A program made the translations under genes and the position numbers. From Candidatus Omnitrophota bacterium (lineage in GTDB: Bacteria; Omnitrophota; Omnitrophia; Omnitrophales; Danuiimicrobiaceae): DNA of 33,364 nt. Below, in pieces: positions 1 through 33,364 of the stretch (positions within the stretch are counted from its first letter, which is position 1; each line of letters opens with the position of its first letter). The DNA lies in contig JACOVU010000004.1 in the NCBI GenBank assembly GCA_016177155.1, positions 1 to 33,364 of the forward strand. The letters are read 5' to 3'. Below the pieces are notes generated by a model. The model was given only the letters and a program-made list of their open reading frames with translations. It did no database searches and had not been told where the DNA came from.

Positions 1-1
1 C

Positions 2-571
2 GTACCTGGTACTGTTACTAAATTCTACAATAGCGCCGTCGTGATTGATGTAGATGGGTCGATTTTGGGCCGTTACCGTAAAATGCATCTGCCGAATGAT
101 CCGTGTTACTGCGAAGAATTTTATTTTGCGAAAGGCAATCTTGGGTTTAAAACGTACCAAACCAAGTACGCAAAAATTGGCGTACTCCTTTGCTGGGATC
201 AATGGTTTCCGGAAGCTGCGCGCCTCATCGCTTTATCTGGCGCTCAAATTCTTTTCTATCCGACCGCCATCGGATGGATGAAGGGAGAATCCAAAAAGGT
301 CCGGCTTGAAGAAATCGGCGCTTGGGAGATTGTCCAACGCGCCCATGCGATTGCGAATGGTATTTTTGTTGCGGCAGTCAATCGAGTGGGCCGTGAGGGC
401 AGGATCACTTTTTGGGGAAATTCATTTGTCGCAGGTCCATTTGGGGAAGTTTTGAGGCGGGCGAGCAGAACTCGAGAGGAAACTGTGATTACCGACTGTG
501 ATTTATCCCAAATCAAAAGAGTTCGTAGAGTTTGGTCGTTCTTAAGGGAAAGGAGAGTTGATGTTTACTAA
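2..571 (+). CDS. aguB: N-carbamoylputrescine amidase / carbon-nitrogen hydrolase (5' truncated by window edge)
   Basis: Frame is open to the window edge. The protein has KIGVLLCWDQWFPEAARL (nitrilase Cys motif), and aguA follows immediately. Confidence 0.88.
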   Translation, partial: VPGTVTKFYNSAVVIDVDGSILGRYRKMHLPNDPCYCEEFYFAKGNLGFKTYQTKYAKIGVLLCWDQWFPEAARLIALSGAQILFYPTAIGWMKGESKKVRLEEIGAWEIVQRAHAIANGIFVAAVNRVGREGRITFWGNSFVAGPFGEVLRRASRTREETVITDCDLSQIKRVRRVWSFLRERRVDVY

Positions 572-1586
572 AGGTTATCGCATGCCTGCTGAGTGGGAAC
601 AGCATGAAGCCACATGGCTTGCTTGGCCTCACGATTTGGAAACTTGGCCTCGTGAGATTGTGGATTTAGAGTCCACCTACGTGGAACTGATCGATTATCT
701 CCATGGTGGAGAAAAAGTCCATATTTTGGTTCAGGATGAAGAAGTCGAAGCGTCCATGTCCGGGAAACTTTACCAACGAGGGATTACGAAAAACGTTTGG
801 CTTCACGTGATTGAAACAGATAGCCCTTGGATTCGGGATTACGGTCCGACCTTTGTCATCAAAAAAGGAGCGCGCGCGCTCATTCGTTGGAAATTTAATG
901 CCTGGGGAGAAAAATATAAGCCTTTTCACCACGACAGTTCAGCATCTAAACAGATGGCCAAGGAAGTAAATGTCCAGGAGTTTCGAATGGAAATGATTTT
1001 AGAAGGAGGTTCGATTGACGTGAACGGCCAAGGCACTTGCCTGACCACAGAAGAATGCCTGTTAAATCCTAATCGAAATCCAACTTTAAAACGAGTGGAA
1101 ATCGAAAAGCACTTGGAGAATTTCCTCGGTATCAAACATGTGATTTGGCTTAAGAAAGGAATTGAAGGGGACGATACCGACGGCCATGTCGATCAAGTAG
1201 CAAGGTTTGTTAACCCAACGACCATGGTCGCGGCCTATGAAGAAGATTCAAAAGATCCAAATTTCAGCCGGCTCGAGGAGAATGTTAGGATTCTCACTCA
1301 GGCTTGCGATCAAGACGGGAAAAAGCTGAACGTCGTTACGATTCCTATGCCGGATCGAGTAGAGCATGGGGGCACTCGCTTTCCCGCAAGCTATGTCAAT
1401 TTTTACATTGCTAATCAGTATGTGTTCGTTCCTATTTTTGGGGACGAACAGGACACCAAAGCGCTCGGAATCTTGAAGAGCTTGTTTCCAAGCCGAATGG
1501 TGGTTGGTATTCCAGCCATTCCTTTGATTTATGGTCAGGGCGCGATTCATTGTATGACGCAACAAGAACCTGCGGTGGTAGGATGA
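561..1586 (+). CDS. aguA: agmatine deiminase
   Basis: MPAEWEQHEATWLAWPH...WIRDYGPTFV...EGGSIDVNGQGTCLTTEECLLNPNRNP...GQGAIHCMTQQ: conserved agmatine deiminase motifs including the C-terminal catalytic Cys. Start is TTG 558 or ATG 561. Confidence 0.95.
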   Translation: MFTKGYRMPAEWEQHEATWLAWPHDLETWPREIVDLESTYVELIDYLHGGEKVHILVQDEEVEASMSGKLYQRGITKNVWLHVIETDSPWIRDYGPTFVIKKGARALIRWKFNAWGEKYKPFHHDSSASKQMAKEVNVQEFRMEMILEGGSIDVNGQGTCLTTEECLLNPNRNPTLKRVEIEKHLENFLGIKHVIWLKKGIEGDDTDGHVDQVARFVNPTTMVAAYEEDSKDPNFSRLEENVRILTQACDQDGKKLNVVTIPMPDRVEHGGTRFPASYVNFYIANQYVFVPIFGDEQDTKALGILKSLFPSRMVVGIPAIPLIYGQGAIHCMTQQEPAVVG

Positions 1587-1701
1587 TCCCACCACCTGCT
1601 TTACCGCTGCCAAAGGCAGCGAACTCCCGACGGAAGCAAGAGCGCGCTTTGTTGGGAACGTTTAAAATTGAAAGCGCGCTCTTGAAAAGCAGGTGGTTGG
1701 G
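1587..1701. mobile_element. ATGA-flanked palindromic-ended element, copy A (115 bp)
   Basis: Left ATGA 1583-1586 then TCCCACCACCTGCTTTAC; right AAAAGCAGGTGGTTGGG then ATGA 1702-1705. Internal hairpins: CGCTGCC-AAA-GGCAGCG (1605-1621) and CAAGAGCGCGCTTT/AAAGCGCGCTCTTG (1637-1650/1671-1684). Confidence 0.75.
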
Positions 1702-2631
1702 ATGAAAATTAAAAAGTTCAAAACCCGGACGGTCGAATTAGCCCAATACTTCCTATTCCGCTTGGTTTGTGTGTTCGTGGATCTACTTCCTTTTCGTTTG
1801 GCCTGTTCTTTGGGGAAGTGGATCGGATGCCTTCTTTATCTCGCTCTTGGGCGGTCCAGGGAAGTGGCACTGGAAAACTTAAATCAAGTTTATGGAAATG
1901 AAAAAACCGATTCTGAAATCAAAAAGATTGCCATCCAATCATTCGAAAACTTGGGGATGTTTGCGGTTGAATTCATTCGCATCCCAAAAATTTTAAATCA
2001 GCTGGATCGTTACGTCGTCATTCGAAATGAAGAATCTGTTTTGGAAATGCTCCAGCAGAAAAGAGGTGTCGTTTTAATTGTTTCTCATTTCGGAAATTGG
2101 GAATGGATGGGCGTGACCGCAGGCGCTCGCGCTCAGGAGAAAGGAATTAAAATTAACGCCGTTGCGAGAACGCTTGGGAACCCCTTTCTTTATCGGTATG
2201 TGGTCGAGAAACTTCGTGGGGCAACAGGGCTTCAGACGATGAATAAAAAAGGTGCGGCACGCGAAACCATGAAACGACTTGAGCAGAACGAAATTGTTTG
2301 CATTTTAATCGATCAGCATGAACGGAACGCAAGCGTTCCTGTCCCATACTTTGGAAGGCCTGCTTGGACCACTTCTTTACCTGCGGTTTTGGCCATTCAG
2401 CAAGGCGTTCCGATTATTCCTGTTTTTTCATTTCGACAAAAAAACGGGCCTATGATTGTCGATTTGGGAGAACCGTTTCCGGTCATTGACACCGGTGATT
2501 ATGACCGCGATGTGATCGAAAATACGAAACAATATATGCAGGCGATCGAGCAAGTCGTGAGAAAACGGCCGGGTGATTGGCTTTGGATGCATGCAAGGTG
2601 GCGCGCCTCCCGTACCGAAAAAGTGAGGTAA
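1702..2631 (+). CDS. LpxL/HtrB-type lysophospholipid (lipid A) acyltransferase
   Basis: VVLIVSHFGNWEWMG motif, DQHERNASVPVPYFGRPAWTTSLPA, WLWMHARWR. ATG at 1702 is preferred over GTG 1693 because of its position at the element edge. Confidence 0.87.
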   Translation: MKIKKFKTRTVELAQYFLFRLVCVFVDLLPFRLACSLGKWIGCLLYLALGRSREVALENLNQVYGNEKTDSEIKKIAIQSFENLGMFAVEFIRIPKILNQLDRYVVIRNEESVLEMLQQKRGVVLIVSHFGNWEWMGVTAGARAQEKGIKINAVARTLGNPFLYRYVVEKLRGATGLQTMNKKGAARETMKRLEQNEIVCILIDQHERNASVPVPYFGRPAWTTSLPAVLAIQQGVPIIPVFSFRQKNGPMIVDLGEPFPVIDTGDYDRDVIENTKQYMQAIEQVVRKRPGDWLWMHARWRASRTEKVR

Positions 2632-2632
2632 G

Positions 2633-3364
2633 ATGCGGTTACAGAGTTTTCTGGCACAATCAGGTGTCGCCAGCCGAAGGAACGTCATTTATGAGCTCGA
2701 TCAGGGCAAAGTGAAAGTAAATGGCGAAGTGGTTCGTATTCCCTCTTACCCCATTTATCCAGACAAAGATGAAGTTACCTATGAAGGCCGCCCCGTCACA
2801 ATCTCTTCAGATAAAGTATATTTCATTTTTAATAAGCCTCGAGGGGTTGTTTCAACGGTGAAAGATACCCACGGTCGCAAGACCGTGCTTGATTATTTTA
2901 AGGATGTGAACGTGAGACTTTATCCCGTTGGTCGTTTGGATCAAGACACAACGGGCTTGCTCCTTCTCACCAACGACGGTGATCTGGCCAATAAGCTCAT
3001 GCATCCACGTTATGGTGTTGAGAAGGTGTATGAAGCAAAATTGGACAAAGAAGCAACCAAAGAACAAGTTGAGCAATTAGAGCGAGGCGTCATGGTAGAA
3101 GGATCGATGACTGCGCCCTGTAGGATTCACGTTTTGGGCGCACAAGATGGAAATCCGCGCGTGGAAGTTTTTCTCCACGAAGGAAAGAAACGTCAGGTCC
3201 GTGTCATGTTTCAATCCGTTGGAGTGCGTGTGGTTCATTTGCACAGGAAGCGGTACGGCCCACTGGTTTTGAAAGGTTTGACTCCCGGAAAATATCGCGC
3301 GCTTACTCAAGCAGAAGTAGAAACGCTTAAAAGAGCGGTAAGAGGTCAGACCTCCTCTGAATAA
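2633..3364 (+). CDS. rluB: pseudouridine synthase, RsuA/RluB family with S4 domain
   Basis: MRLQSFLAQSGVASRR S4 domain; PVGRLDQDTTGLLLLTNDG catalytic motif; EGKKRQVRVMF. Confidence 0.9.
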   Translation: MRLQSFLAQSGVASRRNVIYELDQGKVKVNGEVVRIPSYPIYPDKDEVTYEGRPVTISSDKVYFIFNKPRGVVSTVKDTHGRKTVLDYFKDVNVRLYPVGRLDQDTTGLLLLTNDGDLANKLMHPRYGVEKVYEAKLDKEATKEQVEQLERGVMVEGSMTAPCRIHVLGAQDGNPRVEVFLHEGKKRQVRVMFQSVGVRVVHLHRKRYGPLVLKGLTPGKYRALTQAEVETLKRAVRGQTSSE

Positions 3365-3729
3365 GAAACGTATGCTTCAGGACCTTCCCACACCGCGACT
3401 TCCACAAGCTTAGCATTTTCTCTGATTTCAGGTTTATTGAGTTTCTGAAAGAACCATTTGGCGATGTTTTCTGAAGTCGGATTGATTTTGTCGAACGGTG
3501 TAACTTCGTTGATGTATCTATGATCAAAGCGTGAGGCAAGGTTTCGAATCGCTTTTTCAATGTGGACGTAATCGATTCCAATATCTTCATGGTCAAGTTT
3601 TCTGCATTTGAACTTCGCTTCGACTTTCCAGGAGTGTCCATGAAGCGGCTCAGGTGCGCCCTTGTACTGTCTTAAGTTGTGGGCCGCTTCAAAGCGGGCT
3701 TCCACTCGAATGATAAATTGTTCTGACAT
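3346..3729 (-). CDS. queD: 6-carboxytetrahydropterin synthase (QueD/PTPS family)
   Basis: VEARFEAAHNLRQYKGAPEPLHGHSWKVEAKF; DHRYIN; PTSENIAKW. MSEQ start chosen. Convergent 19 bp overlap with rluB. Confidence 0.9.
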   Translation of the reverse strand: MSEQFIIRVEARFEAAHNLRQYKGAPEPLHGHSWKVEAKFKCRKLDHEDIGIDYVHIEKAIRNLASRFDHRYINEVTPFDKINPTSENIAKWFFQKLNKPEIRENAKLVEVAVWEGPEAYVSYSEEV

Positions 3730-3801
3730 CGGGTTCTCTCCTAGACAAAATAAGAGAGGTATTGTATAGTATTCCTCTCTTTTCTTCAAACAAGGAGTTA
3801 A

Positions 3802-4125
3802 ATGATGTCAGAGCTTACGCTTACGGATTCCAATTTTAAATCTGAGGTTTTGCAATCCAAAACACCAGTTCTCGTTGATTTTTGGGCGGAGTGGTGTGGT
3901 CCTTGTCGGATGGTTGCCCCTGTCGTAGAAAAAATCGCCCACACTTATGCAGGCAAAATCAAGGTAGGAAAATTGAATGTGGATGACAATTCCGAAATTC
4001 CCGCGCAGTATGGGGTTCAAAGCATTCCTACTCTCATTTTATTCAAGGATGGTGAAGAAGCAAATCGGATGGTGGGTTATCAATCAGAGCAAAAGTTGAA
4101 AAGTACGATCGACTCTCTCCTCTAA
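3802..4125 (+). CDS. trxA: thioredoxin
   Basis: VDFWAEWCGPCRMVAPV; SIPTLILFKDG. SD aaggag upstream. Confidence 0.96.
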   Translation: MMSELTLTDSNFKSEVLQSKTPVLVDFWAEWCGPCRMVAPVVEKIAHTYAGKIKVGKLNVDDNSEIPAQYGVQSIPTLILFKDGEEANRMVGYQSEQKLKSTIDSLL

Positions 4126-4154
4126 GTTATTCACCTTCACCTATAAAAAGGAAA

Positions 4155-5042
4155 ATGGAAGCATTGGCAGAACCGATTCAATTACCGGTCTTAGGAACGA
4201 ACGGATATCCCTTGCAAGATGCCGCCGTTTACGGACCAATCCATTCCAGACGGTATGGGCATTCGCTTGGGATCAATCCCCTTCCCGTCACGTACAAATT
4301 TTGCGATTTTGATTGTGTTTATTGTCAATATGGTTGGACGCCTCAGCCATTGCCGCCGACCGCGGCAAGGACTGAGGAGTCCTCAGCTCAGACCGAGCTG
4401 AGGGCACTGCGCCCTGGTAGTCCTGCGAAAAAAACAAATGAGAGATTAAAATCTCTTGCCCAACTCATATCTGAAATCGAGTCAGCTTTCCAAAGATTTA
4501 AGGCCCAACGTACCCCGATTGATGTAATGACGATTGCCGGAAATGGAGAGCCGACGCTTTACCCCCGTTTCTTAAGGTTTGTTCAAGAATTAATCCAGTT
4601 ACGCAACCGCTATTTTCCGAACGTGAAAATTGGAATCCTTTCTGACTCCACTCAGTGCCATCGCCTTGAAATTAAGCAGGCGCTGGAACTTTTGGATGAG
4701 CGTTGCATGAAATTAGATGCGGGCGATCAAGAAATCGTTGGACAGATCAACAAACCAATCGGAAAATTTAATTTTGAAAAAATGCTCGCGGCCTTGAAAG
4801 CATTACACAGTGTTACAATTCAAAGCCTTTTTGTACAAGGATCTTGTGGCAATGCAACGCCCAAACAAATTGACCATTGGATTCGGGCGATTGATTTTGT
4901 GCAGCCAAGTTCGGTTCAGGTGTACACGATCGACCGTCCTCCTGCCGATAGCGGAATTCGAGTTGTTCCGGTCGAAAGGCTTCGCGAAATCGCGGAATTG
5001 TGCGAAAAAAGAACAGGGATTTCAACTGAGGTGTTTGATTAA
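4155..5042 (+). CDS. radical SAM protein (COG0731-like) with an internal palindromic insertion
   Basis: CDFDCVYCQYG (CxxxCxxC cluster), TIAGNGEPTLYPRF, KLDAGDQE. Confidence 0.85.
   Translation: MEALAEPIQLPVLGTNGYPLQDAAVYGPIHSRRYGHSLGINPLPVTYKFCDFDCVYCQYGWTPQPLPPTAARTEESSAQTELRALRPGSPAKKTNERLKSLAQLISEIESAFQRFKAQRTPIDVMTIAGNGEPTLYPRFLRFVQELIQLRNRYFPNVKIGILSDSTQCHRLEIKQALELLDERCMKLDAGDQEIVGQINKPIGKFNFEKMLAALKALHSVTIQSLFVQGSCGNATPKQIDHWIRAIDFVQPSSVQVYTIDRPPADSGIRVVPVERLREIAELCEKRTGISTEVFD
4341..4425. repeat. cluster of palindromic repeats inside the radical SAM ORF
   Basis: CCTCAGCCATTGCCGC/GCGGCAAGGACTGAGG (4341-4356/4362-4377), CTCAGCTC-agacc-GAGCTGAG (4382-4402), AGGGC-actgc-GCCCT (4401-4415). 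Confidence 0.75.
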
Positions 5043-5053
5043 ATTTTGCGATT

Positions 5054-5074
5054 CCTTCCCCCACAAGGGGGAGG
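5054..5074 (+). other. hairpin upstream of the aldolase SD
   Basis: CCTTCCCCC-acaa-GGGGGAGG; the SD ggagaggag follows at 5082-5090. Confidence 0.5.
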
Positions 5075-5097
5075 AAATCACGGAGAGGAGTTTTTGC

Positions 5098-6198
5098 ATG
5101 AGCATTAAGATGACAGAGGGAAAGTTCAAAGGACTATTACGTTTATCTAATTCGAAAGGTGTGATTGCAGCGGCAGCAATGGATCAACGTGGCTCGCTTC
5201 AGAAATCAATTGCAAAAGCGCGCGGCGTCGATGCGAAACAAGTTACACGAGAACAGATGGAAGAATTCAAAGTAGCGGTTTCGAAAGTTCTCACTCCTTA
5301 CGCGACTGCAATTTTGCTCGATCCTGAATTTGGACTTCCCGCCGTAAAGGCTCGTGCCAAAAATGCGGGCGTTCTTCTCGCGTACGAAAAGACAGGCTAC
5401 GATGCCGATAAGCCCGGCAGACTTCCTGATCTTCTCGACTTGGAATCAGTCGCACGCCTGAAGGCTAAGGGAGCAGATGCAGTTAAGATTCTTCTTTATT
5501 ACACCCCTGACGAAAAACCAGGAATCAATGATCTCAAGCATGCTTGGGTGGAACGTATTGGTGCAGAATGCGTCGCGCATGACATCCCTTTTTTCTTGGA
5601 GTTTGTGGGTTATGATCCAGCGGGCGGTGATGAAAAGGGAATTGAATATGCAAAACGCAAACCGCACATTGTAAAAGAAAGTATGCGCGAATTTTCTAAA
5701 CCCCAGTATCACGTAGATATCCTTAAAGTTGAAGTTCCCATCAATCCCGCTTTTGTGGAAGGTTCGAAGGCGAATAAGACAGGCGAAGTAGCTTACACGC
5801 GTGAACAAACCAAAAAATTATTCCGTGAAGCTGCTGATGTGGCAACAAAGCCCTTCATTTATTTGAGTGCGGGCGTTAACGATGATGTATTTCGCGAAAA
5901 CCTTGAACTTGCCATTGAGGCGGGCACAAACTGGGCAGGCGTTCTTTGTGGTCGAGCGACGTGGAAGGAAGGAATTCCCGTTTATGCCAAAGAAGGATAT
6001 CAGGGACTTGAGAAATGGCTTTTAGACCGAGGCGTTAAGAACATTCAAGCGCTCAACGAAGTGGTTCATCGCGGAGCACGCGGTTGGTGGGATAAATATG
6101 GCGGTCGTAACAAAATTGAAATTGTAGGGGCGGGCCCCAGTGCCCGCCCTGTATTGGCAGATACGCAACGGGCGCCCACAGGGGGGCGCCCCTACTGA
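5098..6198 (+). CDS. LacD-like tagatose-1,6-bisphosphate / class I aldolase, C-terminus extended by a repeat
   Basis: MTEGKFKGLLRLSNSKGVIAAAAMDQRGSLQ; LKVEVPINP; FIYLSAGV; GVLCGRATWKEGI. The upstream-extended ORF start at 4810 overlaps the radical SAM gene and is rejected. Confidence 0.88.
   Translation: MSIKMTEGKFKGLLRLSNSKGVIAAAAMDQRGSLQKSIAKARGVDAKQVTREQMEEFKVAVSKVLTPYATAILLDPEFGLPAVKARAKNAGVLLAYEKTGYDADKPGRLPDLLDLESVARLKAKGADAVKILLYYTPDEKPGINDLKHAWVERIGAECVAHDIPFFLEFVGYDPAGGDEKGIEYAKRKPHIVKESMREFSKPQYHVDILKVEVPINPAFVEGSKANKTGEVAYTREQTKKLFREAADVATKPFIYLSAGVNDDVFRENLELAIEAGTNWAGVLCGRATWKEGIPVYAKEGYQGLEKWLLDRGVKNIQALNEVVHRGARGWWDKYGGRNKIEIVGAGPSARPVLADTQRAPTGGRPY
6124..6195. repeat. palindromic repeat of the GTAGGGGCGGG...CGCCCCTAC type
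   Basis: GTAGGGGCG (6124-6132) / CGCCCCTAC (6187-6195) perfect; inner GGCGGGC...GCCCGCC and GGGCGCCC...GGGCGCCC arms. Confidence 0.8.
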
Positions 6199-6205
6199 TT
6201 CTGTT

Positions 6206-7168
6206 ATGCATCGTCGCAAACTCGGCAAAACGGGTCTTGAAATTTCGGAACTTGGGTTTGGGTGTTGGGCAATAGGGGGTACGAGTTACGGCCCAACGGA
6301 TGACCGTGAGTCCTTAAAGGCACTTCGGCACGCGTTCGATCAGGGGATTAATTTTTTTGATACCGCCGATACTTATGGCCATGGGCACAGCGAGACCTTG
6401 ATCAGCGAAGCCTTTAAGGAAAGTTCAAAGCGGACTCAGGTGGTGATTGCGAGCAAAGTCGGGTGGGATTTTTATCATGGGGGAAACAAGAAAAATTTTG
6501 ATCCCGATTATATTCGCTTCGCCTGCGGTGAATCTCTTAAACGGCTTAAGACGGATTACATTGATCTTTATCAATTGCACAATCCAAGGCTTGAGGAAAT
6601 TGAAGAGGGTTCGGTTTTTAAAGTTCTTGGCGAACTCAAGCGTGAAGGGAAAATTAGACACTGGGGAATTTCAATCTACCTGGCACGTGAAGGTGTCGCA
6701 TCGATTGGGAAAGGGGCGGAAACCATTCAGGCGATTTACAACTTGTTGGACCAGCGAATTAAGCCTGAACTTACCTCGCTTTGCGGGGAGCGCGAAATTG
6801 GTTTGATCGCCCGCGAACCGCTTTATTGTGGGCTGCTTACCGATAAGTACGATCTGGAGACGAGATTCCAAAAGGATGATCATCGGAATCGTTGGATGCA
6901 CGAAAAGTTGGAGGAAGATTTTAAGAAAATCAATCGGCTTAAAGAGGTGATTGATGTGAAGCGGGTTTCGTTGAAACAAGCAGCCATTGAGTTCGTGCTT
7001 TCTGAGCAAGCGGTTTCGGTGGTCATTCCGGGGATGAAAACAGTTTCTCATGTAGAGGACCATTTGCAGGCGGTCCGGTCTCCTCGATTGAAACAGGAAG
7101 AAATTGAAAAGCTCTGCAAATTATTTCAAGAAGACCAGCTTTTTCAGGTGGGTTTTTACCGAAATTGA
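6206..7168 (+). CDS. aldo/keto reductase
   Basis: RKLGKTGLEISELGFGCWAIGG; FFDTADTYGHGHSE; KVGWDF; DYIDLYQLHNP; VIPGMKTVSHVEDHL. ATG 6206 lies after the repeat. Confidence 0.93.
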   Translation: MHRRKLGKTGLEISELGFGCWAIGGTSYGPTDDRESLKALRHAFDQGINFFDTADTYGHGHSETLISEAFKESSKRTQVVIASKVGWDFYHGGNKKNFDPDYIRFACGESLKRLKTDYIDLYQLHNPRLEEIEEGSVFKVLGELKREGKIRHWGISIYLAREGVASIGKGAETIQAIYNLLDQRIKPELTSLCGEREIGLIAREPLYCGLLTDKYDLETRFQKDDHRNRWMHEKLEEDFKKINRLKEVIDVKRVSLKQAAIEFVLSEQAVSVVIPGMKTVSHVEDHLQAVRSPRLKQEEIEKLCKLFQEDQLFQVGFYRN

Positions 7169-7188
7169 TAAATAAACATAAACAGCGA

Positions 7189-7231
7189 ACAGTACCAGTT
7201 CTGGCCGACATGCTAGCAGAACTGGCGCTGT
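7189..7231. repeat. intergenic inverted repeat
   Basis: CCAGTTCTG (7195-7203) / CAGAACTGG (7217-7225), partly extended by ACAG/CTGT. Confidence 0.6.
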
Positions 7232-7260
7232 GTACACGAGAGGGGGAGAAAGTGACTGAT

Positions 7261-7767
7261 ATGGGAATGGTGAGGAAATCAATTCGATGGATGGGAAGTT
7301 TATTTTTGCTTATGGGATTTGTAACATCACCTGTGCTGGCTGAAGTGGACTTAGAGACGACTCAGAGCGCAGAGACGCTTGAGGAAACATCTCAGATCGA
7401 AATGTCTCAAACAAAAACACCAGCAGCACCACAAATAGATCCTAAAGAAATTCAAAAGGCGCTCGCCGAAGCAGGTTTCTATAAAGGCACGATCGACGGG
7501 GTGATCGGTAAAAAAAGCCGAGCTGCAATCCGAGCGTTCCAAGAGAAGCATGGTCTTAAAGCTGATGGCGTTTGCGGTCCGAAGACTTGGGAAAAACTCA
7601 AAGCTTATTTAGAGGAAGCTCAAGAAATGGATGCAGTTGATCAAGAGCTTGCCACTCCAACGGCAGATGAAGGAAATTCACTTACTGAAGACGCGGCAAT
7701 GGACCCTTGGACAGAGCCTGAACCCGAACCCGAAAGTAGTGAGTTGAAGCAAAAGCTGGTTTCTTAA
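7261..7767 (+). CDS. secreted peptidoglycan-binding (PG_binding_1) domain protein
   Basis: Signal-peptide-like N-terminus MGMVRKSIRWMGSLFLLMGFVTSPVLA; IQKALAEAGFYKGTIDGVIGKKSRAAIRAFQEKHGLKADGVCGPKTWEKL. Confidence 0.85.
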   Translation: MGMVRKSIRWMGSLFLLMGFVTSPVLAEVDLETTQSAETLEETSQIEMSQTKTPAAPQIDPKEIQKALAEAGFYKGTIDGVIGKKSRAAIRAFQEKHGLKADGVCGPKTWEKLKAYLEEAQEMDAVDQELATPTADEGNSLTEDAAMDPWTEPEPEPESSELKQKLVS

Positions 7768-7769
7768 CC

Positions 7770-8198
7770 TTGCGTCAAATTTCAAGCGGCGGCGTTGTCT
7801 TTAAGCGCGCGCCTTTGGGTGTTCAGGTTTGTTTGATTGCTCGAAGACGCTTTCAAGAGCTCGTTTGGTGTTTGCCGAAAGGGCATGTTGAACCGAACGA
7901 AAGTTTTGAAGAAGCAGCCCTCCGGGAAGTCAAGGAAGAAACCGGAATTTCTGCCCGCATTCTCGCTCCTCTCGGGCCGATTAGGTATTCCTTTTTCGAT
8001 CTAGAAGAAAGGAAACGGATTTTGAAAACGGTTCATTTTTTTCTCATGCGGTATTCCAAAGGAAAACTGACAGACCATGACGATGAGGTTGAGTGCGCCA
8101 AGTGGTTTTTGCTTGGCGAAGCGCTTCAAAATGCTGAGTACCCGAGCGAAAAGGAGATTCTCAAAAGTGCCATTCGAAAACTGAAAGCATTGAAATGA
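7770..8198 (+). CDS. NUDIX hydrolase
   Basis: Nudix box GHVEPNESFEEAALREVKEETGI. TTG start. TGA stop overlaps plsC ATG (ATGA). Confidence 0.9.
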   Translation: MRQISSGGVVFKRAPLGVQVCLIARRRFQELVWCLPKGHVEPNESFEEAALREVKEETGISARILAPLGPIRYSFFDLEERKRILKTVHFFLMRYSKGKLTDHDDEVECAKWFLLGEALQNAEYPSEKEILKSAIRKLKALK

Positions 8199-8965
8199 GC
8201 AAGCGAAAACATCATTCTTTTGATGTGGCTCGTTCACTGATCAGTTGGTCCTTTGTTGGCATTGTGACCATTGTATTCTTTTTCCCGGTTTTTCTTACCG
8301 CCGTCATTCTATTCCCGTTTGATAGAAACGTAAAACAGATGCATCCCATAGCCTCTTTGTGGGCAAAAGCCATCTTATTGGTATGCCCCTTGATGCGAAT
8401 CCACGTTGAAGGAGAAGAACATTTAGAGCATGGCAAAACCTATGTATTGGTAGCTAATCATCAAAGCCTTGCTGACATTATCACGGTCCTTCACCTCAAT
8501 CATCCCTTTAAGTTCGTCGCAAAGCAGGAACTATTTTTGATCCCATTTATGGGCTGGGCACTTTGGTTTGCGGGGTATATTCCGCTGATACGAGGAGACC
8601 AAAAAAGCGGAAAAGAAGCTGTTAAACACATGAGCCGCTATTTAAAACATGGCGTCTCCATCCTCTTGTTTCCAGAAGGAACGAGAAGCCGCGACGGAGA
8701 AATTCATGATTTTAAGGTCGGGGCGTTTAAGCTGGCGGTCGAGGAAGGGGTTCCGGTTGTGCCGATTGTGATTCAGGGGACTCGCGATCTCATTCCTAAA
8801 GGGAGTCTTGTGATAGGGGATCGTGTCGAGGTCACCATGAAAGTCGGAAAGCCGCGCCTTTCTTCTCAGAAAGAACCTGGGTCAATTGAATCTTTTTGCC
8901 GAGAAACCCGGACAGAAATGATTGAAACACTGAAGAAACTCCGCACTCAAAGGGGTGGGGGATGA
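8195..8965 (+). CDS. plsC: 1-acyl-sn-glycerol-3-phosphate acyltransferase
   Basis: VANHQSLADIITVL, FPEGTRSRDG, VPIVIQGT: PlsC motifs. Confidence 0.92.
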   Translation: MSKRKHHSFDVARSLISWSFVGIVTIVFFFPVFLTAVILFPFDRNVKQMHPIASLWAKAILLVCPLMRIHVEGEEHLEHGKTYVLVANHQSLADIITVLHLNHPFKFVAKQELFLIPFMGWALWFAGYIPLIRGDQKSGKEAVKHMSRYLKHGVSILLFPEGTRSRDGEIHDFKVGAFKLAVEEGVPVVPIVIQGTRDLIPKGSLVIGDRVEVTMKVGKPRLSSQKEPGSIESFCRETRTEMIETLKKLRTQRGGG

Positions 8966-9070
8966 TCCCCCACCACGGCAAGTCTTGTTAAATTATAGTT
9001 TTCATTACTATAATAGGTTACGTTAGACATAGCAGATGATGTTAAATTTTACGAACTCGGGTGGTGGGGG
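8966..9070. mobile_element. ATGA-flanked palindromic-ended element, copy B (105 bp)
   Basis: Left ATGA 8962-8965 then TCCCCCACCAC; right GTGGTGGGGG then ATGA 9071-9074. Inner ATTATAGT-tttcatt-ACTATAAT. Contains CGTTAGACATAGC (9021-9033), also found at 14979-14991. Confidence 0.72.
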
Positions 9071-10276
9071 ATGAAACGCATCGTGATTGTTCCCGATGGC
9101 GTAGGAGATTGGCCGCTTAAAGAATTAGGCGGAAAAACTCCTCTCGATGTTGCACAAAAACCCAACTTGGATGAACTTTCGCGGAATTCCATTTTGGGGA
9201 CGCTCAAAACTTGTCCCGACGGGATGTATCCTGGAAGCGACGTCTGCGGTCTTTCCTTGATGGGTTATGATCCCAAAGTTGGTTATACGGGGCGCGCCCC
9301 GCTTGAAGCGGCGAACATCGGGATTGTGCTCAAGGCGGGCGAGCTTGCATTTCGATGTAACCTTGTGAATGAAGAAAATGGTATTCTCACTGATTATTCT
9401 GCCGGTCACATTTCAACGGAAGAAGCCGATCTTCTGATTCAAGAACTTCAAAGGAAACTCGGCACAAACCTTATTTCCTTTCATACCGGCAAAATGTACC
9501 GCCACATCATGTGGCATAAGCGCTCAAGTGATCTGGAGGTTCAAACCGATCAGCCTCATGATTTTCAGGGAAGTCCCTATGCCGAGCATTGGCCAAAGGG
9601 TAAGGGAGCTCAGATTCTGGTGGAACTGACTGAGAAGTCTAAAAAGATTTTATTCGATCATCCCGTTAATCGCGAGCGTGTCATAGAAGGGAAGAAACCT
9701 GCTAACATGATTTGGTTTTGGGGTGGCGGCGGAGCACCAAAACTCGAACCCTTTGAGAAAAAATACGGTCTTCGAGGAGGCGTCATCTCTGCGGTGGATT
9801 TGCTCAACGGTCTCGGTCGTTATCTCGAATGGGAAATTATTTCTGTTCCTGGCGCGACGGGTTATTTTGACACCGACTATGCGGCGAAAGGTCGTTATGC
9901 GATCGAAGCGCTCACGCGGCTCGACTTAGTTTTCATCCATGTTGAGGCGACGGATGAGGCAGGGCACGTTGGAAATTATAAAGAAAAAGTTCGAGCGATT
10001 GAAAATCTAGATCGCCATATTGTAGAACCTATTGTCGCTCACTTGAAAAAACTCCCTACTTGGAGACTTTTTGTCGCACCCGACCATTACACCCCCACTG
10101 TTAAAAAGACGCATGTTGCAGAGCCCGTCCCATTTATTTTCGCGGGTTCAGATCTTTCTTGTTCACGTTCCGAGCGGCCCTATACCGAGGCCGACTCAAA
10201 AGCAACCGGAATCGCACTGGACCGCGGTTACGAGCTGATGCTCCGACTGGTCAAAGGTTGGGCGCACTATGGATAA
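9071..10276 (+). CDS. apgM: 2,3-bisphosphoglycerate-independent phosphoglycerate mutase, archaeal (ApgM) type
   Basis: MKRIVIVPDGVGDWPLKELGGKTPLDVAQKPNLDEL; PGSDVCGLSLMGYDP; HVEATDEAGHVGN; APDHYTP. Confidence 0.92.
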   Translation: MKRIVIVPDGVGDWPLKELGGKTPLDVAQKPNLDELSRNSILGTLKTCPDGMYPGSDVCGLSLMGYDPKVGYTGRAPLEAANIGIVLKAGELAFRCNLVNEENGILTDYSAGHISTEEADLLIQELQRKLGTNLISFHTGKMYRHIMWHKRSSDLEVQTDQPHDFQGSPYAEHWPKGKGAQILVELTEKSKKILFDHPVNRERVIEGKKPANMIWFWGGGGAPKLEPFEKKYGLRGGVISAVDLLNGLGRYLEWEIISVPGATGYFDTDYAAKGRYAIEALTRLDLVFIHVEATDEAGHVGNYKEKVRAIENLDRHIVEPIVAHLKKLPTWRLFVAPDHYTPTVKKTHVAEPVPFIFAGSDLSCSRSERPYTEADSKATGIALDRGYELMLRLVKGWAHYG

Positions 10277-10306
10277 ATCAGAAAACCGTACTTCGTTATT
10301 CGGCGG

Positions 10307-10324
10307 AGAAAGCAGGTGGTTGGG
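10307..10324. repeat. orphan right end of an A/D-type element
   Basis: GAAAGCAGGTGGTTGGG next to ATGA (10325-10328) matches the copy A right end (AAAAGCAGGTGGTTGGGATGA). Confidence 0.6.
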
Positions 10325-10328
10325 ATGA

Positions 10329-10518
10329 TCCCCCACCACTTTCCTGTACGTCATTGCGAGCGAAGCGCCGCCTTTGGCGAGCCTCGCCTTCGGCGGGAAG
10401 CAATCTTTGAGATTGCTTCGTCGTCCTGTACGGGACTCCTCGTCCGCCAGAGGACGGATCCGTCCGATTTTTGGTGGACAATGACAGGTTCAAGTTCTTC
10501 CAACAAAAGTGGTGGGGG
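10329..10518. mobile_element. ATGA-flanked palindromic-ended element, copy C (190 bp), carrying a nested repeat
   Basis: ATGA 10325-10328 then TCCCCCACCACTTT; right AAAGTGGTGGGGG then ATGA 10519-10522 (14 bp perfect inverted ends). Confidence 0.75.
10350..10485. repeat. GTCATTGCGAGCGAAGCG...CAATGAC dispersed palindromic repeat nested in copy C
   Basis: GTCATTG (10350-10356) / CAATGAC (10479-10485); GAAGCAATC-tttgA-GATTGCTTC core; resembles a widely seen bacterial intergenic repeat. Confidence 0.75.
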
Positions 10519-10821
10519 ATGAACCGTTTTACTCCGCTCTGGATTTTTCTTGTTATTTTTGTTCTAGGTGCAATTTATCTTCCAGGTTTTGCGAAGTATT
10601 TAAAACTCAAACGCAAGGATCAAGCGCTTTATCAAGAGCTTGAAGCGCTCAAACAGGAAATCGCGAAACTCGAAGAGGAAGAACATTTGCTCAAAACAGA
10701 TTTGACCAAACTCGAAGAAGCGGTTCGTCAGGAACTTGGACTTGTGAAACCTGGTGAAACAGTCGTTCGTGTCATTGAAGAAGAAATCCCCGCCGAGCCT
10801 CCCGCACCGAAGTCTACGTAA
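10519..10821 (+). CDS. FtsB/DivIC-like septum formation initiator
   Basis: Short protein: N-terminal TM helix (FTPLWIFLVIFVLGAIYL), then coiled coil and RQELGLVKPGETVVRV. Confidence 0.8.
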   Translation: MNRFTPLWIFLVIFVLGAIYLPGFAKYLKLKRKDQALYQELEALKQEIAKLEEEEHLLKTDLTKLEEAVRQELGLVKPGETVVRVIEEEIPAEPPAPKST

Positions 10822-10840
10822 ATTCTTTTTGTATAAAATA

Positions 10841-10869
10841 AAAAGCCTCTTCGAAATGAAGAGGCTTTT
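10841..10869 (+). terminator. Rho-independent terminator after the ftsB-like gene
   Basis: AAAAGCCTCTTC-gaaat-GAAGAGGCTTTT. Confidence 0.85.
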
Positions 10870-10881
10870 CGCGAATTGGTA

Positions 10882-10955
10882 GCGGGGGCACTTGACGCTT
10901 AATGCGTCAAAGTACTACGCCGGGCGATTTTGGAAGTCGCCTCGGCTATCCCCGC
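10882..10955. other. three-way-junction structured element between two terminators
   Basis: GCGGGG/CCCCGC closing stem (10882-10887/10950-10955), TTGACGC-ttaat-GCGTCAA (10892-10910), GCCG-g-GCGA...TCGC-ct-CGGC (10919-10946). Confidence 0.6.
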
Positions 10956-10969
10956 AATACTTTCCGAAC

Positions 10970-11004
10970 AAAAAAGGCCAAGCGTTTTGCACTTGGCCTT
11001 TTTT
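10970..11004 (-). terminator. Rho-independent terminator downstream of tRNA-fMet
   Basis: AAAAAAGGCCAAG-cgttttgca-CTTGGCCTTTTTT, with outer ACTTTC/GAAAGT. Confidence 0.85.
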
Positions 11005-11012
11005 AGAAAGTA

Positions 11013-11086
11013 TAGCGGGGGCCGGATTTGAACCGACGACCTCAAGGTTATGAGCCTTGCGAGCTACCAGGCTGCTCCACCCCGCG
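11013..11086 (-). tRNA. initiator tRNA-fMet (CAT)
   Basis: Minus strand CGCGGGGTGGAGCAGCCTGGTAGCTCGCAAGGCTCATAACCTTGAGGTCGTCGGTTCAAATCCGGCCCCCGCTA, very close to canonical bacterial fMet; unpaired C1:T72; no encoded CCA. Confidence 0.95.
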
Positions 11087-11155
11087 CCGAATTTAAAAAG
11101 AGCAAACCCACTAATTTGGATTTACTCGAATCATGGGAATTTGCAGGAAGCACAT

Positions 11156-11183
11156 ATTATACTCTGGTTAACTTTGAAAACAA
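11156..11183 (-). promoter_or_regulatory. sigma70-like promoter for tRNA-fMet
   Basis: Minus strand TTGTTT-16 nt-TATAAT, about 70 nt upstream of the tRNA 5' end. Confidence 0.6.
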
Positions 11184-11234
11184 GACCTATCTAAGCTCAT
11201 TGACTCCAGTTTTGCGCGTTGATAGAATCCTGAC

Positions 11235-11852
11235 GTGAACGTAACCTTTTATCTGATCCTCTTTCTTGTTTTATGTGGTTCTGCTCAAGCCCGAGAAGAT
11301 TATTCTGCCGAAGCTAAAGTTACCCTCCCGCTTGGGCGCGGAGAGCAGTCTCATGAAATGCAACCCTACGTGGTTGAGCGCGTTGCCGATGGAGATACAT
11401 TCCGCCTTCCGAATGGCCAAAACCTTAAGCTTGCCGAAGTGAATGCCCCCGAAGTTCATCATGCCCCGAAACTGACCCAAGAGGCGAAACGTTTCCGAAA
11501 AGAGGTTTGGACGTACCGCACTTGGGGCGTGGAAGCTCAAACGCTTGTCGGGAAATTACTCAACCAAAGTCAAAATGAAATCAAGGCAGAATCCAATGGG
11601 GAAACTTTTGATGAAGAGGGAAATTTGCTGACGAACGTTTACATTCCATTGAATCGCTTGGAAACGGGAATGATCCCAGACGGGACAGTTATTTTAGAAA
11701 AAGGGAATGAGCAGTACGAAATTTTTCTCAATGCTTATTTGGTGAAACTGGGTCTTGCCGAAGTCGTGGATCAAAATGGCGGAACACATCAAGAGCTGCT
11801 GCGAATGCTAGAGGCCGAAGCCAAGAAGAATAAGCGGGGACTTTGGGCTTAA
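11235..11852 (+). CDS. secreted staphylococcal-nuclease-fold (TNase-like) protein, possibly catalytically degenerate
   Basis: Signal peptide; VERVADGDTFRLPNGQNLKLAEVNAPEV; C-terminal HQELLRMLEAEAKKNKRGLWA. GTG start. Confidence 0.82.
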   Translation: MNVTFYLILFLVLCGSAQAREDYSAEAKVTLPLGRGEQSHEMQPYVVERVADGDTFRLPNGQNLKLAEVNAPEVHHAPKLTQEAKRFRKEVWTYRTWGVEAQTLVGKLLNQSQNEIKAESNGETFDEEGNLLTNVYIPLNRLETGMIPDGTVILEKGNEQYEIFLNAYLVKLGLAEVVDQNGGTHQELLRMLEAEAKKNKRGLWA

Positions 11853-11875
11853 GGAAATTTTTATTTGGAGGCTGA

Positions 11876-12256
11876 ATGAATTGTCCGGTTTGTCGTGAAC
11901 CCATGATTGTTTTGGAATATGACCAAGTGGAGATTGATCATTGTGTCTCCTGCAAAGGCATTTGGCTTGATCGAGGCGAGTTGGAACTCTTGCTGGATAA
12001 CGGTGAGGAGGGCAAACATCTTCTTTCTTCCTTTCAAGGAGAGCCGAATCCGAAAGAAAAACCGAGAACTTGCCCCATTTGTTCCAAAAAGATGGAAGTT
12101 GTTTTGTGTGAAGACGTTCAGATAGATCGATGCCAGGCAGGTGATGGATTGTGGTTTGATCTTGGCGAACTTGAGTGTATTTTTCGGCTCAGCGGTCTCG
12201 GGGGGAATACGAAGGTGCTCGAGTGGCTTAAGCATATTTTTGCAAAAGCGGTTTAA
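11876..12256 (+). CDS. TFIIB-type zinc-ribbon protein
   Basis: MNCPVCREPMIVLEYDQVEIDHCVSCKGIWLDRGELELL plus a second CPICSKKM...QIDRCQAGDGLWFDLGELE unit. Confidence 0.85.
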   Translation: MNCPVCREPMIVLEYDQVEIDHCVSCKGIWLDRGELELLLDNGEEGKHLLSSFQGEPNPKEKPRTCPICSKKMEVVLCEDVQIDRCQAGDGLWFDLGELECIFRLSGLGGNTKVLEWLKHIFAKAV

Positions 12257-12271
12257 CGAAGGAGGAATTCC

Positions 12272-12832
12272 ATGGGTATTGGTTTGTGGATGGTATTAGC
12301 GGTAGTCGCGATTTTGGTGCTTTGGGTAATCGGTTTGTACAACGGACTTGTTGGCGCACGAAATCAGGTACGGAATAGTTGGTCTCAAATTGATGTCCAA
12401 CTCAAACGGAGGCATGACCTCATTCCTAATTTGATTGAGACCGTGAAAGGTTATGTGCAGCATGAGCGTGGAACACTTGAGAATTTGACTCAAGCGCGAA
12501 GCCAAGCGATGAATGCCACCACGGTCGGGGATAAAGCGCGCGCGGAAGCTCAGTTAAGCGGTGCGTTGGGGAGATTGCTTGCGGTCGTTGAAAATTATCC
12601 GGACCTTAAGGCAAATACGAATTTTCTCAGTTTGCAAGAAGAGCTAAGTTCGACCGAAAATCGGATTGCCTTTGCGCGGCAAAATTACAACGATCAGGTG
12701 CTTTCCTACAACAACAAGATTCAAATGTTTCCCTCCAATGTGATTGCAACGAGCTTTCACTTCAAGGCAGAAGAGTATTTTGAGCTTGAAGACCAAGCCC
12801 AAAAGGAAGTTCCAAAGGTTAAATTTTCCTAA
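12272..12832 (+). CDS. lemA: LemA family protein
   Basis: NGLVGARNQVRNSWSQIDVQLKRRHDLIPNLIETVKGYVQHERGTLENLTQAR; ENYPDLKANTNFLSLQEELSSTENRIAFARQNYND. Confidence 0.95.
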   Translation: MGIGLWMVLAVVAILVLWVIGLYNGLVGARNQVRNSWSQIDVQLKRRHDLIPNLIETVKGYVQHERGTLENLTQARSQAMNATTVGDKARAEAQLSGALGRLLAVVENYPDLKANTNFLSLQEELSSTENRIAFARQNYNDQVLSYNNKIQMFPSNVIATSFHFKAEEYFELEDQAQKEVPKVKFS

Positions 12833-12844
12833 AGCTGAGACTTT

Positions 12845-14251
12845 ATGTGGGAGATCATCGAAGCTAATAAGAGGAAGTCTTTTTTCCTTTTAATCGGGAT
12901 GGGATTTTGTCTCATCACTTTGGGTTACGCGTTGGGTGAAGCTTTCTTTCCTCCCGAGGGCGGGATACTGGGCATTGCCCTGGCTTCGAGCATTTGGTTT
13001 ATCATGTCTCTTGTGAGCTTCTTCTCAGGAGATCAAATTCTTTTGTCGGTCAGCCGCGCTAAGGAAGTAACCCGGGAAATTCATCCACAGCTGTTCAATA
13101 TCGTAGAAGAAATGAAGATTGCAGCCCATCTTCCTGCCATGCCCAGAATTTTCATCATGGACGAAGAAGCTCCAAACGCTTTTGCGACGGGAAGAAAACC
13201 TGAACGAAGCGCTGTAGCGGTTACCACAGGTCTTCTTTCCCGCCTCAATCGTGACGAGCTTCAAGGAGTCATTGCTCATGAAATGTCTCACATCCTGAAT
13301 CGGGACATTTTGTTTATGACGCTGGCAGGCATTATGCTCGGGAGCATCGTGTTGATTTCAGATACATTTTTGAGAGTGAGAATTCGTTCGTCAGGTTCAT
13401 CTCCCAGGTATCGGGCGCGGAGTTCCGGTAGCGGTCAAGCGCAAGCCATCATGTTTTTGGTAGCACTTCTCCTTTTGATTTTGGCGCCGATCGCAGCGCG
13501 CCTGCTTTACTTTGCTCTTTCGAGGAGGAGGGAGTATCTTGCCGATGCGAGTGGAGCGCGTCTCACTCGGTATCCGGAAGGTCTTGCTTCGGCCCTTCAG
13601 AAAATTGCTGATTCCGTGGTCGAGCTTCCTACCGCCAACCGAGTGACCGCTCCTATGTATATTGTGAATCCGTTTGGCGCTCGCTCGATGGGCTTTTCGG
13701 GTTTTCTGAGTACCCATCCGCCCGTTCGTGAACGAATCCAAATTTTGAGAAGTATGGCAGGAGGCGCGAGCTATGCAAGTTACCAAAACGCGTTTGCTTC
13801 CGTGATGGGGAGGCACGTTCCGATTATTCCGCCTTCTGGACTTAAAGATGCGGGTGAAATTTCAGTCCGAAAGCCATCGGTCGAAGAGGCGAAAAAACAA
13901 GATGCAAAGAGCAAAGCGCGCGGCCTTGGGGATTTAACCAGGGTTCTAAATCAATTTGCCTTTTTAACTTGTGTGTGTGGACTCCGGATTAAAGTGCCGC
14001 CTGATTTCAAACAACCCAAAATTGTGTGTCCTAAATGTTTGACTTCGCTCCAGAATCCTTTTCAAGGGCGAGTTCAAGGTGGTGAAAACCTTCCCCAAGA
14101 ATACGTTCGCCAAAGCCACAACTGGGAATCTTTTTCCTGTCGGTGCGGGAAATTGATTCAGTTATCGCCCGCGTTTTCGGGATCGAATGTTGAGTGTACG
14201 AATTGCGGTCAAAAGATCCTCATCGAAAATGCGCTCGCCGTTCCCTCATGA
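12845..14251 (+). CDS. M48 family zinc metalloprotease with two C-terminal zinc ribbons
   Basis: GVIAHEMSHILNRD (HExxH), TM helices, HPPVRERI; C-terminal CVCG...CPKC and CRCG...CTNC. Confidence 0.92.
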   Translation: MWEIIEANKRKSFFLLIGMGFCLITLGYALGEAFFPPEGGILGIALASSIWFIMSLVSFFSGDQILLSVSRAKEVTREIHPQLFNIVEEMKIAAHLPAMPRIFIMDEEAPNAFATGRKPERSAVAVTTGLLSRLNRDELQGVIAHEMSHILNRDILFMTLAGIMLGSIVLISDTFLRVRIRSSGSSPRYRARSSGSGQAQAIMFLVALLLLILAPIAARLLYFALSRRREYLADASGARLTRYPEGLASALQKIADSVVELPTANRVTAPMYIVNPFGARSMGFSGFLSTHPPVRERIQILRSMAGGASYASYQNAFASVMGRHVPIIPPSGLKDAGEISVRKPSVEEAKKQDAKSKARGLGDLTRVLNQFAFLTCVCGLRIKVPPDFKQPKIVCPKCLTSLQNPFQGRVQGGENLPQEYVRQSHNWESFSCRCGKLIQLSPAFSGSNVECTNCGQKILIENALAVPS

Positions 14252-15219
14252 ATCTTAAACATTTCGTCTACCGCCTTGAATATGGATTCGTTCGGTTCAT
14301 GAGCGGATTTTTGGCGCTCCTCCCGTTTTCATTCGCTTTGAAACTCGCTCGACTCCTCGGGCGGTTTTTGTACGTTGTTTTCAGGAAGCCACGAAGGATG
14401 GCGCTTGAAAATTTAAGAGAGGCATTCCAAAGGGAAAAATCGGAACGTGAAGTTCATAGGATTGCACAAGGGGCTTTCATTCATCTTGCGGAATTTGGAA
14501 TCGAATGGCTCAGAATGCCCTACATGATTCAAAACCCTGAGCGGTATTTAATCGAAGTCTACCACAAAGATAAGATTCACAAAGCGCTTCAAGAAAAGAA
14601 GAAAGGAGCTATTGTTTTAATTGGGCATACGGGTAATTGGGAAATTATGGCGCTCATGGGAGGGCTTTTGGTTGCAAAGCCTGTCCAAGTTCCTCTATAC
14701 GCGGTTGCCCGGCCTCTTAAGAATCCTTATCTGTATGACTATGTGATGAAACTTCGTGGGGGGATGGGGCTTAAGACCATCGATAAGTCGGGCGGCGTTC
14801 GTGATACCTTTGACCGTTTGACGAAAGAAAATGCGATCGTTTGCATTTTGGTGGATCAACGTGTCAGCGAGGGCAGTGTCGAAATCAATTTTTTTGGTCG
14901 ACCTGCACTAACCACGAGTCTTCCCGTGGTAGCGGCGCTTCGCCTGGGAACGCCTATTTTCTTCAACTTTCTTTACCCCGTTAGACATAGCGCCCCGCGC
15001 TGCGGGATGTCTAACGGGGTTAACCGAACGTCCCATTATCGTTACGAGATGAAGGTGGAAGGGCCAATTACGATTGAACGAACAGGTGATTTTAAGCGGG
15101 ACATTCAAACGAATACGCAACACTTAATGGATCGGATTGAGCGAGAAATCAGGAAAGATCCTACTCGGTGGCTTTGGATGCACAACCGTTGGCGTGTTGC
15201 CCACGGTGCAAAAGATTGA
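14248..15219 (+). CDS. LpxL/HtrB-type acyltransferase, paralogue of 1702-2631, with an in-frame palindrome insertion
   Basis: AIVLIGHTGNWEIMA, FFGRPALTTSLPV, WLWMHNRWR. ATG 14248 overlaps the upstream TGA (ATGA). Confidence 0.87.
   Translation: MNLKHFVYRLEYGFVRFMSGFLALLPFSFALKLARLLGRFLYVVFRKPRRMALENLREAFQREKSEREVHRIAQGAFIHLAEFGIEWLRMPYMIQNPERYLIEVYHKDKIHKALQEKKKGAIVLIGHTGNWEIMALMGGLLVAKPVQVPLYAVARPLKNPYLYDYVMKLRGGMGLKTIDKSGGVRDTFDRLTKENAIVCILVDQRVSEGSVEINFFGRPALTTSLPVVAALRLGTPIFFNFLYPVRHSAPRCGMSNGVNRTSHYRYEMKVEGPITIERTGDFKRDIQTNTQHLMDRIEREIRKDPTRWLWMHNRWRVAHGAKD
14973..15022. repeat. in-frame palindromic element inside the acyltransferase gene
   Basis: ACCCCGTTAGACAT (14975-14988) / ATGTCTAACGGGGT (15007-15020) perfect 14 bp; inner CCCGC-gct-GCGGG. 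Half copy at about 30799-30826. Confidence 0.85.
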
Positions 15220-15241
15220 TATAGTATTGTCTTTCTTTCTG

Positions 15242-15380
15242 ATGATAATCAGGGCGGCACTTTTAGGCGTTCCGGAACGCCTAAAAGTACTGTCCTGATT
15301 TCCGATAAATAAACGAACTTCTATTTTAATGATAATCAGGGCGGCGCACTTGCCGCAAAGCAGCAAGTACAGCCTTGGAG
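15242..15380. repeat. tandem pair of palindromic repeats sharing ATGATAATCAGGGCGGC
   Basis: 17 nt direct repeat at 15242-15258 and 15329-15345. Copy 1 has a 30 bp perfect palindrome ACTTTTAGGCGTTCCGGAACGCCTAAAAGT (15259-15288); copy 2 has ACTTGC...GCAAGT (15348-15368). Confidence 0.8.
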
Positions 15381-15422
15381 CTTTGATTTATAATCGAACC
15401 GGTCTATTTTTAATGTAGCTCC

Positions 15423-15498
15423 GGCGGCGTAGCTCAGTTGGTAGAGCAAGGGACTCATAAGCCCTGGGTCAGTGGTTCGATTCCACTCGCCGCCACCA
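15423..15498 (+). tRNA. tRNA-Met (CAT, elongator-type; Ile2 not formally excluded)
   Basis: GGCGGCGTAGCTCAGTTGGTAGAGCAAGGGACTCATAAGCCCTGGGTCAGTGGTTCGATTCCACTCGCCGCCACCA; encoded CCA. Confidence 0.93.
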
Positions 15499-15558
15499 TT
15501 CGCCTTGAGCCCGATCGGAGCGAAAGGACGAATGGCACCAAAGCCGACCGCTTTGGTG
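15497..15558. repeat. two-arm palindromic element starting in the tRNA-Met CCA end
   Basis: CCATTCG (15497-15503)/CGAATGG (15529-15535), then CACCAAAGC-cgacc-GCTTTGGTG (15536-15558). Confidence 0.65.
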
Positions 15559-15657
15559 GCGATATTGGAAAAGAAATCTGTGCTGCACCGATCCCCTGGT
15601 TTTTGTTTTTTCGATTTATCATGGTGCCGCCACGCTTCTTTACGCAGGCAAATATGA

Positions 15658-15781
15658 TCCCAACCACCTGCTTTTCTGCCGTTTCGTTCAGGTGGTTAGA
15701 TGATGAAACGGCAGGATTTCTTTCAGAAATACAAGAGCGCAGTTTCAAGATCGAGTGCGTTCTAGTAAAGCAGGTGGTGGG
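15658..15781. mobile_element. ATGA-flanked palindromic-ended element, copy D (124 bp), inverted relative to copy A
   Basis: ATGA 15654-15657 then TCCCAACCACCTGCTTTTC; right GTAAAGCAGGTGGTGGG then ATGA 15782-15785. Inner CTGCCGTTTC/GAAACGGCAG. Confidence 0.73.
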
Positions 15782-17176
15782 ATGATTCGCGACCAATTCC
15801 TCAAAACCATTCAGAAGTTTCGCATGATCGAAAAAGGCGAAACCGTTCTCATTGCTGTTTCGGGCGGGGCTGATTCAGTCGCGCTACTTCATTTGCTCGC
15901 AGAACTCCGAAAACCTTGGAAGCTTCATCTCACCATTCTCCATGTGAATCACAAGCTCAGGGGAAAAGAATCTGATCAAGACGAAGCGTTTGTGAGGAAA
16001 CTTGCGAGGCGTTTTAAGATTCCGATTTTTGTGTTCAAGGTTGAGGTAAGAAACAAAGCAAAGAAAGAAAAAAGTTCGCTTGAAGAGGCGGCACGTGAAG
16101 TCAGGTATCAATTTTTTGAACAAATGGCGGAGACGAAAAAGGCAAATAAAATTGCTTTGGCTCACAATCAGGACGATCAAGCTGAAACCGTTCTGATGCG
16201 TATCATTACCGGAACAGGCCTTCAAGGGCTTCAGGCGATTCGACCCAAGCGCAAATTGAACCGCACGTTCCTCATTCGCCCTCTCATTGAAATTGCGCGC
16301 GGTGATATTCGAAAGTTTGTGAAGGCGAACCAGATTTGTTTCCGAGAAGATCGGTCAAATCGATCACTTCAATTTTTAAGGAATCGAATTCGGTTGAAAC
16401 TTATTCCATTGATCGAACGCTCCTTCAATCCGCAAGTGAAAAAGGCGCTCGCAAGACTACCTCACTTGTTGGATGTCGACCTTTCGTTTCTTGAGGAAAC
16501 CTCAGCGGTTTTCTACAGGCGTCTTGCAAACAGAGAGCAAGCCGATGAAGTTTTATTTCCAAGAAAGTCTTTCCTTCAACTCAAGCCTTCCATCCAATAT
16601 CGTTTGGTGAATCGTGCCATGCGCGAACTGTCAGGCGCAGAACTTGATTTCAATCACTGGAATTTATTTTTAGAGTTGCTTACGACAAAGGATAAATTTT
16701 CGCTTCAACTTCCCAAGGAGCTTTTTATCTCACTTTCTCGGGAAGCGGTGCGGATCTATCAAAAAAGGAAAATATCACGCGCTTCATTTTCATATGAGTT
16801 TTCAGTCGGCGACTCCGTTTACATTCCTGAAATTAATTCCACCATTGTCTGCGAATCGCTCAACAAGCGAGTGCGTGTGATTCGAAAAACAAATAAAAAC
16901 TTTGATATTTTTGATGGAGACACACTTTCTTTTCCGCTCACGGTCCGCAATCGAAAGCCCGGAGATCGATTGCAACCCTTGGGGCAAAAAACTTCCGTCA
17001 AATTGAAGGGTTTTTTGATCAACCGGCACATCCCAATTGAAGAACGAGATCGACTTCCCATTGTTGTTTCAGACGGTCAAGTTGCTTGGGTTGGAGGAGT
17101 GGGGATGGGAGAAGCGTTCAAAGTGAGCGCCAACACGAAACGTTTTGTGCGAATTTCTCTCCTTCCAGGTAGTTAA
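15782..17176 (+). CDS. tilS: tRNA(Ile)-lysidine synthetase
   Basis: VLIAVSGGADSVALLHLL (PP-loop), HVNHKLRGKESDQDEAFV, ALAHNQDDQAETVLMR, RPLIEIARGDI. Confidence 0.95.
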   Translation: MIRDQFLKTIQKFRMIEKGETVLIAVSGGADSVALLHLLAELRKPWKLHLTILHVNHKLRGKESDQDEAFVRKLARRFKIPIFVFKVEVRNKAKKEKSSLEEAAREVRYQFFEQMAETKKANKIALAHNQDDQAETVLMRIITGTGLQGLQAIRPKRKLNRTFLIRPLIEIARGDIRKFVKANQICFREDRSNRSLQFLRNRIRLKLIPLIERSFNPQVKKALARLPHLLDVDLSFLEETSAVFYRRLANREQADEVLFPRKSFLQLKPSIQYRLVNRAMRELSGAELDFNHWNLFLELLTTKDKFSLQLPKELFISLSREAVRIYQKRKISRASFSYEFSVGDSVYIPEINSTIVCESLNKRVRVIRKTNKNFDIFDGDTLSFPLTVRNRKPGDRLQPLGQKTSVKLKGFLINRHIPIEERDRLPIVVSDGQVAWVGGVGMGEAFKVSANTKRFVRISLLPGS

Positions 17177-17226
17177 ACTCGCCATTTTTTGCTTAAGTAT
17201 AGGCGATACAATAGGTTACAAATTAC

Positions 17227-17255
17227 TTGCCCCTGCCTATGTTTACTGTTAAAAT
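17227..17255 (+). promoter_or_regulatory. candidate sigma70-like promoter for ftsH
   Basis: TTGCCC-17 nt-TAAAAT ending 8 nt before the GTG at 17264. Confidence 0.4.
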
Positions 17256-17263
17256 AATCGACT

Positions 17264-19207
17264 GTGGAAAATATGAATCCGAACGCCAACAAGTCAAATT
17301 TTAAAAACAGCACCGGAGCAAAACGCACCCAATTTCAAAAAGGTGCAACTCCGCCCCAAAAAGGTCCTGATTCAGAACGAAGGCGTCTCATCGCGTTCCT
17401 GATTGTTCCGCTGATTTTCTTTGTCCTTCTTCAAATTTTTGTTTTGCCTAAGATGGAGATGAAACAACTTTCCTACAGCCAATTTTATGAGATGGTGACC
17501 CACAATCCGAGCACCGGTGAAATTGAATCGGTGGAGATGGTGGAGAATATGGTTCGCGGAAAACTGAAAGACGGTTCTTTTTTTCAAGTCAACACGCCGC
17601 CAAATGATCCAGAACTCATTCCGATTTTGAGGAGGAGCGTAACGAACTTCAACATTAATCCGCCACAAATGTTTTGGCGGAATTTGATTTACTCCGTTCT
17701 TCCCGTGTTACTTTTGATCGGGTTTTTTTGGTTTTTCGTTTATCGCGGGGTTCAGCAAGGAGGCGGAAAGATTTTTTCTTTTGGAAAGTCACGCGCAAAG
17801 TTATCAGGTGATCGTGAGCGCACTACATTTAAAGATGTAGCCGGCGTAGATGAAGCGAAAGAAGAGCTTCAAGAAATCATTGAATTTTTAAAAGATCCTG
17901 GTAAATTCCAAAAGCTCGGTGGAAAAATTCCAAAAGGTGTTTTACTCCTCGGGCCGCCGGGAACTGGAAAAACACTTTTAGCGAAAGCCGTAGCCGGCGA
18001 AGCGGATGTTCCTTTTTATTCCATCAGCGGTTCTGATTTTGTTGAAATGTTTGTGGGAGTTGGAGCGGCACGCGTCCGCGATTTGTTTGAGCAGGGCAAA
18101 CGCGCATCCAAAACCAGCGGTCGCGGAGCGATTATCTTCATCGACGAAATTGACGCGGTCGGACGCCAGCGGTTTGCGGGAATTGGCGGCGGACACGACG
18201 AACGCGAGCAAACTTTGAATGCCCTTCTTGTAGAAATGGATGGTTTTGATGCGCATGCGGGCATTATTTTAATTGGAGCTACTAATCGCCCCGATGTATT
18301 AGATCCCGCACTCCTTCGTCCGGGCCGATTTGACCGGCAGATTGTGGTAGACCGGCCGGACATTAAAGGCCGTGAAGCGATTTTGAGCATTCATACCCGA
18401 AATCTCAAGTTGGCGAAAGATGTGGATTTACAGAAATTGGCGCGCCAGACCCCTGGATTTTCTGGAGCGGATCTTGCTAATTTAGCCAATGAGGCAGCGC
18501 TTCTTGCTGCTCGTTATGATAAAAATGAAGTGGGTCAACCGGAGCTAGAAGCTTCGATTGAGCGCGTGATGGCCGGGCCTGAACGGAAGTCCCGCGTGAT
18601 TTCCAAAGACGAAAAAGAAATCGTAGCAGTTCATGAATCGGGGCATGCGTTGCTGACGCTCCTTGTGATGGGTTCTACGGATCAACTTCACAAAGTTTCG
18701 ATCATTCCCCGAGGCCATGCAGCGCTGGGTTATACGCTTCATTTGCCGCTTGAGGATCGTTATCTGGTCCGCGAGAAGGAACTGATTGATAAAATTACCG
18801 TTCTATTGGGCGGGCGTGTGGCTGAAGAGATCACTTTTAATCAAATCACAACAGGGGCTCACAATGACCTTGAGGTGGCAACCAATTATGCCCAACGGAT
18901 GGTGTGTGAATACGGGATGAGTAAGCGTTTGGGGCATCTCACCTTCGGCAAAAAAGATCGCGAGGTATTCTTAGGACGAGACCTTTTGCGTGACAAAGAC
19001 TATTCGGAAAGTACCGCTGTTGCCATTGATGAAGAAGTGCGCCGCATTGTGGAAGAATGTTATGAACGCGCTAAGAGAATTTTGAAGGAGAATGTAGATA
19101 AGCTTAAGAAACTCTCCGATAGGCTCTTAGAGAAAGAAGTTTTGGATAGCGAGGAAGTGAAACAGGTGGTCGGCTTGAACCATCTTCCAAACGCTCAAAG
19201 TTCATAA
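17264..19207 (+). CDS. ftsH: ATP-dependent zinc metalloprotease FtsH
   Basis: [71 protein letters not shown]. Confidence 0.98.
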
Positions 19208-19209
19208 GG

Positions 19210-20082
19210 GTGTCCGTGACCCTCAAATCCATGTTTTGGAAAGCCAGGCAAGTTACCTTTTCTTTCGAACACCCACTCATCATGGGGATTTTAAACCTCA
19301 CCCCCGATTCATTTTATGATGGCGGAAAGTTTCTGAGCCCCGACCGCGCCTTGGATCAAGCGTTGCGCCTCGTTCAAGAAGGCGCTCATCTTCTAGATAT
19401 CGGAGCGGAATCGACACGTCCTGGGGCAAATCCCATTTCGGAAGAAGAGGAATTGAGTCGATTACTTCCTGTGCTGGATCGCCTGAAAGGTGAAACCTCA
19501 ATACCGATTTCAATTGATACCACAAAGTCAAGCGTTGCCCGAGAAGCGCTCAAGCGGGGTGCTTGCGTCATTAATGATGTGAGCGGTCTTCATCAGGACG
19601 AACGTTTGGCTGATGTGGTCAGTGAGTTTGGTGCAGGGCTGATTCTCATGCACCGGCGCGGCACACCCATAACCATGCAGCGTGCAACCGATTACGATGA
19701 TTTAATCGAGGATGTAAGTCGTGAACTTACTGAGAGCATGGGGCGAGCGGAATCGCACGGCGTTTCGGCTGAGCAAATAGTGATCGATCCAGGAATTGGT
19801 TTTTCCAAGCGAGCGGAACAGAATTTGGAGATCCTTGAACGACTAGGTGAGTTTAAACGGTTTGGACGTCCCATCTTGATTGGGCCGTCCCGAAAATCTT
19901 TTGTTGGAGCGGTGGTAAACGCTGCTCCTGACAAACGGCTTTTTGGGACGGTGGCCGCCTGCGTTTTGGCTTCGGAGCGTGGCGCTCAAATATTTAGGGT
20001 TCATGATGTTTGGGCAGTTAAAGAAGCATTAGCTGTAACCGATGCAATTGTGAATTCAAAAAAGAAGGTTTCGTTCCAATGA
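19210..20082 (+). CDS. folP: dihydropteroate synthase
   Basis: IMGILNLTPDSFYDGGKF; GAHLLDIGAESTRPGA; IDPGIGFSKRAEQNLEIL. Confidence 0.96.
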   Translation: MSVTLKSMFWKARQVTFSFEHPLIMGILNLTPDSFYDGGKFLSPDRALDQALRLVQEGAHLLDIGAESTRPGANPISEEEELSRLLPVLDRLKGETSIPISIDTTKSSVAREALKRGACVINDVSGLHQDERLADVVSEFGAGLILMHRRGTPITMQRATDYDDLIEDVSRELTESMGRAESHGVSAEQIVIDPGIGFSKRAEQNLEILERLGEFKRFGRPILIGPSRKSFVGAVVNAAPDKRLFGTVAACVLASERGAQIFRVHDVWAVKEALAVTDAIVNSKKKVSFQ

Positions 20083-20831
20083 GTGGACATTCGAAATGGG
20101 CGAGTATTAAACATAAGAAAGCGTTGGTGGACGCCAAGCGCGGAAAAATTTTCACGAAACTCATCCGCGAAATTACCGTGGCCGCCAAAGCGGGCGGCGG
20201 TGATCCCGATACAAATCCAAGACTTAGACTTGCCATCTCAACAGCTAAAAACGCGAATATGCCTGCCGATAATATTGAACGGGCGATCAAGAAAGGGACA
20301 GGTGCGCTCGAAGGAGTGAATTATGAAGAGGCAGCCTACGAAGGTTATGGTCCGGAAGGGGTTGCAATTTTGGTCCAGTGCTTGAGCGACAATAAAAATC
20401 GAACCGCCTCTGAAATTCGCAATATTTTTTCCAAAAAATCAGGTAATCTTGCAGGAGCAGGTTCAGTGTCTTGGCTTTTTGAGAAAAAAGGTCTCATTAT
20501 TGTCAGTGCCGATCAAGCAACTGAAGACCAACTGATGGAGCTTGTCTTGAATGCGGGTGCTGAAGACCTAACGCGAGCAGGCGATAAGTTTGAAATTCTT
20601 GCTGCTCCACATGATTTTGAAGCCGTGAGAAAGGCGCTTGAGGATGCCAAGGTTCATTGTGAGTCAGCGGACATTCAGATGATTCCAAAGAACTTAGTTC
20701 CGGTCCATGCGGCTGGCGCGAGGCAGGTTTTGGCATTGATTGAAGCCCTGGAAGATCATGATGATGTCCAGCATGTTTATGCCAATTGTGATATTCCCGA
20801 TGAGGTGATGAAGGAGGTGGGAGCGGGTTAA
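20079..20831 (+). CDS. yebC: YebC/PmpR family protein
   Basis: MSGHSKWASIKHKKALVDAKRGKIFTKLIREI...NMPADNIERAIKKGTG. ATG overlaps the folP stop (ATGA). Confidence 0.97.
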   Translation: MSGHSKWASIKHKKALVDAKRGKIFTKLIREITVAAKAGGGDPDTNPRLRLAISTAKNANMPADNIERAIKKGTGALEGVNYEEAAYEGYGPEGVAILVQCLSDNKNRTASEIRNIFSKKSGNLAGAGSVSWLFEKKGLIIVSADQATEDQLMELVLNAGAEDLTRAGDKFEILAAPHDFEAVRKALEDAKVHCESADIQMIPKNLVPVHAAGARQVLALIEALEDHDDVQHVYANCDIPDEVMKEVGAG

Positions 20832-20844
20832 TCTCCCTACAACG

Positions 20845-21345
20845 ATGCGTATTGCCGGCATTGATCCAGGAACGATTATCACCGGTATTGGGATTTTGGA
20901 TGAGAGCGCAAAAGAACCCAAGCTTGTTTTTTCAGGGATTATTCGCACTTCTCAGAAAGAACCGATTGCGAAGCGGCTTAGAACCATTTTTGGAGGACTC
21001 AGGACGCTTTTCCAAGAATGGAAGCCCGAGGTCGTTGCACTCGAAAATGTTTTTTATCAGAAAGATTTCAAGGCCGCTGTCAAAGTGGGCGAAGCGCGTG
21101 CCGTGGCCATGCTAGCAGCCACTTTAAATGGAATTCCTGTCGTGGAATATCCGCCTGCGCGGGTGAAACAATCCATTAGTGGTAACGGCCGCGCGGCAAA
21201 AGATCAGGTCCAATATATGGTCAGGCAAATCTTAGGCGTGCGCGGTTCTTTAAGTCCTGATTCTGCGGATGCAATTGCGGTTGCGCTTTGTCATATTCAT
21301 TCTCGGAAATTTGGAGAGATCGAAAAGGAAATGTCTCATGTATAG
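20845..21345 (+). CDS. ruvC: Holliday junction resolvase RuvC
   Basis: MRIAGIDPGTIITGIGIL; ALENVFYQKDFKAAVKVGEARAVAM; PDSADAIAVALCH. Confidence 0.96.
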   Translation: MRIAGIDPGTIITGIGILDESAKEPKLVFSGIIRTSQKEPIAKRLRTIFGGLRTLFQEWKPEVVALENVFYQKDFKAAVKVGEARAVAMLAATLNGIPVVEYPPARVKQSISGNGRAAKDQVQYMVRQILGVRGSLSPDSADAIAVALCHIHSRKFGEIEKEMSHV

Positions 21346-21946
21346 TTATCTGGCTGGTGTGTTAACCGAAAAATCGCACACCAGCGTCACGATCGACGTA
21401 AACGGGATCGGTTTTCAACTTACGATTCCGCTTTCGACTTATCAAAAACTTCCTGAAGTGGGCGGCAAGGCGAAGCTTCTTACTCAACATATCGTTCGTG
21501 AGGATGCCGAATTTCTGTTTGGATTTTTTACTGAAGAGGAACGCTCTTTATTTAAACTGTTGATGAGCGTTTCGGGAATTGGACCAAAACTTGCCATTAC
21601 CGTTCTCTCGGGTCTTGGACTTCAGGAACTTAAGCGTGCAATTGTCGAAGGTTCTGTGACGGCGCTTACGGCGATTTCCGGTATCGGGCGTAAAACGGCA
21701 GAGCGAATTATTGTGGAACTCAGAGAAAAGATTGTGGTGGAGGGCCGAGTGGAAGGGAATTCCGAAGCCTGGCTTTCTAAACATGAAGTGCTCGTTCAAG
21801 ATTCAATCCGCGCTTTGGTTTCCTTGGGCTACAGCAAGCAAAATGCGAAGGCTGCGATCCAAAAGGTGCTTGAGACTCGTCGAGACGGCCGTTTAGATAC
21901 CGAAGAACTCATTCGGGAATCACTCAAACAAATTCAATATGTCTAA
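21338..21946 (+). CDS. ruvA: Holliday junction helicase subunit RuvA
   Basis: [69 protein letters not shown]. Confidence 0.96.
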
Positions 21947-22973
21947 CGCCAACATTGAACCGGATCGTTTGGTCGCTCAAGTACTTCGCGAAGAAGACGT
22001 TGAGTTTGACGTTTCTTTAAGGCCGACTCAATTTCGTGAGTTTGTAGGTCAGGAAAAAATCAAAGAGAACCTCACCGTTTACATTCAAGCTGCGCTCAAG
22101 CGGAAAGAGCCGCTGGATCATGTACTTCTCTTTGGCCCTCCGGGACTTGGGAAAACGACCTTAGCCCATTTGCTTGCGAAAGAAATGAAAGCTAATATTC
22201 GGATTACGTCAGGGCCTGTTTTGGAACGCGCGGGCGATTTGGCGGGTTTGCTTACCAATTTACAGGAAGGGGATGTGCTGTTCATCGATGAAATCCACAG
22301 GCTCTCTCATGTGGTGGAAGAGTACCTCTATCCTGCGATGGAGGAATTCATTTTGGATATCATGTTGGACAAAGGTCCGAGCGCAAGATCGGTTCGAATC
22401 AATCTCCCACAGTTCACATTGATTGGGGCAACCACTCGAAGCGGTTTGCTGACCTCGCCGCTTCGTTCCCGGTTTGGAATTGTGGAACGGATTAATTATT
22501 ATTCGGATGAAGAACTGACTCAGATTGTGAAGCGGTCCGCTAAAATATTAGCTGTTGAAATCGATGCAAGCGGAGCGGGGGAAATTGCGAGACGTTCCCG
22601 CGGGACGCCGCGAATAGCGAATCGACTCCTCAGGCGCGTGCGGGATTTTGCTCAAGTGAAAGCCGATGGAAAGGTGACTCGGGAAGTGGCTGATCAAGCA
22701 CTGAAGATGCTTGAGGTGGATGAAGCAGGTCTCGATCAAATGGATAAGCGGATTTTGAAATATCTTTTATATGAGTGCGACGGCGGTCCTGTGGGACTCG
22801 GCACGCTTTCCGTGGCCGTTGGCGAAGAAACCGAAACAATTGAAGAAATTTATGAGCCTTATTTAATTCAAAAAGGTTTTTTGAAACGGACCTCCTCAGG
22901 ACGGGTGCTCACGAGGCTTGCGTACACTCACTTTGGGGTTGAGCCAGGGAAAAAACAAAAGGAGCTTTGGTAA
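21939..22973 (+). CDS. ruvB: Holliday junction helicase RuvB
   Basis: [65 protein letters not shown]. Confidence 0.98.
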
Positions 22974-23189
22974 GTGGGTTCGATTGGAAAATTGCTTGTG
23001 CTTTTTGGTTTTATCTTGATTCTAACAGGGTTGCTCGTTCAGGTGGCTGGGAAACTTCCTGGAGTTGGAAGGTTGCCGGGAGACATTTATATTCGGAAAG
23101 GCTCTTTTACCTTTTATTTTCCGCTCGCAACTTCCATTTTAATTAGTATTGTGCTGTCACTGATTCTTTCTTTATTCTGGAGAAGGTAA
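22974..23189 (+). CDS. DUF2905-like small membrane protein
   Basis: 71 aa; LPGVGRLPGDIYIRKGSFTFYFPLATSILISIVLSLI; GTG start abutting the ruvB stop. Confidence 0.85.
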   Translation: MGSIGKLLVLFGFILILTGLLVQVAGKLPGVGRLPGDIYIRKGSFTFYFPLATSILISIVLSLILSLFWRR

Positions 23190-23193
23190 ATCG

Positions 23194-24018
23194 ATGCAAT
23201 CAGTTGTTTTGTGGAAAGCGATTCTTGAGATCGGGTTCATTTGGATTTTAGTCTACTCAATTATCCGCTTCTTTCAGGGGACGCGTGCCGTTCAAGTATT
23301 GACGGGTCTGATCATTTTAGTCATTCTTTTTAACGTTGCCAAAATTTTGGAGCTCAGTACGATTAATTGGGTGCTCACAAAGCTCTTCGCGGTTGGTGTG
23401 TTGGCCTTCCTCATTCTCTTCCAACCTGAACTTCGTCGCGGCCTCGCAAGAATCGGCCAAAATACCATTTTTAACCCGTTCCTCAAAAAAGGAGGGACGG
23501 TGGATGAAGTGGTGGAAGCCTGCCAGCGGATGTCCAAAATGAAGCGCGGGGCACTCATTGCGATTGAACGGGAAGCGGGTCTTCGGAACTATATCGAAAG
23601 CGGAATTCCTTTGGATGCCAAGGTCAGTTCTGAGCTTTTGATCACCATTTTTGCTACCAACACTCCGACTCATGATGGAGCGATTGTGATTGAGGGCGAT
23701 CGGGTTGCTTCGGCGGGTTCTCTTTTTCCCTTGAGCCAAAATCCAGAGCTTCCGCGTGTTTTGGGAACGCGGCATCGCGCAGCGATTGGTTTAACCGAAG
23801 AAACGGACGCTGTTTGTGTTGTGGTTTCCGAAGAAACAGGTGCAATCTCCGTTTCCGTTTATGGAAAACTCACCCGTGACTTAGATGAAGAAGGTCTCCG
23901 CCGCGTATTGAAAAGTTTGTTTCGTCCCGAGGAGCGTGGTCGCGCCTTCGTGGACTATGTTCAGCAACGGTTTCGTTTTAGCGGTTTTGGGAAACGTCAA
24001 GGCGAGGCAAAGGGATGA
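23194..24018 (+). CDS. cdaA: diadenylate cyclase CdaA
   Basis: N-terminal TM helices; THDGAIVIEGDRVASAGSLFPLS; LGTRHRAAIGLTEETDAVCVVVSEETG (DAC domain). Confidence 0.95.
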   Translation: MQSVVLWKAILEIGFIWILVYSIIRFFQGTRAVQVLTGLIILVILFNVAKILELSTINWVLTKLFAVGVLAFLILFQPELRRGLARIGQNTIFNPFLKKGGTVDEVVEACQRMSKMKRGALIAIEREAGLRNYIESGIPLDAKVSSELLITIFATNTPTHDGAIVIEGDRVASAGSLFPLSQNPELPRVLGTRHRAAIGLTEETDAVCVVVSEETGAISVSVYGKLTRDLDEEGLRRVLKSLFRPEERGRAFVDYVQQRFRFSGFGKRQGEAKG

Positions 24019-24163
24019 TCCCACCACCTCCCATACAAAAACATGCTCAGCCAATACTCGTAAGAAAAGGGGGACAGACTATAGTCTGTCCCCCTTTTCT
24101 TGAGAGGCATGTTTTTGAAACGCTTCGCGTTTTCCCCCTACGGGAAAGATGGGAGGTGGTGGG
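24019..24163. mobile_element. ATGA-flanked palindromic-ended element, copy E (145 bp)
   Basis: ATGA 24015-24018 then TCCCACCACCTCCCAT; right ATGGGAGGTGGTGGG then ATGA 24164-24167 (16 bp perfect inverted ends counting the shared A). Confidence 0.78.
24062..24101. repeat. 40 bp perfect palindrome nested in copy E
   Basis: AAGAAAAGGGGGACAGACTATAGTCTGTCCCCCTTTTCTT; flanked by AAAAACATGC (24037-24046) / GCATGTTTTT (24107-24116). Confidence 0.9.
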
Positions 24164-25105
24164 ATGAAGTTTGGTATTGGATTGCTCACTGAAAATTGGC
24201 ACTTGAAACTGATCTCGCTTATTCTTGCCATTGGATTTTGGTTTTATGTGGTCAGCGAAGAAAGTATTGAAGTGACCAAAACGATTCCTTTGGGAGTGCT
24301 TCCGCCCAATGAGAAATTGAGCGTGGTGAAAACTTCTGCTTCGCACCTGGAGGTTACGTTTCAATCTCCAAGGCATCTTTTTTCTGCTCTTTCGGCGGCA
24401 AACGTGACGGCTCAGCATAAAATTACAGGGACACAAAAGGCAGGAGATTACTCTTTTAATGTGAATCCAAGCGATTTCACGCTTCCCGCGCCTGAAATTC
24501 GGATCATTCGAATTTTTCCTTCTTTTGTCACCGTCACACTGGATGAGGTCATTGTCAAAAAATTGACGGTTCAAGTGGAATTTGTGGGAGAGCCCGCTTA
24601 TGGTTATCGGGCTGATCAGGAAGGGGTAGAATTAGATCCAGACGCCGTGTTGGTGGAAGGACCAAAGGCGATTCTTGAAAAAATGGACACCATTAAGACC
24701 GAACCGATCCAGCTTGTCGGTCGTGTCAGGTCTTTTCGCAGGACTGCACGGATTCGTTCCACCCCTGAACTTCGGGTAGTAGGAGACGGGATTACCGAGG
24801 TTCAAATTCCGATCAAAGCCGAGTATGCCGAGCGCGAACTTCCCGATATTTCAGTCAAGCCTTTTGGAGCACCTTCAGGAGATCATTATGCGATGGTGCG
24901 AACCGAGAAAGTTTCCGTTGTGCTTAAAGGCCCGCGTGCGATTTTGGATAAGTTGGTGGCGAGTGACCTGCTGGCTTATGTCGAGGTAGAAGGTCTTAAG
25001 GAAGGCGTGCACCAAGTTCCCGTGAAAATGATTTTGCCTCAGGATCTTACTCTAAAAGGTGATTCACCGCTTGCCGCTGTGGAAGTGAAAAAAATAAATT
25101 TCTGA
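24164..25105 (+). CDS. YbbR/CdaR-like protein
   Basis: N-terminal TM (NWHLKLISLILAIGFWFYV), repeated YbbR-like segments, follows cdaA. Confidence 0.88.
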   Translation: MKFGIGLLTENWHLKLISLILAIGFWFYVVSEESIEVTKTIPLGVLPPNEKLSVVKTSASHLEVTFQSPRHLFSALSAANVTAQHKITGTQKAGDYSFNVNPSDFTLPAPEIRIIRIFPSFVTVTLDEVIVKKLTVQVEFVGEPAYGYRADQEGVELDPDAVLVEGPKAILEKMDTIKTEPIQLVGRVRSFRRTARIRSTPELRVVGDGITEVQIPIKAEYAERELPDISVKPFGAPSGDHYAMVRTEKVSVVLKGPRAILDKLVASDLLAYVEVEGLKEGVHQVPVKMILPQDLTLKGDSPLAAVEVKKINF

Positions 25106-25127
25106 TCTCCCAACTCAACTTTTCCTC

Positions 25128-25874
25128 ATGTCTCAAGAACAATTAGTGACGCTTGGCTTAAATGTCGACCATGTAGCAACGGTGCGTCAAGCTCGAGATG
25201 GGCAAGAACCCAATCTGATCCAGGCAACGCGTGAAGGAATTCAGGGCGGCGCGAAAGGGATTACCACCCATTTGAGGGAAGACAGAAGGCATATTCAAGA
25301 TGAGGATGTGTTCAAACTCAAGCGTGCAATTTCAGTACCACTTAACCTTGAAATGTCCATTCAGGAAGGGATTGTTCGAGTTGCTTGCAAGCTCAAGCCG
25401 GCGAAGGCTTGTTTTGTTCCCGAAAAACGCGAGGAACTGACCACGGAAGGTGGTTTGGATGTCGTGCGTGAAAAAGGGAGAATCGCTCGCGCCATTGACC
25501 AACTTCAGACGAAAGGCGTCATCGTCAGTTTGTTTGTCGATCCCGTTCCAAAACAAATACAAGCTGCTTATGATGTGGGTACAGATTTTATTGAACTTCA
25601 TACGGGTTGTTATGCAAATGCAAAAGGAAGCAAGCAAACGCAAGAACTCAGACGGCTTAGCAAAGCGGCTTGCCTTGCTCATTCGTTGGGCTTGGGCGTG
25701 AATGCGGGGCACGGTCTCAATTATGAGAATGTGAAACCGATCGCTCAGCTTCCATTTATGGAAGAGCTCAATATCGGTCATGCCGTTGTTTCAAGGGCTA
25801 TTTTTGTTGGGATGAAGGAAGCCGTGCGGGAGATGTGCACCCTGATTCGGAGTGCTTGCAGACATGGACGTTAG
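25128..25874 (+). CDS. pdxJ: pyridoxine 5'-phosphate synthase
   Basis: LGLNVDHVATVRQARDGQEPN; GITTHLREDRRHIQDEDV; ELHTGCYANA; NAGHGLNYENV. Confidence 0.97.
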   Translation: MSQEQLVTLGLNVDHVATVRQARDGQEPNLIQATREGIQGGAKGITTHLREDRRHIQDEDVFKLKRAISVPLNLEMSIQEGIVRVACKLKPAKACFVPEKREELTTEGGLDVVREKGRIARAIDQLQTKGVIVSLFVDPVPKQIQAAYDVGTDFIELHTGCYANAKGSKQTQELRRLSKAACLAHSLGLGVNAGHGLNYENVKPIAQLPFMEELNIGHAVVSRAIFVGMKEAVREMCTLIRSACRHGR

Positions 25875-26739
25875 AGAAGAGTTTCGTAAACATTTTCGCC
25901 CGAGATCAAGAACGGCTCACAAAGGCGATTTTGGTCGCGTTTTCATTTTGGCCGGTTCTCAAGGTTTGAGTGGAGCGTGTTTTCTTGCGAGCATGGCCGC
26001 ACTTCGCTCGGGTGCGGGACTTGTCACCGTCGGTGTCCCGAAATGTTTGGTTGCGCCACTCGCTAGACGTCTTACGGAAGCCATGATGCTTCCGCTTCCC
26101 GAAACCCAAGAAGGTACACTCAGCCAATCAGCTCATCAGCCGCTCGCGCGTTATTTGAAAACTCAGGATGTTTTTGCACTCGGTCCTGGTCTTTCCATGA
26201 ATCGCGCAACCCAGGCTTTGATTCGTAAAGCTGTGCTTCATGCCCATCAACTGATGGTCATTGATGCGGATGGGCTGAATGCATTTACAGATCGCCCGGA
26301 GCTCTTCAAAAAATTAAAATCTCAAGTCATTCTTACTCCTCACAGCGGTGAATTTATTCGAATTTTTGGCGGTCGGATTTCCAAGACGGAAACGGAGAGA
26401 AAGAGACGCGTTGTTCAAGCCGCTAAGGCTTACGGCGTCGTCATTGCATTAAAGGGGTATCGCACGGTCGTTGCTTCACCTCGAGGGGAGGTCTATGTGA
26501 ATCAAACGGGCAATCCGGGAATGGCGACGGGCGGTTCAGGTGATGTGTTGACCGGCGTGATCGCTGCCATGTTAGGGCAGCATGCCAACCCTTTTCAAGC
26601 GGCATGCTTTGGCGTGTTCATTCACGGCCTTGCGGGTGATTTGGCGAAAAAAGAAAAAGGAGAAATTTCTCTTGTAGCAGGGGATATTCTGAATGCTTTA
26701 CCGCTTGCATTTCAGAAGGTTCTTAGACAGAATAAGTAA
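25864..26739 (+). CDS. nnrD: ADP-dependent NAD(P)H-hydrate dehydratase
   Basis: HKGDFGRVFILAGSQGLSGACFLASMAALRSGAGLVTV; ALGPGLS; VIDADGLNAF; LTPHSGEF; NQTGNPGMATGGSGDVLTGVIAAML. Confidence 0.94.
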   Translation: MDVREEFRKHFRPRSRTAHKGDFGRVFILAGSQGLSGACFLASMAALRSGAGLVTVGVPKCLVAPLARRLTEAMMLPLPETQEGTLSQSAHQPLARYLKTQDVFALGPGLSMNRATQALIRKAVLHAHQLMVIDADGLNAFTDRPELFKKLKSQVILTPHSGEFIRIFGGRISKTETERKRRVVQAAKAYGVVIALKGYRTVVASPRGEVYVNQTGNPGMATGGSGDVLTGVIAAMLGQHANPFQAACFGVFIHGLAGDLAKKEKGEISLVAGDILNALPLAFQKVLRQNK

Positions 26740-26751
26740 ATTTTTTGCCGC

Positions 26752-26780
26752 CCTTGAGCCGAGTTTGTACAGGCTCAAGG
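26752..26780. repeat. inverted repeat downstream of nnrD (possible terminator or dispersed palindrome)
   Basis: CCTTGAGCC (26752-26760) / GGCTCAAGG (26772-26780), flanked by GCCG and ACTGC. Confidence 0.65.
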
Positions 26781-26833
26781 ACTGCTCGAAAACCTGATTG
26801 ATATTTTAAATTTAATAATAAGGTAGTTTTCTC

Positions 26834-26917
26834 GCAGGCGTAGCTCAACGGCAGCCCTGACTTTCATTGACATATAATCAGGATTATTCATCGGTAGTCA
26901 GGACAATCGTTGAGCTT
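26834..26917 (+). pseudogene. truncated tRNA-Thr(TGT) 5' half fused to a palindrome
   Basis: GGCGTAGCTCAACGGCAG (26837-26854) is identical to tRNA-Thr 26949-26966. AGCTCAACG (26842-26850)/CGTTGAGCT (26909-26917) and CCTGACT (26856-26862)/AGTCAGG (26897-26903) form a hairpin. Confidence 0.75.
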
Positions 26918-26945
26918 CCGATGAAGATTCATATTGAACTATTTT

Positions 26946-27017
26946 GCTGGCGTAGCTCAACGGCAGAGCAACGGTTTTGTAAACCGTAGGTTGGAGGTTC
27001 AAGTCCTCTCGCCAGCT
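26946..27017 (+). tRNA. tRNA-Thr (TGT)
   Basis: GCTGGCGTAGCTCAACGGCAGAGCAACGGTTTTGTAAACCGTAGGTTGGAGGTTCAAGTCCTCTCGCCAGCT; no encoded CCA. Confidence 0.95.
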
Positions 27018-27278
27018 TCGGTAAAGATAAAGAGGAATGGTCGGGGGTTCTCCGCCAAACAACGCGGCGGATCAGTCCACAAGCGTTGTTGGACGGATCT
27101 CGCCAACGCTTTGTGGCGGAAATCCCCTCCACCGGCTCCATGACCACACGAGGCCGAACGGGCCGAGTGGGGAATGGCACCGAAACGGTTGGTTTCGGTG
27201 AGTCGGACGAAAGTTGTGCACTTGAGACTCATGTCTCAAGTGCGTTCGGCGACGACTTAGGATAGTCGTTGTCCTCAC
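27018..27278. repeat. array of consecutive palindromes in the tRNA-Thr/tRNA-Tyr spacer
   Basis: TCCGCCA/TGGCGGA (27051-27057/27114-27120) with inner GTCCA/TGGAC; ACCGAAAC/GTTTCGGT (27179-27199); GCACTTGAGAC-tcat-GTCTCAAGTGC (27218-27243); CGACGACT/AGTCGTTG (27250-27271). Confidence 0.75.
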
Positions 27279-27361
27279 GGGGAGTTACCCAAGTGGACAA
27301 AGGGGACAGACTGTAAATCTGTTGGCTTCGGCCTTCGAAGGTTCGAATCCTTCACTCCCCA
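27279..27361 (+). tRNA. tRNA-Tyr (GTA)
   Basis: GGGGAGTTACCCAAGTGGACAAAGGGGACAGACTGTAAATCTG...GGTTCGAATCCTTCACTCCCCA; long variable arm. Confidence 0.95.
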
Positions 27362-27380
27362 AATTTTCTGAATAATCAAT

Positions 27381-28661
27381 ATGGAACAAATCACGATTGT
27401 AGATGGCGTAAGAACCCCTTTTGTTAAAGCGTGGACGCTTTTTGATCGGCTTCCTGCGCAAACGCTTGGAGCATTGTGCGTTCGGGAGCTTTTGGAGCGC
27501 ACAGAAATCGACCCCAATCTGATCGATGAAGTGATTATAGGCTGTGTAGCCCAACCGATTGATGCAGCCAACGTGTCGCGCGTGATCAGCCTTTCTAGTG
27601 GAATCCCAAAATCGAAGAAAGCCTACACCGTAAACCGCAATTGTGCTTCTGGGTTTGAAGCACTGACGAGCGCCATCGAGAAAATTCAGACGGGAAGCGA
27701 TGAAATCGTTGTTGCGGGTGGCGCAGAGTCCATGTCAAATGCGCCGCTCGCTTTTTCAAAAGAGGCGGCTGCGCTGTTTATGAAACTGGGAAGGACTAAA
27801 ACATTTCTCGATCGCTTGAAAGTCTTTACCCAATTTCGGCCTAAACATTTCAAACCTATTGCTGTGCTCCAACTGGCGCTGACCGATCCCATTTGCGGCC
27901 TTAACATGGGGGAGACCGCCGAGGTGCTTGCGAGGAAATTTGGGATTTCAAGAAAAGACCAAGATCTTTTCGCCCTGGAAAGTCACAAACGGGTTATTTC
28001 AGGCCGCGAAAAACTTCGTGAAGAAACAATGACGGTTTTTATTCCACCGAAGTACGAACATTATGTTCAAGAGGACAACGGTCCTCGGGAACAACAAAGC
28101 TTGGAAGCGCTTGCGAAACTCAAGCCTGTTTTTGATCGCCGCTCAGGTACAGTGACGGCAGGGAATTCCTCTCAGATTACGGATGGTGCTTGTGCACTGT
28201 TGGTCATGCCTGAAGCTCGCGCGAAGTCATTAGGCTATCAAATTTTAGGAATGATCCGCGCTTATGAATATGTAGGTCTTGAGCCGAGTGAAATGGGACT
28301 CGGTCCTGCGTTTGCGATTGAAAAAGTATTGCGGAAAACAAAGCTGAAATTAAAAGATATTGAGTTGTTTGAAATCAACGAAGCGTTCGCCGTACAGGTA
28401 TTGGCATGTCTTCGGGCGCTGAATTCAACCTCTTTCGCGAAGGAAAATTTTTCAAATGGTGAAGTAGTGGGAGAAATCAATCCCAATCTTTTGAATGTGA
28501 ATGGTGGCGGTATTGCTTTGGGTCATCCTGTAGGCGTGAGTGGTGCGCGTCTCGTTCTGACTTGTCTTAAAGAAATGAAGCGACGCGGGCTTCATCTTGG
28601 CTTAGTCTCGCTTTGCGTTGGCGGCGGACAAGGTGGTGCGTTCATCTTGGAGCGTGAATAA
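27381..28661 (+). CDS. acetyl-CoA C-acyltransferase (thiolase)
   Basis: VRTPFVKAWT; NRNCASGFEALTSAIEKIQTG; GGAESMSNAPLAF; NEAFAVQVLAC; NVNGGGIALGHPVGVSGAR; SLCVGGGQGGAFILE. Confidence 0.95.
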   Translation: MEQITIVDGVRTPFVKAWTLFDRLPAQTLGALCVRELLERTEIDPNLIDEVIIGCVAQPIDAANVSRVISLSSGIPKSKKAYTVNRNCASGFEALTSAIEKIQTGSDEIVVAGGAESMSNAPLAFSKEAAALFMKLGRTKTFLDRLKVFTQFRPKHFKPIAVLQLALTDPICGLNMGETAEVLARKFGISRKDQDLFALESHKRVISGREKLREETMTVFIPPKYEHYVQEDNGPREQQSLEALAKLKPVFDRRSGTVTAGNSSQITDGACALLVMPEARAKSLGYQILGMIRAYEYVGLEPSEMGLGPAFAIEKVLRKTKLKLKDIELFEINEAFAVQVLACLRALNSTSFAKENFSNGEVVGEINPNLLNVNGGGIALGHPVGVSGARLVLTCLKEMKRRGLHLGLVSLCVGGGQGGAFILERE

Positions 28662-30784
28662 TGGGTAAGAGCTGGAATTTACACACTCAAGACGGAATCG
28701 GTATTCTTGAGTTTGATTGTCCCGATACCGAGGTCAACGTTTTGACTGCCGAGAACATGGCAGAACTGAGAGATGTGCTCGTTGAGATTCCAAAACGAAG
28801 CGAGATCAAAGCACTTATTATTGTGAGCGCGAAGAAAAGGATTTTTATTGCCGGAGCTGACATTAAGGAAATCCAAAATATTTCTACCGAAGAAGACGCC
28901 TTCAAGAAAGCAGAGCATGGCAAACAAGTGGTCCAACTTTTGGAAGATTTGAACATTCCTACCGTGACCGTGATTAACGGAGCGTGTTTGGGCGGCGGTT
29001 ACGAGCTTGCTCTCGCCACGAAATACCGCGTTGCTTCCTTCTCAGAAAAGGTCCAAATCGGGCTTCCTGAAGTGAAGTTAGGAATCCTACCAGGATTTGG
29101 TGGAAGCATTCGACTTCCAAGGTTACTTGGTCTTCTGAAAGCCCTTCCATTAATTCTTGCCGGGAAAGTCATTCCTTCCAAAGACGCCTTGAAGAATGGG
29201 ATGGTGGACCGACTTTTTCCGGAAGGTACGCTCCGGGAAAATGCGGTCGAGTTTGCGAAGGAAATAGTTCAGGGTAAGATTAACGGTATCAGTTCTGGCC
29301 GCCAGCTAAAACGGAAATCCAATTGGTTTTTAGAAGGAACACCATTCGGCCGCTCCCTCGTTTTTAAACAGGCAAAGCAAAATGTCCTCAAGGAAACCAA
29401 AGGTTTTTATCCCGCCCCACTTCAAATTATCGATCTCGTTCGAAGAACGTGTGGTCGCAAGGGGCAATCCGTTTTTCAGGAAGAGAGCCGAGATTTTTCA
29501 AAGCTCGCCGTAACTCCGGTTTCGAAGAGTCTGATCAAAGTTTTTTTCATGATGGAGCAGTACAAAAAATTTCCGTGGACGGATATTTCGGGAAAAGTGC
29601 CGTCTGTCAATAAGTGTGGTGTTCTTGGAGCGGGCGTTATGGGGGGAGGCATTGCTCAGCTTGTTAGTTACAAAAGTATTCCGGTGAGAGTGAAAGATAT
29701 TAATGAAAAAGCCCTCGCTGGCGCGCTCAAGGAAGCTTGGCGGATTTATGGCGGTGCACTCAAACGCAGAAAAATTACTGCCTATGATCGCGATTACAAA
29801 ATGGGGCTTATTTCGGTCGGGCTGACCAACGATGGTTTGCGAAGGGCCGATATCATTATCGAGGCCGTCGTTGAAAATCTTGAGATCAAGCAGAAAGTTT
29901 TTAAAGAACTCAGTGAGCTTACGGATGCTCACGTCATTTTAGCTTCCAACACGTCTTCACTTTCAGTGAATCAACTTGCCGATGTCTCAAAATCACCTGA
30001 ACGGGTGGTTGGACTTCATTTTTTCAATCCCGTTCATCGCATGCCGCTTGTTGAAATCGTTCCTTCATCGCGCACGTCTCGCGAAGTTTTAGAAAGAACC
30101 ATTCGATTTTCAAGAACTCTTGGGAAGACGGTTATTGTCGTCAAAGATGTTCCCGGGTTTCTGGTGAATCGGCTTTTGCTTCCCTATATGAATGAAGCTG
30201 CTTATCTTGTAGAAGAAGGTGTTTTGCCGGAGGAACTAGATCGAATCGCTGAACAATTTGGAATGCCGATGGGGCCGGTGGAGTTGGTGGATCAAGTAGG
30301 GATCGATGTAGGGTATAAGGTAGCCCATAATTTGTCCGAAGCTTACGGCGAACGTATGAAAGTTTCTTCCGTTCTTGAAGAAGCGAAGCAAAAAGGGTTA
30401 TTGGGGAAGAAATCAGGCCGAGGTTTCTACATTTATCACGGAAAAGAGAAAAAGCTGAATCCAGATTTTAAATTTCAGAAGTTCGCAAAACCCATTCCGC
30501 AGGAAGAGGTCATGAAAAGGCTCATTTATATCATGGTCAATGAGGCGGCACGCTGTCTGGATGAAAAAGTTGTGAATGACCCGAGTACAGTTGATATTGG
30601 AATGATCATGGGAACGGGTTTTTCTCCATTCCGGGCAGGGCTGCTTCGTTATGCCGATCAAGTAGGGCTCCCGAATATTTTAGCCGATCTTGAGCGCTTT
30701 CAAAAATCAGTGAATCGCGCTCGATTTGAACCCTCTCCACTTCTTGAGCGTCTTGCCGAAACCAATCAGACTTTTTATCAATAA
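28661..30784 (+). CDS. FadB/FadJ-type enoyl-CoA hydratase / 3-hydroxyacyl-CoA dehydrogenase
   Basis: FIAGADIKEIQ; NGACLGGGYELALA; GILPGFGGSIRLPRL; GVLGAGVMGGGIAQLV; HFFNPVHRMPLVEIV; FMNEA-like LPYMNEAAYL. Confidence 0.95.
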   Translation: MGKSWNLHTQDGIGILEFDCPDTEVNVLTAENMAELRDVLVEIPKRSEIKALIIVSAKKRIFIAGADIKEIQNISTEEDAFKKAEHGKQVVQLLEDLNIPTVTVINGACLGGGYELALATKYRVASFSEKVQIGLPEVKLGILPGFGGSIRLPRLLGLLKALPLILAGKVIPSKDALKNGMVDRLFPEGTLRENAVEFAKEIVQGKINGISSGRQLKRKSNWFLEGTPFGRSLVFKQAKQNVLKETKGFYPAPLQIIDLVRRTCGRKGQSVFQEESRDFSKLAVTPVSKSLIKVFFMMEQYKKFPWTDISGKVPSVNKCGVLGAGVMGGGIAQLVSYKSIPVRVKDINEKALAGALKEAWRIYGGALKRRKITAYDRDYKMGLISVGLTNDGLRRADIIIEAVVENLEIKQKVFKELSELTDAHVILASNTSSLSVNQLADVSKSPERVVGLHFFNPVHRMPLVEIVPSSRTSREVLERTIRFSRTLGKTVIVVKDVPGFLVNRLLLPYMNEAAYLVEEGVLPEELDRIAEQFGMPMGPVELVDQVGIDVGYKVAHNLSEAYGERMKVSSVLEEAKQKGLLGKKSGRGFYIYHGKEKKLNPDFKFQKFAKPIPQEEVMKRLIYIMVNEAARCLDEKVVNDPSTVDIGMIMGTGFSPFRAGLLRYADQVGLPNILADLERFQKSVNRARFEPSPLLERLAETNQTFYQ

Positions 30785-30798
30785 TTGAATCTTCGCAC

Positions 30799-30826
30799 GC
30801 CGCGCTACGGGATGTCTAACGGGGTA
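30799..30826. repeat. half copy of the CCCCGTTAGACAT palindrome
   Basis: CGCGCTACGGGATGTCTAACGGGGTAA nearly matches CGCGCTGCGGGATGTCTAACGGGGTTA at about 14996-15022. Confidence 0.75.
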
Positions 30827-30872
30827 AAGGCATTGGGGTTTGTGACGATACAAGGAACAAAAGGAGATGGAA

Positions 30873-31688
30873 ATGACTCATTTTCTTCTTTCACCAGTTA
30901 CAGCATTTTTTAGTCGGCGGCTCTACCGGGAAGCGCTTCGTTCTGGAATAGGGCGAGGCTTTGGTTTTTTGACGTATCTGACACTGCTCTTCTGTATTTT
31001 TGTTTTTCTGCTTTGCCAAATTCGGATTGTTCCTCTCACCAATAGTTTTGTGGATTGGTTGATTCAAACAACGCCAGAAATGACGATGACCTCCGCGGGT
31101 CTTACAACTCAGGCAGAACAGCCTTATCTGGCGAAACATCCCGCTTTTGGCCCTCTTTATTTGATTGATACGACTAAAACAGCACAGGAACTTTTGGCGA
31201 CCGAAACTCCCGCCGTAGTTCTGATTTCCAAGGATGCGATTATCCTCAAGCAGGTTCGCAATGGTCAAACCCGCGTTTTTAATTTGGACCAAGCCATGGC
31301 GCAGGTCCGTCAAACCAATCGACCTATTCAATTAACCAAACAACTCATGCGGCAGATTGCCAATCGAATCCTTGCTTTTCTAGTTCCTTTGGTTCTTCTC
31401 TTTTTTGCTCCGTTTTTCTTTATCTGGAAGCTATTCGCTGCACTTTTTTATTCGTTGTTTGCTCTGTTGTTTAATCTGTTCCGAAAAGAAAAATGTTCCT
31501 ATCGTAGTCTTTTTGTTTTGTCGTGCTTTGCCCTTGCGCCCGTTACGGTGCTTCAAGCAATCAATATTCTTTTGCCGAACCTTACGATGAATTTAAATGT
31601 TCTCTATGCTTTCGTATTAACTTTAGCTTATCTTGCTTTTGGTCTGTTTGTGGGGGACAAGGTTTCATCTCCCAGCAAGCAGTCCTGA
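30873..31688 (+). CDS. DUF1189-like integral membrane protein
   Basis: Signal/TM start MTHFLLSPVTAFFSRRLYREALRSGIGRGFGFLTYLTLL, extracytoplasmic segment with LYLIDTT, then four hydrophobic helices. Start ATG 30867 or 30873. Confidence 0.65.
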   Translation: MTHFLLSPVTAFFSRRLYREALRSGIGRGFGFLTYLTLLFCIFVFLLCQIRIVPLTNSFVDWLIQTTPEMTMTSAGLTTQAEQPYLAKHPAFGPLYLIDTTKTAQELLATETPAVVLISKDAIILKQVRNGQTRVFNLDQAMAQVRQTNRPIQLTKQLMRQIANRILAFLVPLVLLFFAPFFFIWKLFAALFYSLFALLFNLFRKEKCSYRSLFVLSCFALAPVTVLQAINILLPNLTMNLNVLYAFVLTLAYLAFGLFVGDKVSSPSKQS

Positions 31689-31707
31689 TCTCGTTACCTT
31701 GATTCTC

Positions 31708-32703
31708 ATGTCTACCACAATGTCAAAAACGACTTCTCGAAGCCTCCCTGTCAGCTATGATTATGTAGCAGTTTCCAGTCAAGAAACGGTGGCTTCTACT
31801 ATAGAACTCTTGCGAAATCGTCGGAGTGATTTCCAAAGCAAAATCACTTATCTTTATGTCGTTAATGGCCTTAAGAAGTTAATCGGCGTGCTTAGGGTTC
31901 GTGATCTTTTGTCTGAAGAACCGTCCAGGATGATTCATGACATCATGCAAAAGGAGGTTCTCCGCGTTGACAGAACCTCTTCGATAGAAGAAGTGTTGAA
32001 AATTTTTAAAACCCATTCGTTTCATGCCATTCCGGTTACCGATCAGGAATCTCGATTAGTCGGCACGATTCATGAGACTGCGTTACGAAAATATCTTAAC
32101 CCTCAAGAAATGAGGCGCCTTCATCGATGGATCGGATTCAATCCAGAAGAGGTGGAGGGAAACGATGCTTTGCAAATTGTATTTAAGAGACTTCCGTGGC
32201 TTTTGATTAGTGTGACGAGCGGTCTTGTCTGTGCTTACATTCTTGGTCTTTTTATCGGAAGGATTGAATCAATTGTTGCACTTGTCTTGTTTGTTCCAAT
32301 CATTTTAGGTCTTGCGGGAAGCGTAGGGACTCAATCAGCACACATCACGAACCGTGAACTTGAATGTGGGAATTTGTCCATTAAAAATTCATTTCGAATT
32401 CTGATTAGGGAATTTATCGCCGCTTTAGCATTAGGAGGAGTTGCTTTTCTTACCGCTGCGTTCATTGCGTTGGTATGGCGAAAACCGCCGGTCGAAGGAA
32501 TTGCCCTAGGTTTTTCGATTGTGGCTGTTATGGCGGCTTCAGGCATTTTAGGGGCTATTTTGCCGGTTGTGTTTCGAATATTACGAATCCCCTCTAGTTT
32601 TGCTTCGGGATTGTTTCTTTTGTTCATTTGTGATACTTTTGCCCTCATTCTTTATTTTACGATCTCGTTGTCCTTACTCAATCCAACCCTTGAGATTGGT
32701 TAG
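31708..32703 (+). CDS. MgtE-like divalent cation transporter (CBS pair plus membrane domain; no N-terminal MgtE_N domain)
   Basis: CBS repeats (YLYVVNGLKKLIGVLRVRDLL; HAIPVTDQESRLVGTI); GLAGSVGTQSAHITNRELECG; SFASGLFLLFICDTFALILYF. Confidence 0.82.
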   Translation: MSTTMSKTTSRSLPVSYDYVAVSSQETVASTIELLRNRRSDFQSKITYLYVVNGLKKLIGVLRVRDLLSEEPSRMIHDIMQKEVLRVDRTSSIEEVLKIFKTHSFHAIPVTDQESRLVGTIHETALRKYLNPQEMRRLHRWIGFNPEEVEGNDALQIVFKRLPWLLISVTSGLVCAYILGLFIGRIESIVALVLFVPIILGLAGSVGTQSAHITNRELECGNLSIKNSFRILIREFIAALALGGVAFLTAAFIALVWRKPPVEGIALGFSIVAVMAASGILGAILPVVFRILRIPSSFASGLFLLFICDTFALILYFTISLSLLNPTLEIG

Positions 32704-32711
32704 CGAGTAAT

Positions 32712-32729
32712 TATATAAGTTCTTATATA
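32712..32729. repeat. AT-rich hairpin between mgtE-like gene and tRNA-Gly
   Basis: TATATAAG-TT-CTTATATA. Confidence 0.55.
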
Positions 32730-32740
32730 CCAACGACTTA

Positions 32741-32814
32741 GCGGGTGTAGCTTAGTGGTAAAGCCTCAGCCTTCCAAGCTGAACATGCGGGTTCGATTCC
32801 CGCCACCCGCTCCA
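32741..32814 (+). tRNA. tRNA-Gly (TCC)
   Basis: GCGGGTGTAGCTTAGTGGTAAAGCCTCAGCCTTCCAAGCTGAACATGCGGGTTCGATTCCCGCCACCCGCTCCA; encoded CCA. Confidence 0.95.
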
Positions 32815-32840
32815 GTTTTCCATCGGAAAACTGGAGCGGG
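32806..32840. repeat. 16 bp perfect hairpin using the tRNA-Gly 3' end as its left arm
   Basis: CCCGCTCCAGTTTTCC (32806-32821) ATC GGAAAACTGGAGCGGG (32825-32840). Confidence 0.9.
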
Positions 32841-32902
32841 GCTCCCGCTATGTGACGGCCCGCCCAGAATCAAGTTTTTTTTCTAGAAAGTCGATAAAAT
32901 TC

Positions 32903-32930
32903 TTGACATAAACAGTTTGTACACTATAAT
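32903..32930 (+). promoter_or_regulatory. consensus sigma70 promoter for tRNA-Thr(GGT)-tuf
   Basis: TTGACA-16 nt-TATAAT. Confidence 0.85.
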
Positions 32931-33152
32931 TTACGCCTCACTTGCGCAGGTGGGGGCTGTCTCCTTTTTTTGCTTGTTGGTTTAAGGGGCTTCTATTTTT
33001 TCCTGCGGTTTTATTAATTATTCATCACAAGGTGTACCAGCGGAGTTGGCGCTTTTGTTTCCGTTGGTGTTGCCCTGATCCTTATGGGTCAGGTAAATCG
33101 GTAATCAGAACTGTACTTGCCATCTGATTTATTTGATTAAATGGAGGCAAGT

Positions 33153-33225
33153 GCTGCTGTAGCTCAGTTGGCAGAGCGCGTCCTTGGTAAGGACGAGGTC
33201 ATCGGTTCAATCCCGATCAGCAGCT
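33153..33225 (+). tRNA. tRNA-Thr (GGT)
   Basis: GCTGCTGTAGCTCAGTTGGCAGAGCGCGTCCTTGGTAAGGACGAGGTCATCGGTTCAATCCCGATCAGCAGCT. Confidence 0.95.
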
Positions 33226-33254
33226 GAGGCTTTAAGTTTTAATAAAATAATTGA

Positions 33255-33364
<110 letters not shown>

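Follow-up and report, generated by a model that had tools for sequence, protein, structure and literature searches.

A short palindromic element between the agmatine deiminase and LpxL genes of an Omnitrophota bacterium belongs to a mobile family that inserts into start codons and may be mobilised by a GIY-YIG nuclease

Results

The agmatine deiminase-LpxL junction carries a flanked inverted repeat

The window analysed here is a stretch of 33,364 nucleotides from a Candidatus Omnitrophota bacterium, and the genes flanking the repeat and the element copies described below lie on the forward strand. An inverted repeat is found, where a preliminary description had placed it, between a gene for an agmatine deiminase of the Porphyromonas-type peptidyl-arginine deiminase family (positions 561 to 1586; Pfam PF04371, 404 bits) and a gene for an LpxL-type acyltransferase (positions 1702 to 2631; Pfam PF03279, 172 bits) whose start matches that of its relatives. 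The repeat is 116 bp long (positions 1587 to 1702) and a 3-bp TGA is duplicated on either side of it, a feature absent from that description. The left TGA (1584 to 1586) is the stop codon of the agmatine deiminase gene. The right one (1703 to 1705) overlaps the ATG of the acyltransferase gene (1702 to 1704), the A of which is the last base of the repeat; the ATGA arrangement is indeed recreated, as had been proposed. Also absent from the earlier account is an open frame of 41 codons that spans the whole repeat (1583 to 1705), from the left ATG (1583 to 1585) to the right TGA, and whose deduced product would be MIPPPALPLPKAANSRRKQERALLGTFKIESALLKSRWLG.

The left arm TCCCACCACCTGCTTT (1587 to 1602) pairs with the right arm AAAGCAGGTGGTTGGGA (1686 to 1702) in a terminal stem of 16 bp, counted with a single bulged T. 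The right arm, previously given as GGTGGTGGG, actually reads GGTGGT-T-GGG and includes the Shine-Dalgarno (SD)-like sequence AGGTGG. The inner palindrome CAAGAGCGCGCTTT (1637 to 1650)/AAAGCGCGCTCTTG (1671 to 1684) is present as described and belongs to a long hairpin with CAAGAGCGC arms (1637 to 1684), preceded by a hairpin that is short and weak in this copy (1625 to 1634) and by an additional third one (1605 to 1621). The folding model agrees with the proposal that the left arm buries the SD, whose predicted unpaired probability was 0.09. With this arm held open, the predicted unpaired probability of the ATG rose from 0.34 to 0.77; the SD was still largely paired in this short folding model (0.16). 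With Rfam 15, only tRNAs scored above the gathering threshold in the window, and no known structured RNA family was detected at the element.

Two peculiarities of the upstream gene were recorded. Its end, GGTGGTAGGATGA (1571 to 1586, ..AVVG*), resembles the right end of the element and is missing in relatives; similar ends occur at three other loci (L025, L058 and L059). It could be what remains of an earlier insertion, or it may reflect a target preference. In a related genome (G004), the agmatine deiminase gene (L111) contains an additional in-frame stretch, SLPRNDVIASIRR.., also missing from relatives.

The repeat belongs to a mobile family

We looked for further copies of the repeat. The sequence TCCCACCACC, with at most one mismatch, gave 11 matches in the window (1.4 expected), and the 17-nt terminus, with up to three mismatches, gave 128 matches in the 1.38-Mb genome compared with 5 for a reversed control. 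Copies were extracted from stretches around the terminus matches, and about 63 elements could be paired from their termini in the stretches fetched from this genome (G000). Among 67 candidate pairings, the duplication, read on the stop-giving strand, was TGA in 49, TAA in 11 and TGG in 1, the remainder being unequal duplications or false pairings. The analysis was extended to eight genomes, all of them fragmented metagenome assemblies and four of them from another family of the phylum. Identical duplications were required in this set, which removed false pairings (other register, unequal duplications) and left 148 copies. The patterns used to sample several of these genomes contained TGA, which biases the type of duplication found there and not the ORF context. 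The elements end in TCCC...GGGA inside identical 3-bp TGA or TAA flanks, and their terminal inverted repeats have 16-bp arms with 0 to 2 edits.

Empty sites were found in relatives. At the agmatine deiminase-LpxL junction the element is missing from three of them (G001, G004 and G007), and the two genes abut or overlap. A second copy of the window, between cdaA and ybbR (24019 to 24164), has an open frame, and its site is empty in six relatives; in G004, an unrelated repeat occupies exactly the same start codon. A third copy, located before tilS (15658 to 15782), also has an open frame and has no counterpart in G003. Two divergent copies of a TCCCCC type complete the set, one without clear inner hairpins before a phosphoglycerate mutase gene (8966 to 9071), the other before a DivIC gene (10329 to 10519) and preceded by the right end of a truncated element (about 10310 to 10325). 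It is practically certain that the hairpin is one of a family of mobile DNA elements, in some of which a small nuclease gene is present. Judged from sequence comparison, the window copy is a non-autonomous member of this family, which inserts into start codons.

Other palindromes were seen in the window. The divergent copy at 10329 to 10519 encloses a repeat of the TCATTGCGAGCGAAGCG.. type (about 10350 to 10430). A perfect palindrome around GGGGACAGACTATAGTCTGTCCCC (24057 to 24106) is nested in the long-hairpin loop of the cdaA-ybbR copy, and elsewhere contigs break inside this palindrome (ends of C3, C5 and C82). A CCCCGTTAGACAT palindrome (14972 to 15023) is embedded in another LpxL-type gene (14194 to 15219), within its coding region, and resembles an in-frame palindromic insertion.

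The element inserts into start codons and rebuilds them

The target is (A/G/T)TGA, the TGA of which is duplicated, so that ATGA becomes ATGA-TCCC...GGGA-TGA. The ATG is restored from the last A of the element and the duplicated TG, behind the SD-like AGGTGGTGGG; indeed, the right terminus before the ATG nearly always reads AGGTG(G/A)TGGG or AGGTGGTTGGG. The element thus supplies a replacement start codon and ribosome-binding site, and the invaded gene would still be translatable. In the genome under study, the right ORF starts exactly at the last A of the element in 45 of 50 TGA copies, and in 27 of the 50 (54%) the left TGA also ends an upstream ORF; among all TGA triplets of these sequences, the frequency of this joint arrangement is only 0.55%. 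The start-codon picture was alike in the eight-genome set, where 81 of 131 TGA copies have an upstream ORF that stops at the left TGA and the other 50 have no long one stopping there. The base before the left TGA was A in 124 copies, G in 4 and T in 3 (n = 131), meaning that GTG and TTG starts are also targeted and are converted to ATG on the right. When element flanks were compared, no strong motif appeared beyond ATGA, and SD enrichment to the left of the elements was only slightly above that of shuffles, so that a native ribosome-binding site for the element frame is at most putative. Altogether, we hold with high confidence that the family inserts into start codons with duplication of the target. 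Insertion rebuilds ATGA, and further copies stacked in tandem were found in the eight-genome set.

A frame through the element is preferentially open

For the frame that begins with the left start codon to reach the right TGA, the element length must be 2 modulo 3 and no stop may intervene. This length was found in 104 of 131 TGA copies (p = 4e-27) and the frame was open in 98 and not open in 33, compared with 36 of 131 when the elements were flipped in a control. The TAA copies, which do not lie at starts, were open in 6 of 30 orientation trials (Fisher, 3.7e-8) and do not maintain the length modulo 3 (6/15, p = 0.002). Insertion occurs in both orientations, with the long hairpin first in 48 copies (35 open) or last in 32 (27 open). 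When related copies were clustered and each cluster was counted once, the values were 56.0 open of 76 and 20.4 of 76 for the flipped elements. Within one ten-copy family, dN/dS was 0.79 and a single stop was found among 96 differences, showing that the frame is maintained more clearly than the peptide.

These data make it likely that the read-through frame is maintained by selection, and it may be partly inherited from coding ancestors. A second, unrelated repeat family was found in G004 (terminal inverted repeat TCCCGTTAGA, about 106 bp, about 27 copies; loci L269 to L298, for example L289 and L281). Its copies, too, are located at start codons, which they rebuild, and mostly have a closed leader frame of six to eight codons. 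Read-through is thus not a general requirement for such insertions, which weakens the claim made for the element.

Most copies share a predicted fold, whose arms stay complementary away from start codons

The copies share a common anatomy, namely the 16-bp terminal stem around three hairpins. This fold, a terminal stem with three branches, was predicted for 110 of 144 copies, with a median z of -4.4 for the inner region. In an alignment of 32 copies, 95.6% of the cells were paired and double-sided changes occupied 132 cells compared with 45 in shuffles. Almost all pair changes went from one Watson-Crick pair to another; G-U cells were few in the two long helices, and a large share of them was at the terminal pair. 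Perfect arms were present in 9 of 12 TAA copies and in 21 of 50 start-codon copies. The arms of the non-start copies being at least as complementary, the stem is not maintained by translational coupling, and from these alignments we infer that the covariation reflects pairing at the DNA level or homogenisation of the arms, and not an RNA device.

Full-length copies encode a GIY-YIG nuclease

In four full-length copies (G000 C78 and C70, G001 C130, G002 C138), the CAAGAGCGC hairpin loop is filled by a GIY-YIG gene. The frame of this gene begins at the left start codon, crosses the terminus as MIPPP.., MIPSP.. or VIPSP.. and ends in ..VVG* or ..VMG*; its stop lies in the right ATGA, which also provides the new start of the invaded gene. 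At G000 C78, the invaded gene encodes an NrdR-like protein, recognised from the protein start. The element-encoded nuclease scored 51 to 57 bits with Pfam PF01541, and its nearest solved structures are the UPF0213 proteins 1zg2 and 1ywl; NCBIfam gave it no name above cut-off. Residues Y16, Y27, G29, R36/R37 and E73 are invariant in the four copies. As dN (0.16 to 0.32) was lower than dS (0.80 to 1.38) in all six pairs, the gene is under purifying selection. More distant copies were found in G381 (C72, ending ..GVG* with an ATGA overlap) and in G208 (C42, ending ..VVG* with GTGA replacing ATGA). Full-length copies were thus recovered from several genomes, which represent two families of the phylum, and only the GIY-YIG gene lies between their ends; no IS5-like (TNA) or RAYT transposase gene was seen inside the elements. 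We consider it somewhat more probable than the contrary that the GIY-YIG protein is the mobilising enzyme.

Small GIY-YIG genes were also observed between inverted copies of quite different palindromes (L130, 1463 to 1813; L143, 1464 to 1813; L142, 1411 to 1770; likewise L122, L123, L132, L146 and L150), among them GTCATTCCCGCGAAAGCGGGAATC, which is CGTC-REP/dRS3-like. Inverted repeats bracket 12 of 27 small GIY-YIG loci and none of 211 control intervals.

Discussion

Taken together, the data are best explained by an element that inserts into start codons, is mobilised by its GIY-YIG nuclease and is read through by the ribosome, a reading to which we give a probability of about 0.6. The nuclease would cut at or near the element ends or the targets and thereby mobilise both full and short copies, its substrate being a folded single strand or a cruciform. 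A ribosome would initiate at the old start codon, translate through the element, opening the stem that buries the SD, terminate at the TGA and reinitiate at the overlapping ATG. The chain from gene A through ATGA, the element frame and a second ATGA to gene B would in this way remain coupled, and downstream expression would survive the buried SD. More tentatively, the family could represent a class of transposons defined by a GIY-YIG mobiliser, a cloverleaf DNA, start-codon targets, a borrowed host start and ribosome-binding site, and an ATGA hand-back with a start and SD of its own. Such an element would not alter the host protein and could re-enter the site it has rebuilt.

The main alternative is that the element is an ordinary MITE, mobilised in trans by a DDE transposase of the classical kind that leaves a TNA-type 3-bp duplication, a type known from the IS1031 group of IS5 and from PIF/Harbinger. 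The GIY-YIG gene would then be a passenger, and the start-codon sites with open frames would simply be those insertions that a compact genome tolerates. MITEs typically show terminal inverted repeats, 3-bp TRA duplications and short copies without coding capacity, and the TAA copies do lie outside start codons. Full-length copies from several genomes and both families nevertheless hold the GIY-YIG gene alone, and compensatory changes within an inner cloverleaf are not typical of passive MITEs, which leads us to regard this alternative as unlikely, at about half the weight of an even chance.

The preliminary description had proposed a dedicated RNA-level coupling device, in which the left arm is opened by a ribosome that terminates at its edge, and the SD thereby becomes accessible for initiation at the downstream ATG. 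The predicted burial of SD and ATG, the opening of the ATG once the left arm is blocked and the 81 of 131 TGA copies in which the left TGA ends an upstream ORF are in its favour. But the repeat is mobile, with dozens of copies and relatives whose gene-gene junction is empty; its arms are at least as perfect away from start codons, 50 of the 131 copies lack a long upstream ORF ending at the left TGA, and G-U pairs are few in the long helices. Termination at the left edge is, moreover, not the only course open to the ribosome, which can begin again at the left ATG, read the element and terminate at the right ATGA. We thus consider such a device very improbable, and coupling through ATGA as preserved, likelier by translation of the element. 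REPIN/REP-type palindromes moved by a RAYT (HUH tyrosine) transposase, evoked by the abundant, hairpin-forming and sometimes tandem copies, are hardly credible, since the elements have 16-bp terminal inverted repeats, a 3-bp duplication, ends without a GTAG or CGTC tag, and GIY-YIG as the gene inside.

Homing genes are often located in loops of structured introns. Like GIY-YIG homing endonucleases and small UPF0213-type proteins (PF01541; 1zg2, 1ywl), the element protein is a small GIY-YIG domain, but the intron is absent, the gene is read from the start codon of the invaded gene and the target is duplicated. Prokaryotic MITEs are short, have terminal inverted repeats and a target duplication, exist in many copies and are moved in trans (PMC10969869). 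The family resembles them in its terminal inverted repeats, identical 3-bp flanks and empty sites in relatives, and differs in three respects: it inserts almost exclusively into start codons, where start and SD are rebuilt; its interior has three hairpins with compensatory changes; and its full-length copies carry GIY-YIG in place of a known transposase. Rickettsia palindromic elements insert in frame and add residues inside host proteins (PMC10969869); here, too, palindromic mobile repeats carry a frame that would be translated alongside host genes, but as a separate frame between two ATGA overlaps, with the host start kept and the protein unchanged. REPs and REPINs with RAYT, and the GTAG and CGTC palindromes, are a further comparison (PMC3116915, PMC3733652), the CGTC REPs having been reported without a dedicated enzyme (PMC3733652). 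They too are hairpin repeats present in abundance, and some enclose the gene of a dedicated enzyme; they differ in their tags, in the absence of terminal inverted repeats with duplication and in RAYT taking the place of GIY-YIG.

In the literature searched, no GIY-YIG partner or start-codon insertion was found for MITEs, Rickettsia palindromic elements, REPINs, GTAG/CGTC REPs or dRS3 repeats. Work on the single-strand-specific GIY-YIG nuclease Ssn reportedly concerns Neisseria repeats; if it covers such elements, the GIY-YIG link would be less novel, and the novelty of start-codon insertion would be unaffected.

If the proposed reading is true, a selfish element enters compact operons with little damage by rebuilding the start codon and keeping the translational chain. 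It would provide a candidate enzyme for families of palindromic repeats that have no known mobiliser, such as the CGTC REPs, and orphan MIPPP...VVG mini-ORFs, together with a share of small GIY-YIG genes, would be parts of mobile elements. GIY-YIG genes between other palindromes would imply a broad and unrecognised mode of mobility, possibly including that of the CGTC REPs.

Follow-up and report, generated by a model that had tools for sequence, protein, structure and literature searches.

The window analysed here, 33,364 nucleotides from a draft genome of Candidatus Omnitrophota, contains a lipid-A-type acyltransferase gene that carries an in-frame palindromic insert adding 16 codons. We are confident, though short of certain, that this insert is a non-autonomous, MITE-like mobile palindrome which duplicates 4 bp of its target, is translated when it lies in genes, and is tolerated in this protein at a beta-hairpin turn. 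Until now most reports of protein-coding mobile palindromes have come from Rickettsia and Wolbachia. Since members of the same family also lie in frame within housekeeping genes across many uncultivated bacteria, the phenomenon is far more widespread than those two genera.

The insert and its host gene

The full 44-bp palindrome, CCCCGTTAGACATAGCGCCCCGCGCTGCGGGATGTCTAACGGGG, occupies positions 14976-15019 (CCCCGTTAGACAT...ATGTCTAACGGGG), with TTTA on its left and TTAA on its right (Table 1). Its outer arms match perfectly over 13 bp and the corresponding RNA is predicted to fold at about -29 kcal/mol. Across the insert the acyltransferase frame reads FLY-PVRHSAPRCGMSNGVN-RTS. A preliminary description had proposed a palindrome of about 48 nt lying in frame in this gene and adding 16 codons. 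The in-frame position and the 16 codons were confirmed and the bounds refined; the insert is indeed 48 bp, but the palindrome itself accounts for only 44 of these, the remainder being the 4-bp target duplication, which in this copy is imperfect (one mismatch). The source assembly has a single exact copy of the 44-bp sequence, along with other members of the general family.

Table 1. Positions in the window of the palindrome, its flanks, its host gene and related features
Feature	Position	Strand	Basis
Host gene, PF03279 lipid-A-type acyltransferase, LpxL/HtrB-like	14248..15219	+	ORF calls; Pfam; fold
Left copy of 4-bp target duplication, TTTA	14972..14975	.	Sequence; family-wide 4-bp duplication
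44-bp mobile palindrome with CCCCGTTAGA and TCTAACGGGG ends around a variable interior	14976..15019	.	Sequence, family search
Right copy of target duplication, TTAA (3/4 bases as in TTTA)	15020..15023	.	Sequence, family duplication
16 inserted codons, PVRHSAPRCGMSNGVN	14977..15024	+	Orthologue protein alignments and orthologue DNA
Intergenic truncated relative lacking the left arm: right arm and a portion of a similar interior	30796..30825	+	
Paralogous acyltransferase without insert, for comparison	1702..2631	+	ORF calls, alignment

The gene more likely starts at the ATG at 14248 than at a GTG at 14194, and its frame is open to 15219. The Pfam PF03279 match (E 2.5e-39) spans the insert. An AlphaFold2 model of the protein, built from a family alignment (mean pLDDT 87.5), has the acyltransferases PatA and LpxM as structural matches. 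In this model pLDDT falls below 50 solely at residues 248-261, which belong to the insert, and at the C-terminus, and the insert is flanked by strands 237-245 and 265-271. The prediction puts the insert at a beta-hairpin turn, modelled with low confidence, that forms a surface loop, the kind of position about which the preliminary description had raised the question. With a source genome that is a draft of 147 contigs, 86% complete, a pseudogene or an assembly artefact might be suspected. This we find scarcely credible, since the frame is uninterrupted over 341 codons, H127 and E132 of the acyltransferase motif are retained in the insert-bearing protein, and the same behaviour is seen for essential genes across many independent assemblies. 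We infer that the insert is near-neutral for enzyme function.

Comparison with orthologues established the empty site. Three same-genus orthologues and a same-order relative have no extra residues at this position, the junctions reading FLY/RT, FLH/RT, FLY/RS or SLP/RG; identity to the same-genus orthologues is 63-66%. More distant relatives likewise lack the 16 residues, as does the paralogue at 1702-2631, whose lack of them had been noted earlier and was upheld by alignment. These comparisons give an insert of 48 bp, made up of the 44-bp palindrome and 4 bp more. An orthologue with the peptide but without the palindrome would have refuted the original proposal; in the palindrome-free orthologues, compared as both protein and DNA, the peptide is missing too. 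A fourth same-genus orthologue (L178, genome G001) carries a different, unrelated in-frame palindrome in the same loop, ATCACCCTCC...CCCCAAAATGGGGG..., encoding approximately ITLHHPPPKMGEGEE, so this loop has served as an insertion site on more than one occasion. Palindromes of the type CTCCCCC/GGGGGAG, similar to this second insert, are found elsewhere in the genus and suggest a second family of coding palindromes.

The window contains one further relative, the intergenic truncated copy, in which 17/17 bases of the right arm (30809-30825) follow a similar interior sequence; the half copy described near 30799-30826 is thus real. A supposed fragment at 9021-9033 did not survive scrutiny: it is a mere 13-base match without significance. 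A 12-base arm with up to two mismatches is found at five sites in the window, the true arms included, against 1.6 expected, and 4/100 shuffles reach five; since arm-like sites occur near chance frequency, the fragment was not counted. An Rfam search of the window returned tRNAs only. A further near-perfect palindrome, 54 bp long (AATCAGGGCGGCACTTTTAGGCGTTCC with its complement), lies just downstream of the acyltransferase at 15247-15300, with a second, partial left arm at 15324-15345, and the intergenic stretch 8954-9074 contains GGTGGGGGATGA repeats and a GGTGGGGGATGATCCCCCACCAC palindrome.

Ends, target duplication and distribution of the family

Members of the family share fixed 10-bp inverted ends, CCCCGTTAGA/TCTAACGGGG, around a variable interior that differs greatly between copies. 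Their lengths run between 23 and about 140 bp and include classes of 29, 31-33, 47-50 and 59 bp, the commonest being 29 bp. A search for the ends with any interior found three copies in the source assembly and six in a same-genus genome. Copies were present in 24 of 191 genomes drawn from Omnitrophota, with a maximum of 12 per genome; a reversed control pattern gave zero matches in the paired-arm searches.

The variability of the interiors might be taken to mean that the palindrome and its peptide arose locally in the gene, for instance by template-switch expansion, with the family resemblance being convergent. However, when one genome per species was scanned, the same ends were found at no fewer than 119 loci, as against about 0.4 expected by chance in 264 Gb. 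Such recurrence, together with the 4-bp duplication that accompanies the ends and the clean empty site in the orthologues, leaves a local origin with almost nothing to recommend it. The matches listed fall in Omnitrophota, many Patescibacteria lineages, Nitrospirota, Thermodesulfobacteriota, Planctomycetota, Myxococcota, Elusimicrobiota and Pseudomonadota, with one record from an Aenigmatarchaeota (a DPANN archaeon); the phylum counts, like the scan total of at least 119 loci, are lower bounds. No Rickettsia locus is among the matches listed, and the window's host belongs to Omnitrophota, the phylum of Candidatus Velamenicoccus. The distribution is patchy, the element being present in 7 of 191 genomes sampled around a Nealsonbacteria carrier. 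Nearly all of these data come from metagenome assemblies. In the literature searched, which did not cover subscription papers, we found no description of the element sequence or its peptide.

A target duplication is demonstrated across the family. The flanking 4 bp are identical in 96 of 163 distinct copies, whereas shuffling the right flanks gave 23 on average and never more than 42; 5-bp identity is rare (three of the 163 copies) and 3-bp identity is not above chance. The duplicated site is mostly TNNA (TTTA, TAAA, TGAA, TTCA, TCAA or TTGA). Off-consensus sites (CAAG, TGAG, CGAG, TATG, TGGG and CTCA) also agree on both sides, so the target duplication is 4 bp, and this disfavours a 2-bp duplication within a fixed T..A context. 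Our proposed mechanism is that the element inserts at TNNA-like sites, duplicating 4 bp, and that 44+4 = 48 bp would have entered the acyltransferase gene codon-in-phase at a length-tolerant beta-hairpin turn. Fixed inverted ends and a 4-bp duplication point to a staggered-cut transposase, which we infer would act in trans on the non-autonomous element with a 4-bp stagger.

Reading frame and peptides of in-gene copies

The tendency of in-gene copies to preserve the reading frame was established by two tests. Among 209 elements with at least 3/4 duplicated bases, length+4 is divisible by three in 50/50 that lie in long ORFs, compared with 63/159 of the others. In a stricter test the element and one duplicate were removed in silico and only insertions whose empty site fell within an ORF of 200 codons or more were counted as in-gene. 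By this measure 42/43 in-gene insertions keep the frame and add no stop, while 70/163 elsewhere are multiples of three (Fisher p 2.7e-12). The result holds without G195, the most copy-rich genome (23/24 in frame versus 59/131; p 2.1e-6).

These counts bear on the idea that the hairpin is skipped, either in the RNA or by the ribosome, as a small intron-like or translational-bypass element, and that the peptide is never made. Bypass elements can be hairpins with short direct repeats at their flanks, and members of this family are likewise hairpins, with a stable fold, between short direct repeats. Excised or bypassed DNA, however, need not keep the frame or avoid stops, as 42/43 in-gene copies do, nor would skipping account for a bias in G195 toward the sense strand that encodes hydrophilic peptides (see below). 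We consider skipping very unlikely, and that the insert is translated we infer from its frame, the absence of stops and the identity of the gene, with no transcript or proteome data to hand.

Because the element ends are fixed, the inserted peptides recur in a few forms, N/Y/H/D-PVR...SNG-V or T-PLE/PLD...LTG-F. The ends are open in two of the three phases (PVR...SNG or PLE...LTG) provided that length+4 is a multiple of three, and it is because they read open at the right lengths that in-gene copies may survive as short hydrophilic inserts. Frame-shifting copies would be purged, and hence seen only outside long genes. The hosts are demonstrably conserved housekeeping genes, among them uvrA, clpB, topA, alaS, pyrG and ligA in G195, a member of Nealsonbacteria, and infB, pnp, polA, uvrC and mutM in other Patescibacteria, with the corresponding family models aligning across the insert. 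A family that has defined ends and a defined 4-bp target duplication, ranges over many uncultivated phyla and lies in essential genes opens three questions to testing: how proteins gain peptides from mobile DNA, why such inserts are tolerated, and which enzyme moves them. It also carries a warning for annotation, in that NPVRNxxSNGV-like inserts in candidate-phylum proteins are transposon-derived.

The 59-bp class of G195 (63 bp net, 21 codons) lies almost entirely in ORFs. Wherever such a copy sits in a long ORF the purine-rich strand is the sense strand, giving hydrophilic peptides; amelioration after insertion could add to this purine bias. Three 58-bp relatives in the same genome lie outside long ORFs, and three of its genes (L234, L228 and L244) each contain two separate in-frame 59-bp copies. 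Variability by codon position in the 59-bp class did not clearly single out any amino acids as constrained; the inserts thus give the impression of being tolerated, not conserved, and we make no claim that a specific peptide is under selection. When the interiors of six 59-bp copies were compared with shuffles, they showed no greater structure. In the source assembly, a second in-frame insert, a 101-bp family element, lies near the start of a 331-codon ORF (L007:680-1672) with weak similarity to type IV pilins.

Known palindromic elements and candidate enzymes

The preliminary description had likened the insert to the Rickettsia palindromic elements (RPEs). RPEs and their Wolbachia counterparts (WPEs) are dispersed palindromes that occur between genes and, in frame, within conserved protein genes unrelated to one another (PMC10969869, PMC2229807). 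RPEs measure about 105-150 bp, occur in metabolic genes, have a target duplication marked as unknown and are described as Rickettsia-specific (PMC2229807, PMC10969869). The present family resembles both in lying in frame in protein genes as well as in spacers, but it is shorter (often 29-59 bp), and it has invariant ends, a 4-bp TNNA duplication and hosts in many phyla. The proposal that a dispersed palindrome became coding in the RPE manner is supported by the peptide-free orthologues, by the sister elements in frame elsewhere and by the position of the insert in a loop; identity as an RPE is not, given the differences in size, target duplication and host range. By analogy, and without a sequence comparison with RPE families, we term the family RPE-like, RPEs being its closest analogue.

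Some prokaryotic MITEs (Correia/NEMIS, RUP, ERIC and YPAL among the families) fuse in frame to ORFs, and most of those catalogued have TA motifs at their ends (PMC2229807). Our family shares with MITEs its terminal inverted repeats, a target duplication, small size and the lack of a transposase of its own; it differs in its 4-bp TNNA duplications, in having fully palindromic minimal forms and in that no parent insertion sequence was found. The family satisfies the general MITE definition in every respect but one, since no parent element is known. We looked for a full-length element by requiring matching ends with identical duplications at a spacing of 0.5-8 kb; in about 78% of G195, 81% of the Velamenicoccus genome G089 (40 kb of that masked) and the other loci examined, this yielded only pairings of separate short copies.

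REP elements are known as extragenic repeats and are not known to carry target duplications, nor is Y1 transposition known to yield one. Spread of a REP-type palindrome by an IS200-like Y1 (RAYT) transposase might nevertheless be entertained: like REP and BIME sequences, the family consists of dispersed hairpins, in those systems of 20-60 bp, GTTAG occurs in the arm, and Y1_Tnp genes are present in 10/11 element-rich genomes searched. They are present also in 5/10 element-free genomes and absent from element-bearing G004, and those that could be examined in G195 and G089 are not flanked by the element. Together with the clear 4-bp duplication and the frequent intragenic position of the family, this makes a RAYT origin improbable, if somewhat less so than skipping, and we retain the MITE-like reading.

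No mobilising enzyme was found for the family among those tested (PF01797, PF13701 and PF01609), and co-occurrence with none of the three accounts for the carriers. A derivative of IS1380/piggyBac type was rejected because the PF13701 transposase is missing from all element-rich genomes searched, and one of IS4/IS5 type because PF01609 has no match in G195, G191, G292, G175, G089, G004 or G000. A fuller reading would be of one family, spanning bacteria and DPANN archaea, adapted to life inside genes, with a coding-tuned 59+4 subfamily and an unknown transposase of 4-bp stagger. It would take in the two-phase ends, the frame-keeping lengths, the hydrophilic sense strand in some genomes and the repeated colonisation of housekeeping genes; as a whole we offer it tentatively, as a conjecture that falls somewhat short of being probable.

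Two further observations concern related elements. A sister palindrome, CCCCGTTACAAATnnnATTTGTAACGGGG, with CCCG on both sides, is present in three copies in G089, at 856503, 1109941 and 1395425. Additionally, three IMG/VR contigs classed as viral (L054, L055 and L056) carry one copy of the element whose duplication reads TTCA, or TGAA on the opposite strand, and such contigs are a possible vehicle for its spread.
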